From NCBI RefSeq assembly GCF_034424525.1, contig NZ_CP139979.1, positions 3,683,001 to 3,747,000 on the forward strand: a stretch of 64,000 nucleotides of DNA. The letters run 5' to 3'. A program made the translations under genes and the position numbers. The notes under the pieces were generated by a model, which was given only the letters and a program-made list of their open reading frames with translations, ran no database searches and had not been told where the DNA came from. Below, one piece after another: positions 1 through 64,000 of this stretch. The stretch is from Sphingobium yanoikuyae (GTDB lineage: Bacteria; Pseudomonadota; Alphaproteobacteria; Sphingomonadales; Sphingomonadaceae). Positions within the stretch are counted from its first letter, which is position 1. Each line of letters opens with the position of its first letter.

Positions 1-2
1 TG

Positions 3-1055
3 CGGCGCGATATCCACAAGATGCGCGCCTTCGTCCGCTTCCGTGAACTGGATGAAGGCGACGGCCCGCGCTTCATCGCCTGGTTCGAGCCGGACCATCA
101 TATTGTCCGCGCCAATGCCGGCTTCTTCACCCGCCGCTTCGCCTCGATGCGCTGGTCGATCCTGACGCCGGAAGTCAGCATCCATTGGGATGGCCACATA
201 TTGACCGAAGGCCCCGGCGCGCAGCGCGGCGACGCCCCGGCCGAAGATCCCGTCGAAGATGTGTGGAAGGGCTATTATGCCGCCATCTTCAACCCGGCCC
301 GGCTGAAGACCGGGGCGATGCTGTCGGAAATGCCGCGCAAATATTGGCGCAACCTGCCCGAAGCTGCCCTCATCCCCGATCTGGTCGCCGGCGCCCAGGC
401 GCGCGAGGCGGCAATGATCGCCACCGCTCCCCGCCCCGCAGCCCGCACCGGCAACAGCCGCGCCGCCTGGCAGGCGCTGCGCGACGAGGCGATGGCCTGC
501 ACCCGCTGCCCGCTGCACGGGCCGGCCACGCAGACCGTGTTTGGCGACGGTCCGCTCGACGCATCTTTGCTCTTCATCGGCGAACAGCCCGGCGATCAGG
601 AGGATCTGGCTGGCCGCCCCTTTGTCGGTCCCGCGGGGCAATTGTTCGATGCCGCCCTGGCCGAGGCCGGCGTGGATCGGGCACGCGCCTATGTCACCAA
701 CGCCGTCAAGCATTTCAAATATGAACAGCGCGGCAAGCGCCGCCTGCACCAGACGCCCGACGTGCCGGAGATCAGGGCCTGCCGCTGGTGGCTGGAACAG
801 GAACTGGACCTGATCCGCCCGCGCATCATCGTCGCCCTGGGCGCCACCGCCGCCCGTGCCCTGCTGGGCAAGCCGGTGACGATCAGCCAGATGCGCGGCC
901 GCCCGATCCCGCTCGACGACGGCGTCGAAGCCTGGATCACCGTCCATCCCAGCTATCTGCTGCGCCTGCCCGACCCCGATCGTCAGGCGCAGGAACAGGC
1001 CCGCTTCGTCGGCGACCTGCGGATGGTCGGCGAACGGCTTGCCATCCGCGCCTGA
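3..1055 (+). CDS. UdgX-family uracil-DNA binding protein (5'-truncated by window edge)
   Basis: The gene runs in from upstream: the frame is open from base 3 and encodes RRDIHK before the first ATG at 21, so the true start lies outside the window. The first ~110 residues (HAFVRFRE-like opening, FARRF/RWSI-type text) match the DUF4130 domain often fused to UdgX. The rest is a family-4-like uracil-DNA glycosylase with GEQPGDQED (motif 1), FVGPAGQLFD and the loop KRRLH, which corresponds to the KRRIH loop whose histidine cross-links to uracil-DNA in UdgX. The end has the HPSYLLR motif. Expected role: tight or covalent recognition of uracil in DNA, linked to repair. Family assignment is firm; catalytic behaviour is inferred. 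Confidence 0.9.
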   Translation, partial: RRDIHKMRAFVRFRELDEGDGPRFIAWFEPDHHIVRANAGFFTRRFASMRWSILTPEVSIHWDGHILTEGPGAQRGDAPAEDPVEDVWKGYYAAIFNPARLKTGAMLSEMPRKYWRNLPEAALIPDLVAGAQAREAAMIATAPRPAARTGNSRAAWQALRDEAMACTRCPLHGPATQTVFGDGPLDASLLFIGEQPGDQEDLAGRPFVGPAGQLFDAALAEAGVDRARAYVTNAVKHFKYEQRGKRRLHQTPDVPEIRACRWWLEQELDLIRPRIIVALGATAARALLGKPVTISQMRGRPIPLDDGVEAWITVHPSYLLRLPDPDRQAQEQARFVGDLRMVGERLAIRA

Positions 1056-1122
1056 TATAAATCCGTTGACGGCCGGCCCGCTGCGCGCGACGCTGCCGCC
1101 ATCAAATTTAACAGGGGTTTAC

Positions 1123-2448
1123 ATGATCTGGGGGAAGGCAGCGGCGCTGGCCGCATGCAGCATGGCGGCGCTGGTCGCAGTGTCGGCGCCGGCCGTAATG
1201 GCCAAGGATGTCGTGGTCCATGCCGGACGGATGATCGACGGCACCGGCGCCGCCGCGCGCGAGAAAGTGTCGATCCTGATCCATGACGATCGCATCACCG
1301 CGATCCAGTCGGGCTTCGTCACGCCCGCCGGCGCGGAGGTGATCGACCTGTCGGCCAAGACCGTGCTGCCCGGCCTGATCGACACCCATGACCATATCAC
1401 CGCCGGCTGGCACAGCGGCGACCCGATCCGCAATGCGGTGACGCGCAGCGCCTATGAGGACGCGATCGAGGCGACCGGCTTCGTGCGCAACACGCTGCTC
1501 GCCGGCTTCACCTCGGTCCGCGACTGCGGCGCCGATACCCAGGTGATCGTCGCGCTCAAGAAATCGATCGACGGCGCCGTCATCCCCGGCCCGCGCCTGT
1601 GGGTGGCCGGCACGCCGCTCGGTCCCACCGGCGGCCATGGCGACGCGGTCAACGGCCTGCGCGTCGAATTTGCCGACATTCCCCACATCAGCGACAATGT
1701 GATCGACAGCCCGGAAGCCGCTCGCATCGCCGTGCGCCGGCTCAAGCGCGAGGGCGCCGACCTCATCAAGATCATGCCGTCGGGCGGGGTCATGTCGATC
1801 GGCGATGATCCCAAGCATCAGCTGATGACCGACGAGGAGATCAAGGCGGTGATCGACACCGCCCATAGCCTGGGCATGAAGGTCGCGGCCCATGCCCATG
1901 GCAAGGAAGCGATCGACCACACGATTGCGCTGGGCGTCGATTCGATCGAACATGGTTCCTATGCCGACGCCGGCAGCTACAAGATCTTCAAGCAATATGG
2001 CGCCTATCTGGTGCCGACCATGCTGGTGGGCGAGCGCGTCTATCAGCGCGCCAGGGAACATCCCGAACAGCTCAATCCCTCGACCGCCGAAAAGGCGCTG
2101 GTGATCGGCCCGCTGCTGCAGAAGAATCTGCGCGATGCCTATGCCGCCGGGGTCAAGATCGCTTTCGGTACCGACACGTTCGGCCTGTCCGACCATGGCG
2201 AAAATGCCCAGGAATTCGCGCTGATGGTGCGGGCGGGCATGCCGGCGATGGAAGCGATCAAGGCCGCCACCGCCAATGCCGCCGACCTGCTGGGCAGCGC
2301 CGATGTCGGTACGTTGCAGGCCGGCCGCTATGCCGACCTGATCGCGGTCGACGGCGACCCGCTGGCCGATGTCCGCCAGCTCGAAAAGGTCGGATTCGTG
2401 ATGAAGGGCGGCGCCGTGGTGAAGGCCGATGGCAAGCCGATGATCTGA
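1123..2448 (+). CDS. Exported metal-dependent amidohydrolase
   Basis: 441 residues. The ATG at 1123 is preferred over an in-frame ATG at 1039, because it opens a clear signal peptide (hydrophobic core, then a cleavage-like AVMA-KD around residue 27) and avoids overlap with the previous gene. The amidohydrolase fold shows the metal ligands in order: THDH after GLID, the carboxylysine candidate in LIKIMPSGG, AHAHG, SIEHG and the FGTD aspartate. This is the imidazolonepropionase/Xaa-Pro dipeptidase-like branch of periplasmic amidohydrolases. Substrate cannot be read from sequence; peptides or cyclic amides are possible. It follows the UdgX gene after 67 bases. Confidence 0.88.
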   Translation: MIWGKAAALAACSMAALVAVSAPAVMAKDVVVHAGRMIDGTGAAAREKVSILIHDDRITAIQSGFVTPAGAEVIDLSAKTVLPGLIDTHDHITAGWHSGDPIRNAVTRSAYEDAIEATGFVRNTLLAGFTSVRDCGADTQVIVALKKSIDGAVIPGPRLWVAGTPLGPTGGHGDAVNGLRVEFADIPHISDNVIDSPEAARIAVRRLKREGADLIKIMPSGGVMSIGDDPKHQLMTDEEIKAVIDTAHSLGMKVAAHAHGKEAIDHTIALGVDSIEHGSYADAGSYKIFKQYGAYLVPTMLVGERVYQRAREHPEQLNPSTAEKALVIGPLLQKNLRDAYAAGVKIAFGTDTFGLSDHGENAQEFALMVRAGMPAMEAIKAATANAADLLGSADVGTLQAGRYADLIAVDGDPLADVRQLEKVGFVMKGGAVVKADGKPMI

Positions 2449-2467
2449 GCCTCGCCTGGGGCTGGCG

Positions 2468-2866
2468 TCAGACCAGCCCCAGCCGCGCCAGTTCGTTCAG
2501 CATGGCGGGCGGCATCGCTTCCAGATCGTCCGCCTCGCCCCCGCCCAGATCGGGCGGCGCATCCTTGTTCTCCAGATAGCGCCAGCCCTGATGCGCCCGC
2601 TTGGGCGCCGTCCGTACCGGGATCAGCCGCGGCGCCAGCCGGATCCAGTAGCGCCCCTGCCCGGTCTCCTGAAATCCCAGGATCGGGCTGCGGCCGACCA
2701 GCGCATGGCCGTGAATCCAGTAGAGCGATCCGCCCTCCATCTCCTCCAGTCGTTTGGGCAGGTAACGGGTGGTCAGGCGCGCCTCGTCCGCATGGCTTTC
2801 CAGCCAGGCCTTGAGGGTCGCGGGGCTTTCGCTCTGGAAGGCGATCTTGGTCAGGTGCAGCGGCAT
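2468..2866 (-). CDS. DUF1489 family protein
   Basis: 132 residues, opening MPLHLTKIAF and containing YWIHGHALVGRSPILGF and RYWIRLAP, the recognisable core of DUF1489, a small cytosolic family of Alphaproteobacteria with no established function. Length equals the family norm. It is convergent with the amidohydrolase (20-base gap) and sits 23 bases downstream of mgtE on the same strand, so it may be transcribed with it. Confidence 0.8.
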   Translation of the reverse strand: MPLHLTKIAFQSESPATLKAWLESHADEARLTTRYLPKRLEEMEGGSLYWIHGHALVGRSPILGFQETGQGRYWIRLAPRLIPVRTAPKRAHQGWRYLENKDAPPDLGGGEADDLEAMPPAMLNELARLGLV

Positions 2867-2889
2867 TGGCGTCTAGATGGGGCGGCGGT

Positions 2890-4341
2890 TCAGCCGGTCA
2901 ATCCCGCCGCCGTCGCCAGCCCCAGAAAAGCGAAGAAGCCCATCGAGTCCGTGATCATCGTAACGAAGATGGACGATGCCACCGCCGGGTCGAGGTTCAT
3001 CCGGTCGAACGCCAGCGGCACCGCCGCGCCCGCCAGCCCGGCGGTCACGATATTGGTCATCATCGCCGCGGCAATCACGCCGCCCAGCGCGACATTGTGG
3101 AACACCAGCCCCACGCCCAGCCCCAGCACCAGCGCCACGGTGCAGCCGTTGAGCAATGCCACGCGAATTTCGCGCAAGATGGTGCGACGGGCGTTCGACC
3201 CGGTAATCTGGTTGGTGGCCAGCGCGCGCACCGTCACCGCCATGGTCTGGCTGCCGGCATTGCCGCCCACGCCCGCGACGATCGGCATCAGCGTGGCCAG
3301 CGCCACCATCTTCTCGATCGTATGTTCGAAAATGCCGATGATGGTCGACGCCACCAGCGCCGTCAGCAAATTGGTCAGCAGCCAGCGCACGCGCGCGCGA
3401 TAGCTGTCCATCACCGGCTCGTTGATGTCGCCTTCGCCCGCACCCGACAGGCGGAGAATATCCTCGCCCGCTTCCTCGGAAATGATGTGGACGATGTCGT
3501 CGACCGTGATCATGCCGACCAGCCGGCCGCTGCCATCGACCACCGCGGCGGAAATCAGCGCATATTTCTGGAAGCGCAGCGCCACTTCTTCCTGGTCCAT
3601 GTCGACCGGAATCAGCGTCTGCTCGCGCTTCATCAGGTCGGCCATGGCGATGCCGCGCGGACAGGTCAGCACCCAGCTGAGCTGACAGGTGCCGATCGGC
3701 TTATGCCCTTCATCGACGACGAAGATTTCCCAGAAATCACGGGTCAGGTCGCCATTGTCGCGCAGATAGTCGATCACCTGGCCGACCGTCATATGTTCGG
3801 GCACCGCGACCAAGTCGCGCTGCATCATGCGGCCAGCGGATTCTTCGGGATAGGAAAGCGCGGACTCGATCGCGGCGCGATCCTCCGGCTCCATCGCCTC
3901 CAGCACCGCCTGCTGGTCGGCCTCCTCCATGTCCTCGATGATCGCGACGGCGTCGTCGGTATCGAGTTCGGAGGCGAATTCGGCGACCTGTTCGGGCGCC
4001 AGCGCGCCGATCAGGTCGTCGCGCACATAATCATTGAGTTCGGACAGAACCTCCGCGCCAACCAGGTCGCCCAGCGCGGCGGCCACTTCGCCACGCTGCT
4101 CGGCGGGCGTCAGTTCCAGAAGGTCGGCGATGTCGGCGGGGTGCAGCGGCGAAACCAACTCGCGCGCATGGTCGATATCGCCTTCATCCACCGCATCCAG
4201 CACGGCGGACAGGAATTCGGGCTTCAGCCGGTCATCCTCGTCCAGGCTCGACTCGGCCTGCTCCATACCGGCCGAGATCAGACTCTCGTCAGCAAGTTCC
4301 TCGTGCGGCCGCGGCTCGGCCAAATCGCCACGTTCGGTCAT
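2890..4341 (-). CDS. mgtE: Magnesium transporter MgtE
   Basis: 483 residues from the ATG at 4341; an in-frame upstream start at 4452 would add a non-conserved, Lys/Ala-rich leader and is rejected. Architecture: an acidic N-terminal MgtE_N superhelix (about residues 40-150), a CBS pair (about 165-290, with VDEG and VDGSGRLVGMITVDD), then five membrane helices with the pore signature GNAGSQT and the C-terminal DPAVASS/TDSMGFF segment. The protein is a homodimeric inner-membrane Mg2+ channel gated by Mg2+ binding to the N and CBS domains. It is divergent from the cyclophilin gene. I saw no M-box-like riboswitch in the 183-base gap. Confidence 0.95.
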   Translation of the reverse strand: MTERGDLAEPRPHEELADESLISAGMEQAESSLDEDDRLKPEFLSAVLDAVDEGDIDHARELVSPLHPADIADLLELTPAEQRGEVAAALGDLVGAEVLSELNDYVRDDLIGALAPEQVAEFASELDTDDAVAIIEDMEEADQQAVLEAMEPEDRAAIESALSYPEESAGRMMQRDLVAVPEHMTVGQVIDYLRDNGDLTRDFWEIFVVDEGHKPIGTCQLSWVLTCPRGIAMADLMKREQTLIPVDMDQEEVALRFQKYALISAAVVDGSGRLVGMITVDDIVHIISEEAGEDILRLSGAGEGDINEPVMDSYRARVRWLLTNLLTALVASTIIGIFEHTIEKMVALATLMPIVAGVGGNAGSQTMAVTVRALATNQITGSNARRTILREIRVALLNGCTVALVLGLGVGLVFHNVALGGVIAAAMMTNIVTAGLAGAAVPLAFDRMNLDPAVASSIFVTMITDSMGFFAFLGLATAAGLTG

Positions 4342-4524
4342 GGCGCGCGCAACTGTCCGGTTCCTGTAACATTTCGATGCTTTCGCCGATGCACAATATA
4401 ATTGCAATGGGGTTGGACGCGCTTTGGCAACAGATGGGACAGGCTTTACCAAACAGCCGCTTCCATCCCCATCCCAAGCCTCTATATGAGGCGATCAACG
4501 CCTTCCCCAATGAGAGGATCTTTC

Positions 4525-4977
4525 ATGGCCGACGAAACCCTTACCCTTTCCCTCGACAGCGGCGGCGACGTCGTGATCAAGCTGCGCCCCGATCTGGCGC
4601 CCGGCCATGTCGAACGCATCACCACCCTTGCCAAGGACGGCTTCTATGACGGCGTGGTCTTCCACCGCGTCATCCCCGGCTTCATGGCGCAGGGCGGCGA
4701 TCCGACCGGCACCGGCATGGGCGGTTCCAAGCTGCCCGACATCAAGGCCGAATTCAGCCGCGAACCGCATGTCCGCGGCGTGTGCTCGATGGCCCGCGCG
4801 ATGAACCCGAACAGCGCCAACAGCCAGTTCTTCATCTGCTTCGACGACGCCACCTTCCTCGACGGGCAGTACACCGTCTGGGGCGAAGTCACTTCGGGCA
4901 TGGAACATGTCGACGCGCTGCCCAAGGGTGAGCCGCCCAAGACTCCGGGCAAGATCGTCAAGGCGACCGTCGCCTAA
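4525..4977 (+). CDS. Cyclophilin-type peptidyl-prolyl cis-trans isomerase
   Basis: 150 residues. The ATG at 4525 is preceded by a GAGAGG ribosome site and starts MADETLTLSLDSGG; an upstream in-frame ATG at 4402 has no support. The cyclophilin core is complete: VVFHRVIPGFMAQGGDPTGTG carries the catalytic Arg and Phe, and SQFFICF, TVWGEV and the central GVCSMARA segment follow. No signal peptide, so it is the cytosolic type. It catalyses proline isomerisation during folding. It ends just before two hairpins that probably terminate transcription. Confidence 0.93.
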   Translation: MADETLTLSLDSGGDVVIKLRPDLAPGHVERITTLAKDGFYDGVVFHRVIPGFMAQGGDPTGTGMGGSKLPDIKAEFSREPHVRGVCSMARAMNPNSANSQFFICFDDATFLDGQYTVWGEVTSGMEHVDALPKGEPPKTPGKIVKATVA

Positions 4978-4995
4978 GCGACATTGTCCTTCCGG

Positions 4996-5069
4996 CCGCT
5001 GCCAGCCCCGCGACGGGACTGGCAGCGGGCCAAGCCCCGACACCGGTGCGGCCCCGCCGCGCCGGTGTC
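4996..5069. terminator. Two tandem hairpins between convergent genes
   Basis: A perfect 10-bp stem (CCGCTGCCAG at 4996-5005 with CTGGCAGCGG at 5019-5028) is followed by a second 8-bp stem (GACACCGG at 5039-5046 with CCGGTGTC at 5062-5069). They fill the gap between the cyclophilin and a convergent lipoprotein gene. There is no long T tract, so intrinsic termination is likely but not certain. Confidence 0.55.
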
Positions 5070-5081
5070 TGCGTTTCCGGG

Positions 5082-5768
5082 TCAGTGTTTCCGGGCCATG
5101 CCGTCGGTCACGGAAATCAGCTGCGCGGTCTGGGTCGCATTGTCCGCCTCGTCCGCCGGCGGCGCGACATAGGCGCCGATCGATTCGATATGCCAGCGCC
5201 GATCCGCCTCGCTCGCGCCCGGCACCGCATCGACCCGGCGCAACACCACTTGGCGCAGCCGATACCAGGGCTTGCCGTTCGCCTTCAGCCGGCCATAGAC
5301 CTGCACCGGCACCGTCACGAAGCTTGATCCGGCCGCGCCCTCGATCTCGGCCGGGCTGCCGATATTGGCATGGATCTCACTGAAGCCACGGAAGCGCGCG
5401 GCGAAATGCGCATCATCCTGCGCGCCGATCGCGCTCTTGTCGTTCCACAGATCCTGCGCGTCGCTGAAGCGCTTTTCCTCCAGCAAGCCATAATAGCCCT
5501 GCACCACCTGGGCCGCGCCCTGCGCGCTGTCGGGGTCGATCGCGCCTTCCTCGGCCGGTGCCGGTTCGACCGGCAGCCCGCCGGGCGTGCCAGGCGCCGG
5601 CGGCGCCAGCGGCTCCATCAGCGCCTGCGCCTCGGCCCGGACATTATTCTCGACCTGGCTGGCATTGGCGCCATTGGCCAGATTGTCGATCGCGCTTTCC
5701 TCCCGCCCGTCACAGGCGGCCAGACTCACCAGACCCAGCAACAACGCGGCGCCAGCCATGCCCCTCAT
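5082..5768 (-). CDS. Putative lipoprotein of unknown function
   Basis: 228 residues from the ATG at 5768, which has a GGGAG site 9 bases upstream. The ATG at 5783 (five codons longer) overlaps the stop of the preceding gene as TAATG but lacks a ribosome site. A type II signal sequence ends in the lipobox LAAC. A proline/alanine/glutamate-rich linker (about 40-80) precedes a globular part with VVQGYYGLLEEKRFSDAQDLW, reminiscent of NTF2-like folds that bind small ligands in an envelope compartment. No family is recognised with confidence. It is translationally close to the repeat-rich lipoprotein upstream, so the two probably form one transcript. Confidence 0.75.
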   Translation of the reverse strand: MRGMAGAALLLGLVSLAACDGREESAIDNLANGANASQVENNVRAEAQALMEPLAPPAPGTPGGLPVEPAPAEEGAIDPDSAQGAAQVVQGYYGLLEEKRFSDAQDLWNDKSAIGAQDDAHFAARFRGFSEIHANIGSPAEIEGAAGSSFVTVPVQVYGRLKANGKPWYRLRQVVLRRVDAVPGASEADRRWHIESIGAYVAPPADEADNATQTAQLISVTDGMARKH

Positions 5769-5782
5769 GAACGTCTCCCGCA

Positions 5783-6505
5783 TTATTGGGGCCGGGTCCG
5801 AACCGGATCGCGACCACTGCCTCTTGTCCCGGCGTCCGACCGCATGCGCGGTGCCGGACGGGCGCTGCCGCCCATGTCGCGCGGCGGGCGGCTCGCCTGG
5901 GGCGGGCGCTGGCCGGGCTGCGGCACATAGCGCTGGTCGCCGCCGCTGGCACCGGGACGCCCGCGGCCGGGCGTGTCATTGCCGCGCGGCGGGCGCGGAC
6001 GGCTCCAATTGCCGTCATTGGGTCGGCCATCGCCGCCATTCCAGCCGGGGCGACCGCCAGGGCGTCCGTCGCCCGGTCGATTGCCATCGGGACGCCCGTC
6101 ACCCGGACGGTCCCAGCCCGGCCGACCATCCCCCGGACGTCCGTCACCGGGTCGCCCATAACCGGGCCTGCCGTCACCGGGCCGACCATTGCCCGGCCGG
6201 TCCTTGCGACGCGCTTCCCAGTAGCGGCGCTGGCTGTCATTCCAGCGATGCCGCGCACCGGCGCGGTCATAGACATAATAGCCGCGCCCCGGATAATAAT
6301 AGTCATTGTACCAGCCGCCATAGCCGCCCGGCGCATAGCCATAAGGCCCGTAATAGCCGTCGCCATAATAGCCGCCACCGCCATAATAGCCGGTGCCGAC
6401 GCTCACGCCGCCATAGCCATAGCCGTCATCATAGGCGCAGCCCCCCAGGGCCATCGCGCTCGCGAGACCAAGCGCAGCCAGGAATCGTGATCCGGTCCGC
6501 GTCAT
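5783..6505 (-). CDS. Repeat-rich lipoprotein, Gly/Tyr-rich then Pro-Gly-Asp-Gly-Arg repeats
   Basis: 240 residues. The ATG at 6505 follows AGGAGAC and opens MTRTGSRFLAALG; an in-frame upstream start at 6592 is unsupported. The lipobox is LGGC (Cys 23). Residues 25-80 are extremely rich in Gly and Tyr (YYGGGGYYGDGYY). A short conserved-looking part follows (HRWNDSQRRYWEARR). Residues 102-164 are imperfect GRPGDGRPG units. The C-terminus is Arg/Pro-rich. Envelope-anchored, strongly basic and probably disordered; function unknown. Similar low-complexity proteins are common in sphingomonads, though I cannot check this copy against them. It overlaps or abuts the lipoprotein gene that follows. Confidence 0.72.
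   Translation of the reverse strand: MTRTGSRFLAALGLASAMALGGCAYDDGYGYGGVSVGTGYYGGGGYYGDGYYGPYGYAPGGYGGWYNDYYYPGRGYYVYDRAGARHRWNDSQRRYWEARRKDRPGNGRPGDGRPGYGRPGDGRPGDGRPGWDRPGDGRPDGNRPGDGRPGGRPGWNGGDGRPNDGNWSRPRPPRGNDTPGRGRPGASGGDQRYVPQPGQRPPQASRPPRDMGGSARPAPRMRSDAGTRGSGRDPVRTRPQ
6014..6202 (-). repeat. In-frame tandem repeat encoding GRPGDGRPG-like units
   Basis: About seven imperfect 12-15 base units, seen on the + strand as repeats of gaccgtcccc/gggcgtccgtc type words, encode (D/Y/W)GRPGDGRPG. They lie inside the lipoprotein gene, keep frame, and show interruptions (YGRPG, WDRPG, DGNRPG). Confidence 0.8.
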
Positions 6506-6819
6506 TGCCTGTCTCCTCATATGCTTCATGACCCCGGTTAACGCCGCGCGGTTGAATTGGTGGTGAATGAAAAGCGGTTCAAGATCGGGCATTTATCTGT
6601 GGTTCAGAAAAAGCGACTTTCGTTCATCCCCCTGACAGAAACCGTGTCGTTTCCAACACATAATCATGGCCCGGGCAATATTTCGCATTTCGTTCAGGAA
6701 ACCTTCCGCCGGCCCCGACCATTGATGCCCCATGTCCTCGCAGACGCTTGCAGCGCACGGGACATGCCGGCGGGTCCACACCCCGGCCCAATTTCAGAAA
6801 CAGATAAAGGGTCACCCCC
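6506..6819. promoter_or_regulatory. 314-base divergent intergenic region
   Basis: This gap separates the repeat lipoprotein (leftward) from the outer-membrane protein gene (rightward). It is AT-richer than its surroundings between 6560 and 6680 (for example TTTCGTTCA and GTTTCCAACAC words). It must hold the two promoters, but I cannot place -35/-10 boxes with confidence. No ORF of credible coding quality is present. Confidence 0.4.
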
Positions 6820-7374
6820 ATGAAGACACTGCTTTTCACGGCAGTTGCTGCCGCCACCCTGTTGCCTGCCGCCGCCATGGCGCAGGAAGACAGCAGCTCC
6901 ACCCGCCGCATCGAACCCTATGTCGGCGTGATGGCGGGCGTGCATAATTATGACAGCGAGACCAGCAAGGAGGGCATTCCGCCCGTCGGCTACAAGGGCC
7001 GCATGGTCGAAGGCGTCGCGGGCGTGAACTATAATGTCGCCGGCCCGCTCGTGCTGGGCGTCGAAGGCACCGTGTCCAAGGGCGTCAGCGGCGACATCGA
7101 CTGGGAATATGGCGCGGCCGGCCGCGTCGGCGTGAAGGCCGGCAAGGACAGCATGTTCTTCGGCAAGGTCGGCTATCAGTGGACCAATTTCGACGCGCTG
7201 GGCAAGGATAGCCGCGACTATCATGGCATGACCTATGGTGCGGGCCTGGAACTGTCGCCCGCCGACCTTGGCAGCTCGGCCGAGCGCAGCAATGTCCGCC
7301 TGCGCGTCCAGGCCGACACGACCGGCAATTTCCATTCGATCCGCCCGATGGCCGGCGTCGTCGTCAAATATTGA
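6820..7374 (+). CDS. Small outer-membrane beta-barrel protein (opacity-like)
   Basis: 184 residues. A canonical signal peptide (MKTLLFTAVAAATLLPAAAMA, cleaved before QE) is followed by alternating polar/hydrophobic strands with aromatic girdles (YVGVMAGVHNY, GVEGTVSKG, FFGKVGYQW, MTYGAGLEL). The last residues are VVVKY, a terminal aromatic of the sort recognised by the BAM complex. Length fits an eight-stranded barrel. Probably an abundant small surface protein of the Opa/porin-like type; the specific role is unknown. Two strong hairpins follow. Confidence 0.82.
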   Translation: MKTLLFTAVAAATLLPAAAMAQEDSSSTRRIEPYVGVMAGVHNYDSETSKEGIPPVGYKGRMVEGVAGVNYNVAGPLVLGVEGTVSKGVSGDIDWEYGAAGRVGVKAGKDSMFFGKVGYQWTNFDALGKDSRDYHGMTYGAGLELSPADLGSSAERSNVRLRVQADTTGNFHSIRPMAGVVVKY

Positions 7375-7383
7375 TCGCATGAA

Positions 7384-7414
7384 CGGGTGGGCCGGTCATT
7401 GATCGGCCCGCCCG
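7384..7414 (+). terminator. Strong hairpin after the outer-membrane protein gene
   Basis: An 11-bp stem (7384-7394 with 7404-7414, one G-U pair) has a 9-base loop and begins 9 bases after the stop codon. The following sequence is pyrimidine-rich rather than a pure T run. Confidence 0.6.
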
Positions 7415-7451
7415 CCCAGCCTTCATCCCTTTCCATAAAGGGATCTGGGGT

Positions 7452-7482
7452 GCGGGACGGCCATGGACTGCGGCCGTCCCGC
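7452..7482. terminator. Second intergenic hairpin, perfect 11-bp stem
   Basis: GCGGGACGGCC (7452-7462) pairs perfectly with GGCCGTCCCGC (7472-7482) around a 9-base loop. It insulates the outer-membrane gene from the MarR-GNAT gene. No T tract follows, so it could also act as an mRNA-stability element. Confidence 0.5.
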
Positions 7483-7501
7483 ATTCACCTGTTCCAATAT
7501 A

Positions 7502-7516
7502 GTTGACTGCGTCAAC
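7502..7516. promoter_or_regulatory. MarR-type operator upstream of the MarR-GNAT gene
   Basis: GTTGAC-TGC-GTCAAC is a perfect 6-bp dyad with a 3-base centre. It has the TTGAC-N3-GTCAA form typical of MarR-family operators and ends 21 bases before the ATG of a MarR-domain protein. Autorepression is the natural reading. Confidence 0.7.
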
Positions 7517-7537
7517 AATCCATGCTGAAGCGTCGGC

Positions 7538-8452
7538 ATGGAACAGGCCATTGCAACCATCCGCACCTTCAACCGCTTCTTCACCCGCCATGTGGGGGCG
7601 ATCGACGCGCGCTTCCTCGACAGCGACGCCAACCTGCCCGAGGCGCGGCTGCTGTTCGAAATCGCCCGGCTGGAACCGGTCCTCGCCAGCACGCTCCAGG
7701 CCGAACTGGACCTGGATCGCGGCTATCTCAGCCGCATGATCGCCCGCTTCGAGAAGAAGGAGTGGATCGTCCGTGATCAGGAAGCCGCCGACGCCCGCGC
7801 CCGCCCGATCCGCCTCACTGCCGCCGGCCGCGCCGCCTTCGACCAGCTCGACAGCCGCCAGCGCGCCGTCGTCGCCCAGGATCTGGACCGGCTCGACAAC
7901 GTCGAGCAGCAGGATCTGCTCCAGGCGCTCACCCGCGCCCGGCTGTTGCTCGATCCCGCCAGCGGCGGCCCCTTCATCATCCGCCCCTTCCGCACCGGCG
8001 AGGTCAGCCAGGTCGTCACCCGCCAGTCGATCCTCTACGCCGCCAGCCATGGCTGGGGCCGGCCGCTCGAAACGCTGGAGGCCGAAACCGTCGCCGCCTT
8101 TCTGCGCGACTTCAAGCCGGATCGCGAACAATGCTGGATCGCGGAGATCGACGGCGTCATGGCCGGCGCGATATTCCTGACCGACGAGGGCGACGGCCTC
8201 GCCCGGCTGCGCCTGCTCCATGTCGAGCCCTTTGCGCGGCGGCGCGGAATCGGCGACGCGCTGGTCGCCACCTGCCTGCAATTCGCCCGCGACAAACATT
8301 ATCGCGCCGTCACGCTGTGGACGCACAAGATATTGGAACCCGCGCGCCGCATCTATGCCCGGCACGGCTTCGTCTGCGTATCGAGCGACGTCCACACGGT
8401 CTTCGGCGACCCGATCGAGGGCGAGACCTGGCGCATCGCCCTCCATCCCTGA
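7538..8452 (+). CDS. MarR-family regulator fused to GNAT acetyltransferase
   Basis: 304 residues. The N-terminal half (about 1-140) is a MarR winged helix: LPEARLLFEIA, then the helix-turn-helix LDLDRGYLSRMIARFEKK and the wing RPIRLTAAGRAAF. The C-terminal half (about 147-304) is a GNAT domain with the acetyl-CoA pyrophosphate loop VEPFARRRGIGDAL and a late strand IYARHGFVCV. Fusions of this type are widespread in bacteria; the regulator probably senses the acetylated substrate or a related small molecule. A matching operator sits at 7502-7516. Substrate unknown. Confidence 0.9.
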   Translation: MEQAIATIRTFNRFFTRHVGAIDARFLDSDANLPEARLLFEIARLEPVLASTLQAELDLDRGYLSRMIARFEKKEWIVRDQEAADARARPIRLTAAGRAAFDQLDSRQRAVVAQDLDRLDNVEQQDLLQALTRARLLLDPASGGPFIIRPFRTGEVSQVVTRQSILYAASHGWGRPLETLEAETVAAFLRDFKPDREQCWIAEIDGVMAGAIFLTDEGDGLARLRLLHVEPFARRRGIGDALVATCLQFARDKHYRAVTLWTHKILEPARRIYARHGFVCVSSDVHTVFGDPIEGETWRIALHP

Positions 8453-8543
8453 CCGCGCCTGTCCTATCCAGCGAAGCGATGCTATAAGGGGAATGGACCG
8501 GCTGGCTGCTCGCAACATGATTTCCCACAATTGATCGATACGA

Positions 8544-8588
8544 TCAAAATGTGCGGGAAATGTGCGAAGTTAAGCGCGGCAAATCCTA
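8544..8588. repeat. Dispersed 45-bp intergenic repeat, copy A
   Basis: By eye, 39 of 45 positions match a second copy at 48949-48993. The shared core reads TCAAAATGTGCGGGAAAT, TG, GAAGTTAAGCG, then AAATCCTA. Both copies lie in convergent gaps at the 3' side of a minus-strand gene. Its left end overlaps a separate perfect dyad (TTGATCG-ATA-CGATCAA, 8531-8547). Confidence 0.65.
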
Positions 8589-8590
8589 CA

Positions 8591-8618
8591 GAGCGGGTCG
8601 GCCATCCCCAACCCGCTC
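8591..8618 (-). terminator. Terminator-like hairpin downstream of ppc
   Basis: GAGCGGGT (8591-8598) pairs with ACCCGCTC (8611-8618) around a 12-base loop, 15 bases beyond the ppc stop codon. On the minus strand the stem is followed by TGTAGGATTT, a weak T-rich tail. Confidence 0.5.
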
Positions 8619-8632
8619 CGTAGCATTCCAGT

Positions 8633-11353
8633 TCAACCGCTGTTGCGCAGCGCGGTCGCGATCGCGTTGATCGACAGTTCGATGCCTTCCTTGATCCGGG
8701 CATCATCCTCGCCGGCGCGATAGCGCTTGAGCAGTTCGACCTGCAGCAGATTGAGCGGCTCGATATAGGGAAGCCGCAGCCGGATCGACGTCTCGGTCGT
8801 CGGGCTCCGTTCCAGCAGGCGCGACTGGCCGGTGGCCGCCAGCAGCCCGTCATGGGTCAGCGACCAGCCTTCGCGGATACGCCCGAACAGCGTTTCCGCC
8901 TTGGCCTGGTCCTCGACCAGCGGCAGATATCGCGCCGCAATGCCGAGGTCGGACTTCGCCAGCACCATCTCCAGATTGGCCAGCGCCGACTGCAGGAAGG
9001 ACCAGTGCTGCGCCATGTCCGCCAGCAGCGCCTTGTCCTCGAACGCGGCGATCGCATGGCCGAAACCATACCAGCCCGGCAGCATGACGCGGGCCTGTGC
9101 CCAGCTGAACACCCAGGGAATGGCGCGCAGATCCTCGATCGCGGTGCTCTTGGTCCGGCTCGCCGGACGCGACCCGATCTTGAGGCCGGAGATTTCCTGG
9201 ATCGGGGTGAGCTGGCGGAAGAATTCCTTGAACCCATCGGTGCCGTAGACCAGATCGCGATAGGCGGTGAAGGCGTTCTTCGACAGCTCGTCCATCGCCG
9301 CGGCAAAGCGGGCGGCATCCTTCGCCGACACGCCTTCGGGTTCCAGGCTGGCCAGCAGGGTCGCGCTGGTCATCGCTTCCAGATTGGTCATCGCCACGTC
9401 GCGCGCGCCGAACTTGGCCGCGATCACCTCGCCCTGCTCGGTGATGCGGATGCGCCCCTGCACGCTGCCGCGCGGCTGCGCCTGGATCGCCTTGAACGCC
9501 GAACCGCCGCCGCGCCCGACCGCGCCACCGCGACCATGGAACAGCTGCATCGCCGCCCCGGCCTCGGCAAAGACCGGCTCCAGCGCCTGGCTCGCCTTGT
9601 AGAGGCTCCAGGTCGAGGTGATATAGCCGCCATCCTTGTTGCTGTCGGAATAGCCGATCATCACTTCCTGATGGCCGCGCGCCTGCACCACCCCGGCAAT
9701 TTCGGGCAGGCCGAAATAGGCGGTCATGATCTTGGGCGCGGCCTCAAGGTCGCCGATCGTCTCGAACAGCGGGATCGACATGATCGCCGCCTTGGCCGGG
9801 TCGCCATTTTCCGGCGCGCGCCACAGTCCCGCTTCCTTCAGCAGGATATTGACCTCCAGCATGTCGGACACGCTTTCGGCCTTGGAAATGATATAATGGG
9901 TGATGCACTGCGGCCCATAGGTGCGGTGCGCCTCGGCTGCGGCATGGACGATCGCCAGCTCCGACGCCGTTTCCTCGGAATATTCCGAAAAGCGCGTGCC
10001 GAGCGGCCGGTTCGTCGCCAGTTCCCTGCGCAACAGGGCGATGCGGGCAAATTCGTCCAGCCCGGCATAATCCGCCTCGACCCCGGCGACCTTCAGCAGT
10101 TCGGCGACCACGCGCTGATGCACGTCGCTATTCTGCCGCATGTCGAGCGTGGCGAGATGGAAGCCGAAGGTTTCGACCGCGCGGATCAGCCGGCCGAGCG
10201 CGCCGCCGGTCGACAGCGCGCCATCGCCCTCGCTCGCCAGCCCCTGCGCCACGGTGACGAGGTCGCGGCGGAAATCGCCCGGCGCGGCGTAGGGCTCGCC
10301 CTTCAGCGCCGACGGGCGCGGCGGGGCCTTGCCGACCAGATGGACATAGGTGGTCGCCAGTCGCGCATAAATGCCCGAAATGGCGCGGCGATAGGGCTCG
10401 TCCTGCCGGCTGGGCGATGCGTCGCCGCTCGCCTCCGCCAGCGCCAGCACCGCTTCGGGCACATGGGCGAGTTCGGTCGAGACCGACAGTTCCGCACCCA
10501 GCGCATGGATCGATTCCATATAATAGGCCAGCGCCGCCTCGCAGCCCCGGCCCAGCGCCGATCGCAGCTGCGGCGCCTGGACGAACGGGTTGCCGTCACG
10601 GTCGCCGCCGATCCAGTTGCCGACCCGCAGGAAGCTGTGCGGCCGTGCGCCCAGCACCCGCTCCCACCGGCCATAGAGCGCCGGCAGCGTGGGCAGGAAG
10701 ATATCGCGGAAATAGGTCAGGACATTGTCGATCTCGTCCTGCACGAACAGCTTTTCGCGGCGCAGCGGGCGCGTCTGCCACAGCAGCGCGATCTGGCGGA
10801 AGATCGCCTCGTCCAGATTCTCGCCATCATCCGTCTCGGTCCGCCCGGCATCCTTCAGCTGCATCAGGTCGGCGATGCGATTCTTGTGGTCGATCATGCT
10901 TTTGCGCCGCACCTCGGTCGGGTGGGCGGTCAGCACCGGCACGATCAGGCTGTGCGACAGCAATTCCAGGACAGCATCCTTGCCGATGCCATGCGATTCG
11001 AGCTTGGCCACCGCCGACGCGACATCGGCGCCCGGTTCCGCCGCCACGCCCTGCCGATCCTCGGCCAGATTGGCGAGCATCGAGAACAGCATGAAGCCGC
11101 GGGTGAAGTTGAGCGTGTCGTCGAGATTGAGGGCATCGAGGCCCGTGTCTGTCAGGTCCGCCCCCTGCAGCCCGCGCGCGCGGTCGACCGAGGCGGAGCG
11201 GATATATTCGGTCTGCTTGTAGAGTTTCTCCCCGCCATAGGCCCGAATGACATCGCCCAGCAGGCGTCCCAGATAACGGATGTCGGGATTCTGCGTGATC
11301 GCAGGCGCGGATTGGGCGGGGTTTATGCTCTCCATGATGGATCGATGCTGCAT
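8633..11353 (-). CDS. ppc: Phosphoenolpyruvate carboxylase
   Basis: 906 residues, the usual PEPC length. Catalytic signatures are intact: VLTAHPTEVRRKS with the early active-site His, the glycine-rich FHGRGGAVGRGGG loop, and GYSDSNKDGG. The C-terminus ends ALRNSG; PEPCs normally end in RNTG, so this is a one-residue variant. It carboxylates PEP to oxaloacetate to refill the TCA cycle. An alternative ATG at 11335 (MESINPAQ) is plausible, because the start at 11353 lies inside an inverted repeat; neither has a good ribosome site. The gene is divergent from the HerA-like ATPase. Confidence 0.95.
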   Translation of the reverse strand: MQHRSIMESINPAQSAPAITQNPDIRYLGRLLGDVIRAYGGEKLYKQTEYIRSASVDRARGLQGADLTDTGLDALNLDDTLNFTRGFMLFSMLANLAEDRQGVAAEPGADVASAVAKLESHGIGKDAVLELLSHSLIVPVLTAHPTEVRRKSMIDHKNRIADLMQLKDAGRTETDDGENLDEAIFRQIALLWQTRPLRREKLFVQDEIDNVLTYFRDIFLPTLPALYGRWERVLGARPHSFLRVGNWIGGDRDGNPFVQAPQLRSALGRGCEAALAYYMESIHALGAELSVSTELAHVPEAVLALAEASGDASPSRQDEPYRRAISGIYARLATTYVHLVGKAPPRPSALKGEPYAAPGDFRRDLVTVAQGLASEGDGALSTGGALGRLIRAVETFGFHLATLDMRQNSDVHQRVVAELLKVAGVEADYAGLDEFARIALLRRELATNRPLGTRFSEYSEETASELAIVHAAAEAHRTYGPQCITHYIISKAESVSDMLEVNILLKEAGLWRAPENGDPAKAAIMSIPLFETIGDLEAAPKIMTAYFGLPEIAGVVQARGHQEVMIGYSDSNKDGGYITSTWSLYKASQALEPVFAEAGAAMQLFHGRGGAVGRGGGSAFKAIQAQPRGSVQGRIRITEQGEVIAAKFGARDVAMTNLEAMTSATLLASLEPEGVSAKDAARFAAAMDELSKNAFTAYRDLVYGTDGFKEFFRQLTPIQEISGLKIGSRPASRTKSTAIEDLRAIPWVFSWAQARVMLPGWYGFGHAIAAFEDKALLADMAQHWSFLQSALANLEMVLAKSDLGIAARYLPLVEDQAKAETLFGRIREGWSLTHDGLLAATGQSRLLERSPTTETSIRLRLPYIEPLNLLQVELLKRYRAGEDDARIKEGIELSINAIATALRNSG

Positions 11354-11368
11354 CGCAACAATGCGATG
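11351..11368. promoter_or_regulatory. Inverted repeat in the ppc/ATPase divergent region
   Basis: CATCGCA-ACAA-TGCGATG is a perfect 7-bp dyad with a 4-base centre. It covers the annotated ppc start codon and lies 82 bases before the ATPase GTG. It could be an operator or an RNA hairpin occluding ppc initiation; no specific regulator is suggested. Confidence 0.4.
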
Positions 11369-11449
11369 GTCAAGATATTACGCGGCCAACGCTGGCAAAC
11401 TGCCCAATACGGGTTGCGCGCAGGCCACAGGCTGGGCCAAAGGACGTTC

Positions 11450-12898
11450 GTGACCGCCAGCATCAGCATAGGAAATGACGGCACGGGCAATCCCGTGCTG
11501 GTCGATGTCGAGGAACTGCTTGCCACCCGTCTGCTCGTCCAGGGCAATTCCGGGTCGGGCAAGTCGCATCTTCTGCGCCGCCTGCTGGAGGAAAGCGCGC
11601 CGATGGTGCAGCAGGTGGTGATCGACCCGGAAGGCGATTTCGTCACCCTGGCCGACGAATATGGCCATGTCGTGATCGATGCCGGCGATTATAATGAGCG
11701 CGAGATCGTCAAGATGGCGGCCCGCATCCGCGAACATCGCGCGTCGGTGGTGCTGAGCCTCGAGTCGTTGGAACTGGAAGCGCAGATGCGCTGCGCCGCG
11801 ACCTTCCTGTCGACCCTGTTCGATGCGCCGCGCGACCATTGGTATCCCGCCTTGGTGGTGGTGGACGAGGCGCAGATGTTCGCCCCGGTCGCCGCCGGCG
11901 ATGTATCGGACGAGGCCCGGCGCCTGTCGCTCGCCGCCATGACCAACCTGATGTGTCGTGGCCGCAAGCGCGGCCTGGCCGGCGTCATCGCCACCCAGCG
12001 CCTGGCCAAGCTGGCCAAGAATGTCGCGGCCGAAGCCTCCAACTTCCTGATGGGCCGCACCTTCCTGGACATCGACATGGCCCGTGCCGCCGACCTGCTG
12101 GGCATGGAGCGCCGCCAGGCGGAGCAGATCCGCGATCTGGAGCGTGGCCGTTTCCTGGGGCTTGGGCCCGCGATCGCCCGCCGCCCGGTGGCGGTGAAGA
12201 TCGGTGCGGTAAAGACCGGCACGCGCGGCGGCACGCACAAGCTGATGCCGCCGCCGATCACCACCGGCGAGGATTTTCAGGAATTGCTGTTCGCGCGGGT
12301 CGAGGAAGAATCGATGCCGCCGCCCCCACCCCGCGCCGAACCGCCGGCACGCCCGGCCGAGGAGATCATGCGCCAGCTTGCCGATGTGCCGTCGGCCAAG
12401 CCCGCCGCGCCGGAACTGGATTTCGGCGAGAATGAGCCGATCGTGATCGCCGTGCTGGACGAAATCGTCGCGGACCTGGGCGAAGCCGTCCCCAGCGTCG
12501 CCGCCCTGTTCCAGGATTTCGGCGTCCGCTGCCGGATGAAGGGGCTGCGCAAGCCGCCGCTCGACCTGCCCGCCTTCCGCAAGCGCTTCGCCATGGCGCT
12601 CGCCGGCATGAGCGATTCGGCCGACCCGCGCTGGGAAGAGCCGATCCGCGCCGCCGATCCGGTGCCCGAGGATATGCTGGCGCCCTTCCTGCTGATCGCC
12701 CGCGCGGCGATGGAGGGCGAGCCCTGCCCCGAGGATACGGTGCTGGCCCGCGCCTATGGCACCAGCTCGCCCGGCCGTGTGCGCCGGCTGATCGAATATA
12801 TGGAGAAGCTGGGCGTGATCGTCGCGCGCACCGATTTCGGCGGCCGCCGCTCGATCGGCATCCCCGCTCTTGGCCTCAGCACGGCCGCCGCCGAATGA
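11450..12898 (+). CDS. HerA/DUF87-like ATP-binding protein
   Basis: 482 residues from the GTG at 11450, which follows an AAAGGA site by about 6 bases; an in-frame ATG at 11366 also exists but falls in the presumed ppc promoter. Walker A GNSGSGKSH and Walker B ALVVVDEAQMF are clear. The sensor-like text MCRGRKRGLAGVIATQR is typical of the HerA/FtsK-like DUF87 clade. A Pro-rich linker (about 285-310) leads to a C-terminal winged-helix-like segment (GTSSPGRVRRLIEYMEKLGVI). Probably a DNA-directed or protein-translocating ring ATPase; role unknown. The 4-base ATGA overlap with the phosphatase gene suggests coupling. Confidence 0.85.
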   Translation: MTASISIGNDGTGNPVLVDVEELLATRLLVQGNSGSGKSHLLRRLLEESAPMVQQVVIDPEGDFVTLADEYGHVVIDAGDYNEREIVKMAARIREHRASVVLSLESLELEAQMRCAATFLSTLFDAPRDHWYPALVVVDEAQMFAPVAAGDVSDEARRLSLAAMTNLMCRGRKRGLAGVIATQRLAKLAKNVAAEASNFLMGRTFLDIDMARAADLLGMERRQAEQIRDLERGRFLGLGPAIARRPVAVKIGAVKTGTRGGTHKLMPPPITTGEDFQELLFARVEEESMPPPPPRAEPPARPAEEIMRQLADVPSAKPAAPELDFGENEPIVIAVLDEIVADLGEAVPSVAALFQDFGVRCRMKGLRKPPLDLPAFRKRFAMALAGMSDSADPRWEEPIRAADPVPEDMLAPFLLIARAAMEGEPCPEDTVLARAYGTSSPGRVRRLIEYMEKLGVIVARTDFGGRRSIGIPALGLSTAAAE

Positions 12899-13359
12899 CG
12901 CAGGCGTCGGTCCTGTTCGTCTGCCTCGGCAATATCTGTCGCTCCCCGCTCGCCGAAGCCGCGCTGCGGGCGGAGGCCGAACAGGCCGGACTGGACATAG
13001 TGGTGGATTCGGCCGGCACTGGCGACTGGCATGTCGGCGACGCGCCCGATCCGCGCGCGCAGGCGGTAGCGCGGCGCCATGGCATCGACATCAGTGGCTA
13101 TCGCGGGCGGCAGGCGAAGCCGGCGGATTTCCACCGCTTCACCCATATCTTCGCGCTCGACAGCGACAATCTCGCCAATCTGCGCCGCATCCGCCCCGCC
13201 GACGGGACCGCCAGCCTGTCGCTGCTGATGGACCTGGTGCCGGGGCGCGAGGGCAGCGGGGTCACCGACCCCTATTATGGCAATGATGCCGGCTTCGACA
13301 TCACCTGGGACGATGTCACCCGCGCCGCCAGGGCGATCGTGGCCAGGCTCCAGACCTGA
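12895..13359 (+). CDS. Low-molecular-weight protein-tyrosine phosphatase
   Basis: 154 residues. The P-loop VCLGNICRSP provides Cys10-x5-Arg16, and DPYYG supplies the general-acid Asp125. This is the classic small cysteine phosphatase fold with family-typical length. It is cytosolic and could act on phosphotyrosine proteins or arginine-phosphate-like substrates; no polysaccharide kinase neighbour points to a Wzb role here. Its start overlaps the ATPase stop. Confidence 0.93.
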   Translation: MTQASVLFVCLGNICRSPLAEAALRAEAEQAGLDIVVDSAGTGDWHVGDAPDPRAQAVARRHGIDISGYRGRQAKPADFHRFTHIFALDSDNLANLRRIRPADGTASLSLLMDLVPGREGSGVTDPYYGNDAGFDITWDDVTRAARAIVARLQT

Positions 13360-13371
13360 CCACCAACGCGA

Positions 13372-13751
13372 TCAGGCCAGCGTCGTCGCGATCGGCAGGC
13401 CCTGTTTCAAGGTCAATGTGACCGGGGTCCGCTCGGCGACGTCGGCCAGCCGTGCCCGCTGTTCCGCGTCCAGCCCGACGATCGTCAGGGTCCGGTCGAT
13501 CCGCTTCTCCTCCTTGCCCGACAGGCGCAGCGCGACGTCGAGCGATTCAAGCGCCCACCCCTTCTTCTCCGATACATGCGCAGCGTGATTGCGGTGCAGG
13601 CCCCCAGCGCCGCCAGCAGCAGGTCATAGGGCGCCGGGCCAAGATTGGCGCCGCCCAGCGCCTCCGGCTCGTCGGCGGTGATGGCATGACCGCCGACGAC
13701 GATCTCCGTGCGATACCGGTCCTTGCCGATATGGGCGCTACCCTGGGCCAT
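13372..13751 (-). pseudogene. OsmC-family peroxiredoxin-like gene with a -1 frameshift
   Basis: From the ATG at 13751 the frame reads a normal OsmC start ([38 protein letters not shown]) and then turns into arginine-rich nonsense. Re-reading the minus strand one base out after position 13571 restores the family perfectly ([16 protein letters not shown], later VTLTLKQGLPIATTLA) to a stop at 13372-13374. One base is missing where TAT-(G)CG-GAG is expected. The first OsmC cysteine is present; the second is replaced by Thr in ERTPVT. It is either a real inactivating indel or a sequencing error. It is the last gene of the pirin operon. Confidence 0.85.
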
Positions 13752-13762
13752 GATGCTGCTCC

Positions 13763-14659
13763 TTATGCCGGGAGGGGGATGAATTCATGCTCTTCCGGCA
13801 CCGGGGCGAAGCGCTGGGCCTGCCAATCGGCCTTGGCCTGCTCGATCCGCTCGGGCGAGGAAGAAACGAAGTTCCAGAAGATATGGCGCTTCTCGGGCAG
13901 CGGTTCGCCGCCCATCAGCATCAGCCGGGTCGCGCCCCTGGCGCGCAGGATGATCTCCGCGCCGGGCTTGAACACCACCAGTTCGCCGCTCGCGAAGCCG
14001 CCGGTCTGGCCGATCACCTCGACTTCGCCCTGCACCACATAGATGGCGCGTTCGACATGCTCGGCCTTGAGCTGATAACGGGCGCCGTCCTGCAGCGCGA
14101 TATCGGCGTAGACCATGTCGGAGAAGGTCTTCACCGGGGACACCAGACCATCGGAGCTGCCGGCGATCAGGGTCAGGCGCGTGCCCGCATCCTCGATCGT
14201 CGGGATTTCGTCGGCCTTGTGATGGGCGAAGCCCGGATCGACTTCCTCCGCCTGCGTCGGCAGCGCAACCCAGGTCTGCAGGCCGAACAGCTTGCCGCCC
14301 TTGGCGCGATTTTCCTCGCTGGTGCGCTCGCTATGGACGATGCCGCTGCCCGCGGTCATCCAGTTGACCTCGCCGGGGCGGATCGACTGGACCGATCCGA
14401 CGCTGTCGCGGTGCAGGATTTCACCCTCCAGCAGATAGGTGACGGTGGCGAGGCCAATATGCGGATGCGGGCGCACGTCCAGCCCCTCGCCGCTGTTGAA
14501 GGTCGCCTCGCCCATCTGGTCGAAGAAGATGAAGGGGCCGACCATGCGGCGATGCGCGGACGGCAGCGCGCGGCGGACCGAGAAGCCATCGCCCAGATCG
14601 CGGACCGGGGGCAGGATGACCAGATCGACGCCGTCGACCTCTGAAGTGCGGATGGACAT
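13763..14659 (-). CDS. Pirin family protein (bicupin)
   Basis: 298 residues. The N-terminal cupin has the pirin metal motif RPHPHIGL and the downstream SGIVHSE histidine and glutamate. [10 protein letters not shown] and YVVQGEVEV mark the second half. Pirins are Fe-binding cupins, some with quercetin 2,3-dioxygenase activity, others redox co-regulators. It lies 29 bases after the 106-residue gene and 11 bases before the osmC remnant, so the three look like one operon. Activity of this copy is unproven. Confidence 0.92.
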
Positions 14660-14688
14660 GGGACTTATCCTCTTTTCGGAAAATGGGG

Positions 14689-15009
14689 TCAGGCGCCGAG
14701 CAGCGCCAGCGCCTCGATCTGGGCGCGGCTATAGCCCTGCGCGGCGAGTGCGGGGACATGGCGTTCGGCGATCGCGCGGGTGCGGCCGGATTCGCAGAGA
14801 AATTCGCGGACATCGTGCAGATGCGGGGCCAGCGTCACCGGCTGGGCCTTTTTCGGTCCCAGGATCGCGTCGAGCGCATGGCCGATCCGCGAGCGGACCG
14901 GGCCGGCCGCCGCCGGTTCGCCACAGCCGCAATCGGCAACGGCGCTCAGGGTGGCCTTCACGTCCTGCCATTCGGCGGAGCTGAGGCGCGGGGTGGCGAT
15001 GTTCAGCAT
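14689..15009 (-). CDS. Small conserved-looking protein, unknown function
   Basis: 106 residues, beginning [14 protein letters not shown]. It has a cysteine cluster CGCGE near residue 28 and a helical C-terminus ([15 protein letters not shown]). No recognised domain, signal peptide or membrane span. It is the first gene of the putative pirin-osmC operon, which suggests a role with redox or electrophile stress; the Cys pair could bind metal. Codon use is like its neighbours. Confidence 0.7.
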
Positions 15010-15112
15010 GAGAAGGCTCCCTGTTCGTCTGGACCGTTTTCTTGCCTTCCTTCTAGCGCGATGGCGCTTTCAGGATCAGCCAGATAAAATCGGTCACTCT
15101 GTTCTATATTCT

Positions 15113-15143
15113 GGAAAAGAAGGGGCGCATTACCCGCGCCCCT
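15113..15143 (-). terminator. Intrinsic terminator after the second pirin
   Basis: AGGGGCGC (15121-15128) pairs with GCGCCCCT (15136-15143) around a 7-base loop. On the minus strand, downstream of the pirin stop, the stem is followed by TCTTTTCC, giving a usable T-rich tail. Confidence 0.75.
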
Positions 15144-15155
15144 CCCCTTTTATCG

Positions 15156-15854
15156 TCAGGCCGCGTCGACCAACACGATCTCGCTATCCTCGATCGCCGT
15201 CACGCGGATGACATCCAGATCCTGGATCGCCACGCCGTCGCGGGCATTGGCCCGCACATCGTCGATCTGGATCGCGCCGGTGGCCGGGACCAGATAGGCC
15301 TTGCGATCCTTGCCGATCGGATATTCGGCGCTCTCGCCCGCCTTCAGCGTCGCGGCGACAACCCGCGCATCGGTACGGATCGGCAGCGCGTCATTGTCAT
15401 TCCCGTAACCCGACGCCAGCGTCACGAACTGGCCGCTGCGCTCGCCCTTGGGGAAGGGACGCGAGCCCCAGCTGGGTGCTTCGCCGTCGCGGGTCGGGAT
15501 GATCCAGATCTGGAAGATCTGCGTCGTCACATCCTCGCGATTATATTCCGAATGGGTGATGCCGGTGCCGGCCGACATGACCTGCACATCGCCCGCCTCG
15601 GTCCGGCCCTTGTTGCCCAGATTGTCCTGATGGGTGATCGCGCCTTCGCGGACATAGGTGATGATTTCCATGTCGCGGTGCGGGTGCGGCGGAAAGCCGG
15701 TGCCCGGCGCGATCGTGTCGTCATTCCAGACGCGCAGATTGCCCCAATGGACGCGGGCGGGATCATGATAGCCGGCGAACGAGAAATGATGCTTGGCATC
15801 CAGCCAGCCATGATTGGCGCCGCCCAGGCTGTCGAAAGGACGAAGTTCGATCAT
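15156..15854 (-). CDS. Pirin family protein, YhhW-like
   Basis: 232 residues, the short YhhW type. It starts MIELRPFDSLGGANHGWLD, with metal motif FPPHPHRDMEI and the later TGITHSEYN. YhhW-like pirins can open quercetin oxidatively in vitro; the physiological substrate is open. It is divergent from a LysR regulator across 122 bases that contain a T-N11-A box, so the regulator probably controls this gene. Confidence 0.92.
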   Translation of the reverse strand: MIELRPFDSLGGANHGWLDAKHHFSFAGYHDPARVHWGNLRVWNDDTIAPGTGFPPHPHRDMEIITYVREGAITHQDNLGNKGRTEAGDVQVMSAGTGITHSEYNREDVTTQIFQIWIIPTRDGEAPSWGSRPFPKGERSGQFVTLASGYGNDNDALPIRTDARVVAATLKAGESAEYPIGKDRKAYLVPATGAIQIDDVRANARDGVAIQDLDVIRVTAIEDSEIVLVDAA

Positions 15855-15936
15855 CTTGTGTCTCCTGCGGGCGGTGCATCCATGATGGGGCCGCCCTGTC
15901 GAAGACCCAATTAGCGCTTGAACGCATTTCCGTTCA

Positions 15937-15953
15937 GATGGATAAAATCCATC
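15937..15953. promoter_or_regulatory. LysR-type operator (perfect T-N11-A dyad)
   Basis: GATGGAT-AAA-ATCCATC is a perfect 7-bp inverted repeat that contains TGGATAAAATCCA, a T-N11-A LysR box. It lies between the divergent pirin and LysR genes, 24 bases before the chosen LysR start. This is the classic place for a LysR regulator to control itself and its divergent target. Confidence 0.75.
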
Positions 15954-15976
15954 GAAACGTTCCAGGAAATCGAACA

Positions 15977-16906
15977 GTGAACAATCCCGGCACCCCGACC
16001 TTCGACCAGCTGCGCATCTTCCTCACCATCGTCGACACTGGCAGCTTCGCCGCCGCCGGGCGCAAGCTCAATCGCGCCGTGTCGGTCATCAGCTATGGCA
16101 TCGCCAATCTGGAGGCGCAGCTGGGCGTGCTGCTGTTCGAGCGTGAAGGCACGCGCAAGCCGCAGCTCACCGTCGCCGGCCGCGCGCTGCTGGCCGAGGC
16201 GCGCAGCATCGCCCATGGCATGGACGGGCTGCGCGCCAAGGTGAAGGGCCTGCTCGACGGGCTGGAGGCGGAGGTCAATCTGGCCGTCGACGTGATGTTG
16301 CCGGCCGAGCGGCTGGGCAAGGTGCTCCGCGCCTTTGCCAAGGAATTTCCCACGGTGCAGCTGCGCCTCCATGCCGAGGCGCTGGGCGCGATCGTGGCGA
16401 TGGTGCTGGACCGGGGCGCGGTGATCGGCATTTCCGGGCCGCTGTCGGCCGGGGTCGAGGGGATTGAGAGCATGTCCGCCGGACTGGTGCCGATGGTCCC
16501 GGTGGCCGCGCCCGACCATCCGCTCGGCCGGATGGAGGCGATCGCGCCGGGTGCCGGTCGCGACTATACCCAGTTGGTGCTGACCGACCGGTCGCGCTTT
16601 ACCGAAGGCCGCGATTTCTCGGTCGCCAGCCCCAAGACCTGGCGCCTTGCCGATCTGGGCGCGAAGCATGCGCTGCTGCGCGAAGGCATTGGCTGGGGCA
16701 ATATGCCGCTGCCGATGATCGAGGCGGATCTGGTCGCGGGCACATTGGTGCGGCTCGCCATGCCCGATCATCCCGGCGGCACCTATCGCTTCTCGGGCAT
16801 CTGGCGCCGCGACACCCCGCCCGGCCCGGCCGCATCCTGGCTGATCGAGCAGTTCGTCGCGCTGGGCGCCGACGATCGCGAAGCGGCCGGGATGAGCGAC
16901 GTCTAG
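15977..16906 (+). CDS. LysR-family transcriptional regulator next to pirin
   Basis: 309 residues from the GTG at 15977, preceded by CCAGGAAA. The in-frame ATG at 15938 lies inside the T-N11-A operator and would add 13 non-conserved residues, so it is rejected. The N-terminal winged HTH shows FDQLRIFLTIVDTGSFAAAGRKL and QLGVLLFEREG; the rest is the LysR substrate-binding domain. It probably senses an aromatic or electrophilic co-inducer and controls the divergent YhhW-like pirin. Confidence 0.9.
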   Translation: MNNPGTPTFDQLRIFLTIVDTGSFAAAGRKLNRAVSVISYGIANLEAQLGVLLFEREGTRKPQLTVAGRALLAEARSIAHGMDGLRAKVKGLLDGLEAEVNLAVDVMLPAERLGKVLRAFAKEFPTVQLRLHAEALGAIVAMVLDRGAVIGISGPLSAGVEGIESMSAGLVPMVPVAAPDHPLGRMEAIAPGAGRDYTQLVLTDRSRFTEGRDFSVASPKTWRLADLGAKHALLREGIGWGNMPLPMIEADLVAGTLVRLAMPDHPGGTYRFSGIWRRDTPPGPAASWLIEQFVALGADDREAAGMSDV

Positions 16907-17085
16907 GCGTCCGCCAAAGACCGCGTCATCCCGACGATACGACGCTTCCCCTTGATGAATCATGTTTTTCTGGCACACCCCAAGGAGATTGCGGCGGGGT
17001 CCGACAAGATGGCGACCATGTATCGCCGACCGGGCTCACGCCGACAATGACAGGTGGGGGACAATAGAGTGAGTGCGGGTCGCGC

Positions 17086-18681
17086 ATGAACAAGGTCAAG
17101 GAGGCGCCTGCCACGGTCGGCGCGCGCCAATATCGTGCTTTTCTGAGCTACAGCCATGCCGACGAGCGCGCGGCGGGAAAACTGCATCATTGGCTGGAAA
17201 CCTACCGGATGCCCAGGCGACTGGTCGGCATACAGGCCGGCCGGGCGGCGGTCCCGCGCCGGCTGACCCCGATCTTTCGCGATCGCGCCGAATTGCCGGC
17301 CGCTTCCAGCCTCGACGAACAGGTGCGCCTGGCCCTGTCCCAGTCGGACGCCCTGCTGGTGCTATGCTCGCCAGCGGCGAAGGCCTCGCGCTGGGTCAAT
17401 GCGGAAATCGCGCTGTTCCGCGAACTTCATCCCGACCGGCCGATCATCGCCGCGCTGGTCGCGGGTGAGCCGGCCGACAGCTTTCCCGCCGCGCTGATCG
17501 CGCGCGATGCCGATGGCATAGAGCGTGAACCGATCGCCGCCGATTTTCGCGCCGACAGCGACGGCCCCAAACTGGCCCGGTTGAAGATCGTCGCCGGCCT
17601 GACCGGCGTACCGCTTGACCAGATCATCCAGCGCGACGCCCAGCGCCAGTTGCGCCGTGTGATAGCCGTCACATTTGTTGCGCTTTTTCTTGTCCTATTG
17701 ATGGCGGCAATGCTGGTCTTTGTCGCGCGGGCAAGGAGCGAGGCAGAAAGCCAGCGCCAGCAGGCAGAGGGACTGATCGAATTCATGCTGACCGATCTGC
17801 GGGAAAAGCTGGAGGGCGTTGGCCGGCTCGACGTGCTGCAGACGGTGAACAAGCGTGCGCTCGCTTATTATGCCGACCAGCCCGACCTGGAAACATTGCC
17901 GGGCGATTCGCTCGAACGGCGCGCCCGTATCCTGCAGGCCATGGGCGAGGATGATTTCAAACGCGGCGACACGCCCGAAGCCATCGCCCAGTTTCGCGAG
18001 GCCTATCGCGTCACTTCAACCCTGCTGGCCGCCGCACCGAACGATCCGCAACGCCTGTTCGCCCATGCCCAGAGCGAATTCTGGCTCGGCTATGTCGATT
18101 TTATCCGCGATCGGAACGACGCCGCCCTGACACGCTTCCAATCCTATCAGGCGCTGGCCGAAAGGCTGGTGCAGTTGCGTCCGGCGAACGACGCCTATTG
18201 GCGGGAACTGGGCTATGCGCAGGGCAATATCTGCACCATCGCCCTCGCCAGGAAGAATCCCGACAGAACATTGCAAAGCTGCAAGGGCGCGCTCGACACC
18301 ATGATGCGGGTCCAGCGCCTGGCGCCCGGCGATCCGGCGATCGCCGCGGACCTCGCCAATCGCCATGCCTGGATGGCGGACGCGCTGCGCCTGCAGGGGG
18401 ATGACCGGGCGGCACTGGTGCAGCGCGAAAAGCAGGACGCGATCCTGCGGTCGCTGCTCCGGCGCGATCCGAAAAATGCCGGTTATCTGCAGGACTGGAT
18501 GCTCGCGCGCTATTCCATGTCGAACCTGCTCTATGATCTGGGTGAAACCGATCGCGCCAAGGCGTTGCGCGCCGAGGCCCGCGCCGACGTCGCCGACCTG
18601 GTGGCGCGCGATCCGGCGAACAAGGACTGGCAGGTCTGGCAGGGCAAGCTGGCCAAACCATTGACGAAGGGGAGCAAATAA
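17086..18681 (+). CDS. TIR domain - transmembrane - TPR protein
   Basis: 531 residues. An N-terminal TIR_2-type domain (about 15-185) shows FLSYSHADE, the RRLTPIFRDRAELP loop, and SPAAKASRWVNAE, whose Glu107 matches the catalytic glutamate of NAD-cleaving TIRs. One membrane helix spans about 191-214. A helical part follows (about 225-520) with TPR-like pairs. The TIR domain should face the cytosol, with the TPR part likely periplasmic; this is an inference. TIR-TM-TPR/WD40 proteins are widespread in Proteobacteria with no settled function. It is the first gene of a tight three-gene unit: the next ATG is one base after its TAA. Confidence 0.88.
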   Translation: MNKVKEAPATVGARQYRAFLSYSHADERAAGKLHHWLETYRMPRRLVGIQAGRAAVPRRLTPIFRDRAELPAASSLDEQVRLALSQSDALLVLCSPAAKASRWVNAEIALFRELHPDRPIIAALVAGEPADSFPAALIARDADGIEREPIAADFRADSDGPKLARLKIVAGLTGVPLDQIIQRDAQRQLRRVIAVTFVALFLVLLMAAMLVFVARARSEAESQRQQAEGLIEFMLTDLREKLEGVGRLDVLQTVNKRALAYYADQPDLETLPGDSLERRARILQAMGEDDFKRGDTPEAIAQFREAYRVTSTLLAAAPNDPQRLFAHAQSEFWLGYVDFIRDRNDAALTRFQSYQALAERLVQLRPANDAYWRELGYAQGNICTIALARKNPDRTLQSCKGALDTMMRVQRLAPGDPAIAADLANRHAWMADALRLQGDDRAALVQREKQDAILRSLLRRDPKNAGYLQDWMLARYSMSNLLYDLGETDRAKALRAEARADVADLVARDPANKDWQVWQGKLAKPLTKGSK

Positions 18682-18682
18682 G

Positions 18683-19165
18683 ATGTCGACGCTGAATTAT
18701 ACCCAATATGGCCTGGCGCCATTGATCGAGGTCGAACTGGAAGATGGCGTCGCGCCGCTGCAGTTCAACGTCGCGCTAAGGGGTGAGAAGGGTTGGGTTT
18801 CGCTGCGCTATGAACAGCCCGGCGTCACCGATCATGACTATATCGCCATCACCGAAAATTCGATCGTGGAAATCAACCTGATCGGCGATCAGCTGTTCTT
18901 CTCGAAAAATTACGACGCCATCACGACCGAGGAGCCGCTCTCTTCCTTTTACGGCGGCTTGATCTATGATGATTATCACGCCGATCAGGACCGCTACAAG
19001 ACCGTCCGGTTCCAGGCACGCTACAACCAGGGCGGCAAATATGGCACGCGGCACGGCTTCAACATCAATATCGACCTGCTGCAAAATCCCAGTGCCACCG
19101 AACCCAAATGGATCCCGCTGTCGATCGACCCTGACATCAAGAATCCACCGCCCAAGGAAGACTGA
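18683..19165 (+). CDS. Unrecognised 160-residue protein of the TIR cassette
   Basis: Starts MSTLNYTQYGLAPLIEVELEDG one base after the TIR gene stop, behind an AAGGGGAG site, so translation is probably coupled. The protein looks beta-rich and soluble, acidic, with conserved-looking aromatic words (GWVSLRYEQPG, YGGLIYDDYHADQDRYK, KYGTRHGFNINIDLL) and a charged tail (DIKNPPPKED). No signal peptide or membrane span. I do not recognise a family. Its position between a TIR protein and a SLOG-like protein argues for a role as adaptor, sensor or effector in that system. Confidence 0.8.
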   Translation: MSTLNYTQYGLAPLIEVELEDGVAPLQFNVALRGEKGWVSLRYEQPGVTDHDYIAITENSIVEINLIGDQLFFSKNYDAITTEEPLSSFYGGLIYDDYHADQDRYKTVRFQARYNQGGKYGTRHGFNINIDLLQNPSATEPKWIPLSIDPDIKNPPPKED

Positions 19166-19189
19166 GCGCGGCGACGGGGTGGTGGCGAC

Positions 19190-20641
19190 ATGATCCTTCC
19201 GATCCTTGCGCAGATCCGCAGGGTCGCACGCAGCGGCGACACCGTTCGCGCCTGGACAATGTTCGGCGCGGCGGGCTTGCTGCCGTCACGCGACAGGGAT
19301 GCGCTGACCCTCAAGGGCCGGCTGCTCAAGGATCGGGCGCTGCGCAGCGAGGGCGCCGAACGCGCCGCGCTGCTGGACGAGGCGCGACAGGCCTATCTCC
19401 AGGCGGCCAGCGACTGCCGCGCCACCTATCCGCTCATCAATGCCGCCACCCTCGCCTTTCTGAACGATCACCCCGCCGACGCGGCCGACCTCGCCCGCCA
19501 GGTGCTGACACTGCTCGACAGCGGCGATCATGTGCAGGAGACGCGCTACTGGCTGGCGGCGACAGCGGCCGAAGCCCATCTGCTGCTGGGTGACGAGGCC
19601 GCAGCGCAGGCCGCCCTGACACAGGCCATGACGGCCGCGCCGGATGCCTGGGAAGATCATGCCGCAACCCTGCGGCAATTCCACGAGATATTGACCAGGC
19701 AGGGGCGCTCGACCGCAATCCTCGATCCGCTGCGCCCGCCACCCAGCCTCTATTTCAGCGGCATCATCGGCCTGCCGGACAATGAGGAGGAAGCGCGCGG
19801 CAAGATCGAGGCGGCACTCGACCAGATTGCGCCGGGTGCCGCCTTCGGGGCGCTCGCCGCGGGCGCCGATATCCTGATCGCCGAATGCGCCCTTTTCCGG
19901 GGCATCCAGTTGCACATCGTCCTGCCGACAAGTCTCGACGTCTTTCGGCAAAGCTCGGTCGGCCGGTTCGGTGACCATTGGCTCGCCCGCTTCGATCGGC
20001 TGATCGACATGGCCGACAGCCTGGACGCGCCCGACGCCATCACCAGCCTGTCCAACGCGGCGATCGACAAGGGGTGCGAGATCGCCATGGGACTGGCGCT
20101 GCGCCGTGCCGACGCCTTTGCGACACAGGCCATCGCACTGCATATCGGTCGCGCCTCGGATCAGCCTGCCCCTGCCTATCGGCTGTGGCAGTCACGCACA
20201 TTGCCCGTGCGCAAGATCATCCTCGAACAATCAATGCCTCCCTCTGGCGATGCGCTGCCCATGGCCGCCAACAAGGCTGTGCTGGCATCGACGACGCGCC
20301 TCGCGCCAACCATGCGCGAAAGCGCCAATGGCCTGCATTTCGAGGCATTCGACGATATGGCCACCGCCATGCTCCAGGCCAGCCTGATCCTGAAGGACTG
20401 GCCGGACCATGGGCTGGCGCTGGAATATCAAACGGTCATGCCGAACGATCCGATCGATGGCGAGGACTGCCTGGCGCTGCTCCTGGCGCCAGCCGCACCG
20501 GCCGGTAGCATCTGCATGCCCTGGCCACAGGCCGCCGCCATGGCGCTGCAAGGCCCCGGATATCGGTTCGAGATTGCCGGTGAAGTGATGACCCGCCAGG
20601 GCGATTGCCCGGTCGGCCATTATTATCCGCCGTCCAGCTGA
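19190..20641 (+). CDS. TPR-S / SLOG-like protein with degenerate cyclase-like C-terminus
   Basis: 483 residues. Residues 1-180 form TPR-like helices of the kind annotated as TRAFs-binding or TPR-S. Residues 186-275 resemble the SLOG-like Rossmann domain that follows TPR-S elsewhere: YFSGIIGLPD, AAGADILIAECALFRGIQLHIVLP, VFRQSSV and W-x2-RF. Residues about 341-480 are laid out like a class III nucleotidyl cyclase (GLHFEAFDDMATAMLQASLIL, AAPAGSICMPWPQAAA, YRFEIAGEV, C-terminal HYY), but the first metal-binding FxD motif is replaced by LEQS, so catalysis is doubtful. Third gene of the TIR cassette, 24 bases after gene two. Domain assignments are by pattern, not by profile search. Confidence 0.72.
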   Translation: MILPILAQIRRVARSGDTVRAWTMFGAAGLLPSRDRDALTLKGRLLKDRALRSEGAERAALLDEARQAYLQAASDCRATYPLINAATLAFLNDHPADAADLARQVLTLLDSGDHVQETRYWLAATAAEAHLLLGDEAAAQAALTQAMTAAPDAWEDHAATLRQFHEILTRQGRSTAILDPLRPPPSLYFSGIIGLPDNEEEARGKIEAALDQIAPGAAFGALAAGADILIAECALFRGIQLHIVLPTSLDVFRQSSVGRFGDHWLARFDRLIDMADSLDAPDAITSLSNAAIDKGCEIAMGLALRRADAFATQAIALHIGRASDQPAPAYRLWQSRTLPVRKIILEQSMPPSGDALPMAANKAVLASTTRLAPTMRESANGLHFEAFDDMATAMLQASLILKDWPDHGLALEYQTVMPNDPIDGEDCLALLLAPAAPAGSICMPWPQAAAMALQGPGYRFEIAGEVMTRQGDCPVGHYYPPSS

Positions 20642-20653
20642 CGGCGCGCGCCT

Positions 20654-21307
20654 TCAGACGACCATGTCCGCCAGCATGCGCGGCGCATGGATCTGCATCT
20701 GACCATCTTCCCGACTGACGATGCCGCGCCGAATCAGCACGGCGATCGCGCGGGACGCGGTCTCGCGGGTCGTATTCGCGCTCAGCGCCAGGGTGGTGAC
20801 CTGCGGCGCGGGCACGATATGATCGCGACCATCGGCCAGCGCGAGCAATTCGCTATAGACCCGCCCGGCCGCGCTATAGGTGGACCGGGTCGCCATTCTA
20901 TCCAGCGCCCGATCGAGCTGGCGCGCCAGCAGCCAGGCCATGCCCGCGCCGATCTGCGCATCGCCCGCCACCAGCGCGGCCAGCGATTGTGCCTCCGCGC
21001 GCAACAGGCGGCTTTCGACCAGCACCTCTATCTCGGCCCGGTGCGTCGTGGGCGCTGGATAGGCGCCGAAAAACTCCCCCGGCCCATGACGCGCCAATTG
21101 CTGGCGCTGGCCGTCGATGCCAAAGGTCTGCACCGCCACGCAGCCGTCGACGATCAGCCAGCAATGGTGCGACGCTTCCCCTTGCCGGGCCAATATCTGC
21201 TTGGCGCCGACCTGCTGCGGAACCAGCACGCGGCGCAGCAGCTCCGCCGCCTTCCGATCACATCGGAAAACCGCTGCCAGCACCTCGACCTGTTCCTCGA
21301 CCTGCAA
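20654..21307 (-). CDS. Crp/Fnr-family transcriptional regulator
   Basis: 217 residues from a TTG at 21307 preceded by GAGGAG (7 bases); no ATG is available near the start. The cyclic-nucleotide-binding beta-roll spans about 25-110, with a degraded phosphate-binding cassette (GEFFGAYPAPTTHRA; CRP has a ribose-contacting Glu where this has Ala). The C-terminal HTH is about 168-200 (VTTLALSANTTRETASRAIAVLIRRG). No Fnr-type cysteine cluster. It is convergent with the TIR cassette (12-base gap), and a CRP-like site lies 94 bases upstream of its start. The ligand may not be cAMP. Confidence 0.88.
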   Translation of the reverse strand: MQVEEQVEVLAAVFRCDRKAAELLRRVLVPQQVGAKQILARQGEASHHCWLIVDGCVAVQTFGIDGQRQQLARHGPGEFFGAYPAPTTHRAEIEVLVESRLLRAEAQSLAALVAGDAQIGAGMAWLLARQLDRALDRMATRSTYSAAGRVYSELLALADGRDHIVPAPQVTTLALSANTTRETASRAIAVLIRRGIVSREDGQMQIHAPRMLADMVV

Positions 21308-21400
21308 TCCTTCACTCCTCGGTGACGATCGATCGTTCCGTTACCGGCATAGCCTATGCGCTCCGGATGAACAGGAGGGCAGGATGATTCTCGGAAAATA

Positions 21401-21416
21401 TGTGATCTGCATCACG
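21401..21416. promoter_or_regulatory. CRP-like binding site
   Basis: TGTGA-TCTGCA-TCACG, preceded by AAATA, matches the E. coli CRP half-sites TGTGA-N6-TCACA in 9 of 10 positions. It lies between a Crp/Fnr gene reading left and a hairpin-terminated transcript reading right, so it could serve autoregulation, the candidate small RNA, or both. Confidence 0.6.
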
Positions 21417-21439
21417 GCCATGCCGAGGAGATTTCCCTA

Positions 21440-21523
21440 TGGAATCAGCGCGACCCGAAGGAGGCCCCGGTGGGGCAACCTTTTCTTGGCCCGGAGCTTC
21501 ATATGGCTTCGGGCCTTTTTTTT
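21440..21523 (+). ncRNA. Candidate small RNA ending in a strong terminator
   Basis: The region downstream of the CRP-like site holds a GCCCC-GGT-GGGGC hairpin (21464-21476), an unpaired CAACCTTTTC stretch and a full intrinsic terminator (21488-21523), with no credible ORF or gene to be terminated. That is the layout of an Hfq-type small RNA. The 5' end is a guess, as no promoter boxes could be fixed. Confidence 0.35.
21488..21523 (+). terminator. Strong rho-independent terminator
   Basis: GGCCCGGAGC (21488-21497) pairs with GCTTCGGGCC (21506-21515), with one G-U pair, around an 8-base loop, followed by eight T's. No protein gene lies upstream on this strand: the Crp/Fnr gene points the other way. 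Confidence 0.85.
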
Positions 21524-21661
21524 CGCAATCTCCATGCGGTTCGGCCATCAACCACAAGAGGGGGCGCCGCGCGTGGAAACCAAATGCCGGTGCGTGAACC
21601 GATCGGCAATATATGCTGCTGGATGGTCCCTGACAGGGAAAGGTTCGCTCTCAGAGCGATG

Positions 21662-21685
21662 CACCACCTTGTCATGAAGGTGGTG
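21662..21685 (-). other. Hairpin overlapping the tRNA-Glu 3' end
   Basis: CACCACCTT (21662-21670) pairs with AAGGTGGTG (21677-21685). On the minus strand it starts inside the encoded ACCA end of the tRNA, and a second short dyad (TCGCTC-TGA-GAGCGA) follows. It probably functions in termination or 3' processing of the tRNA. Confidence 0.5.
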
Positions 21686-21755
21686 ACCCCTACGGGAATC
21701 GAACCCGTGTTTCAGCCGTGAAAGGGCCGCGTCCTAACCGCTAGACGAAGGGGCC
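21681..21755 (-). tRNA. tRNA-Glu (anticodon TTC)
   Basis: The minus strand reads a complete cloverleaf of 75 bases. The acceptor GGCCCCT pairs with AGGGGTC, the D-loop has TAGCGGTTAGGA, the anticodon loop is CTTTCAC (TTC, Glu), the T-arm is CGGGTTCGATTCCCG, and CCA is encoded at the 3' end. Upstream lies the recJ gene on the same strand. Confidence 0.95.
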
Positions 21756-21856
21756 GTTCGTTGTCGCCGCCGTGGCAGCGCTGCGAAGCGAAGGCGCAAT
21801 TAGGCGGGACCGGCGAAAGGGTCAACCCCCTAACGCCAAGAAAATTGCAATCTTTC

Positions 21857-23623
21857 TCAATCTGCCCACGCGGCGTCCTCCAGATGCAGCTCTGCGGCGG
21901 GTCGGCTGCCCCAGTCATCGATCTTCGCACGGCCCGCGACCCACAGGCGACGGTCACGCGGCGCACCCAGAATCGCCTGACCCAGTTCCGACTCGGCCTG
22001 ACGGAAGGCGATCGTCTTGATCGACCGCCCATCATCGCCCGCCATGATCGCCCGCAAATGGCCATTGCCGACCACATCGGCGCGAATCACGCGCATCGGC
22101 CCGGCAGCAATCAACGGAGCGGGCCAGCCTGCGCCATAGGGGCCGCCCGCCTCGATCGCGGCGACGAAGTCGGGATTGACCCCGGCCGGCGCCAGCACCG
22201 CGTCGATCAGCAGCGCCCGTTCGTCCCGCGCACGCGCGACGGCGGCCGACAGGCGATCGTCCAGGAACTCGGCCAGCGCATCGACCTTGTCGGCCATCAC
22301 GGTCAGCCCCGCCGCCATCGCATGGCCGCCGCCCGCGACCAGCAGGCCGCTATCCTTGGCCGCCAGCACCGCCGCGCCCAGATCGACGCCGGAAATGGAG
22401 CGGCCCGACCCCTTGCCCACGCCATCCTCGTCCAGCGCGACGACGATGGCGGGACGGCCGGCCCGTTCCTTGAGCCGCCCGGCGACGATGCCGATGACGC
22501 CGGGATGCCAGCCGGGCCCGGCGACCAGCGCCACGGCGCGATTGTCCTGCGTGGCCAGTAATTCCTCCGCCTGTTCCTGCACGATCGATTCGATCGCGCG
22601 CCGCTCCTCGTTCAACCGATCCAGTTCGGCGGCGATTCGTGCGGCCTCGGCCGGATCTTCGGTGGTGAGCAGTCGCACCCCCAGATCCGCCTTGCCGACG
22701 CGCCCGCCGGCATTGATGCGCGGCCCGAGCGCGAAGCCCAGATCATGGCAGAGCGGCGCACGATTGAGACGGCTGGCGTCCATCAGCGCGGCAAGGCCGA
22801 TATTGCGCCGCTTGGCCATGACCTTGAGCCCCTGCGCCACGAAGGCGCGGTTGAGCCCCTTGAGCTGCGCGACGTCGGCGACGGTGCCGAGCGCGACGAT
22901 GTCGAGCAATTCCATGATCGCCGGTTCCGGCCGGGTCGCGAACCAGCCGCGCGCGCGCAGCGTCCGCAGCAAGGCCGCGCCCAGCAGGAAGGCCATGCCG
23001 ACGGCGGCGAGATGGCCATGGACGGCCGCGGCATCATTTTCGTCCAGCCGGTTGGGATTGACCAGGGCCAGCGCCACCGGCAGCGCCGCCGCGCATTTAT
23101 GATGGTCGACGACGACGACATCGACCCCGGCGGCCTTCGCCATGTCGAGCGCCTCGAACGCCTGCGCGCCGCAATCGACGGTGACGATCAGTTGCGCGCC
23201 GTCCCCCGCAAGCCGCACCAGCGCCTCACCCGACGGGCCATAGCCCTCCATCAGCCGGTCGGGGATATAAGGCCGGGCATCCAGGCCAATGTCACGCAGC
23301 AACCGGATTAGCAGCGCCGCGCTGGTCGCGCCGTCGACGTCATAATCGCCGAAGATGCGCACATCCTCGCCGCGCTGGACCGCATCGGCCAGTCGCTCGG
23401 CCGCCGCATCCATGTCGCGGAACAGGCTGGGGTCGGGCATGAAATGGCGGATGGTGGGATTGCGATGCGCCTCCACCCCGTCGGGCGGACAGCCGCGCGC
23501 CAGCAGCAGCTGCGCCACCAGATCGTCGGGCTGATAGCCGGGCGAACGCGCGTCCGCTCCCAGGCCGCGCCAGCGCCAGGGCTGGCCAGTGATCGAACGA
23601 GTGATGTTGAGCGCAAATGTCAT
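21857..23623 (-). CDS. recJ: Single-stranded-DNA-specific exonuclease RecJ
   Basis: 588 residues, standard RecJ length. DHH-family motifs are present: GDYDVDGATSAALLIR, VTVDCG, VVVDHHKC and NPNR, then the DHHA1 part with GRINAGGRVGKA-type text and the C-terminal OB-like region. A 5'-3' exonuclease on single-stranded DNA in RecF-type recombination, base excision and mismatch repair. It is divergent from tamA. Confidence 0.96.
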   Translation of the reverse strand: MTFALNITRSITGQPWRWRGLGADARSPGYQPDDLVAQLLLARGCPPDGVEAHRNPTIRHFMPDPSLFRDMDAAAERLADAVQRGEDVRIFGDYDVDGATSAALLIRLLRDIGLDARPYIPDRLMEGYGPSGEALVRLAGDGAQLIVTVDCGAQAFEALDMAKAAGVDVVVVDHHKCAAALPVALALVNPNRLDENDAAAVHGHLAAVGMAFLLGAALLRTLRARGWFATRPEPAIMELLDIVALGTVADVAQLKGLNRAFVAQGLKVMAKRRNIGLAALMDASRLNRAPLCHDLGFALGPRINAGGRVGKADLGVRLLTTEDPAEAARIAAELDRLNEERRAIESIVQEQAEELLATQDNRAVALVAGPGWHPGVIGIVAGRLKERAGRPAIVVALDEDGVGKGSGRSISGVDLGAAVLAAKDSGLLVAGGGHAMAAGLTVMADKVDALAEFLDDRLSAAVARARDERALLIDAVLAPAGVNPDFVAAIEAGGPYGAGWPAPLIAAGPMRVIRADVVGNGHLRAIMAGDDGRSIKTIAFRQAESELGQAILGAPRDRRLWVAGRAKIDDWGSRPAAELHLEDAAWAD

Positions 23624-23773
23624 GATGCGGCTCTAGACCGGCGGGGGCACCGATGGAAGCGCCGCGCCGCCGGGCGAAATCGTCACGCAGGCGGAACCGT
23701 TGCAAGTCATTGGGCGTATTGCCTGTTTGCCGGACATATGGGATGCCCGGTGCGAAAGGGGCATCGCAGACAG

Positions 23774-25945
23774 ATGAAGAAGCGGCAGGCGAGATATGTT
23801 CGGCATGCGCTGGGCATGATCATGGCAGCCGCCTCTCCCCTGCCCCTGATGGCGCAGACGGTTCCGGCCAGCGCCCCCAGCACCACAGCGCCCGCCGACG
23901 AAGAACCGATCCTGCCCGACGACGAGTTCAACGCGCGCCTGCCCGGCGCCGGCAGCGTCGATAACAAGGCCAGCAATAGCGGGACCGACAGCAAGGCCCC
24001 CTTGCCCTCGATCGACGACTGGCTGGACCAGCAGATGCCGGCGCAGGGCAGTGCCCAGGGCAGCGCGCCGGCCAGTGGCACGGCGCCCGCGACCGGCGCG
24101 GAACTGCCCCCCGCCACCGAGCCGCCGGTCGAAACCGAACTGGCCCAGCCGCTGCCCGCGCTCGACAGCGTGACCGTGCCCGAAAATGTCGCCGATGATG
24201 ACAGCGACGAAAAGACGCCCGAGGTCCGCTACGCGACCCAGCTCGACGGTTTCGGCAAGACCGGTCTGGAGGATGAATTCCGCGCCGCATCCGCCCTGGT
24301 CGACGGCAAGGGCAAGGCCGAGACCGCATCGATGGTGCAGCAGCGCGCCCAGGCCGACGAGCAACTGGCGGTGCGGCTGTTCCATTCGGAGGGCTATTAT
24401 GATGCCACCGCCCTGGCCTCGCTCGACCAGCAGCAGGATGGCACGCTGAAGGCGATCCTGTCGGTAACGCCGGGCAAGCGCTACAAGATCAACGAGATCG
24501 TCATCCATGCGCCCGAGACCATCCCGCCCGGCCTGATCCGCGACAGCCTGACGTTGAAGACCGGCGACTATATCGTCGCCACCGCGGTCGAGGCGGCGGA
24601 GGCCAATGTCGCGCTCAAGCTGCCGGAGCATGGTTATGCCTTCGCCAGGATCGGCGACCGCGACATCTTGCTCGATCCCGCGACCGTGACCGGCGACTAT
24701 ACGCTGCCGGTCGAGCCGGGCCCGCGCGGCACATTCCGTACCATCACCACCAGCGGCGAGAAGCAGGCGTTCGGCGCCGATCATATGGCGGTGATCGCTC
24801 GCTTCGACAAAGGCGACCTCTATGACAGCCGCAAGGTCGACGATCTGCGCAAGGCGCTGGTCGCGACCGGCCTGTTCGCCAGCGTCGCCGTCGATCCGGT
24901 CCAGACCGGCGAGCCCGGCCCGGATGGCACCGAATATGTCGACCTGCATGTCGATCAGGAAGCCGGCCCGGCCCGGCGGCTGGCCGGCGAACTGGGCTAT
25001 GGCACCGGACAGGGTTTCCGCGCCGAAGGCAGCTGGACCCATCGCAACCTGTTCCCGCCCGAAGGCGCCCTGATCGCCAGCGTCATCGCCGGCACCCAGG
25101 AACAGGGCGTATCGGGCACCTTCCGCCGGTCCAATGCGGGCAAGCGCGACAAGACCTTCCAGGCCGGCGCCGGCGTCAACCATCAGAAATATGATGCCTA
25201 TGAAGCCTTTACTCTGGGCCTCAACGCCAGCTGGTCGCGCCAGTCGACACCGATCTTCCAGAAGCGCTGGACCTATACCTATGGCGGCGAAATCCTGCTT
25301 TCGAACGAAAATACCACGATCGACGAAAGCGGCGAAAACAAGCGGCTGACCTATTTCATCGGCGCGCTGCCGGTGCAGGTCGGCTATGACCGCTCCAACG
25401 ACCTGCTCAACCCCACCAGCGGCTTCCGCGCCAATCTGCGCATATCGCCCGAAGCGTCCCTGCAGGGCAATGTCTCGCCCTATGTCCGCGCCAGCTTCGA
25501 CCTGGCCGGCTATTATCCGATTTCCGACAGTTTCGTGCTGGCGGCGCGGACCAAGATCGGCACGATCAACGGCGTCGCCCGCGACGATGTCGCCCCTTCG
25601 CGGCGCATCTATGCCGGCGGTGGCGGGTCGGTGCGCGGCTATGGCTATCAGGAACTGGGGCCAAAGGACGCGAACAATGATCCGATCGGCGGCCGATCGG
25701 TCAATGAATTTGCGGTCGAGGGCCGCTATCGCTTCGGCAATTACGGCGTCGTCGCCTTCGTCGATGCGGGCCAGGTCTATGAAAGCCAGATCCCGCAATT
25801 TTCGGACATCCGCTATGGCGTGGGCCTGGGCGGACGTTTCTACACCAATTTCGGACCCTTCCGCGCAGATATAGCCATGCCGATCAACCGCCAGCCCGGC
25901 GAATCCAAATTCGCCCTCTACATCGGTATCGGACAGGCCTTCTGA
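23774..25945 (+). CDS. tamA: Translocation and assembly module outer-membrane protein TamA
   Basis: 723 residues from the ATG at 23774 (MKKRQARYVRHALG, then a signal peptide cleaved after LMAQ-type text); in-frame upstream ATGs overlap recJ in antisense and are rejected. Residues about 30-130 are a Pro/Ala/Gln-rich low-complexity stretch, longer than usual for TamA. POTRA domains follow (about 150-380: KRYKINEIVIHA, FASVAVDPVQ), then the Omp85 16-stranded barrel with the GGGGSVRGY loop motif and terminal GIGQAF. It partners with TamB, whose gene overlaps its stop by one base. Confidence 0.93.
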   Translation: MKKRQARYVRHALGMIMAAASPLPLMAQTVPASAPSTTAPADEEPILPDDEFNARLPGAGSVDNKASNSGTDSKAPLPSIDDWLDQQMPAQGSAQGSAPASGTAPATGAELPPATEPPVETELAQPLPALDSVTVPENVADDDSDEKTPEVRYATQLDGFGKTGLEDEFRAASALVDGKGKAETASMVQQRAQADEQLAVRLFHSEGYYDATALASLDQQQDGTLKAILSVTPGKRYKINEIVIHAPETIPPGLIRDSLTLKTGDYIVATAVEAAEANVALKLPEHGYAFARIGDRDILLDPATVTGDYTLPVEPGPRGTFRTITTSGEKQAFGADHMAVIARFDKGDLYDSRKVDDLRKALVATGLFASVAVDPVQTGEPGPDGTEYVDLHVDQEAGPARRLAGELGYGTGQGFRAEGSWTHRNLFPPEGALIASVIAGTQEQGVSGTFRRSNAGKRDKTFQAGAGVNHQKYDAYEAFTLGLNASWSRQSTPIFQKRWTYTYGGEILLSNENTTIDESGENKRLTYFIGALPVQVGYDRSNDLLNPTSGFRANLRISPEASLQGNVSPYVRASFDLAGYYPISDSFVLAARTKIGTINGVARDDVAPSRRIYAGGGGSVRGYGYQELGPKDANNDPIGGRSVNEFAVEGRYRFGNYGVVAFVDAGQVYESQIPQFSDIRYGVGLGGRFYTNFGPFRADIAMPINRQPGESKFALYIGIGQAF

Positions 25946-28900
25946 TGGCGGAAAATACCCCTCCCCCCGCGCCCGAAGCGACCGAGACCGTGGTGATCCG
26001 CCAGGGCCGCCCGCTGTGGCAGAAGATCGCCATCGGGCTTGCCGGCCTGATCGTCGGGCTGGTGGTGCTGGTCGCGGGCCTGCTGCTGTTCCTCGATACC
26101 CAGCCGGGCAAGAGTTTCCTCATCAAGCAGATCGCCGCGCTCAAGATGGAATCGGGCATGGGGATCGAGGTCGGCCGGATCGAGGGATCGATCTATAGCG
26201 ACATGACCATCCATGACCTGATCCTGCGCGACCCCAAGGGCGTGTTCGCGGTCAGCCCCAGGGTGCATGTCGTCTGGCGCCCGTTCCGTTACCTCCAGAA
26301 CCATATCTCGGTCCAGAATCTGGAAAGCCCGCTGGTGGTGCTGGCGCGCAGCCCGCAATTCAACCAGACCCCGACCGATCCCAATGCGCCGATCCTGCCC
26401 GACCTCGACATCGACGTCGACCGGATGCGGCTCGACCGTTTCTTGCTCGCCAAGCCAGTGATCGGCCAGAAGCGCGAGATCGCGATCGAAAGCGTCGTCC
26501 ATGTCGCCGATGGCCGTGCCCAGCTGTCCGCCAATGCGGTGGTCGACAGCGGCGACCGGCTGCAGGCGAAGCTGGACGCGGTGCCGTCACAGAATCGCCT
26601 GGCGATGAGCGGCACGCTGACCGCACCCAAGGGCGGCGTGATCGCGACGATGAGCGGCCTGCCCGACGGCATGACCGCCTCGCTCGACGGCAAGGGCACC
26701 TGGCAGACCTGGAACGGCAGGCTGATCGCCACCACGCCCAGGGGCGAACTGGCCAATATCGCGCTTGCCGCCCGCGACGGCAGCTTCACCGCCAAGGGGC
26801 CGCTGCGCCCCGGCCTCGTCTATGGCGACATTGCCGACCGGCTGACGCGGCCGCAGCTCGACGTCGATCTGTTCGCCGGCCTCAACGAACGGCGCGTCAA
26901 CCTCAAGGGATCGCTGCGCTCCCCCGCCATGTCGGCCGATGCGCAGGGTCTGGTGGACCTGGGCAAAAGCACATTCAGCGCGCTCAAGATCAATGCCGCG
27001 CTGCTGCAGCCGGGCGCCTTCATGGACAAGGTGAAGGGCAAGGATGTCCGCGCCTCGATCATCCTCGACGGGCCGATGGCGACGCCGTTCATCGATTATG
27101 ACATCAGCGCCACATCCCTCGCCTTCGACGCCACCGGCATCGAGAATCTGAAGGCCAGCGGCCGCGCCGTGATCGATGCCGATCGCATCCGCATCCCGGT
27201 CAATGCGACGGCCAAGCGCGTCACCGGCCTCAATGCCGCCGCCGGCGGGCTGATGACCAATTTGCGGGTGAAGGGTGACTTTGCCTATGCCGGCGGCAAG
27301 CTGATCAGCGACAATCTCAAGCTCGACAGTGACAAGATCGACGCCACCGCCATCATCCTCGCCGATCTCGACAACGCCATCTATCGCGGCGCGCTCAAGG
27401 GCCGGGTCAATGATTATCGGATCGACGGCGTCGGCATCGTCAACCTCAACACCGACGTCAAGCTGATCCCCGGTCCCAAGGGCGGCTTCGGCCTGTCGGG
27501 CATGTTCGGCGTGCGCACCGCGCGCTGGGAAAATGCCTCGGTCCGCGACTTCCTGGGCGGCAATGCGGTGATGTCCGGCCGGATCGGCATGACGCCGGAG
27601 GGCAGGTTCACCCTGGCGGGGCTCAAGGGCGCCGCGCCCAATTTCCAGATCAAGTCCGGTTCGGGCAGCTATGACACCAACGGCCAACTCGCCTTCGACA
27701 CCGAAGCCTATTCGAAACAATATGGCCCGCTGTTCCTGACCGTGCGCGGCACGGCGGACCGGCCGCAGGCGGTGCTGCGCGCGCCGCGTCCCAATGTCGG
27801 GGTGCAGCTGACCGATGTCGTCGCCAAGCTGAATGGCGAACCGGCCGGCTATCGCCTCGATGCCACCGGCGGATCGCCCTATGGCCCCTTCTTCGCCAAT
27901 GTCCTGATCCGCACCGCGCAAGGCCCGCTGACGATCGACGTGACCAAGGCGCGCTTCGCCGGGGTCGACATGAACGGCCGCATCCAGCAGTCCAATGCTG
28001 GCCCCTTCACCGGCCAGCTGGCGATGAACGGGTCGGGCATCACCGGCGCGGTGAAGCTCAATGCCGTGGGCAAGCTGCAGGGCGTCGACGTCAACGCCAC
28101 CGCCAGCAATGCCAAGCTGCCGGGCGAGGCCGACATCGTCATCGGCCGCGCGGTCGTCACCGCCTCCATGCTGCTGAGCGACCAGCCCAAGGCGATCGCC
28201 GACGTGCAGATGGCCAACGCCGCCTATGGCGACTATGTCGTGCGCAAGGCGCGGGCGAAGCTTGATTATCAGGGCGGGCGGGGCAAGGCCCAGCTGGTCG
28301 CCGACGGCTCCAGCGGCGTGCCCTTCTCGGTCGCGGTCAATGCCGCGCTGCGCCCCGACCTCTATGCCGTCGCGTTGCAGGGCAAGGCCAGCAATGTCGA
28401 TTTCCGCCTGAACCAGCCGGCAATCATCCGCGCGGAAAAGACCGGCTATCGGCTTGAACCGGTCAGCCTGGTGCTGCCGCAGGGCAAGGTCGATCTGGCC
28501 GGCCATTTCGGCACGGACACGGCGCTGCAGGCCCGATTCAAGGATTTCGACCTCGCCATCGCCAATGTCGCCAATCCGGGCCTGGGCATCGGCGGCAAGG
28601 CGACGGGCATGGTCGATTACAGCCAGAGCGGCACCGCCTTCCCGACCGCGACCACGCGCCTGGCGATCAGCGATTTCCGCCGGTCGAGCCTGGCCGCCGT
28701 GTCCGACGCGGTGTCGATGAATGTCGAGGGCAAGCTGTCCGCCGCCGGCGGCGACATGCGCGGTCTCATCCGCAAGGGCAACAGCACGATCGGCCGCTTC
28801 GTCGCCACCATGGCTCCGCCGGGACCGGGCGCCAACTGGTCGGAACAGCTGATGGCTGCACCGCTGGGCGGCGGCATCCGCTATGCCGGCCCGGCCGACG

Positions 28901-30165
28901 TGCTCTTCTCCTTCGCCGGCCTTGCCGATCAGCGGCTGAGCGGCGGCATCGCGGTCGCGGCCGATTTCGGCGGCCGGCTGACCGCGCCGCAGCTCAACGG
29001 CCTGGTCCGCGCCAATGCGCTGACCTATGACAATACGAGCTTCGGCACCCGCGTCACCCAGATGAAGCTCGACGGCCGCTTCACCAACGACCGACTCGAC
29101 ATTCGCGACTTTTCCGGCCGCGCCGGCAACGGCACGGTCCAGGCCAGCGGCACCGTGGGCCTGGCCGCCGACAGCGGCTTCCCGATGAACATCGCGGTCA
29201 AGATGGATCATGCCCGCCTCGCCCGCAGCGAAGCGATCACCAGCGTGGTCAGCGGCACCCTCGCTATCACCAACAGCGCGGAAAATGGCGGCCTGATCAA
29301 GGGCGACCTGTCGCTGCCCGAGACCCGCTATCGCGTCGCCTGGCAGGGCGGCACCGAGATTCGCGAATTGCAGGGCGTCCGCCGCAAGGGTGAGGGCCAG
29401 GATGTGCTGGCGCAGCGCATCGCCGACCGCAAGGCCGCCGCGGCATCGCCGACCAACTGGAAACTCGACATCCGCCTGCGCGCCGACAACCAGATCTATG
29501 TGACCGGCATGGGCCTCGATTCCGAATGGAAGACCGACATGCGCGTCACCGGCACCGCGACCAAGCCGCGCGTCAGCGGCAAGATCGAGGTGATCCGCGG
29601 CCGCTACAGCTTCTCGGGTCATCAGTTCGACCTGGATCAGGGCGTCATCACCTTCAATGGCGACATGATGAACCCGACGCTGGCGATCAAGGCGCTGACC
29701 GAGATTGACGATGTCAGCGCCGGCATCGCCGTCGCCGGCACCGCGCAGCAGCCGGACATCACATTCGTGTCGACGCCGACGCTGCCGCAGGACGAGATTC
29801 TCTCGCGCATCCTGTTCGGTGAAAATGTCGCCAATCTGTCCGCCACCCAGGCGATCCAACTGGCAGCGGCGCTCAACGGCCTGCGCGGCGGCAGTGGCGG
29901 GCTCAACCCGATGGGCAAGCTGCAGGGCGCATCGGGCCTCGACCGGATCGGCATCGTCGGCGGTGACGAGGATACCGGGCGCGGCACGTCGCTCGCCGTC
30001 GGCCAGCATATCTCCAACAATATCTATGTGGAGGTGGTGACGGACTCGAAGGGCTTCACCGCCACCCAGCTGGAAGTCGCCCTGTCGAAGACGCTAAGCA
30101 TCCTGTCGAAGACCGGCACCAATGCGGGATCTTCCGCCGCACTTCGTTATTCCAGGGACTATTGA
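25945..30165 (+). CDS. tamB: Translocation and assembly module inner-membrane protein TamB
   Basis: 1406 residues, typical for the TamB (DUF490) family. One N-terminal membrane helix (about 29-51) follows a short cytosolic stretch. A long series of amphipathic beta-repeats rich in Gly, Asp and Val spans the periplasm, and the conserved C-terminal TamB domain has SGKIEVIRGRYSFSGHQFDL and the QDEILSRILFG motif. The terminal residues are YSRDY. TamB-like bridge proteins join TamA and are implicated in outer-membrane protein or lipid transport. ATG overlaps the tamA TGA. Confidence 0.95.
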   Translation: MAENTPPPAPEATETVVIRQGRPLWQKIAIGLAGLIVGLVVLVAGLLLFLDTQPGKSFLIKQIAALKMESGMGIEVGRIEGSIYSDMTIHDLILRDPKGVFAVSPRVHVVWRPFRYLQNHISVQNLESPLVVLARSPQFNQTPTDPNAPILPDLDIDVDRMRLDRFLLAKPVIGQKREIAIESVVHVADGRAQLSANAVVDSGDRLQAKLDAVPSQNRLAMSGTLTAPKGGVIATMSGLPDGMTASLDGKGTWQTWNGRLIATTPRGELANIALAARDGSFTAKGPLRPGLVYGDIADRLTRPQLDVDLFAGLNERRVNLKGSLRSPAMSADAQGLVDLGKSTFSALKINAALLQPGAFMDKVKGKDVRASIILDGPMATPFIDYDISATSLAFDATGIENLKASGRAVIDADRIRIPVNATAKRVTGLNAAAGGLMTNLRVKGDFAYAGGKLISDNLKLDSDKIDATAIILADLDNAIYRGALKGRVNDYRIDGVGIVNLNTDVKLIPGPKGGFGLSGMFGVRTARWENASVRDFLGGNAVMSGRIGMTPEGRFTLAGLKGAAPNFQIKSGSGSYDTNGQLAFDTEAYSKQYGPLFLTVRGTADRPQAVLRAPRPNVGVQLTDVVAKLNGEPAGYRLDATGGSPYGPFFANVLIRTAQGPLTIDVTKARFAGVDMNGRIQQSNAGPFTGQLAMNGSGITGAVKLNAVGKLQGVDVNATASNAKLPGEADIVIGRAVVTASMLLSDQPKAIADVQMANAAYGDYVVRKARAKLDYQGGRGKAQLVADGSSGVPFSVAVNAALRPDLYAVALQGKASNVDFRLNQPAIIRAEKTGYRLEPVSLVLPQGKVDLAGHFGTDTALQARFKDFDLAIANVANPGLGIGGKATGMVDYSQSGTAFPTATTRLAISDFRRSSLAAVSDAVSMNVEGKLSAAGGDMRGLIRKGNSTIGRFVATMAPPGPGANWSEQLMAAPLGGGIRYAGPADVLFSFAGLADQRLSGGIAVAADFGGRLTAPQLNGLVRANALTYDNTSFGTRVTQMKLDGRFTNDRLDIRDFSGRAGNGTVQASGTVGLAADSGFPMNIAVKMDHARLARSEAITSVVSGTLAITNSAENGGLIKGDLSLPETRYRVAWQGGTEIRELQGVRRKGEGQDVLAQRIADRKAAAASPTNWKLDIRLRADNQIYVTGMGLDSEWKTDMRVTGTATKPRVSGKIEVIRGRYSFSGHQFDLDQGVITFNGDMMNPTLAIKALTEIDDVSAGIAVAGTAQQPDITFVSTPTLPQDEILSRILFGENVANLSATQAIQLAAALNGLRGGSGGLNPMGKLQGASGLDRIGIVGGDEDTGRGTSLAVGQHISNNIYVEVVTDSKGFTATQLEVALSKTLSILSKTGTNAGSSAALRYSRDY

Positions 30166-30203
30166 TCCGGCGCCAGGGTGGCGCCGCCATAACAGGAGAA
30201 TAT

Positions 30204-30899
30204 GTGCCCTTCGCCCCGTCGCTCTGCCGCCCGATCATCTGTGCCGTCGTCCTCTCCGCAGCGCCGGCCGCGCTGGCGGAAACCCCGCGCGAGCTGCTGA
30301 CCACGGCGGCCTTCCAGACCAGCGACAAGGCGCGGGCGCTGAGCCTCATCGGCCAGGCCATCAGCGCCGCCGACCGCATATTGATGACCGCCCCCAATGA
30401 TCATGAGGCGGTGCTGCAACGCGCGGTCGCGATCGGCTATCGCGCCAAGCTGACCCGCAGCCGAGCCGATGCACGCAGCTCGCTTTCCGCGTTCGAGGCG
30501 CTGGCCGCGCGCAACCCGCGCGATGCCGAGGCACAGATGGTGATCGCCGGCTGGCATCTCGACGCGATCGACCAGCTTGGCAGCTTCATCGCCCGCACCG
30601 TGCTGGGCGCCAAGGAACAGGTGGGTGAGGCAGCCCTCGGCAAGGCGGTCGCCTTGGGCGGCAACCGCGCCTTCTACTCGGGCCTGGCCGCATTGATGCG
30701 CATCCGCGCCGATCATAATGATGTCGCCGGCGCGCTGGCGCTGGCCGAACGGGCGACCAATGCCCCTGCCCCCGCCCCGCTCGACCAGTTGATGAAGCGC
30801 AATGCCGCCGCCATCCTGCCCGCGCTGCGCGCCGGCAATGGCAAGGCCGCCGCCGCCCAGGCACGCAAGCTGCTGCCGTTCGGCAAGCTGCCGGAATAG
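30204..30899 (+). CDS. Exported TPR-like protein of unknown function
   Basis: 231 residues from the GTG at 30204, which has an AGGAGA site 4-9 bases upstream; the longer ORF from 30162 has none. A signal peptide (LCRPIICAVVLSAAPAALA, then ETPRELL) precedes helical repeats with Ala-rich TPR character (ALSLIGQAISAADRILMTAPND, ALAERATNAP). Probably a periplasmic scaffold. It follows tamB by 38 bases and may belong to the same transcript. No specific function can be given. Confidence 0.8.
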   Translation: MPFAPSLCRPIICAVVLSAAPAALAETPRELLTTAAFQTSDKARALSLIGQAISAADRILMTAPNDHEAVLQRAVAIGYRAKLTRSRADARSSLSAFEALAARNPRDAEAQMVIAGWHLDAIDQLGSFIARTVLGAKEQVGEAALGKAVALGGNRAFYSGLAALMRIRADHNDVAGALALAERATNAPAPAPLDQLMKRNAAAILPALRAGNGKAAAAQARKLLPFGKLPE

Positions 30900-30962
30900 C
30901 GCGACAGCGGCCTGCAGCATCGGCAGGATGACATCTTGCCGAATCTCTCCTGAAGGATGGCC

Positions 30963-31769
30963 ATGCGTCTCGCGATCGAAGCGACCCTCGACTATGAATT
31001 TTCCGGGCCGACCGACGTATTGATGGCCGTCGAGGCCGCCGCCATGGCCGACCAGCGCATCGTCGAACAATCGCACATCATCGACAATGCCGGGCCGCTG
31101 ACCAATTTGATGGGCGGCAGCGCGATCGGCCGACGCACCTGGACACGCAGCGGCACCGGCCGGATGCTGAGCCGCTACAAGGCGCTGGTCGATGTCGATC
31201 GGCCCGCGCCCGATCTTTTCTCGCTCGCCCGCTCGCCCTTGCCCAGCCTGCCGCAGGATGTGCTGCCCTTCATCTGGCCCAGCCGCTATTGCGAGGCGGA
31301 CCGGTTCGTCAGCTTCGTCTGCGGCCATTTCGAGGGGCTGGACGGCGGCCCGCTGGTGCAGGCGCTGGTCGGCTGGGTGCATGACAATCTGCAATATGTA
31401 CCGGGCAGTTCGGACATCACCACCACCGCTGCCGATACCTTCGTCGCCCAGCGTGGCGTGTGCCGCGACTTCGCGCACCTCACCGCCGCGCTGATCCGCG
31501 CGCGCGACATTCCTGCCCGGCTGGTGTCGGTCTATGCCGCCGATCTCGACCCGCCCGATTTCCATGCGGTGGTGGAGGTATGGCTGGACGGCGCCTGGCA
31601 TATGGTCGACGCCACCGGTCTCGCCCCGATCGAGGGCATGGTCCGCATCGCCGTCGGCCGCGACGCCACCGACATCGCCTTCATGACCATCTTCGGCAGC
31701 GCCCAGATGAACGAACAGGCGATCCATGTGACGCGGGTGGAAAAACCCGGGGACGTTACGGCCCCTTGA
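30963..31769 (+). CDS. Transglutaminase-like (cysteine protease fold) protein
   Basis: 268 residues from the ATG at 30963, spaced 5 bases from AAGGA; the ATG at 30957 overlaps that site. The catalytic triad is legible: Cys in QRGVCRDFAHL, His in PPDFHAVVEVWL and Asp in VDATGLAP. An N-terminal beta-sandwich half (EATLDYEFSGPTDVLMAVE) is typical of this family, which is often found with ATP-grasp and alpha-E proteins; neither is present here. Cytosolic. Peptidase or amidase substrate unknown. Confidence 0.9.
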   Translation: MRLAIEATLDYEFSGPTDVLMAVEAAAMADQRIVEQSHIIDNAGPLTNLMGGSAIGRRTWTRSGTGRMLSRYKALVDVDRPAPDLFSLARSPLPSLPQDVLPFIWPSRYCEADRFVSFVCGHFEGLDGGPLVQALVGWVHDNLQYVPGSSDITTTAADTFVAQRGVCRDFAHLTAALIRARDIPARLVSVYAADLDPPDFHAVVEVWLDGAWHMVDATGLAPIEGMVRIAVGRDATDIAFMTIFGSAQMNEQAIHVTRVEKPGDVTAP

Positions 31770-31825
31770 CCCCGGCCCTGCCGCCCGCCTAGCCTATACT
31801 CAGACAAATTGAGGAAGGGGATGGC

Positions 31826-33463
31826 ATGGGTGTGCAGCTTTCGGGACGGGCTTGGATGCGGACGCGGCGGGCGCTGCTGGCGGCGACGGCGGGCCTGCTC
31901 GCCGGCCTTGCCGGCGCATCGGCCCCGGCGGCTGCGCCCGGCAACGGCGCCGTCCTGACCGTCGACACCGGCAAGACCGGCGCCACCATCGATCCCAATA
32001 TCTATGGCCAGTTCGTCGAGCATCTGGGCCGTGGCGTCTATGAAGGCATATGGGTCGGGCCGGACAGCCCCATCCCCAATGTGCGCGGCATCCGCAGCGA
32101 CGTGGTCGCCGCGCTGCGCCAGGTGAAGGTGCCGGTGATCCGCTGGCCGGGCGGCTGCTTTGCCGATGGCTATCATTGGCGCGACGGCATCGGCCCGGCC
32201 GCGCAGCGCCCCGCCGGCATCAACGCCGCCTGGGACAAGTCGGCCGAAACCAATGCGTTCGGCACGCATGAATATATGGATTTCCTGGACCAGATCGGCG
32301 CCAAGGCCTTCGTGTCGGTCAATGTCGGTTCGGGCAGCGTGCGCGAGGCGGACGACTGGATGCGCTACATGACCGCGCCGGCCGACAGCCAGCCGGGCAA
32401 GGAACGCGCCGCCAATGGCCATGCCGCGCCCTGGGCCGTGCCCTTCATCGGCGTCGGCAATGAAAGCTGGGGCTGTGGCGGCAACATGACCGCCGACACC
32501 TATGCCACCGCCTTCCGCCATTATGCCGCCTTCCTGCGCGCCTATTCGGGCGAGCGGGCGAAGCTGATCGCGGTGGGCGCGGATACCGACGATTATGAAT
32601 GGACCGAAAAGGTCATGGCGCAGGCGATGAAATGGCGCCCCAATCCCACGCCGCTCGCCTACAATACCGAACGCCCGCTGATGTGGGGCCTGTCGCTCCA
32701 TTTCTACAGCTTCGCCGGCAATGACTGGCGCAACAAGGGGCGCAATATCGGCTTTGGCACCGACCAATGGGCCTCCGCGCTGGCCCGCGCCCATCTGACC
32801 GACGAACTGATCCGCCGCCATGCCGCGATCATGGACCGCTATGATCCCAAGAAGCAGGTGGCGATCGCCGTCGACGAATGGGGCGCCTGGTTCGACAGCG
32901 AGAAGGACGCGCCTTCGCAGCTCTACCTCGAAAGCACGCTGCGCGACGCGGTGATCGCGGGGATGAGCCTCAACATCTTCAACAATCATGCCGACCGGGT
33001 GCGCATGGCCAATGTCGCGCAGATGGTGAATGTGATCCAGTCGCTGGTGCTGACCCAGGGCGCCAAGATGGTGGTGACGCCGACCTGGCATGTGTTCGAC
33101 CTCTACAAGGTCCATCAGAATGCGACGATGATCCCGGTCGATGTGCAGGCGCCCGACTATGTCGAGGGCGCGGTGCGGCTGCCGGGGCTCAGCGTGTCGG
33201 CGTCGAAGGATGCGGCGGGCGCGCTGCACCTCAGCATCGTCAATCTCGACCCCGCCGCCGCCCGGCCGGTGCGCATCGACCTGAAAGGGGGCGCCTGGCG
33301 CAAGGCCAGCGCCCGGACGCTGACCGCCGCGACCATCGACACCCGCATCCGCTTTGAGGGCGCCGATCCCTTCGTGCCAGGCCCGCTGCCGGCACGGCTG
33401 ACGCAGGGGCAGGTGGCGCTGACCCTGCCGTCCAAGTCGGTGACATTGGTGACGGTGGAGTAA
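31826..33463 (+). CDS. GH51 alpha-L-arabinofuranosidase, exported
   Basis: 545 residues. The ATG at 31826 is 5 bases from GAGGAAGGGG. A twin-arginine-like or Sec signal (MRTRRALLAATAG) leads to a GH51 TIM barrel: RWPGGCFADGYHW, the acid/base Glu213 in GVGNESWG and the nucleophile Glu351 in AVDEWGAWF. A C-terminal beta domain follows. It releases terminal L-arabinose from plant arabinans or arabinoxylans. It stands alone, without transporter or TonB-receptor neighbours. Its stop codon lies inside a terminator stem. Confidence 0.93.
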   Translation: MGVQLSGRAWMRTRRALLAATAGLLAGLAGASAPAAAPGNGAVLTVDTGKTGATIDPNIYGQFVEHLGRGVYEGIWVGPDSPIPNVRGIRSDVVAALRQVKVPVIRWPGGCFADGYHWRDGIGPAAQRPAGINAAWDKSAETNAFGTHEYMDFLDQIGAKAFVSVNVGSGSVREADDWMRYMTAPADSQPGKERAANGHAAPWAVPFIGVGNESWGCGGNMTADTYATAFRHYAAFLRAYSGERAKLIAVGADTDDYEWTEKVMAQAMKWRPNPTPLAYNTERPLMWGLSLHFYSFAGNDWRNKGRNIGFGTDQWASALARAHLTDELIRRHAAIMDRYDPKKQVAIAVDEWGAWFDSEKDAPSQLYLESTLRDAVIAGMSLNIFNNHADRVRMANVAQMVNVIQSLVLTQGAKMVVTPTWHVFDLYKVHQNATMIPVDVQAPDYVEGAVRLPGLSVSASKDAAGALHLSIVNLDPAAARPVRIDLKGGAWRKASARTLTAATIDTRIRFEGADPFVPGPLPARLTQGQVALTLPSKSVTLVTVE

Positions 33464-33487
33464 GGGCGCCTAGCCCCTTACTCCACC
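33454..33487. terminator. Bidirectional terminator with a perfect 13-bp stem
   Basis: GGTGGAGTAAGGG (33454-33466) pairs exactly with CCCTTACTCCACC (33475-33487) around an 8-base loop. The stem includes the GH51 stop codon and sits 10 bases from the end of the convergent lyase gene, so it can serve both. Confidence 0.7.
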
Positions 33488-33496
33488 TCCGGAGCC

Positions 33497-34249
33497 TTAC
33501 CCCTCCGCTGCCTTCAACCGTGCGGCCGCATCGTCGAACGCCGCCCAGCTGATCTGGGCCAGGCTGGCGCCGATGCTGCAACGGCGCACGCCCAGCGCCG
33601 CCAGCGCGGCGATGCCGGCCGCGTCATAGTCATGGATGACGACATTGACCGGCCTGGGCGCGACCGCCGCGACCAGTTCGGCGACGGCGCCATGGTCCAG
33701 CAGAAAGGGCACGAACAGGCAGTCGGCGCCCGCCTCCGCATAGGCGACGGCGCGGGCGATGCTCTCGCTCGGCGCCATGCCGGGCACGCGGAAATTCTCG
33801 CTGCGCCCGACCAGCATCAGCGCCGGATCGATCCGGTCGATCGCCTCGCGCGCGGCCGCGATCCGCTCCACCGCCAGCGGCAGGTCATAGAGCGCGCTGC
33901 CCGACCAGTCCTCGATCGACAGGGCCGCAATGCCGGTCTGCGCCGCCAGCGTCACATTGGCGGCGACATCCTCGGGCACATCGGCAAAACCATTCTCGAA
34001 ATCGGCATTGACCGGCAGGTCGGTCGCCGCGACCAGCATCTCCAGATGCGCCAGCACCGCGTCGCGGCCCAATTCGCCATCATCCTTGCCCGCCGCCCAG
34101 GCCGCGCCGGCACTGGTCGAAGCGATCGCGCGAAAACCCTTCTTCGCCAGCCGCACCGCGCTGCCCGCGTCCCAGGCATTGGGCAGCAGGAAAAAGCCAT
34201 CCTGGTGCAGGGCACGGAAATCGGCGCGTTTGCGGGCGGTGTCGGTCAT
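33497..34249 (-). CDS. Isocitrate lyase/PEP mutase family protein
   Basis: 250 residues from the ATG at 34249, 7 bases from an AGGA site; the upstream in-frame ATG at 34282 lacks one. The PEP-mutase-like barrel shows LLPNAWDAGSAVRLAKKGF, VNADFENGF, IEDWSG and LVGRSENF. The Mg-binding acidic positions match the 2-methylisocitrate lyase / oxaloacetate decarboxylase superfamily, but the KKCGH-type catalytic cysteine motif of true isocitrate lyases is absent. Probably a carboxyvinyl- or oxaloacetate-processing enzyme. Substrate open. Confidence 0.85.
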   Translation of the reverse strand: MTDTARKRADFRALHQDGFFLLPNAWDAGSAVRLAKKGFRAIASTSAGAAWAAGKDDGELGRDAVLAHLEMLVAATDLPVNADFENGFADVPEDVAANVTLAAQTGIAALSIEDWSGSALYDLPLAVERIAAAREAIDRIDPALMLVGRSENFRVPGMAPSESIARAVAYAEAGADCLFVPFLLDHGAVAELVAAVAPRPVNVVIHDYDAAGIAALAALGVRRCSIGASLAQISWAAFDDAAARLKAAEG

Positions 34250-34317
34250 CGGGAAATCCTTCTTTGTCCTCTGGATTGGCAAGCGGATTGACTCGGGCAG
34301 CCAATGAAGTGAAATAA

Positions 34318-34332
34318 GAACATATCAGGAAC
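34318..34332. promoter_or_regulatory. LexA (SOS) box upstream of imuA
   Basis: GAAC-ATATCAG-GAAC is an exact match to the alphaproteobacterial LexA operator GAAC-N7-GAAC. It ends 7 bases before the imuA start codon, so bound LexA would block transcription of the imuA-imuB-dnaE2 operon. Confidence 0.88.
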
Positions 34333-34339
34333 AAATGCA

Positions 34340-35158
34340 ATGAGCGAGTCGATCAAAAGTCTCGCCGCGCTGAAGCGGCATATCGCGGCGCTGGACCGGA
34401 CGCCAGCGCCGACGGCCGGCTGTGCCCGGCTTGCGACCGGCCATGCCGGGCTGGACGCGGCGCTCGACGGCGGCCTCCTGCGCGGACGCGTGCATGAACT
34501 GTTCGGCGCGGCGGAGGAGGAAGGGGCGGCGGCCGGCCTGGCGCTGATCCTCGCCCGGCTGGCGGCGGATGACGCACCTCTGCTCTGGCTGCGCACCACG
34601 GCATCGGCCAGGGCGGGCGGATCGCCCTATGGCCCCGGCCTCGCCGCGCTGGGGCTAAACCCGGCCCGGCTGCTGATCGGGCTGATGGCCGATGAGGCGA
34701 TGCTGCTGCGCGCCGCGGTGGAGGGGCTGCGTTGCCCCGCCCTCGGCGCGCTGCTGATCGAATTGCGCGGGCGCGCCCCGCTGCTGGACCTCACCGCCAG
34801 TCGACGACTGGCGCTGGCGGCCGAACAATCGGGCGTCACCGCCTTCCTGCTGCGGGTCGGCGGCAATCCGGTGCCCAGCGCCGCGGAAACCCGCTGGCAG
34901 GTGGCGGCCGCCCCATCCGATCCGCTGCCCGGCAATGCGCCGGGGCACAGCGCCTTCGCCCTCAGCCTGCTGCGGCGACGGGCGGGGCCGGACGGGCTGG
35001 CCTGGCGGCTGATATGGGATGGCGAAAAGGGGGCTTTTGGAGACGGACGGCATGAACGCCATGAGCATGGACAGGACGGACAGCAGGGCGGCGCGCCGCT
35101 ATCTGGCGCTCTGGTTCCCCTTCCTGCCGATCGATCGGCTGCGGATCGCGCGGCCTGA
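34340..35158 (+). CDS. imuA: SOS mutagenesis protein ImuA
   Basis: 272 residues. A RecA/SulA-like fold without an intact Walker A: CARLATGHAGLDAALDGGLLRGRVHELFG and FALSLLRRRAGPDG are family hallmarks. The start follows a LexA box. ImuA, ImuB and DnaE2 together carry out error-prone lesion bypass in bacteria lacking polymerase V. The C-terminal ~35 residues, rich in His/Gly/Gln, overlap the start of imuB by about 107 bases in another frame, so the reading frame end may be less constrained than the core. Confidence 0.9.
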   Translation: MSESIKSLAALKRHIAALDRTPAPTAGCARLATGHAGLDAALDGGLLRGRVHELFGAAEEEGAAAGLALILARLAADDAPLLWLRTTASARAGGSPYGPGLAALGLNPARLLIGLMADEAMLLRAAVEGLRCPALGALLIELRGRAPLLDLTASRRLALAAEQSGVTAFLLRVGGNPVPSAAETRWQVAAAPSDPLPGNAPGHSAFALSLLRRRAGPDGLAWRLIWDGEKGAFGDGRHERHEHGQDGQQGGAPLSGALVPLPADRSAADRAA

Positions 35159-36647
35159 CCTCTGGGCCGCGCAGGGCGATGCGCCCGCGGTGGTGGTGGA
35201 AAATGTCCGCGGCGCGATGCGGCTCGCGACGCTGGATGCCGATGCGCTGGCGGCGGGCCTCGCCCCCGGCATGACGCTGGCCGATGCGCGCGCCCGCGAG
35301 CCGGAGCTGCGCGTGTTCGAGGCCGATCCCCATGGCGACCAGGACTGGCTGGAGCGCCTGTGCGACGGTTGCGCCCGCTACACCCCCAATGCCGCGCTCG
35401 ATTCCGGCCATGGCCTGATGCTCGACATCAGCGGTTGCGCCCATCTGTGGGATGGCGAGGCGGAACTGGCGCAGGCTGCGACCGACCGGCTGGAACGGCA
35501 TGGCATGCGCGTGCGCCACGCCATCGCCGCATCGCCCGAGGCCGCCCATGCACTCGCCCGCTTCCCCGCCGCCCCAGCACCGGACGAGGATGCGGCGGTG
35601 CGCCGCCTGCCGGTCGAGGCGCTGGAGCTGGAGGCGGAAAGCGCGGTGGCGCTGCGCCGGGCGGGACTGCGCACCGTCGGCGATCTCGCCGCGCGCCCGG
35701 CCGCCGCGCTTGCCGCCCGCTTCGGCGAGGAGGCTGTCGATGCGCTCCATGCGCTGCTGGGCCTGGGCCATCGCCCACTTGCCCCGCGCCGTCCGCGCCC
35801 CGCGATCCGGGTCGAACGGCGCTTTGCCGAACCGATGGGCAGCAGCGCCCATGCGATCAAGGTCGTGGCGGAGATGGCGGCGGAAGCGGGCGAACAATTG
35901 GCCGAGCGCGGCCAGGGCGGTCGCCGGTTCGAGGCGGTCTTCTTCCGCAGCGATGGCCTCGCCTTCCCGATCCGGGTCGAAACCAGCCTGCCGATCCGCG
36001 ACGCGCCGGCGATCATGCGGCTGTTCCAGGAACGGATCGACAGCCTGTCCGACCCGCTCGACCCTGGCTTCGGCTTCGACATGCTGCGCCTCACCGTGCC
36101 ACGCGCCGATCCGATGGCGCCGACCCAGCTCGCGCTCGAAGGGGGCGAGGCCCGCAAGAGCGAGGGGGTGGAGGCGCTGGTCGATCGCCTGTCGATCCGT
36201 GCCGGGCGCGCCCGCATCCAGCGGCTGGAGCCGCGCGACAGCCATATTCCCGAACAGGCGCAGCTGGCACTGCCGGCGGTCGAGCATCGCGCACCCGAAG
36301 GCTGGGCGCCGGTCGGCGAGCCCGACGACCCGCCGATGCGCCCGCTCCATCTGTTCGATCCGCCCCAGCCGATCGATGTGATCGCGGAAGTACCCGACGG
36401 CCCGCCCCATCGTTTCCGCTGGCGCCGCACCCTGCACGAAATCACCCGGTTTGAGGGGCCGGAACGGATCGCGCCGCAATGGTGGCAGGCCAGGGACGGC
36501 GCGATCGAGGGCGAAAGCACCGGCCGCACCCGCGACTATTACCGGGTCGAGGATGCGCGCGGCCGCCGCTACTGGATCTTCCGCCACGGCCTCTATGGCG
36601 CAGAGACGGTCCATCCCGGCTGGTATATCCACGGCCTGTTCGCATGA
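35052..36647 (+). CDS. imuB: ImuB, catalytically inactive Y-family polymerase
   Basis: 531 residues from the ATG at 35052 (MNAMSMDRTD), about 9 bases from GGAGAC; starts at 35019 and 35061 are alternatives. The Y-family fold shows YLALWFPFLPIDRL where active polymerases carry a metal-binding Asp, and GLMLDISGCAHLW in the palm, consistent with ImuB being a non-catalytic scaffold that brings DnaE2 to the clamp. The C-terminal segment RRYWIFRHGLYG closes the ImuB family domain. It overlaps imuA, and its stop overlaps the dnaE2 start by ATGA. Confidence 0.92.
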   Translation: MNAMSMDRTDSRAARRYLALWFPFLPIDRLRIARPDLWAAQGDAPAVVVENVRGAMRLATLDADALAAGLAPGMTLADARAREPELRVFEADPHGDQDWLERLCDGCARYTPNAALDSGHGLMLDISGCAHLWDGEAELAQAATDRLERHGMRVRHAIAASPEAAHALARFPAAPAPDEDAAVRRLPVEALELEAESAVALRRAGLRTVGDLAARPAAALAARFGEEAVDALHALLGLGHRPLAPRRPRPAIRVERRFAEPMGSSAHAIKVVAEMAAEAGEQLAERGQGGRRFEAVFFRSDGLAFPIRVETSLPIRDAPAIMRLFQERIDSLSDPLDPGFGFDMLRLTVPRADPMAPTQLALEGGEARKSEGVEALVDRLSIRAGRARIQRLEPRDSHIPEQAQLALPAVEHRAPEGWAPVGEPDDPPMRPLHLFDPPQPIDVIAEVPDGPPHRFRWRRTLHEITRFEGPERIAPQWWQARDGAIEGESTGRTRDYYRVEDARGRRYWIFRHGLYGAETVHPGWYIHGLFA

Positions 36648-39600
36648 GCGGCCGGCGCCAACCGCCCGATCCCGCCAAACCCCGATCGATCGACCGGCGC
36701 GAATTGAACGCGATCGAAGCAGCCCGAGAAAAAACCAAACCCGCCCCGCCGCGCCCGGCACCGGCCGAGCCCCCCTTCGCCGAGCTGGTCGCTGCCACCA
36801 ATTTCTCCTTCCTGCGCGGCGCCTCCCACGCCAGCGACATGGTGGAACGCGCCATGGAATTGGGCCTCACCGGCATCGGCATTGCCGACCGCAACAGCGT
36901 CGCCGGCGTGGTCCGCGCCCATGTCGCCCTCAAAAAGGCCCCGGAAAAGGCGCGCGCCGCCCTGATGAAGGCCAGGGAAGAGGCCGGTCTGCCGCTCATG
37001 CTCAGCCCGGAAGAGGAACAGGGCTGCGAGAGCGACCTGCGCCTGGTGGTCGGCGCCCGGCTGGTGTTCGTCGACGGCACGCCCGACATCGTCGCCTATC
37101 CGCGTACCCGGCGCGGCTGGGGCGAACTCACCAAATTGCTGACGGTCGGCAATCTCCGCTCGATCAAGGGCGACTGCATCCTGCGCTATGAGGATCTGAC
37201 CGGTCATCTCGACGAATTGCAGCTGATCGTCCTGCCCTATGCCAGCGCGACCGAGCAGCAGGCCCATTCCCATCCGGTCGACTATGAATTTGCCGATCGG
37301 CCGCCCGGCGAGGCGATCCGCCAGAAGCATCTGAGCCTGGTGCCGCCGCCGCGCCCGACCGAACTGGAAGCCCTGTTGCTGCGCCTCCATCGCCTGGCCC
37401 CTGGTCGCATCTGGCTGGGCGCCGCGCTGCGCCGCGACGGGCGCGATGCGCGGCGGCTGGCCGGTTTCACCGATCTGGCGGCGCGGACCGGCGTTCCGCT
37501 GCTGGCAACGATGGATGCGCTTTACGCCAGTCCCGAACAGCGGCCGCTGCAGGATGTGCTGAGCTGCATTCGCGAGGGCACGACTATCGCCAGGGCGGGC
37601 AGGAAGCTGGAGGCCAATGCCGAGCGCCATATCCATGCCCCGGCCGAGATCGCCCATCTGTTCCGCACCTGTCCGCAGGCGGTGGCCGAAACGATCCGCT
37701 TCCTCTCCACCATCCGCTTCACCCTGGACCAGCTGCGCTACGAATATCCGCACGAGCCGGTGCCGGAGGGCTGGAGCGCGCAGCAATGGCTGGAGGAACT
37801 GACCGTCAGCGCCGCCCATGCCCGCTACGGCCCGGTCATCCCCCACAAGGTGCGCACGCTGATGGACGAGGAGTTCAAGCTGATCAGCGAGCGCAACTAT
37901 GCCTATTATTTCCTGACCGTACACGACATCGTCGCCTTCGCGCGCAGCAAGGGCATATTGTGCCAGGGGCGCGGGTCGGCGGCCAATTCGATGGTCTGCT
38001 TCCTGCTGGGCGTGACCTCGGTCGACCCGCAACAGCATGACCTGCTCTTTTCCCGCTTCGTGTCGGAGGAGCGGGACGAGCCACCCGACATCGACGTCGA
38101 TTTCGAACATGAGCGGCGCGAGGAAGTGATGCAATATATCTATGAGCGCTATGGCCGCCATCGCGCGGGCATCGCCGCGACCGTCATCCATTATCGCTCG
38201 CGCAGCGCCGTGCGCGAAGTGGCCAAGGTGCTGGGCCTCAGCGAAGATGTCGCGACCCGCCTCTCCAGCACCGTCTGGGGCAGCTATTCGGGCGATGTCG
38301 GCGACCAGCGCATCGTCGAGGCCGGCTTCGCGCTCGACAACCCGCAAATCATGCAGCTCCGTGCGCTGATCGGCCAGTTGCTGGACGCCCCCTTCCCCCG
38401 TCACCTGTCCCAGCATGTCGGCGGCTTCGTGCTGACCCAGAATCGGCTCGACGAGACGGTGCCGCTCCATCATGCGGCGATGGCCGACCGCAGCTTCATC
38501 GAATGGGACAAGGATGACATCGACGCGCTCGGCCTGATGAAGGTCGACATATTGGCGCTCGGGATGCTGACCTGCATTCGCAAGGCGTTCGATCTGATGC
38601 GCGACCAGGGGCTGGGCGACCATCGCCTGACCGTAGACCTCAATTCCAGCGATCCGGCCGTCTATGACATGCTCTGCAAGGGCGAGAGCATCGGCGTGTT
38701 CCAGGTCGAAAGCCGGGCGCAGATCAACATGCTGCCGCGCCTCAGGCCGCGCACCCTCTATGACCTGACCGTGCAGGTGGCGATCGTGCGGCCCGGCCCG
38801 ATCGAGGGCGACATGGTCCATCCCTATCTGCGCCGCCGCTGTGGCGAGGAAAAGGTGACCTATCCCTCGCCCAGCCCGCAACATGGCCCGGCGGATGAAC
38901 TCAAGAGCCTGCTCGGCAAGACCTATGGCGTCCCCCTGTTCCAGGAACAGGCGATGAAACTCGCCATTACGGCCGCCGAATTTGAACCTTCCGAAGCCAA
39001 CCAGCTGCGTCGCGCGATGGCGACCTTTCGCAATGTCGGCACCATCCATCATTTCCGCGAGAAGATGATCAACGGCATGACCGCGCGCGGTTATGAGGCG
39101 GAGTTCGCCGCGCGCTGCTTCAAGCAGATCGAAGGGTTCGGCAGCTATGGCTTTCCCGAAAGCCATGCCCTGTCCTTCGCCCGGCTGGTCTATGTCTCGG
39201 CCTGGATCAAATGCCACCAGCCCGCCATCTTCGCCTGCGCCCTGCTCAATTCCCAGCCGATGGGCTTCTATGCCCCGGCCCAGCTGGTCCGCGACGCGCG
39301 CGAGCATGGCGTCGCCATCCATGATGTCGACGTCAATATGAGCGGCTGGGACAATGGCCTGGAACCGCTGTTGCGCAGCCGCCGCGCGGACAAGGGCGAA
39401 GGCACCGGCCGGGCGCTGGCGCTGCGCCTTGGCCTGCGCCAGGTCGACGGTTTCCGTGAACAATGGGCAGCGCAGATGGTGGCGGCACGGGCGGAGAGCG
39501 GCCTCTTCACCAGTATCGAGGATATGGCCCGGCGCGCCGGCCTGCCCGCGCGGGCGCTGCGGCTGCTGGCCGATGCCGATGCCTGCCGCTCGCTGGGGCA

Positions 39601-40216
39601 GGACCGGCGCACCGCTTTATGGGAGGCGCGGCGCACCCCGTCGGACGAACTGCCGCTGTTCGCCGCCGCCCGCCGGCATGATCGCGCCGCGCGTGAACTG
39701 GGGGAGGAGGCGGATGCGATGCTGCCCGCCATGCCGCTCGCCGAACAGGTGATGGACGATTATGCGGTGACCCGCCTCTCGCTCAAGGGCCATCCGATGC
39801 AGTTCCTGCGCCCGGTGTTCGCGGCCGAAGGCGTGCTGAGCTGCGCCCAGACCAGCGCGGCGAAGAATGGCGCGCGCGTCCGCACCGCCGGCGTGGTGCT
39901 GGTGCGCCAGCGGCCGGGCAAGGGCAATGCCGTCTTCATCACCATCGAGGATGAGACCGGCATCACCAATATCCTGCTCTGGGCGCGCCTGTTCGAGCTG
40001 CAGCGCCGCCCGGTCATGGCCAGCCGGCTGATGCTGGTCGAGGGCGAGGTGCAGCGCAGCAAGGAGGGCGTCGTTCATCTGATGGCCAGCCGCATCCATG
40101 ACCGCACCGCCGACCTCAACCGATTGTCGCAATCCGAACCGCCGATACAGGCCGCCCCTGCCGCCCGTCACCCCCGCGACGTGCGCATCCTGCCCAAATC
40201 GCGCGACTTCCATTGA
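36644..40216 (+). CDS. dnaE2: Error-prone DNA polymerase DnaE2
   Basis: 1190 residues from the ATG at 36644, overlapping the imuB stop as ATGA. PHP domain at the N-terminus (FAELVAATNFSFLRGASH; the usual first metal His of replicative DnaE is replaced by Val). The polymerase III palm has GRGSAANS and the catalytic PDIDVDFEHERRE. The tandem fingers and tau-type region follow, with an OB domain at the end (FITIEDETGITNILLW). It extends past lesions during the SOS response. Terminal residues are PKSRDFH, typical of DnaE2. Confidence 0.95.
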   Translation: MSGRRQPPDPAKPRSIDRRELNAIEAAREKTKPAPPRPAPAEPPFAELVAATNFSFLRGASHASDMVERAMELGLTGIGIADRNSVAGVVRAHVALKKAPEKARAALMKAREEAGLPLMLSPEEEQGCESDLRLVVGARLVFVDGTPDIVAYPRTRRGWGELTKLLTVGNLRSIKGDCILRYEDLTGHLDELQLIVLPYASATEQQAHSHPVDYEFADRPPGEAIRQKHLSLVPPPRPTELEALLLRLHRLAPGRIWLGAALRRDGRDARRLAGFTDLAARTGVPLLATMDALYASPEQRPLQDVLSCIREGTTIARAGRKLEANAERHIHAPAEIAHLFRTCPQAVAETIRFLSTIRFTLDQLRYEYPHEPVPEGWSAQQWLEELTVSAAHARYGPVIPHKVRTLMDEEFKLISERNYAYYFLTVHDIVAFARSKGILCQGRGSAANSMVCFLLGVTSVDPQQHDLLFSRFVSEERDEPPDIDVDFEHERREEVMQYIYERYGRHRAGIAATVIHYRSRSAVREVAKVLGLSEDVATRLSSTVWGSYSGDVGDQRIVEAGFALDNPQIMQLRALIGQLLDAPFPRHLSQHVGGFVLTQNRLDETVPLHHAAMADRSFIEWDKDDIDALGLMKVDILALGMLTCIRKAFDLMRDQGLGDHRLTVDLNSSDPAVYDMLCKGESIGVFQVESRAQINMLPRLRPRTLYDLTVQVAIVRPGPIEGDMVHPYLRRRCGEEKVTYPSPSPQHGPADELKSLLGKTYGVPLFQEQAMKLAITAAEFEPSEANQLRRAMATFRNVGTIHHFREKMINGMTARGYEAEFAARCFKQIEGFGSYGFPESHALSFARLVYVSAWIKCHQPAIFACALLNSQPMGFYAPAQLVRDAREHGVAIHDVDVNMSGWDNGLEPLLRSRRADKGEGTGRALALRLGLRQVDGFREQWAAQMVAARAESGLFTSIEDMARRAGLPARALRLLADADACRSLGQDRRTALWEARRTPSDELPLFAAARRHDRAARELGEEADAMLPAMPLAEQVMDDYAVTRLSLKGHPMQFLRPVFAAEGVLSCAQTSAAKNGARVRTAGVVLVRQRPGKGNAVFITIEDETGITNILLWARLFELQRRPVMASRLMLVEGEVQRSKEGVVHLMASRIHDRTADLNRLSQSEPPIQAAPAARHPRDVRILPKSRDFH

Positions 40217-40296
40217 GATTGCAGGGACGGCTAGCGGCCATTCACTGTCGTCGGCTTGCTCGATCGTCGGTCAGAAAAGCGGACCTCGCCGGTTCC

Positions 40297-40380
40297 GTCA
40301 TCCCGGACTTGATCCGGGATCCATTCAGCGCTCCCCATCCGCCATAGCGCAGAATGGATCCTGACTTTCGTCAGGATGAC
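40297..40380. repeat. Palindromic intergenic repeat (REP-like)
   Basis: An 84-bp element with nested dyads. The outer arms are GTCAT...ATGAC, inner arms are GGATCCATTC...GAATGGATCC, and the halves hold TCCCGGA-CTTGA-TCCGGGA and TCCTGAC-TTTC-GTCAGGA hairpins. Sequences of this type (GTCATCCCGGACTTGATCC) are common dispersed repeats in sphingomonads and other Alphaproteobacteria. Only one copy is in this window. Confidence 0.8.
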
Positions 40381-40503
40381 CCCGGCTAGAACTTGCAAGA
40401 AACGACCAGTTGCGGACATTCCGTCGATCTGAAAAATTTTAAGAAGTGCTAGGCAGTATCGCTGACGCGCTGCTCGGCTGTGAGAAGCGTCAGAAAGGTC
40501 GAC

Positions 40504-40893
40504 ATGCAGGTTCTTAGGATTTTAGGCGTTTGGTTGGTCGCACTGAGCCTTACGAGTATCGTATTTGGCGGTGCCAAAGGATTTCTCTTCGTTTTCCTAA
40601 TCTACGGCATGTTTATGACTCTGCCAGCCTTCGCAGTTCTTGCGATAACCCTGACGATTGAAGGCGTCCTTGTTCGCCGGAATCACCCGTTGATGGCTAT
40701 GGCGCTAGGACCGGTCATCGGGCTTGTCATTCCGATTGTGCTTTTCGTAATTGCTCCGAATAAGAACAACGCGCTTTCAGCCGCAAGTATGCTTGTTTGG
40801 ATCACCTTGGGCACCGGGCTATTGTGGACCTTAAGCTATCTATGGGTTTCTCGTCGCTCTCGATTTCGGCAGGCGGAAGAAAAGTCCGATTGA
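40504..40893 (+). CDS. Small inner-membrane protein, unknown, AT-richer than surroundings
   Basis: 129 residues from the ATG at 40504, 5 bases from AAAGG; a GTG at 40480 is possible but lacks a site. Four membrane helices are visible (VLRILGVWLVALSLTSIVF; FLFVFLIYGMFMTLPAFAVLAI; MALGPVIGLVIPIVLFVI; SMLVWITLGTGLLWTLSYLWV), with a basic C-terminus. No family recognised. Codon use (TTA, CTT, ATA-rich, many A/T third bases) differs plainly from the flanking ~65% GC genes, suggesting recent acquisition. It follows the REP-like element. Confidence 0.7.
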   Translation: MQVLRILGVWLVALSLTSIVFGGAKGFLFVFLIYGMFMTLPAFAVLAITLTIEGVLVRRNHPLMAMALGPVIGLVIPIVLFVIAPNKNNALSAASMLVWITLGTGLLWTLSYLWVSRRSRFRQAEEKSD

Positions 40894-40948
40894 CGACGGC
40901 TCCACGGCACATGCGCGCCCAAAGCTGACGGTCCCCTTCCCACCCATA

Positions 40949-41899
40949 CTACACCACCGGGGTCAGCAGCGCCTCTCCGGCAAACCAGGCGTCCAGATTG
41001 GCGACCACCAGGTCGGCCATCGCCTTGCGGGTGTGGACGGTGGCGCTGCCCTGATGGGGTTGCAGCACGACATGGTCCATCGCGAACAGCGCTTCGGGCA
41101 CATGCGGTTCGTGCGCGAACACGTCCAGCCCCGCGCCGGCGATGCGCCGGTCGGCCAGCCGGTCGACCATCGCCGCCTCGTCGATCACGCCGCCCCGGCT
41201 GATATTGACGATCACGCCGTCCGGCCCGAGCGCGTCCAGCATCGCGCCGTCGACCAGCTTGGCCGCTTCCGGCCCGCCCGACGTGGCGACGATGATCACA
41301 TCGCTCTGGCGCGCAAAGTCGATCGCGTCGGCGACATAGCGATAGGCGGTGTCGGCCGCCGGCTTGCGGTTATGATAGAGGATCTCGCCCGCCACCGGCT
41401 CCAGCCGCTTTGCGATCGCCCGGCCGATCCGGCCGAGCCCCAATATGCCGATGGTCGCGCCGGTCACCCGACCCGCCAGCGCCGGCTTCTCGCCCCGCGC
41501 CCAGCCGCCCGATCGCACCAGCTGGTCATTGGCCGCGATGTTGCGCACCGTCGCATAGAGAAGGCCGACGGCCAGGTCCGCGACATCGTCGGTCAGCACA
41601 TCGGGCGTGTTGGTGACGCGGACGCCCTTGGCGCGGGCATGGTCGACATCGACCTTGTCATAACCGACCGAGAATAGCCCGATCATCTCCAGCTTCGGCA
41701 GCGCGTCCATGATGGTGGCGGGCGCCCCGACCGATCCGAAGCTGACCAGCGCGCGCGCCTCCAGCACCTCGGCCGGCAGCGCGGACATATCCGCGTCCGC
41801 CGTCACATTATGGACGGTGAAGCGCTGCTCCAGCTGGTCGGTCAGATAGGGATAGAGCGGGCCATAGGCGACGATGGTCGGACGGGTCTGATCGGTCAT
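40949..41899 (-). CDS. D-2-hydroxyacid dehydrogenase (glyoxylate/hydroxypyruvate reductase type)
   Basis: 316 residues from the ATG at 41899; the ATG at 41908 adds three residues. Rossmann motif GLGRIGRAIA, catalytic Arg in NISRGGVID, Glu in DVFAHEPHVP and His in QPHQGSAT. It reduces 2-oxoacids such as glyoxylate or hydroxypyruvate with NAD(P)H; the Arg in HNRKP after the second strand hints at NADP preference. It is divergent from metX across a short gap of about 84 bases. Confidence 0.92.
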   Translation of the reverse strand: MTDQTRPTIVAYGPLYPYLTDQLEQRFTVHNVTADADMSALPAEVLEARALVSFGSVGAPATIMDALPKLEMIGLFSVGYDKVDVDHARAKGVRVTNTPDVLTDDVADLAVGLLYATVRNIAANDQLVRSGGWARGEKPALAGRVTGATIGILGLGRIGRAIAKRLEPVAGEILYHNRKPAADTAYRYVADAIDFARQSDVIIVATSGGPEAAKLVDGAMLDALGPDGVIVNISRGGVIDEAAMVDRLADRRIAGAGLDVFAHEPHVPEALFAMDHVVLQPHQGSATVHTRKAMADLVVANLDAWFAGEALLTPVV

Positions 41900-41983
41900 G
41901 CCCTCCATCTAGGCACGGAGCAGGCCGATCGCCACCCCGCCCCGCCAATTGACAGCCTCTTTCCCTCGTCTTAGCCCGATGTC

Positions 41984-43114
41984 ATGGCCAGCGTTTCCCC
42001 TGACACACGTTTCGGCCTGCGCCGCCAGGCCCGCCTTCCCGGCCCGCTGCCGCTGTCGAGCGGCGCCAGCCTGTCCCCGGTCGACATCGCCTATGAAAGC
42101 TATGGGCAGATGAATGCGGACAAATCCAACGTCATCCTGATCTGCCACGCGCTGACCGGCGACCAATATGTCGCGTCGGATCATCCGGTCACCGGCAAGC
42201 CCGGCTGGTGGTGGCGGATGGTGGGCGAGGGCAAGCCGGTCGATCCGGCGCGCCATTTCATCATCTGCTCCAACGTCATCGGCAGCTGCATGGGATCGTC
42301 CGGCCCCGCCAGCATCGATCCGGCGCTGGGCGATCCCTATGCGATGCGCTTCCCGGTGCTGACCATCGCCGACATGGTGCGGGCGCAGGCCATGCTGCTC
42401 GACCATCTGGGCGTCGATCGGCTGGCGGCGGTGATCGGCGGGTCGATGGGCGGCATGCAGGCGCTGACCTGGCCCACCCTCTTCCCCGACCGGGTCGAAC
42501 GCTGCGTCGTCATCGCCTCGACCGCGCGGCACAGCGCGCAGAATATCGCCTTTCACGAAGTCGGGCGCCAGGCGATCATGGCCGATCCGCTCTGGCGCGG
42601 CGGCGACTATTATGCCGATGGCAAGGTGCCGAGCGCCGGCCTCGCCGTCGCCCGCATGGCGGCGCATATCACCTATCTCTCCGAAGCGGGCCTGACCGAG
42701 AAATTCGGCCGCCGGCTACAGGGCCGTGACGCCAAGACCTTCGGCTTCGACGCGGACTTCCAGGTGGAGTCCTATCTGCGGCATCAGGGATTGAGCTTCG
42801 TCGAACGGTTCGACGCCAATAGCTATCTCTACATCACCCGCGCCATGGACTATTATGACATAGCCGAGGATCATGGCGGATCGCTGGCCAAAGCATTCAC
42901 CGCGACGCGGGCGCGCTTCTGCCTCGTCAGCTTCGACACCGACTGGCTCTATCCCACCGCCGAATCCCGCGCGATCGTCCATGCGCTCAACGCCTCGGGC
43001 GCGCAGGCCAGCTTCGTCGAACTGTCCAGCCCCTTCGGCCACGACGCCTTCCTGCTCGAAAGCCCGGAATTGAACCGGGTGGTCGACGGCTTCCTGCGCG
43101 GTGGCCGGGCATGA
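41984..43114 (+). CDS. metX: Homoserine O-acyltransferase MetX
   Basis: 376 residues. Alpha/beta hydrolase with the nucleophile elbow [12 protein letters not shown], the Asp in SFDTDWLYP and the His in [10 protein letters not shown]. The early signature [15 protein letters not shown] and the [13 protein letters not shown] oxyanion region identify MetX. It acylates homoserine (acetyl-CoA or succinyl-CoA; sequence alone does not settle which) in methionine synthesis. It overlaps metW by ATGA. No SAM-II-like riboswitch is present in the short upstream gap. Confidence 0.95.
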
Positions 43115-43704
43115 GCGATCTCCTCCGCCCCGATCTTGCGCTGATCGCCCGCACCGTGCGGCCGGGCACGCGGGTGCTGGACGTCGGCTGTGGCGACGGC
43201 GCACTGATGGCGGCGCTGCGCGACACCAGCCAGGTCGATGCCCGCGGGCTGGAGATTGACGGCTCCAATGTCGCCGCTGCGGTCGGCCGTGGCCTGTCGG
43301 TGGTGCAGGGCGACGCCGACACCGACCTTGCCTATTATCCCGACGCCAGTTTCGACTATGCGATCCTCAGCCAGACGCTGCAGACGACCCGGCGTCCCGA
43401 CCTGGTGGTGGAGGAATTGCTGCGCATCGGCCGTCAGGCCTTCGTCTCCTTCCCCAATTTCGCCCATTGGCGCGGCCGCCTGTCGCTGCTGTGGGGCGGG
43501 CGCATGCCGGTGACGCGGCTATTGCCCGACACCTGGTATGACACGCTCAACATCCATCATGTGACGGTGGATGATTTCCGCGCGCTGGTGAAGGATCGCG
43601 GCTGGACCATCGATGGCCAGTGGTTCCTGAAAGGCGACCGGGAAACCACCCATGCGAACGCCAATCTGTTCGCCGAACATGCAGTGTTCCTGCTGCGCAG
43701 ATAG
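43111..43704 (+). CDS. metW: Methionine biosynthesis protein MetW
   Basis: 197 residues. SAM-dependent methyltransferase-like Rossmann fold with [12 protein letters not shown], then the MetW-specific [34 protein letters not shown] and [13 protein letters not shown]. MetW supports MetX function in methionine synthesis. Translationally coupled to metX by a 4-base overlap and convergent with the DJ-1/PfpI gene (7-base gap). Confidence 0.95.
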
Positions 43705-43711
43705 CCGATCG

Positions 43712-44323
43712 TCAGGCCGGCACCGCTTCCACGAAGGGCGCGATCACAGCCCGCGCCCGTGCGACATAATCAGCCTTCTCGCCCACCGGCGCGACATAAT
43801 GGAGCGCCGCTTCCGCATCCGCCATCGATCCGCCCCGCGCGATCATCCAGGCCGCCAGATAGGGCGCCGACAGGCAGCCGCCCGCCGTCGCGACATTCTC
43901 ATGCGCAATGAAGGGCGCGTCGATCACCCGCACCCCCGCCTCCACCACCCAGGGCTTGGTGGTCAGGTCGGTGCAGGCCGGCAGGTCGCCGACCAGGCCC
44001 AGCTTCGCCAGCAGCAGCGTCCCCGAACATTGCGCCCCGATCAGCTGGCGCGCCGGGTCGAGCGCGATCCGGCCCAGCATCGCGGCATCGGTCGCAATCT
44101 CGCGCGTGCGGATGCCGCTGCCGATCAGCACCGCGTCCGCTTGCGCCGCAAAGTCCAGCGGCCGCTGCCGCTGCACCCTCACCCCGTTCATCGACGTCAC
44201 CGTCTCGTCGGGCGCGGTGATATAGGCGGCCCAGCCCTGCGGCTTCATCCGGTTGAGGATGGCGGCGGCGATGAAACTGTCCAGTTCGTTGAATCCCTCG
44301 AACGTCAGTATCGCAATCTGCAT
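43712..44323 (-). CDS. DJ-1/PfpI family protein
   Basis: 203 residues. The ATG at 44323 is 7-8 bases from AGGAGG; an upstream in-frame extension to 45379 is antisense to the GMC gene and is rejected. Class I glutamine amidotransferase-like fold: MQIAILTFEGFNELD, LIGSGIRT, nucleophile elbow GAQCSGTLLLA and a later CHENV-position AHENV. The nucleophile Cys is present. May act as a glyoxalase/deglycase or an isonitrile-hydratase-type enzyme; no AraC HTH domain is attached. Confidence 0.88.
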   Translation of the reverse strand: MQIAILTFEGFNELDSFIAAAILNRMKPQGWAAYITAPDETVTSMNGVRVQRQRPLDFAAQADAVLIGSGIRTREIATDAAMLGRIALDPARQLIGAQCSGTLLLAKLGLVGDLPACTDLTTKPWVVEAGVRVIDAPFIAHENVATAGGCLSAPYLAAWMIARGGSMADAEAALHYVAPVGEKADYVARARAVIAPFVEAVPA

Positions 44324-44488
44324 GGGCCATCCTCCTGTGCCGTCACCCGCCTGCCATAGCCCCTTGCCCGCCCGCGCCCATGACCAGTTTGCAGGCCATG
44401 GCCCGGCCAGATATCGCCACCGCGCCCGCCCCGCCCCTTTACGCCGCCGCCCCCGCCGGGCCATGGTCCGCGCACAAGAGGAGAGGCG

Positions 44489-46099
44489 ATGGACCGGGAT
44501 TATGGCCGCTGGGATTATATCATCCTGGGCGCGGGCAGCGCGGGATGCGTGCTGGCCAACCGGCTGAGCGCCGATCCGCGCAACCGCGTGCTGCTGCTGG
44601 AGGCCGGCGGCAAGGACGACTGGCTGTGGATAAAGATCCCGGTCGGCTATCTTTATTGCATGGGCAATCCGCGCACCGACTGGTGCCTGAAGACCGAGGC
44701 GGAGGCCGGCCTTGGCGCCCGCGCCATCGCCTATCCGCGCGGCCGGGTGATCGGCGGCAGCAGTTCGATCAACGGCATGATCTACATGCGCGGCCAGGCG
44801 GCCGATTATGATGGCTGGCGCCAGGCCGGCAATATCGGCTGGGGCTGGGACGATGTCCTGCCCTATTTCCTGCGGGCGGAGGATCATCAGGACGGGGCGA
44901 GCGCGACCCATGGCGCGGGCGGCGAGATTCGGGTCGAGCGGCAAAGGCTGCGCTGGGATCTGCTCGACCGCTTCCGCCAGGCCGCCAGCCAATATGGCGT
45001 GCCCGAAACCGCCGACTTCACCGGCGGCGACAATCTGGGATCGGGCTATTTTCAGGTGACGCAGCGGCGCGGCCGGCGCTGGAGCGCGGCCGACGCCTTC
45101 CTGCGCCCGGCGATGAACCGCCCCAATCTGCGCATCGTCACCGGCGCGACGATCGACCGGGTGACGATCGCGCAGGGCCGCGCCACCGGCGTGCGCTTCC
45201 TGCTGGATGGCGACGCCTGCACCGCGCAGGCCGATGGCGAAGTCATCCTGTCGGCCGGGTCGATCGGCAGCCCCGCCATCCTCCAGCGATCGGGCATCGG
45301 CGACGGCGCCCGACTGGCCGCACTCGGCATCGACGTGCTGGCCGACCGGCCGGGCGTCGGCGAAAATCTGCAGGATCATCTCCAGATACGCTGCGCCTAT
45401 CGGGTGAACGGCATCGCCACCCTCAACGGCCGAGCCGGATCATGGCTGGGCAAGGCGTGGATGGGCCTGCACTATCTCGCCAGCCGCTCCGGGCCACTGT
45501 CGATGGCGCCCAGCCAGCTCGGCATGTTCGTCAAATCCGATCCGCGCCATGCCACCGCCAATCTCGAATATCATGTCCAGCCCTTGAGCCTGGCCGCGTT
45601 CGGCGGTGCGCTCGACGCCTTTCCCGCCTTCACCGCCAGCGTCTGCAACCTGCGCCCGCACAGCCGGGGCGATGTGTGGATCCATTCCGCCGATCCGCTC
45701 GCCCCGCCCGCCATACGGCCCAATTATCTGTCGGCGGCGGAAGACCGCCAGGTCGCGGTCGAGGCGGTGCGCGTCACCCGCGCGATCGTCGGCCAGCCGG
45801 CCCTCGCCCCCTATGCGCCGCAGGAGTTCCGCCCCGGCCCGGAGCGGCAGGATGACGCCGCCCTGCTCGAAGGGATCGGCGCGATCGCCAGCAGCATCTT
45901 CCATCCGGTCGGCACCGCCGCCATGGGCAGCGGTCCGCGCGCGGTGGTCGACCCGCAATTGCGCGTCCATGGCCTTGCCGGGCTGCGCGTCATCGACGCC
46001 TCGGTGATGCCGACGATCACGTCGGGCAACACCAATGCCCCGACCATGATGATCGCGGAAAAGGGGGCGGAGATGATCCTCGCCGCCGCCCGATCTTGA
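44489..46099 (+). CDS. GMC-family FAD oxidoreductase (choline dehydrogenase-like)
   Basis: 536 residues, behind AGGAGAGG. FAD-binding GAGSAGCVLANRLS, the GMC signature GRVIGGSSSINGMIYMRG, the second motif SAGSIGSPAILQRSGIG and the catalytic pair His in FHPVGTAAMG and Asn in SGNTNAPT. It oxidises alcohols; the specific substrate (choline, polyethylene glycol, aromatic or terpenoid alcohol) is not legible. No signal peptide. One base separates its stop from that of the convergent SDR. Confidence 0.92.
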   Translation: MDRDYGRWDYIILGAGSAGCVLANRLSADPRNRVLLLEAGGKDDWLWIKIPVGYLYCMGNPRTDWCLKTEAEAGLGARAIAYPRGRVIGGSSSINGMIYMRGQAADYDGWRQAGNIGWGWDDVLPYFLRAEDHQDGASATHGAGGEIRVERQRLRWDLLDRFRQAASQYGVPETADFTGGDNLGSGYFQVTQRRGRRWSAADAFLRPAMNRPNLRIVTGATIDRVTIAQGRATGVRFLLDGDACTAQADGEVILSAGSIGSPAILQRSGIGDGARLAALGIDVLADRPGVGENLQDHLQIRCAYRVNGIATLNGRAGSWLGKAWMGLHYLASRSGPLSMAPSQLGMFVKSDPRHATANLEYHVQPLSLAAFGGALDAFPAFTASVCNLRPHSRGDVWIHSADPLAPPAIRPNYLSAAEDRQVAVEAVRVTRAIVGQPALAPYAPQEFRPGPERQDDAALLEGIGAIASSIFHPVGTAAMGSGPRAVVDPQLRVHGLAGLRVIDASVMPTITSGNTNAPTMMIAEKGAEMILAAARS

Positions 46100-46100
46100 G

Positions 46101-46922
46101 TCAGCGCCCGGTCGCCGACGCGCCCGTGCGATAGCCCGGCTGGGCCGGCTCGCCGAACGCCGCCAGGATCGTGTCGAATCGGCGGGCCAGGTCGTCGCGA
46201 TATTCGGGATGGGTGATGATATAGGGCTGGTCCTGCTCGACCGCGCGCACCACCGCCCGGCCCAGCCAGATCGGCTCCATCATGTTGGCGCGAATCTGCG
46301 CCAGCCGCGCCGGGTCCATCGCGCCCGGCCCGACCGTGTCGGATTGTGACATGCGGCTGCGGGTCAGGCCGGGAAACAAAGTGGAGACGCCGACGCCATG
46401 GGGCGCCAATTCCTGCCGCAGCGAATCCGACAGGCCCAGCACGCCGAACTTGCTGGCCGAATAGGCGGCGAACAGGCCGAAGGGGTTGAGCCCGTTCATC
46501 GACGATGTGTTGACGATATGCCCCGCGCCCCGGTCGACCATCGCCCGCGCGAAACAGGCGATACCATTATAGACCCCGGTCAGGTTGACCGCGACCAGCC
46601 GGTCGAAATCGGCCGGATCCATGTCGATCAGTGGCGCGAAGCCCGACGCGATTCCGGCATTGTTGCAGAGGATATCCACAGGCCCGAAGCGCGCTTCAGC
46701 CGCCGCTTTCGCCTGCGCCCAGCTGTCGCGGCTGGTGACGTCGATCGGCAGCGCCATGGCTTCGGTCCCCGCCGGCAGCTTCGCCGCCTCCGCCTCGGCA
46801 AAACCCGCATCGATATCGGCCAGGATGATGCGCCCGCCCTGCTCGGCAAAGGCCTGCGCCATCCCTGCGCCAATGCCGCCGCCACCCCCGGTGATGAATA
46901 TCGTCCTGCCTGCGATCTGCAT
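46101..46922 (-). CDS. Short-chain dehydrogenase/reductase
   Basis: 273 residues. Classical SDR: nucleotide motif TGGGGGIGAGMA, LADIDA (Asp for NAD preference), NNAG, the Ser in NTSSMNG, and YSASK with catalytic Tyr and Lys. It has an extended C-terminus (about 200-273) typical of steroid- or lipid-oxidising SDRs. A palindromic operator lies 21 bases upstream of the start. Substrate unknown. Confidence 0.92.
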   Translation of the reverse strand: MQIAGRTIFITGGGGGIGAGMAQAFAEQGGRIILADIDAGFAEAEAAKLPAGTEAMALPIDVTSRDSWAQAKAAAEARFGPVDILCNNAGIASGFAPLIDMDPADFDRLVAVNLTGVYNGIACFARAMVDRGAGHIVNTSSMNGLNPFGLFAAYSASKFGVLGLSDSLRQELAPHGVGVSTLFPGLTRSRMSQSDTVGPGAMDPARLAQIRANMMEPIWLGRAVVRAVEQDQPYIITHPEYRDDLARRFDTILAAFGEPAQPGYRTGASATGR

Positions 46923-46943
46923 CCTGCTCTCCTTTTATATTTA

Positions 46944-46957
46944 CGACAATAGTGTCG
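46944..46957. promoter_or_regulatory. TetR-type operator upstream of the SDR
   Basis: CGACA-ATAG-TGTCG, flanked by TTA and CAAA, is a perfect 5-bp dyad with a 4-base centre. It resembles TetR-family operators seen before SDR and cytochrome genes in sphingomonads. No TetR gene is in the window, so the regulator would act in trans. Confidence 0.55.
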
Positions 46958-46983
46958 CAAATTAAGACCGGCAGGGAAAGGGG

Positions 46984-47910
46984 CTATTGGCCCCGGCTGC
47001 AACTGCGCGTTTCCCCTTCCGCCGCCAGCTTCTTGTCCAGCATCCCGACGGCGCGGTCGGCATAGCGACGGCAGGCGGTCGGATCGATGAAGGCATTGGG
47101 CACGCGCTTCGCCCGCAGGCGCGCCAGCTTCGCCGGGTCGGCCGGATCGGGATGAGCGGTGATCAACAGGTCGCAGTCCATAGCGCCCACTTTGGCAAAG
47201 GTCGCGCGAAAGGCATCGACCACCGGCCGGTGCGCCGGATCGGAAAACGCATAGCCGTCGGCCGCGATCGGATTGAGGCTGGAGCCGAAGATCATGGTCG
47301 CGCATTGCCGCCCCTCGCAGCTTTTCCAGCGCCAGCTCATGCTGCCCATCGTGTGGCCCGGTGTCGCGACGGCGGTGATGACCGTGTCGCCCAGCCGGAT
47401 CTCCTCGCCATCCTTGACCGCGCGCAGCCGGCGGACGGCGGGGAAATGCTCCAGCCAGGCGGCCTGCGGATCGGCCGGATCGATGCCGCCCGTGCGCAGC
47501 ACGGCCGCTGCCGGTGCGCTCGCCACCACCGTCGCGCCACTGTCGCGGGCCAGCGCGGCCAGCCCGCCGGCATGGTCGAAATGCGGTTCGGTGCTCAGGA
47601 TCAGCTTCACGTCGCGGATCGAAAAGCCCAGCGCCCTGATGTTCGCCTCCACGTCGCGCACCGCCTGCGGCACCGCGCCGTCGATCAGGATCAGTCCGGC
47701 ACTCGTCCTGATGAGCGCGACATTGAGGCCGCCGAACCCGACCAAATAGGTCTGGCCATGCAGCCGGATCGGTGCCTGCGGGGCCAGCCAGCGCTTGGAC
47801 GAAGCGAGCGCGATCGGCCGCAGCAACGGATCATCCGCCGCCTTCGTCCAGGCCGGCCCGCCCAGAAACATCGCAGCCATGCTGATACCTACGCCCATCC
47901 AGTTGCGCAT
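46984..47910 (-). CDS. Subclass B3-E metallo-beta-lactamase
   Basis: 308 residues from the ATG at 47910 (signal peptide, cleaved near AWTKA-AD). The metallo-beta-lactamase fold shows TEPHFDHAGG, TPGHTMGS and TAHPD. Ligands are Glu108, His110 and His186 for Zn1, and Asp112, His113 and His253 for Zn2. In most B3 enzymes the first ligand (BBL position 116) is His; here it is Glu, the feature of the B3-E group, which includes SIE-1 of Sphingobium indicum. It should hydrolyse beta-lactams, perhaps weakly. It is divergent from an AmpR-type regulator. Confidence 0.88.
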   Translation of the reverse strand: MRNWMGVGISMAAMFLGGPAWTKAADDPLLRPIALASSKRWLAPQAPIRLHGQTYLVGFGGLNVALIRTSAGLILIDGAVPQAVRDVEANIRALGFSIRDVKLILSTEPHFDHAGGLAALARDSGATVVASAPAAAVLRTGGIDPADPQAAWLEHFPAVRRLRAVKDGEEIRLGDTVITAVATPGHTMGSMSWRWKSCEGRQCATMIFGSSLNPIAADGYAFSDPAHRPVVDAFRATFAKVGAMDCDLLITAHPDPADPAKLARLRAKRVPNAFIDPTACRRYADRAVGMLDKKLAAEGETRSCSRGQ

Positions 47911-48017
47911 CGCCCTACCCCTATATGCTTGGTGATGGGCAGAGATTGCGGGAGATATGGGCTTGCGACAAAGCATCAATTCTCGACACAGTCATTAGCT
48001 GATCTTATGCATCAGCC
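47911..48017. promoter_or_regulatory. Divergent lactamase/ampR control region with a LysR-type box
   Basis: 107 bases separate the divergent lactamase and AmpR starts. TTGCGACAAAGCA (47963-47975) is a T-N11-A word with TGC/GCA arms, positioned near the middle of the gap where AmpR operators lie. The match to experimentally defined AmpR sites is only partial. Confidence 0.45.
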
Positions 48018-48890
48018 ATGGATCGCGCCCAATTGCCGCTCAATGCCCTGCGCGCCTTCGAGGCGGCCGCCCGGCATCTCAGCTTCACCCGTGCCGGCCT
48101 TGAACTCTGCGTCAGCCAGGGTGCGGTCAGCCAGCAGGTCGCGCAGCTTGAGGCGCGGATCGGCGCGCCGCTGTTCCGCCGCCTGCCACGCGGCCTCGCT
48201 CTGACCGACGAGGGGCTGGCGCTGCTCCCGGTGCTGGCCGATGCGTTCGACCGGGTCGGCGGCACGCTGGAGCGAATCGAGGGCGGTCGGCTGCATGAAG
48301 TGCTGACGCTGGGCGTGGTCGGCACCTTTGCCGGCGGCTGGCTGTTGCCGCGCCTCGCCGATTTCGCCCGTGCCTGCCCCCATGTCGACCTGCGGCTGAT
48401 GACCAACAATAACCGGGTCGATCTGGCCGGCGAGGGGCTGGACCTGGCGATCCGCTTTGGCGAGGGCGCCTGGCACGGCACCCATGCCCAACCGATCCTG
48501 CGCGCGCCGCTTGCTCCGCTCTGCACGCCCGCCCTCGCCGCCCGCCTGGCCGATCCCGCCGCGCTCGCGCGCGAGCCGCTGCTGCGCTCCTACCGCGCCG
48601 ACGAATGGCCGCGCTGGTTCGCCGCCGCCGGTGCGCCCTGCCCGCCGCTGCGCGGGCCGATGTTCGACACCTCGCTGCTGATGGTGGAGGCGGCGCGGGC
48701 CGGCCTTGGTGTTGCGCTCGCCCCGGTCGCGATGTTCGCCGCCGATCTGCAGGCCGGGCAGCTGGTCCAGCCTTTTCCTGAGAGCGTCGATGTCGGCGGC
48801 TATTGGCTTACCCGCCTGCTGTCCCGGCCCGACAGCCCCGCCATGGCTGCCTTCCGCGCCTGGCTGGCGGATGCTGTCCTACAGGGCTGA
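48018..48890 (+). CDS. ampR: AmpR-type LysR regulator of beta-lactamase
   Basis: 290 residues, matching AmpR throughout. The HTH half reads LPLNALRAFEAAARHLSFTRA, LFRRLPRGLALTDEGLALLP and LTLGVVGTFAGGWLLPRL. The effector domain has LRLMTNNNRVDL and AIRFGEGAWHGT, words shared with AmpR of Enterobacteriaceae and Pseudomonas. AmpR is switched by cell-wall recycling products: UDP-MurNAc-pentapeptide represses and anhydro-muropeptides activate. Its divergent partner is the B3-E lactamase, so induction by cell-wall damage is the natural expectation. Confidence 0.88.
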   Translation: MDRAQLPLNALRAFEAAARHLSFTRAGLELCVSQGAVSQQVAQLEARIGAPLFRRLPRGLALTDEGLALLPVLADAFDRVGGTLERIEGGRLHEVLTLGVVGTFAGGWLLPRLADFARACPHVDLRLMTNNNRVDLAGEGLDLAIRFGEGAWHGTHAQPILRAPLAPLCTPALAARLADPAALAREPLLRSYRADEWPRWFAAAGAPCPPLRGPMFDTSLLMVEAARAGLGVALAPVAMFAADLQAGQLVQPFPESVDVGGYWLTRLLSRPDSPAMAAFRAWLADAVLQG

Positions 48891-48948
48891 TCGCCCCTAT
48901 AATGGGGGCGGCCGGCGTAAGGATATTGCGGAGGTTGGAAATTCCATG

Positions 48949-48993
48949 TCAAAATGTGCGGGAAATATGGGAAGTTAAGCGATCGAAATCCTA
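48949..48993. repeat. Dispersed 45-bp intergenic repeat, copy B
   Basis: Matches copy A (8544-8588) at 39 of 45 positions by eye. Its right end includes the greB stop codon (48991-48993). Like copy A it lies between a rightward gene and the 3' end of a leftward gene. Confidence 0.65.
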
Positions 48994-49476
48994 TTGCGGA
49001 TAGCTGATCGCCATCACCTCATATTCCTTTTCCCCGGCAGGCAGATGCACCCGGCGCAGGTCGCCGATGGCCGCCCCGCGCAGCGCACGGGCGATCGGCG
49101 ATCCCCAGCCGATCCGGCCGGCGTCCACATCGGTCTCGTCATTGCCGACGATCGTCACGGTGCGATGATGATCATCCTCGTCGGCGATGGTGACGGTCGC
49201 GCCGAAATAGACCCGGCCCTTGTCGGGCTGCTGGCGCGGGTCGACGACCTTGGCATCCTTCATCTTCTTCGACAGGCGCTTCAACTGGCCGTCAATCTCG
49301 CGCATCCGCTTGCGGCCATAGAGATAGTCGCCATTTTCGCTGCGGTCGCCATTGCCCGCGGCCCAGCTCACCACCTCGACGATGCGCGGCCGCTCGACGC
49401 CCAGCAGATGGTCATATTCCGCGCGCAGCTTCGCAAAGCCCTCGGGGCTGATATAATTGGGATAGGGACCGCTCAT
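48991..49476 (-). CDS. greB: Transcription elongation factor GreB
   Basis: 161 residues. The GreA/GreB coiled coil carries GNGDRSENGDYLYGRKRMREID, whose acidic tip stimulates RNA cleavage by backtracked RNA polymerase; LYGRKR and VVDP are GreB-type words. The C-terminal FKBP-like domain ends in EVMAISY. It lies 45 bases downstream of the lytic transglycosylase gene on the same strand, so the two may be co-transcribed. Confidence 0.92.
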   Translation of the reverse strand: MSGPYPNYISPEGFAKLRAEYDHLLGVERPRIVEVVSWAAGNGDRSENGDYLYGRKRMREIDGQLKRLSKKMKDAKVVDPRQQPDKGRVYFGATVTIADEDDHHRTVTIVGNDETDVDAGRIGWGSPIARALRGAAIGDLRRVHLPAGEKEYEVMAISYPQ

Positions 49477-49521
49477 GCCGCCCCTTATCCACAGCCTTGG
49501 CCGACGCGCAAACCGGAAAGA

Positions 49522-51594
49522 TCAGCCCGGTGTCTGCTTGCCCAGATAGCGGCTCAGCACCGCATTGCTGCCCTTGAACTTGGCGCGTTCCGGATTCATC
49601 GCTTCATAGACGACGGCATTTTCCAGCACCCGCTGCACATAGTTGCGCGTCTCGAAGATCGGGATCTGCTCGATCCAGCGCAGCATGTCGGCACCCGGCA
49701 GGCGCGGGTCGCCATTGGCCTTGACCCAGCGATTCACATTGCCCGGCCCGGCATTATAGGCGGCCACGGCCAGCGGATAGCTGCCGCCATAATAGTCCAG
49801 CATGCGCTGGAAATAGCCCGACCCCAGCATGATGTTGTAGCTGGGATCATTGAGCGAGCCTGCGTCATAGCTCAGGCCCAGCTTGCCCGCCTGCTCCCGC
49901 GCCGTCCCCGGCATCAGCTGCATCAGGCCGCGCGCGCCGGCATGGCTGACGATCTGCTTGTCGAACTGGCTTTCCTGTCGCGCGATCGCATGGACCATGG
50001 TCCAGTTATATTGCGCCGTCGGCGGCACCGGCACGCGCGGAAAGGCGCTGGCGCCATAGCCGGTCAGGCCGTTGGACACCGCCCGGCGGCCGACCATCAC
50101 GCCCATGTCCGGGCGGCCCAGATTCTGCGCCAGCTCGGCGGCCAGGAAATGATCGCCATCGCTGTCCGCACCATTGGCAATGGCGCGGACGAATTTGCTC
50201 TGGTCCTCCCAATAGCCCATCTGGCCCAGCGCCTTGGCGGCACGCACCACCGACCGGTTGTTGAACTCGCTGCGTTCGGCGGCCGAGATCGAGACCACCC
50301 GTTCGGGCGGCGGCGGTACCGGCCGGCCCAGCCGCTCCAGCGCCAGCTGGCCATAATATTGGTCGGGGAATTGCGCCGACTGGTTGAAATAGCTGTTGGC
50401 GCTAGCGGCATCGCCCGCCTGCAGCGCCGCGCGCCCGGCCCAATAATAGCCCTTGGCCTGGACCTGGGGTGACTTGCCGCCGGTCGCATAGCGGCGGAAC
50501 ATCGCCACCGCATCGGTCGGCCGGTTGAGATTGTAGAAGGCGGTCGTGCCCGCCAGCCAGGCAAGGCTGGTATAATCGTCACGCTCGCCGATCGGCCGGG
50601 TCGATACGTCCGTGCCCGGCGCATAGGCGTCGTCCAGCTGGCTGGCGATGCCATAGGCAAAGCTCCACTGGCTGTCGTTCGCCGACGACCGTGCCTGGGT
50701 CAGCAGCGTCTCATACCATTTTTCGGCATTGCCCGGGCGGAAGGTCAGCGGCTGGCGATTGGCCAGATATTGGCGCCCGGCGATCCAGTTGCCGCTGTTG
50801 AGCAACCAGGTCGCCTTGTCGGCGATGAAGCCCGCATCGCTCGCCCCGCCGGCCGGCTCGGCCGTCTGCATCTTGATCGCGGCGTCCGGCGATTTCTGGC
50901 GAAAGGCGATGCGCGCATCATAGATCGCCCGCCGCGCCGGGCTGACATAGGCCAGCATCCGCATCGCGCCGATCGTGTCATTGCTCCACAGCAGTATGTC
51001 GGCGCGCTGGTCATGGTCGGCCACGGTAAAGCCCGATCCGAACAGCGACAAAAGCCGCGCCTCGTCGGTCGGGCTCAGCGTGCCGGTGATCCAGGCGGTG
51101 CGCGCGGCCACCCGCGCCTCGTCCATCCGGCCGGTCTGCATCAGCGCCACGGCATTGCGGGCATGGCCGGTCGCGGTGCGCGCCGGGAAGCGGGCGAAGA
51201 AGGCAATCACCTGGCGCGGATCAAAGCTGTCGGGATTGATCCCGGTCTCGGCCAGACGCCGCATCCGGTCCTCGCCCGGCCAGCCGGGATTGGCCATGAT
51301 GAAGCTGGCATAGGTGGAAAAGCCCAGGCCATCGCTCTGCTGCAAGGCGCGCCACTGGCTGATCGTGCCGGCGATCGAGGGATCGGACGGCATGCCGACG
51401 CGGCTGGCCGCCTGGTTCCAGGCGCTGGGCTGAGTCGAGCCCGGCTGGCCCGGCAGGGGCTGCACCATCGCCTGGGCATAGACGGTGGGGGTTTCGGTCT
51501 GGGCGCCGGCACCGGCGGTTGCGAGCAATAAAGCAATGACAGGCATGCGGATCAGGTAACTTTCGACAGTTCCGGGCTTCGGCATGCTGGACAT
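49522..51594 (-). CDS. slt: Soluble lytic murein transglycosylase
   Basis: 690 residues. An N-terminal signal, a long alpha-superhelical U-domain with TPR-like pairs (about 90-480), and a C-terminal Slt lysozyme-like domain: HAIARQESQFD with the catalytic Glu, GARGLMQLMPGTA, YNIMLGSGYF and AAYNAGPG. It cleaves murein glycans to 1,6-anhydro products, the very signals that switch on AmpR, whose gene lies 2.7 kb away. Start at 51594 is taken as annotated; the ATG at 51546 would shorten the signal region. Confidence 0.93.
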   Translation of the reverse strand: MSSMPKPGTVESYLIRMPVIALLLATAGAGAQTETPTVYAQAMVQPLPGQPGSTQPSAWNQAASRVGMPSDPSIAGTISQWRALQQSDGLGFSTYASFIMANPGWPGEDRMRRLAETGINPDSFDPRQVIAFFARFPARTATGHARNAVALMQTGRMDEARVAARTAWITGTLSPTDEARLLSLFGSGFTVADHDQRADILLWSNDTIGAMRMLAYVSPARRAIYDARIAFRQKSPDAAIKMQTAEPAGGASDAGFIADKATWLLNSGNWIAGRQYLANRQPLTFRPGNAEKWYETLLTQARSSANDSQWSFAYGIASQLDDAYAPGTDVSTRPIGERDDYTSLAWLAGTTAFYNLNRPTDAVAMFRRYATGGKSPQVQAKGYYWAGRAALQAGDAASANSYFNQSAQFPDQYYGQLALERLGRPVPPPPERVVSISAAERSEFNNRSVVRAAKALGQMGYWEDQSKFVRAIANGADSDGDHFLAAELAQNLGRPDMGVMVGRRAVSNGLTGYGASAFPRVPVPPTAQYNWTMVHAIARQESQFDKQIVSHAGARGLMQLMPGTAREQAGKLGLSYDAGSLNDPSYNIMLGSGYFQRMLDYYGGSYPLAVAAYNAGPGNVNRWVKANGDPRLPGADMLRWIEQIPIFETRNYVQRVLENAVVYEAMNPERAKFKGSNAVLSRYLGKQTPG

Positions 51595-51690
51595 AATCGC
51601 TATTGCATCCTTATCAGGCCCTGAATGACGCGCTATAGCGCGCCGCTTGCCCGATCATGCCCCGGTCGCCCGGAGAATTGAAGGAGTTTA

Positions 51691-52572
51691 ATGATGTTTT
51701 CCGGGTCGATTCCAGCCCTGGTGACCACTTTCCGCGACGGAGCGGTGGACGAGGCCGCCTTCCGCGCCCTGGTCGACTGGCAGATCGAGGAAGGGTCGAG
51801 CGCGCTGGTCCCCTGCGGCACCACCGGCGAAAGCGCGACCATGACGGTCGAAGAGCATAATCGCGTCATCGCCATCTGCGTCGACCAGGCGGCCGGCCGC
51901 GTGCCGGTGATCGCCGGCTGCGGATCGAACGACACCCGCATCGCGCTGGAACATATGTATGCAGCGCAGGCCGCCGGCGCCGACGCGGCGCTGGTCGTCG
52001 CGCCCTACTACAACAAGCCGAATCAGGACGGCGTCTACCAGCATTTCGCCTATCTGGCACAGCGCTGCGACCTGCCGATCGTCCTCTACAACGTCCCCAC
52101 CCGCACCATCACCGACATCGGCGTGCCGGTGATGCACCGGCTGAGCCAGGAATATCAGTCGATCGTCGGGGTGAAGGACGCCACCGGGAATCTGGGGCGG
52201 GTCACCGCGCAGCGCCTCGCCTGCGGCCCGGACTTCTGCCAGCTTTCGGGAAATGACGAAACCGCACTCGGCTTCAACGCGATGGGCGGCCGGGGCTGTA
52301 TTTCGGTCACCGCCAATGTCGCCCCGCGCCTGGTCGCCGATTTCCAGGCGGCCTGCGCCGCGCAGGATTGGGATGGTGCCCTGGCGCTGCAGGATCGTCT
52401 CTATCCCCTGCATGATGCCCTGTTCAGCGATTCTTCACCCGGCCCTGTCAAATATGCGCTTACCCGCGTGCGGCCCGACATGCCCGGCGAGCTTCGGCTG
52501 CCGATTACCTGGCCGTCGGAATCGAGCCGCGCCGCGGTCGATCGCGCGCTGGAGATCGCCGGTCTGGTTTGA
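51691..52572 (+). CDS. dapA: 4-hydroxy-tetrahydrodipicolinate synthase
   Basis: 293 residues; the ATG at 51691 or 51694 is served by AAGGAG. TIM-barrel aldolase with GTTGESATMT, YYNKPNQDG, the catalytic Tyr in LYNVPTRT and the Schiff-base Lys in VGVKDATG. It condenses pyruvate with aspartate semialdehyde, the first step to diaminopimelate and lysine, feeding peptidoglycan synthesis. It is divergent from slt and followed by smpB after 44 bases. Confidence 0.96.
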   Translation: MMFSGSIPALVTTFRDGAVDEAAFRALVDWQIEEGSSALVPCGTTGESATMTVEEHNRVIAICVDQAAGRVPVIAGCGSNDTRIALEHMYAAQAAGADAALVVAPYYNKPNQDGVYQHFAYLAQRCDLPIVLYNVPTRTITDIGVPVMHRLSQEYQSIVGVKDATGNLGRVTAQRLACGPDFCQLSGNDETALGFNAMGGRGCISVTANVAPRLVADFQAACAAQDWDGALALQDRLYPLHDALFSDSSPGPVKYALTRVRPDMPGELRLPITWPSESSRAAVDRALEIAGLV

Positions 52573-52616
52573 CGCGCCGGCGTCCCTATATGATGAATTG
52601 AGTTAAGTAGCAGACT

Positions 52617-53099
52617 ATGGCCCGCCCCCGCCCCGCAACCTTCGACAAGAAGAAGATCGTCGCCGAGAACCGGCGCGCCCGTTTCGATTATTTCATCGAG
52701 GACGTGTTCGAAGCCGGCATCGCGCTGCAGGGCACGGAGGTGAAGGCCCTGCGCGGCGGCGAGGGCAATATCGCCGAAAGCTATGCCGAGGTGAAGGGCA
52801 GCCAGGTCTTCCTGGTGAACAGCAACATCCCCGAATATAGCCATGGCAACCGCGAAAATCACGAGCCCAAGCGGGTGCGCAAGCTGCTGCTGCACGAGCG
52901 TGAGATCGAGAAGATGCACAGCGCCGTGTCGCGCAAGGGCATGACGCTGGTGCCGCTGATGGTCTATTTCAACAGCCAGGGCCGGGCCAAGGTCGAACTG
53001 GCGCTGGCCAAGGGCAAGCAGAATCACGACAAGCGCGACACGATCAAGGAACGCGACTGGAAGCGCGACCAGCAGCGCATCATGAAGGCGCATAGCTGA
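52617..53099 (+). CDS. smpB: SsrA-binding protein SmpB
   Basis: 160 residues, standard length. [33 protein letters not shown] and the basic tail [14 protein letters not shown] are diagnostic. It delivers tmRNA to stalled ribosomes for rescue. No ssrA gene is in the window. The DUF2062 gene begins 3 bases after its stop. Confidence 0.97.
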
Positions 53100-53102
53100 T
53101 CC

Positions 53103-53696
53103 ATGGACAATCGCTTCTCCCGCTGGTGGCACGCCAACGCGCCAACCCGTGAATCGCTGGAGAAGAGCCGCGTCCTTGCCCCCGTCGCCCATCGCGTGCT
53201 GGAACCCTCGCTGTGGCGCTTCACCCGTCGGTCGGTGCCGCGCGGCGTCGCGCTCGGCCTGTTCGTCGGCATCTTCTTGCTGATCCCCGGCGTGCAGATC
53301 GCTGGCGCCGCGATCTTCGCCCTGCCCTTCCGCGCCAATATCCCGGTGGCGGCGGCGATGACCTTCCTGTCCAACCCGGCCACCACGCCGCTGATCCTGA
53401 TGGCGTCGGTATGGCTCGGCAACTGGATGCTCGGCCGCAGCGCCGACGCCTCGGGCTTCATGGCGCTGGTCGATGGCCATGCCTCGATCGGCCAATGGTG
53501 CGCCTGGCTCTTTTCCGAAGCCGCCCCGGCCATGCTGCTCGGCCTGTTCCTCATCTCGCTCGCCAGCGCGGTGCTCGGCTATGTCGGCGCCGACTGGTTC
53601 TGGCGCCGCCGCATGGGCCGCAAGTGGCAGGCGCGCAAATTGAGGATTGGCAAGCGCAATGAAAGCAGCGCATTGGAAGAGATCGCTCGGATCTGA
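53103..53696 (+). CDS. DUF2062 membrane protein
   Basis: 197 residues. DUF2062 core: RRSVPRGVALGLFVGIFLLIPGVQIAGA followed by FLSNPATTPLILMASVWLGNWMLG. Three or four membrane helices. Members are inner-membrane proteins without settled function. It immediately follows smpB and precedes cckA by 47 bases, so dapA-smpB-DUF2062-cckA may be one transcription unit. Confidence 0.88.
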   Translation: MDNRFSRWWHANAPTRESLEKSRVLAPVAHRVLEPSLWRFTRRSVPRGVALGLFVGIFLLIPGVQIAGAAIFALPFRANIPVAAAMTFLSNPATTPLILMASVWLGNWMLGRSADASGFMALVDGHASIGQWCAWLFSEAAPAMLLGLFLISLASAVLGYVGADWFWRRRMGRKWQARKLRIGKRNESSALEEIARI

Positions 53697-53743
53697 TCCG
53701 TGGCATCATGGTTCCATTGTAAGGGCTTAAGGGGACGGCGCCG

Positions 53744-56164
53744 ATGGTCGCGCGGGTAAACAGGGATGATGAGGCGTGGATGGGACAAGCCCCGTCGCGC
53801 AGCTTCGTGCCCCTGCTCGCGCTCGCCGCAGCCGCTTCCGCCGCGATCGTCCTCTATGCCATTGGCGACTGGGCGCTGGCCGCCGGCTTCGCCGCCACGG
53901 TCATCACCATCGCCGCGCTGCTCGCCTGGTATCGCCGCCTCTATCCCCCGCCGCTGTCCGCCAGTGATGCCGTGCCCGACTGGACCGTGGCGCGCGCCGC
54001 TGCCGACGCCTCCAGCATGGCGATCGCCGTCACCGACCGCGCCGGCCGGCTGGTCTGCGCCAGCGACCTGTTCGGCGAATGGTTCCCCGGCTATCCCTCG
54101 CCTCCGGCCGTCAATGCCGATGCCTCGCTGATCGAGAGCCTGACCGCCGCCGCCCGCGCCGCCTGGCGCGATGGCGAGGCCAAGGTGGAGGCGATCGCCC
54201 ATGCGACCCTGCGCCTCGACGTCGACATCACCCGCACCGGCCGGTCGGAGGATTATCTGCTCTGGCGCTTCACCCCGATGCGCCAGCCCAGCGCGCTCGA
54301 CGATGTCCATCGCGTCCTGACGGGCGAGGCCGGGCGGCAACTGGGCGAAGCCGGCATCATGGCGGTGATGATCGGCGGCGAGGGCCGCATCCGCGCCGCC
54401 AACGGTGCCTTCCTGCTGCGCGCCGCCGGGCGGATCGACGCCAATATCACCGGCCGCGACTTCGCCGCCCATATGCGGGTCGATGACAAGGGCCGGCTGT
54501 TCCTGGCGCGGGAGGAAAGCGGCGGCCTGCCGCTGCGCCTGCTGCAGGTGCCGCTGCGCCGCGCCACCCAGCCGGGCGGCATCCAGAATGGGGCGCAGGA
54601 CGGCCCGATGCTGCTGCTGCTGATCGACGAACCGGTCGGCGGCGGCGGCACCTCAGCCCTTTCCTATATCGAAACCCTGCTCTCGCTGCTGCCCTTCGGC
54701 CTCGCCATGGCCGATCGCGACGGCCGGGTGCTGTTCGTCAACAAGGCGTTCGCCCGCGCCGCCGGCATCAAGGATGCCGAAACGCCCAGCTATCCCGGCG
54801 ACCTTGTCGTGCGCGAGGATCAGGCGGCGGTGGCCGACGCGGTGCGCCGCTTTGCCGTCGGCCCGCAAATGTCGGGCGACATCGCCGTGCGCATGCGCGA
54901 ACAGCCCGAGGAACCGATCGCGCTCAGCCTTGCCGGCGTGCGCGGCCTGGGCGAGGCCGCCGTGCTGCTCAGCCTCAAGGACAATAGCGAGGAATCGAAG
55001 CTCAAGCGCCAGGTCGCGCAGGCGACCAAGATGCAGGCGATCGGCCAGCTGGCGGGCGGCGTCGCCCATGACTTCAACAATATCCTGACCGCCATCATCG
55101 GCCATTGCGACCTGATGCTGATGCGCCATACGCCGGGCGACAGCGACTATGACGACATCACCCAGATCAAGTCGAACAGCAATCGCGCCGCCGGCCTCAC
55201 CCGCCAGCTGCTCGCCTTCTCGCGCCAGCAGACACTGCGCCCGCAGATATTGCAGCTGCCCGACATCGTAGCCGACGTTTCCAACCTGCTGAAGCGCCTG
55301 CTCGGCGAGAATGTGAAGCTCGACGTCAGCCATGGCCGCAACCTCGGCGCGGTGCGCGCCGACCCCGGCCAGCTGGAACAGGTGATCGTCAACCTGGCAG
55401 TCAATGCCCGCGACGCCATGCCCGAAGGCGGCACGCTCAATATCCAGACCTATGGCGTGCCCGCCAACCGCGTGCGCGAGATGCGGCAGCAAATTCTGCC
55501 GATCAGCGACTATACCGCGCTGCGCGTATCCGACACGGGCCTGGGCATCCCGCCCGACATCTTGTCCAAGATCTTCGAACCCTTCTTCACCACCAAGGAA
55601 TTGGGCAAGGGCACCGGTCTTGGTCTGTCCACCGTCTACGGCATCGTCAAACAGTCGGGCGGCTATATCTTCGCCGAATCCGAACTGGGCCGGGGCGCCA
55701 GTTTCGTCATCTATCTGCCGGTCTATGCCGGCGGCGACATCGAACAGGCCAAGCCCAAGACGCCGATCAAGCGCAGCGAAACCTGGGGCACCGGCACCGT
55801 GTTGCTGGTCGAGGATGAGGATATGGTCCGCGCCGTGGCCGAACGCGCCCTCACCCGCCAGGGCTACAAGGTGCTGACCGCCAGCGACGGCGAACAGGGG
55901 CTGGAAGTGCTGGGCGGCGGCGAGAAGATCGACCTGCTGATCTCCGACGTGGTGATGCCCAATATGGATGGCCCGGCGATGGTGGCGCAGGCGCGGCGCA
56001 GCTTCCCCGACCTCCCCGTGCTGTTCATGTCCGGCTATGCCGAGGAGCAACTACGCAAGTCGATCGACATCGCCAATGTAGCCTTCCTGCCCAAGCCCTT
56101 TTCCGTCAACCAGTTGGCCGAAGCGGCGCGCGACGCGCTGGCGATGCGACCGGCGGCGGAATGA
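53744..56164 (+). CDS. cckA: Cell-cycle hybrid histidine kinase CckA
   Basis: 806 residues. Two N-terminal membrane helices (about 21-62), PAS-like sensing regions (about 80-200 and 310-420), a HisKA dimerisation domain with phospho-acceptor His442 in GGVAHDFNN, an HATPase domain ([34 protein letters not shown]) and a C-terminal receiver with phospho-acceptor Asp735 in [10 protein letters not shown]. The order and text are those of CckA, which feeds ChpT and CtrA to control cell cycle and motility. A single receiver gene follows. Confidence 0.92.
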
Positions 56165-56248
56165 ACTTGCCCGCCGGCAAACGATTATGCTGGGCATCGC
56201 CTGCCCCTTTGGCTAGCGATGGGAAGCAAGAACAAGGGACAAGGGCGC

Positions 56249-56605
56249 ATGGCTGACGGCAAGTCCATCCTCATCGTCGAGGATGAAGCAATGATCGGCA
56301 TGATGCTGGAAGATTATCTCGACGCGCTCGGCTATCGCCTCCACGCGACCGCCGCGTCGGTGGACGAGGCGTGCGCCCTGGCGCGCGAGGGCGGGTTCGA
56401 CGCCGCCCTGCTCGACTGCAATCTCCAGGGTGAAAAAAGCTGGCCGGTCGCCGACATATTGGCGCAGCAGTCGATTCCCTTCCTGTTCGCCACCGGCGGC
56501 ATGGCGGATGATCTGCCGCAGGGCCATGCCGATCGGCCGACGCTGGCCAAGCCCTTCACCATCGGTGCCGTGGAGCGCGCGCTGGAGAAGATTCTCGCCG
56601 ACTGA
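56249..56605 (+). CDS. FATGUY-type single-domain response regulator
   Basis: 118 residues from the ATG at 56249; the in-frame ATG at 56219 adds a charged leader. Receiver domain only: acidic pocket in VEDEAM, phospho-acceptor Asp56 in ALLDCNL, Lys101 in LAKPF. After beta-4 the motif PFLFATGG and then RPTLAKPF place it in the FATGUY receivers, some of which (such as SdrG in Sphingomonas) act in the general stress phosphorelay. It sits 84 bases after cckA. Whether CckA or a PhyR-type kinase phosphorylates it is unknown. Confidence 0.82.
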   Translation: MADGKSILIVEDEAMIGMMLEDYLDALGYRLHATAASVDEACALAREGGFDAALLDCNLQGEKSWPVADILAQQSIPFLFATGGMADDLPQGHADRPTLAKPFTIGAVERALEKILAD

Positions 56606-56627
56606 ATAGGCAGGATAGGAAATTTCC

Positions 56628-56642
56628 GTTCCCCTCTTGTTC
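56628..56642. promoter_or_regulatory. LexA (SOS) box upstream of recA
   Basis: GTTC-CCCTCTT-GTTC exactly matches the alphaproteobacterial LexA operator GTTC-N7-GTTC. It ends 75 bases before the recA start codon. A further perfect dyad, TTGTTC-CACAG-GAACAA, overlaps its right half. Confidence 0.88.
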
Positions 56643-56717
56643 CACAGGAACAAACAGGATACATCATTGGCAGGCGCCGAGTGACTCGACGCGATCCGCT
56701 TGACAGGGGATAGGCCG

Positions 56718-57788
56718 ATGACCGCTATGCTCTCACTCATCGATTCCAAGAAGACAGGCACAATGGACAGACAGAAAGCATTGGAGGCGGCGCTCGCCCA
56801 GATTGATCGCGCCTTCGGCAAGGGCAGCGCGATGAAGCTCGGCAGCCGCGAGAAGATCGAGATTGAATCGATCTCGACCGGCTCGCTCGGCCTCGACATC
56901 GCGCTCGGCATCGGCGGCCTGCCCAAGGGCCGCATCATCGAGATTTACGGCCCCGAAAGCTCGGGCAAGACCACGCTGACGCTGCATGCGATCGCCGAAG
57001 CCCAGAAGGCCGGCGGCACCGCCGCCTTCGTCGACGCGGAACATGCGCTCGACCCCATCTATGCCAAGAAGCTGGGCGTCGACATTGACGAACTGATCGT
57101 GTCGCAGCCCGACACCGGCGAACAGGCGCTGGAAATCGTCGACACGCTGGTCCGCTCCAACGCCATCGACATCCTCGTCGTCGATTCGGTCGCCGCGCTG
57201 GTGCCGCGCGCCGAGATCGAGGGCGAGATGGGCGACAGCCATGTCGGCCTGCAGGCGCGCCTCATGAGCCAGGCGCTGCGCAAGCTGACAGGGTCGATCG
57301 CCCGCTCCAAGTGCATGGTGATCTTCATCAACCAGGTGCGCATGAAGATCGGCGTGATGTACGGCAATCCGGAAACCACCACCGGCGGCAACGCGCTCAA
57401 ATTCTACGCCTCGGTCCGTCTCGACATCCGTCGCACCGGACAGATCAAGGATCGCGACGATATCGTCGGCAACGCGACCCGCGTGAAGGTGGTGAAGAAC
57501 AAGGTCGCCCCGCCCTTCAAGCAGGTCGAATTCGACATCATGTATGGCGAGGGCATTTCCAAGATCGGCGAGATGCTCGACATCGGCGTCAAGGCCGGGC
57601 TGGTCGAGAAGTCGGGCTCCTGGTTCTCCTATGACTCGGTCCGCATCGGCCAGGGGCGCGAAAACGCCAAGACCTTCCTCAAGGAAAATCCCGAAATGGC
57701 AGACCGCCTGGAAAAGGCGATCCGCGGCAAGACCGAGGAAGTCGCCGAAGGGATGATGGCCGGACCCGAAGCGGGGGATGACGACTAA
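56718..57788 (+). CDS. recA: Recombinase RecA
   Basis: 356 residues from the ATG at 56718, 7 bases from AGGGGAT; the open frame begins with a TTG at 56700 that is unlikely to be used. Walker [10 protein letters not shown], Walker [12 protein letters not shown], the [23 protein letters not shown]2 region and the acidic C-terminus (EAGDDD) are intact. It forms filaments on single-stranded DNA, drives strand exchange and triggers LexA self-cleavage. The LexA box upstream closes the usual SOS feedback loop. Confidence 0.97.
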
Positions 57789-57863
57789 GCAGGACGACCG
57801 CGCCCGACCGGATCAACCGGGCGCCTGATCCTGCCTTTCGTCCACCTCTGGCTTCACGCTCTG

Positions 57864-57899
57864 AAAAGGCCCGTTGCGCGAAGGCGCGGCGGGCCTTTT
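57864..57899 (+). terminator. recA terminator
   Basis: AAAAGGCCCG (57864-57873) pairs with CGGGCCTTTT (57890-57899), with an inner GCGC-GAAG-GCGC extension; the 3' arm ends in TTTT. Strong intrinsic terminator 75 bases after the recA stop, also usable by the convergent small gene. Confidence 0.85.
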
Positions 57900-57965
57900 A
57901 CCTGTCGTGCGCGCGACAGGGCTGTCGCCATACAGGCGCAACGGAGGGGAAGAGGGGAAAGACCG

Positions 57966-58151
57966 CTATTCGTGCGGCCGCAGGGCGCGGTTGAGCGAAT
58001 CCAGCACTTCGGCGATCGGTTCGGTCACGGTGACGCTGCGGCCTTCGCCAAAGCGGATGCGGGTGCCGTCGGTCACGGATGAGACGAAGGTCACCTGGGT
58101 AGGGTTGACCGCGGTTTCGGTGCGATCGACGCCGACGAACATGACGAGCAT
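57966..58151 (-). CDS. Small FlbD-like protein
   Basis: 61 residues from the ATG at 58151, 6 bases from GGGAGA; the ATG at 58166 adds five residues and lacks a site. The pattern MLVMFVGVDRTETAVNPTQV, TRIRFGEGRSVTVTEP and EVLDSLNRA follows the short beta-rich FlbD/swarming-motility fold (M-I-x-V...N-x-x-V...G...V-x-E-x-x-x-E-V). No flagellar genes are near. Function unknown; the family link is weak and pattern-based. Confidence 0.6.
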   Translation of the reverse strand: MLVMFVGVDRTETAVNPTQVTFVSSVTDGTRIRFGEGRSVTVTEPIAEVLDSLNRALRPHE

Positions 58152-58239
58152 GATCTTCTCTCCCATTTTCGGCCCGTGCCGGACCCATTGGGTGCAAGAC
58201 TAGCTGCTTTTTGCGCCGTTACCAGAGGCTTTGTGCGGT

Positions 58240-59568
58240 TCAGCCTGCCTGGATCGCCTGCAGGAACCGGCTCGCCCGATCGTCCAGCCGGTGCGCGACC
58301 GTCGCCAATTGCCCGGCCGCGACGCCGATGTCATGGGCACCCGCCGCCGCCGCGCTTGCATTGTCGCTGATCTGGCGCGCGCTCTGGCGGATATGGTCGC
58401 TCGACGATCCGGCTTCCGACAGGCTCGCGGCGATCGATCGGCTGAAGGCACCATGACGCGCCACCGCCGAAAAGACCGATGCCGACACCTCGTTCGCGGT
58501 CGCCATCGCCGCGTCCATGTGCAGATGCCCCTGCGCCACCGTCTCCACCGCCAGCCGGACATGGCCGATACGCTCGCCGATCTCGGCCGCCGCCTCGCGC
58601 GTCTGGCTCGCCAGCGTCTTCACCTCGCGCGCCACCACGGCAAAGCCCTGTCCCGCCTCGCCCGCCCGTGCCGCCTCGATGCTGGCATTGAGCGCCAGCA
58701 TGCTGGTCGCCCGCGCAATATCGTCGATCAGGGTGATGACCGCGCCGATCCCGTCCGCCTCGACCCGCAGCGCCGCCGTCTGCTCGGCGCCGACCTGCGT
58801 CTGCGCCACCGCCGCGCGGATCGCCTCGCCCGCCGCGCGCACCTGGCTTTCCATCGCCTGAAACAGCCCACCCAGTTCCTGCCCGCCGCTGGCGATGCCG
58901 TGCAGGCTGTCGGCCGTCTGTTCCGCCGCAACCGCCATGCCGGCCGCCGCCTCGCCATTGCCCGATGCCCGCTCCACCGCCTGCGCCGCCCGCGCCGACA
59001 GCATGTCGGCCATGCCGACCAGATCGGCGATCAGCGCCTCGACATCCGCGCGAAATGCGCCGCTCTCGCGCGTCACATGTTCCAGCCGCCGGGTGCGGGC
59101 CAGCGCATCGCGCGTATCCCGCTCCGCCGCCAGCCGCAGCAGCAGCGGACCGCCGACCACGCCGGCATAATGGCCGCCCTGCGTCACGATCAGCCCCTCG
59201 CAATCGCTCCCCTGCGCCGCATAAAGGTCGATCAGCCGTTCGATGCTGGCGCTCTGCTCCACCGTCGCACACGGCCGCACATGCTCGTCCAGCCGCCCGC
59301 CAAAGCTCGGATTGCGCAGCAGCGCATGCCCGAAGGGGTTGAACAGGATGCGTCGCATGTCGCGCTCATAAATGGCCCCCACCGGCCGATCGGCGGCGTC
59401 CACCACCGGCAGCAGCCGCAGCGCCGCATCATCCTGGAAACGGTCGACCGCCTGGCTGAGCGGCTGGCCCAGCCGGACTGCGGCGCAGCCTTGGGCAAAG
59501 GGCAAGGCGGTGCCGGCGGCAACATGCGGCTCCGGGTCGGGCCGATCAAGCATCTGGGGCGCGTACAT
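58240..59568 (-). CDS. Soluble methyl-accepting chemotaxis-like protein with CBS pair
   Basis: 442 residues. The N-terminal part (about 35-150) looks like a CBS pair ([46 protein letters not shown]). The C-terminal half is a chemoreceptor signalling coiled coil with the hairpin tip [41 protein letters not shown]. There is no membrane helix and no periplasmic sensor, so it should sense an intracellular ligand, perhaps a nucleotide through the CBS pair. No che genes in the window. AT-rich DNA (59569-59649) upstream probably carries its promoter. Confidence 0.85.
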
Positions 59569-59649
59569 GGCGCCCGGCCTAGAAGAAAAGGGTAAATGAC
59601 CGCTTAGTATTTGATGACGATTTTGTTACAAATCATTGTTTTTGCGTAA

Positions 59650-60435
59650 TTATTTTGCCGGCTTATAGCCAAATGCCTCCCGCGCCAGCTTGACCACCTC
59701 GGGATCGGGCGCCGGAAAATCCATCGGCACCAGTTTCTCCAGTCGCTCCGCGACATAGGTCAGCGCCGCGATTCGTCCGGCCTTGCGATTATTATTGTCG
59801 ATCACCTTCCAGGGTGCCTGCTTGGTGTCGGTCTTCTCGAACATGTCGTGCATCGCATCCCAATATTCGGCCCGCCTGGCCCGGTTGCGATAATCGTCGG
59901 CACCGGTCTTCCACCGCTTCCACGGCGTATCCAGCCGCTGCGCCAGTTGCTCGTCCTGCGTCTCCTGGGTGATGTGGACGAACAGCTTGACGATGTTGGT
60001 GCCGGTCTCGATCTGCTGCGCCTCGAACGCGTTGATATCCTTGTAGCCGCGCTTCCATTCCGCCTTGGTGGCATATTTTTCCACCCGCTCGACCAACACC
60101 CGGCCGTACCAGCTGCGGTCGAACAGGCCGATATTCTGGCTGGCGGGCAGCCGAGTCCAGAAACGCCAGAGGAAATGATGGTCCAGTTCCTCGCGCGTCG
60201 GCGCGGCGATCGGGTGGACCTGATAATAACGCGGATCCCAGTCCGCGGTCATCCGCTTGATGATGCCGCCCTTGCCCGCGCCGTCCCAGCCTTCCAGCAT
60301 GATGACGGTCCGGCGGCGATGCAGGATATGGGCGACCTGGATCTTCGACAGGCGATGCTGCAGCGCCAGCAGTTCGGCGGCATAATCGCCCTTATACTTC
60401 GCCCCGGTCTCATAGTCCGACAGATTGATCGTCAT
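59650..60435 (-). CDS. ppk2: Polyphosphate kinase 2 family protein
   Basis: 261 residues from the ATG at 60435, 8 bases from AGGAG. PPK2 core: Walker A LEGWDGAGKGGIIKRM, the lid GLFDRSWYGRVLVERVE, FVHITQETQDEQ and the YRNRARRAEYWDAM segment. It transfers phosphate between polyphosphate and nucleotides (class I-like length). It is followed on the same strand by the CBS-chemoreceptor; the upstream gene is the DUF5694-type protein 65 bases away. Confidence 0.93.
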   Translation of the reverse strand: MTINLSDYETGAKYKGDYAAELLALQHRLSKIQVAHILHRRRTVIMLEGWDGAGKGGIIKRMTADWDPRYYQVHPIAAPTREELDHHFLWRFWTRLPASQNIGLFDRSWYGRVLVERVEKYATKAEWKRGYKDINAFEAQQIETGTNIVKLFVHITQETQDEQLAQRLDTPWKRWKTGADDYRNRARRAEYWDAMHDMFEKTDTKQAPWKVIDNNNRKAGRIAALTYVAERLEKLVPMDFPAPDPEVVKLAREAFGYKPAK

Positions 60436-60500
60436 GCGCCGCTCTCCTGCAAGGGGACCGCCGATTAGATCGAAGCCCGGTCCGAAGGGCAAGAGCGGTT

Positions 60501-61577
60501 TCAGCGCAGCACGGCATCGGTGTCGACCAGCCGCACATCGTGCATCATGTCGAGATAGGCCTGGAGATAGAATTTGTGCGACGCGCCGACGATCACCAGC
60601 ATGCGCTGTCCCGGCGCCGCCGCGAACACATCGCGGATATTGGCCGCCATGCGCAGGTTGCGCACCTCCCAATAGCCGGCATAGCCGCGCCCGAACCGCT
60701 CGGGCGAAGGCTCCTTGAGCGCCGCGCCGAAATCGCTGTCATAGATGGTCTGCGCCTGTTCCGGTGCATTATAGGCGCGATAGAGCGCCAGCACGCCCGC
60801 GCCCGTTTTGATGCCGGATTGCAACGCGGCGTCGGCCGCCTTGCGGCGCGCCGTCGCCGCGTTGTCCCACGCCTTCATGATTGCGGCGCCCGCCGCCTTT
60901 TCCTCCTCGGCATTGCGGTAGGGCCGGTCGGCGCTGTGGTCGTCCATCGGTTCCAGCCGCTCCAGCCCCAGTCGGGCAGCGAGCGGCGCGGCGATCAGAA
61001 ATTCCTCATTGCGGCGCTGGCGCAGCGTTTCCAGCCGCGCCACCAGCACAGTATCCAGGCCATCACCCGCATGACGGTCTGCGCCGTCCAGTCGCAGCCA
61101 TTGCACCAGCGCCGATCCCTGATCCTCCGCCGCCAGGAACAAGGCCGCCATATGGCGCCGGTCCGATGCCGTCGGCCGCTCCGGCCAGGCGGCCAGACGC
61201 CGCTCGACCTCGGCCGTGGCGGCCGGCACGTCCAGCCCGGTCGCCTGGCGCGCCGGCGTCGCGTCCCAGCAATAGGTTTCCACCGTCTCCGCATAGCGGA
61301 ACGGCGCGCGGCGCAACGCATCGCATTGCAGGCCAGACAGGGACTCGACCGCGATTGATTGCGGCTTCCACGCCGCCAGCCGGTCGATCAGCGGCCCCAG
61401 CGCCTTTGCATCGAAATCCTTTGGCCAGCCCGACAGATGGGGCGTACCCAGCACCATCACCTCATTGGGCGGCCCGGCAACCGCCTTCAAAGCGCGCGGA
61501 TCGAAACCGGGACCAGCCGCCTGCACCGCCACCGCCGCAAGCCCCGCTGCCACTATCGCCATGATCGTCCGCATCAT
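60501..61577 (-). CDS. Exported DUF5694-type (TraB-like) protein
   Basis: 358 residues from the ATG at 61577 (MMRTIMAIVAAGLAAVAVQAAG, a signal peptide). The upstream in-frame extension to 61730 runs into the aspS terminator. Family text: VMVLGTPHLSGWPKDF, SIAVESLSG and the near-C-terminal GQRMLVIVGASHKFYLQAYLD with a conserved His. DUF5694/TraB-like proteins are suspected metallo- or Tiki-like peptidases; no activity is established. It follows aspS across the terminator. Confidence 0.78.
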   Translation of the reverse strand: MMRTIMAIVAAGLAAVAVQAAGPGFDPRALKAVAGPPNEVMVLGTPHLSGWPKDFDAKALGPLIDRLAAWKPQSIAVESLSGLQCDALRRAPFRYAETVETYCWDATPARQATGLDVPAATAEVERRLAAWPERPTASDRRHMAALFLAAEDQGSALVQWLRLDGADRHAGDGLDTVLVARLETLRQRRNEEFLIAAPLAARLGLERLEPMDDHSADRPYRNAEEEKAAGAAIMKAWDNAATARRKAADAALQSGIKTGAGVLALYRAYNAPEQAQTIYDSDFGAALKEPSPERFGRGYAGYWEVRNLRMAANIRDVFAAAPGQRMLVIVGASHKFYLQAYLDMMHDVRLVDTDAVLR

Positions 61578-61636
61578 CCGCCACGCTCCCTTGCCGCCAC
61601 GTGTGTTATCATAACAATACAGCAAGGCAAGACGGC

Positions 61637-61669
61637 AAAGAAAAAGGCCCCCGCCAGATGGCGGGAGCC
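61637..61669 (-). terminator. aspS terminator
   Basis: On the minus strand GGCTCCCGCC (61669-61660) pairs with GGCGGGGGCC (61655-61646), one G-U pair, 4-base loop, followed by TTTTTCTTT. A clear intrinsic terminator 27 bases after the aspS stop. Confidence 0.85.
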
Positions 61670-61695
61670 CTGTTCCTTCCAGCCGATGGAAAGGC

Positions 61696-63480
61696 TTATG
61701 CCTTCGCCTGCGGCTCCACCACGCGGACATGCAGTTCGCGCAGCTGCTTGAACTCGGCAGCGCTGGGCGCCCCCATCAGCAGGTCTTCGGCGCGCTGGTT
61801 CATCGGGAACAGCGTGATCTCGCGCAGATTCTGCGCGCCGCACAGCAGCATCACGATACGGTCGACACCGGCGGCCATGCCACCATGGGGCGGCGCGCCA
61901 TATTGGAACGCGCGATAAAGACCACCGAAGCGCTCTTCCACGTCCGCCTGGCTGAGGCCCACCAGCTCGAACGCCTTGACCATCGCCTCAGGCGACTGGT
62001 TACGGATCGAGCCCGACGCGATCTCATAGCCGTTGCAGACCATGTCATACTGATAGGCCTTGAGGCTCAGCGGATCCTGGTTGTTGAGCGCGTCCAGCCC
62101 GCCCTGCGGCATCGAGAAGGGGTTGTGGGCGAAGTCGACCTTCTTCTCGTCCTCGTCATATTCATAGAAGGGGAAGTCGACGATCCAGCACAGGTCGAAC
62201 CGGTCCTTGTCGATCAGGTCGAGCGTCTCGCCGACGCGGATGCGCGCCAGGCCCGCCAGCTTGGCTGCCTGCGACTCCTTGCCCGCGGCGAAGAACACGC
62301 CGTCGTTCGGGCCAAGACCCAGCGCCGCGATCAGCTTGGCGGTCGCTTCCTCGCCATGATTCTTGGCGATCGGGCCGCCGGGCACGCCATCCTTGATGTT
62401 GATATAGCCAAGGCCCGAATAGCCTTCGCCGCGCGCCCAGTTGTTCATGTCGTCGAAGAATTTGCGGCTGCCCGCGCCCGCGCCCGGTGCGGGGATCGCG
62501 CGGATGACATTGCCGCTCTCGACCAGGCTGGCGAAGATGCCGAAGCCCGAGCCGTGGAAATGCTCGGTCACGTCCTGGATGATGATCGGGTTGCGCAGGT
62601 CCGGCTTGTCGCTGCCATATTTCAGCATCGCTTCGGCGTGCGGAATGCGGGGGAAGCTGCCGGCCGGGGTGACCGGCTTGCCCTGGGCAAATTCCTCGAA
62701 CACCGACGCGATGACCGGCTCCATCGTGTTCCAGACATCTTCCTGGGTGACGAAGCTCATTTCCAGGTCGAGCTGGTAGAATTCGCCCGGCAGGCGGTCG
62801 GCGCGCGGATCCTCGTCGCGGAAGCAGGGCGCGATCTGGAAATAGCGGTCGAAACCGGCAACCATCAGCAGCTGCTTATATTGCTGCGGCGCCTGCGGCA
62901 GGGCGTAGAACTTGCCGGCATGGATGCGGCTGGGCACCAGGAAGTCGCGCGCGCCTTCGGGCGAGGACGCGGTCAAGATCGGCGTCGAATATTCGGTGAA
63001 GCCGGCATCTTCCATGCGGCGACGCATGTCGCGGATGATCTTGGTGCGGGTGACGATATTGGCGTGCAGCGTCTCGCGGCGCAGATCCAGGAAGCGATAG
63101 CGCAGGCGGATATCCTCGGGATATTCCTGCTCGCCCGCCACCGGCAGCGGCAGTTCGGCCGCGGTCGACAGCACGGTCACCTTATCGGCCACGACCTCGA
63201 TCGTGCCGGTCGCCATCTTGGGGTTGGTCGCTTCCGGGCCGCGCGCGACGACCGTGCCGTCGATCGTCACGACCGATTCCGCCCGCAGGCCGTCCAGAAT
63301 GCGCAGCGGCTCGCTGTCCGCCTTGGCGACGATCTGGGTCAGGCCATAATGGTCGCGCAGGTCGATGAAGAGAACGCCGCCATGATCGCGCTTGCGATGC
63401 ACCCAGCCGGACAGGCGCACATTCGCGCCGACATCGGCTTCACGAAGGGCGCCGCAATTGTGGGTGCGATAGGCGTGCAT
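61696..63480 (-). CDS. aspS: Aspartyl-tRNA synthetase
   Basis: 594 residues from the ATG at 63480 ([13 protein letters not shown]); the open frame starts with a TTG at 63498 that is not needed. N-terminal OB-fold anticodon domain ([25 protein letters not shown]), class II motif 2 in [20 protein letters not shown], the GAD insertion, and motif 3 in [16 protein letters not shown]. Family-typical length. Alphaproteobacterial enzymes of this type often charge both tRNA-Asp and tRNA-Asn; gatCAB is not in view, so this stays open. Divergent from rnd. Confidence 0.96.
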
Positions 63481-63608
63481 GGCGTTTCGATCTTTCAAAT
63501 TCGTTTTACGGAAATGACAAATTGTTGCGGCCCGGCTATGGGCTTGCCTTGTCGACTATCGACCAGCCCGCAGGACGCGGGCCAGCCCATAATAAGATCG
63601 AAGACCAT

Positions 63609-64000
63609 ATGCAAATTCATCCGCTGATTACCGACAGCAAGACGCTTTCCGATTTCTGCGCCCGCATGGCCAAATCCCCCTATGTCGCGGTGGATACCGA
63701 GTTCATGCGCGAGAATAGCTACTGGCCCGAACTCTGCCTGGTCCAGGTCGCCGACTCCAACGAGGCTGCCGCGATCGATCCCAAGGCGCCGGGTATCGAC
63801 CTTACGCCCCTGCTCGACCTGCTGGTCAATAATGAGGACGTACTCAAGGTCTTCCATGCCGGCGGCCAGGACATCGAGATCGTCCATAATCTGACCGGCA
63901 AGACGCCGCATCCGATGTTCGACACCCAGATCGCCGCCATGGCGCTCGGCCTTGGCGAACAGATTGGCTATGGCAACCTCGTCGACGCCTGGCTCGGCGT
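63609..64000 (+). CDS. rnd: Ribonuclease D (3'-truncated by window edge)
   Basis: 130 codons are visible, open to the last base. MQIHPLITDSKTLSDFCARM starts the protein. DEDD exonuclease motifs are present: VAVDTEFMRENSYWPELCLVQV (Exo I, Asp and Glu) and FHAGGQDIEI (Exo II Asp); FDTQIAAMALG follows. RNase D trims tRNA 3' ends. The gene has a normal start and is divergent from aspS; its end lies outside. Confidence 0.95.
   Translation, partial: MQIHPLITDSKTLSDFCARMAKSPYVAVDTEFMRENSYWPELCLVQVADSNEAAAIDPKAPGIDLTPLLDLLVNNEDVLKVFHAGGQDIEIVHNLTGKTPHPMFDTQIAAMALGLGEQIGYGNLVDAWLG

Follow-up and report, generated by a model that had tools for sequence, protein, structure and literature searches.

An apparent signalling circuit in a mobile TIR cassette of Sphingobium yanoikuyae, with a degenerate cyclase, a CRP-family switch and a small RNA

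The cassette described here looks like a signalling circuit: it is a mobile set of four genes encoding a TIR membrane protein, a dead-cyclase sensor, a small partner protein, and a CRP-family switch, the best predicted target of which is a neighboring small RNA (sRNA). It lies in the window—meaning the whole 64,000-nucleotide stretch of Sphingobium yanoikuyae that was analyzed. The best explanation of the cassette as a whole, held tentatively and at slightly less than even chances, is a self-contained mobile signalling cassette in which a signal runs from the membrane TIR protein to a TPR-S/SLOG reader, then to the CRP-type switch, and finally to the sRNA. TIR and TPR-S/SLOG systems are commonly interpreted as defences whose output is killing, whereas the most plausible output of this cassette is transcriptional; killing is a possible alternative. 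Such an output could be read simply, through the sRNA and its named DNA site, and hence the role of TIR–TM–TPR proteins becomes testable in a laboratory strain of environmental origin. Searches of the available literature returned nothing joining TPR-S, TIR, and "nucleotide synthetase," nothing with pNTSase, and nothing on this locus.

The original prediction had described a three-gene unit, and three ORFs are indeed present at 17086..20641. The genes were correct but the unit was incomplete, since the CRP-type gene also belongs to it, as does an sRNA with a CRP-type site in about half of the loci. Of its interpretation, the co-occurrence of the genes, the SLOG fold, the TIR glutamate, and the separation from Thoeris stood; the identity given to the middle protein did not, and the cyclase domain and the CRP/sRNA part had been missed. 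The features, in window positions, are as follows:

17086..18681, + strand: TIR protein of 531 aa with one transmembrane segment and a C-terminal repeat-like region (Pfam TIR_2/ThsB_TIR, hydropathy)
17140..17472, + strand: TIR domain, residues 19–129 (Pfam)
17668..17724, + strand: transmembrane segment, residues 195–213 (hydropathy)
18683..19165, + strand: middle protein, PF20301 (pNTSase1), modelled as an SO1698-like β-sandwich (Pfam 203.8 bits; model; Foldseek and VIA)
19127..19132, + strand: codons of Asp149-Pro150, invariant in 25/25 rows
19190..20641, + strand: third protein, TPR-S plus SLOG plus degenerate class III cyclase (Pfam, fold matches)
19190..19735, + strand: TPR-S scaffold, residues 1–182, ASK1-like
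19736..20236, + strand: SLOG domain, residues 183–349
20261..20632, + strand: class III cyclase fold, residues 358–481, with neither metal-binding Asp
20654..21307, − strand: CRP/FNR-family regulator that lacks the cAMP-pocket residues and retains the recognition helix RETASR (cNMP_binding and HTH_Crp_2)
21401..21416, no strand: CRP-type palindrome TGTGATCTGCATCACG, with its center at −41.5 relative to the modelled start of the sRNA
21450..21528, + strand: sRNA gene with two hairpins and a terminator, divergent from the CRP gene

With one genome per species, the middle-protein profile finds 29 loci, and the titled ones belong to sphingomonads and their relatives. Co-occurrence was counted over 41 loci (the window, L009–L037, L052–L059, and L063–L065), all found via the middle protein; the counts thus cover only TIR and third genes that are accompanied by the middle gene. 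Herein, the TIR profile and the third protein are each found in 41/41 loci, as the original prediction expected of a true unit, the CRP gene in 37/41, and the middle profile at E 1e-20 in 31/41, with near-identical loci (window, L065, L009, L064) inflating these numbers. Gene calls outside the window come from a simple codon model, which missed or clipped some genes. The TIR-protein profile by itself matches 16 of 398 genomes. Among 12 of its loci examined further, the third protein lies nearby in seven (on the other strand in L156 and L158) and is absent near the TIR gene in five (L150, L151, L155, L157, and L159). In the family of G040, a close relative of the G040 third protein occurs in 11/29 genomes.

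The distribution of the middle gene is patchy: it is present in 7/61 relatives (own genome included), 13/246 genomes of the order, and 4/398 of the phylum sample; the plasmid set holds it in one Novosphingobium replicon of 1.8 Mb. The genes flanking the cassette vary from locus to locus. The block common to the window, G018, and G022 spans ~4.5 kb and consists of the cassette plus the sRNA only (window stretches 16945–21520 and 17065–21523, respectively), located at other chromosomal positions in those genomes. At the tRNA-Glu/RecJ site, the match to the window ends at the tRNA in 29/29 relatives read; hence, the cassette is not in the ~1.3 kb covered there.

The TIR protein contains a single hydrophobic segment (residues 195–213), which would anchor it in the membrane, and the enzyme domain is probably cytosolic; its TPR matches stay below the Pfam cut-off. 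The catalytic-type Glu107, pointed out in the original prediction, is conserved in 40/40 rows spanning this position; the remaining row (L010) stops short at a contig edge. The sequence of the TIR protein has no match among PDB sequences, and its profile has six weak ones (designed proteins best, then TLR and flax L6 TIR, E 0.02–0.06). PADLOC models match it weakly, the best being SAVED-TIR (E 2.3e-05), and the ThsB models reach only E 0.017 to 0.087. Thoeris, which combines a ThsB TIR with a ThsA SIR2-SLOG or other effectors, resembles the cassette in having TIR and SLOG in neighboring genes. It differs in that the SLOG of the cassette sits on a TPR-S/pseudocyclase protein and the TIR is membrane-anchored; no SIR2 or macro domain occurs in the cassette proteins, nor does a known ThsA-type effector.

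The third protein is built from three parts. Its N-terminal part belongs to TPR-S (PF20308; 34.8 bits, cut-off 27.6), a TPR scaffold that is expected to read NAD-derived signals, and VIA, the source of the domain-level matches of this protein, assigns a SLOG/Rossmann fold to the following part and a class III nucleotidyl cyclase fold to the last. Foldseek on the whole protein returns TPR proteins at the top and one other among the best 50. Thus, the TPR and SLOG parts originally proposed were recovered, and the cyclase-fold domain had been overlooked. The scaffold resembles the central regulatory region of ASK1 (MAP3K5), from which the protein differs by having no kinase and by carrying SLOG and the dead cyclase after the TPR part. 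The SLOG motif is invariant in A2. Class III cyclases bind metal through two Asp, neither of which is present in the window's protein. None of the 42 lost-type cassettes has both; five (L011, L027, L055, L149, and L152) have Asp at a single one of the two positions.

The loss in the cyclase is mirrored in the CRP protein, which contains a cNMP-binding–type domain (50.5 bits, cut-off 27.5) and a Crp HTH (33 bits, cut-off 27). Residues E72, R82, and S83 of Escherichia coli CRP are taken here to be the ones that bind cAMP. In the window protein, Ala stands where the Glu is expected and HRA replaces Arg-Ser-Ala, so it lacks the pocket residues of a cAMP-binding CRP. Across the 50 cassettes having both a CRP gene and a third protein, the pocket Glu and Arg-Ser/Thr are conserved in all 12 whose cyclase Asp are intact, and both are absent from all 38 with lost Asp. 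This agreement of 50/50 amounts to a single event on the tree, and, given the orthology results, the comparison between family f5 and the lost-type clade is firm, that involving L153 and L154 less so. In family f5, which appears Kordiimonas-like from a protein name, the cassette CRP is the sole match to the window's CRP in 5/5 genomes; elsewhere it is the best match in G316, the fourth in G409, and no match at E 0.001 in G328. Orthology to the window CRP was found in 6/8 other genomes tested. The cassette shows a cyclase and its CRP partner decaying jointly. Pycsar, which pairs a class III pyrimidine cyclase with a cNMP-sensing effector, likewise has a class III cyclase fold and a cNMP-binding–type domain in one locus. 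However, the cassette does not qualify as Pycsar: its cyclase Asp is lost, and its cNMP-type domain sits in a DNA-binding transcription factor of the CRP family without the pocket residues.

The DNA-reading part of the CRP protein has been retained. A helix of the type RE...R reads TGTGA, and RETxSR is found in 48 of 51 aligned rows; the exceptions are L153 (REPVTR), L154 (REAVTR), and L157, which differs and is a locus with no third protein close by. That the CRP protein controls the TIR promoter was considered and is not supported, as a CRP-type site with ≤2 mismatches precedes the TIR gene in 9/59 upstream stretches versus 114/1180 shuffles, showing no clear enrichment.

A better candidate target is the sRNA gene upstream of the CRP gene. 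Its 5' end, CGACCCGA, is invariant, and both sides changed in 7 of 18 pairs, i.e. covariation. The gene was found in 23/64 sources, which correspond to 21 distinct loci (L009/L066 and L012/L062 being the same genomes) and hence to 21/41 loci; 19 cassette copies were used to build the model and match it by construction. The model finds no copy in the f5 (Kordiimonas-type) loci. Counted from the first base of the model, i.e. the modelled 5' end, the palindrome (≤2 mismatches of 10) is in register in 21/21 loci, at −41.5 in 19 and −42.5 in two; it is perfect in five, has one mismatch in seven, and two in nine. An equally good site anywhere in 110 bases occurred in 0 to 23 per 300 shuffles, locus by locus. 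Position −41.5 is that of class II CRP sites. No Rfam family is matched by the sRNA gene. Its identification as mmgR/suhB (RF00519) was rejected at 21.4 bits against a gathering cut-off of 41, and the copies of this genome that score above that cut-off have a different sequence.

Relatives of the sRNA are present in 60/61 genomes of the genus. Among 13 further copies, the palindrome is in register in 3/3 that adjoin a relative of the window's CRP and in 0/10 elsewhere. Such CRP relatives occur in 14 genus genomes; the sRNA adjoins in 12 and not in G1007, and G028 has three matches, of which the two listed lie elsewhere. It is quite unlikely that the CRP–sRNA pair is just a neighbor with a separate job and that the TIR operon works without it. 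This would fit the pair occurring without a PF20301 cassette in G021 and G012 and on a separate contig in G035, and the CRP gene being ~5 kb away in L034 and not found within the stretch read in 4/41 cassettes (L011, L021, L052, and L059). Against it stand the CRP gene in 37/41 cassettes despite changing flanks, the cassette CRP as sole match throughout f5, and a pocket state that tracks the cyclase state. In L055, the CRP gene is on the same strand as the operon. A housekeeping CRP could also use the same palindrome. CRP-family control of sRNAs is reported for enterobacteria, e.g. for CsrC (PMC7591399 and PMC4376681). Compared with these, the cassette shares the proposed control of an sRNA by a CRP-family protein; it differs in having the CRP and sRNA genes adjacent and a CRP that has lost the cAMP-binding residues known from E. 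coli.

The TIR Glu, SLOG motif, and CRP helix have been retained, while cyclase Asp and CRP pocket were lost jointly; taken with the site at the sRNA, this points to a circuit for signalling whose output is transcriptional. In such a circuit, an envelope cue may cause the TIR protein to make an NAD-derived nucleotide, and the third protein, with its ASK1-like TPR scaffold, SLOG pocket, and dead cyclase fold, would read this signal jointly with the fast-changing β-sandwich partner. The output would be the CRP-family regulator with its intact DNA-reading helix, which is predicted to activate the adjacent sRNA from the class II-type site present at −41.5. In the ancestral form, the third protein probably had cyclase activity and talked to the CRP protein via a cyclic nucleotide. 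Because the present lineage has lost the active site of the cyclase as well as the pocket residues of the CRP protein, this link presumably now uses another ligand or direct contact.

The small partner was originally called a 160-aa orphan, a description to be discarded, as it is a strong member of the catalogued family PF20301 (pNTSase1; cut-off 25 bits). Its model is all β (pLDDT 86.8). Foldseek gives 12 matches below E 0.001, every one a chain of SO1698, titled aspartic peptidase (TMt 0.63–0.68), and VIA also matches SO1698; the middle-protein profile has no match at E 10 among PDB sequences. The SO1698 of Shewanella (3n55 and mutants) is alike in fold, and, judged by alignment ends, its D116-P117 falls within ~1 residue of Asp149-Pro150; however, the middle protein is only 12–15% identical to it. 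The motif [IVL]DP near the C terminus occurs in 46/50 middle-slot proteins versus 20/409 flanking proteins, the former number being inflated since the picker took the motif-bearing ORF where one of two had it. No picks came from L018, L020, L022, and L148, and the genes are on opposite strands in L156 and L158. Sequence divergence of the middle protein greatly exceeds that of its neighbors, and in four loci an unrelated protein occupies its slot.

That this protein is a nucleotide synthetase making the signal read by the third protein is very improbable, even though Pfam (PF20301) and NCBI, the latter with "nucleotide synthetase" for its relatives, name it so. Its modelled all-β SO1698-like fold lends no support to that name, the best 50 of either fold list (Foldseek, VIA) contain no nucleotide-making enzyme, and the slot can be taken by an unrelated protein. 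Hence, an annotation spread through databases is called into question. In its fullest form, the signalling reading, for which confidence is low, holds that a mobile membrane TIR pathway has an ASK1-like TPR-S/SLOG reader with a fossil cyclase; that the CRP protein, its cyclic-nucleotide pocket lost along with the cyclase, turns on a dedicated sRNA in response to either an NAD-derived signal or the reader; and that pNTSase1, the partner, is not a synthetase but a β-sandwich that cleaves itself at Asp-Pro.

TPR-S and pNTSase1 were reportedly named by Burroughs and Aravind in 2020 from predicted conflict systems. The cassette resembles these in matching both Pfam families (PF20308 and PF20301), and is set apart by the features found here: the dead cyclase, its joint decay with the CRP protein, the sRNA, and the SO1698-like fold. 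The origin of both names is one argument for an unlikely but by no means negligible alternative, an anti-phage or conflict system in which the middle or TPR-S protein senses an invader and frees the TIR, NAD+ is destroyed, and the cell stops, with the CRP protein only tuning expression. The patchy spread (7/61 relatives), the movement between sites, and the divergence and swapping of the middle protein speak for it as well. Its weak points are the low-scoring PADLOC matches of the TIR protein, the lack of any middle-gene copy in the phages and viral contigs searched, the linkage to a regulator and an sRNA, and the surroundings. The co-occurrence with defence islands raised in the original prediction did not materialize: 1/51 adjacent proteins (from 132 listed genes) matched PADLOC, with a beta-galactosidase-type model, and 0/10 other window genes did. 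As no defence-island context was seen, the signalling module, which the original prediction had offered as its alternative, is favored. The 25 commonest Pfam families of the 51 adjacent genes are mostly enzymes and transport proteins, and phage integrase occurs in 2/51.

The CRP/FNR-family regulator gene and the divergent two-hairpin RNA gene form a pair that is separable from the TIR, middle and third genes. In one genome (G035, locus L204), this pair and the three other genes reside on different contigs; therefore, the two halves of the cassette region can separate. Copies of the sRNA also occur at four loci where they are not beside the CRP gene (L208, L212, L214, and L215), and these share a common upstream element, TGTC-GATC-ATCCAATAA-like, that occupies the position expected for the CRP site. 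These upstream sequences suggest an sRNA family whose promoters can be exchanged.

Two further features of the window are the following:
17658–17673, perfect CRP-type palindrome inside the TIR gene (candidate site, by sequence match)
21681–21755, tRNA-Glu gene

In genome G016, the match to the window at the cassette locus extends 47 bases into the tRNA-Glu gene (loci L065 and L162), and the RecJ-adjoining tRNA lies ~98 kb away from this locus. The arrangement in G016 resembles the result of an island having integrated at the tRNA, duplicating the tRNA end.

The slot between the TIR and third genes is occupied by unrelated His-rich proteins instead of the middle gene at L125, L127, L131, and L152; the two of these that were scanned gave no Pfam match. 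Proteins with the TPR-S, SLOG, and class III cyclase architecture that contain both Asp residues are found at L091–L110, with no cassette TIR in the sequence stretch around their genes. The protein at L104 carries an additional RyR domain.
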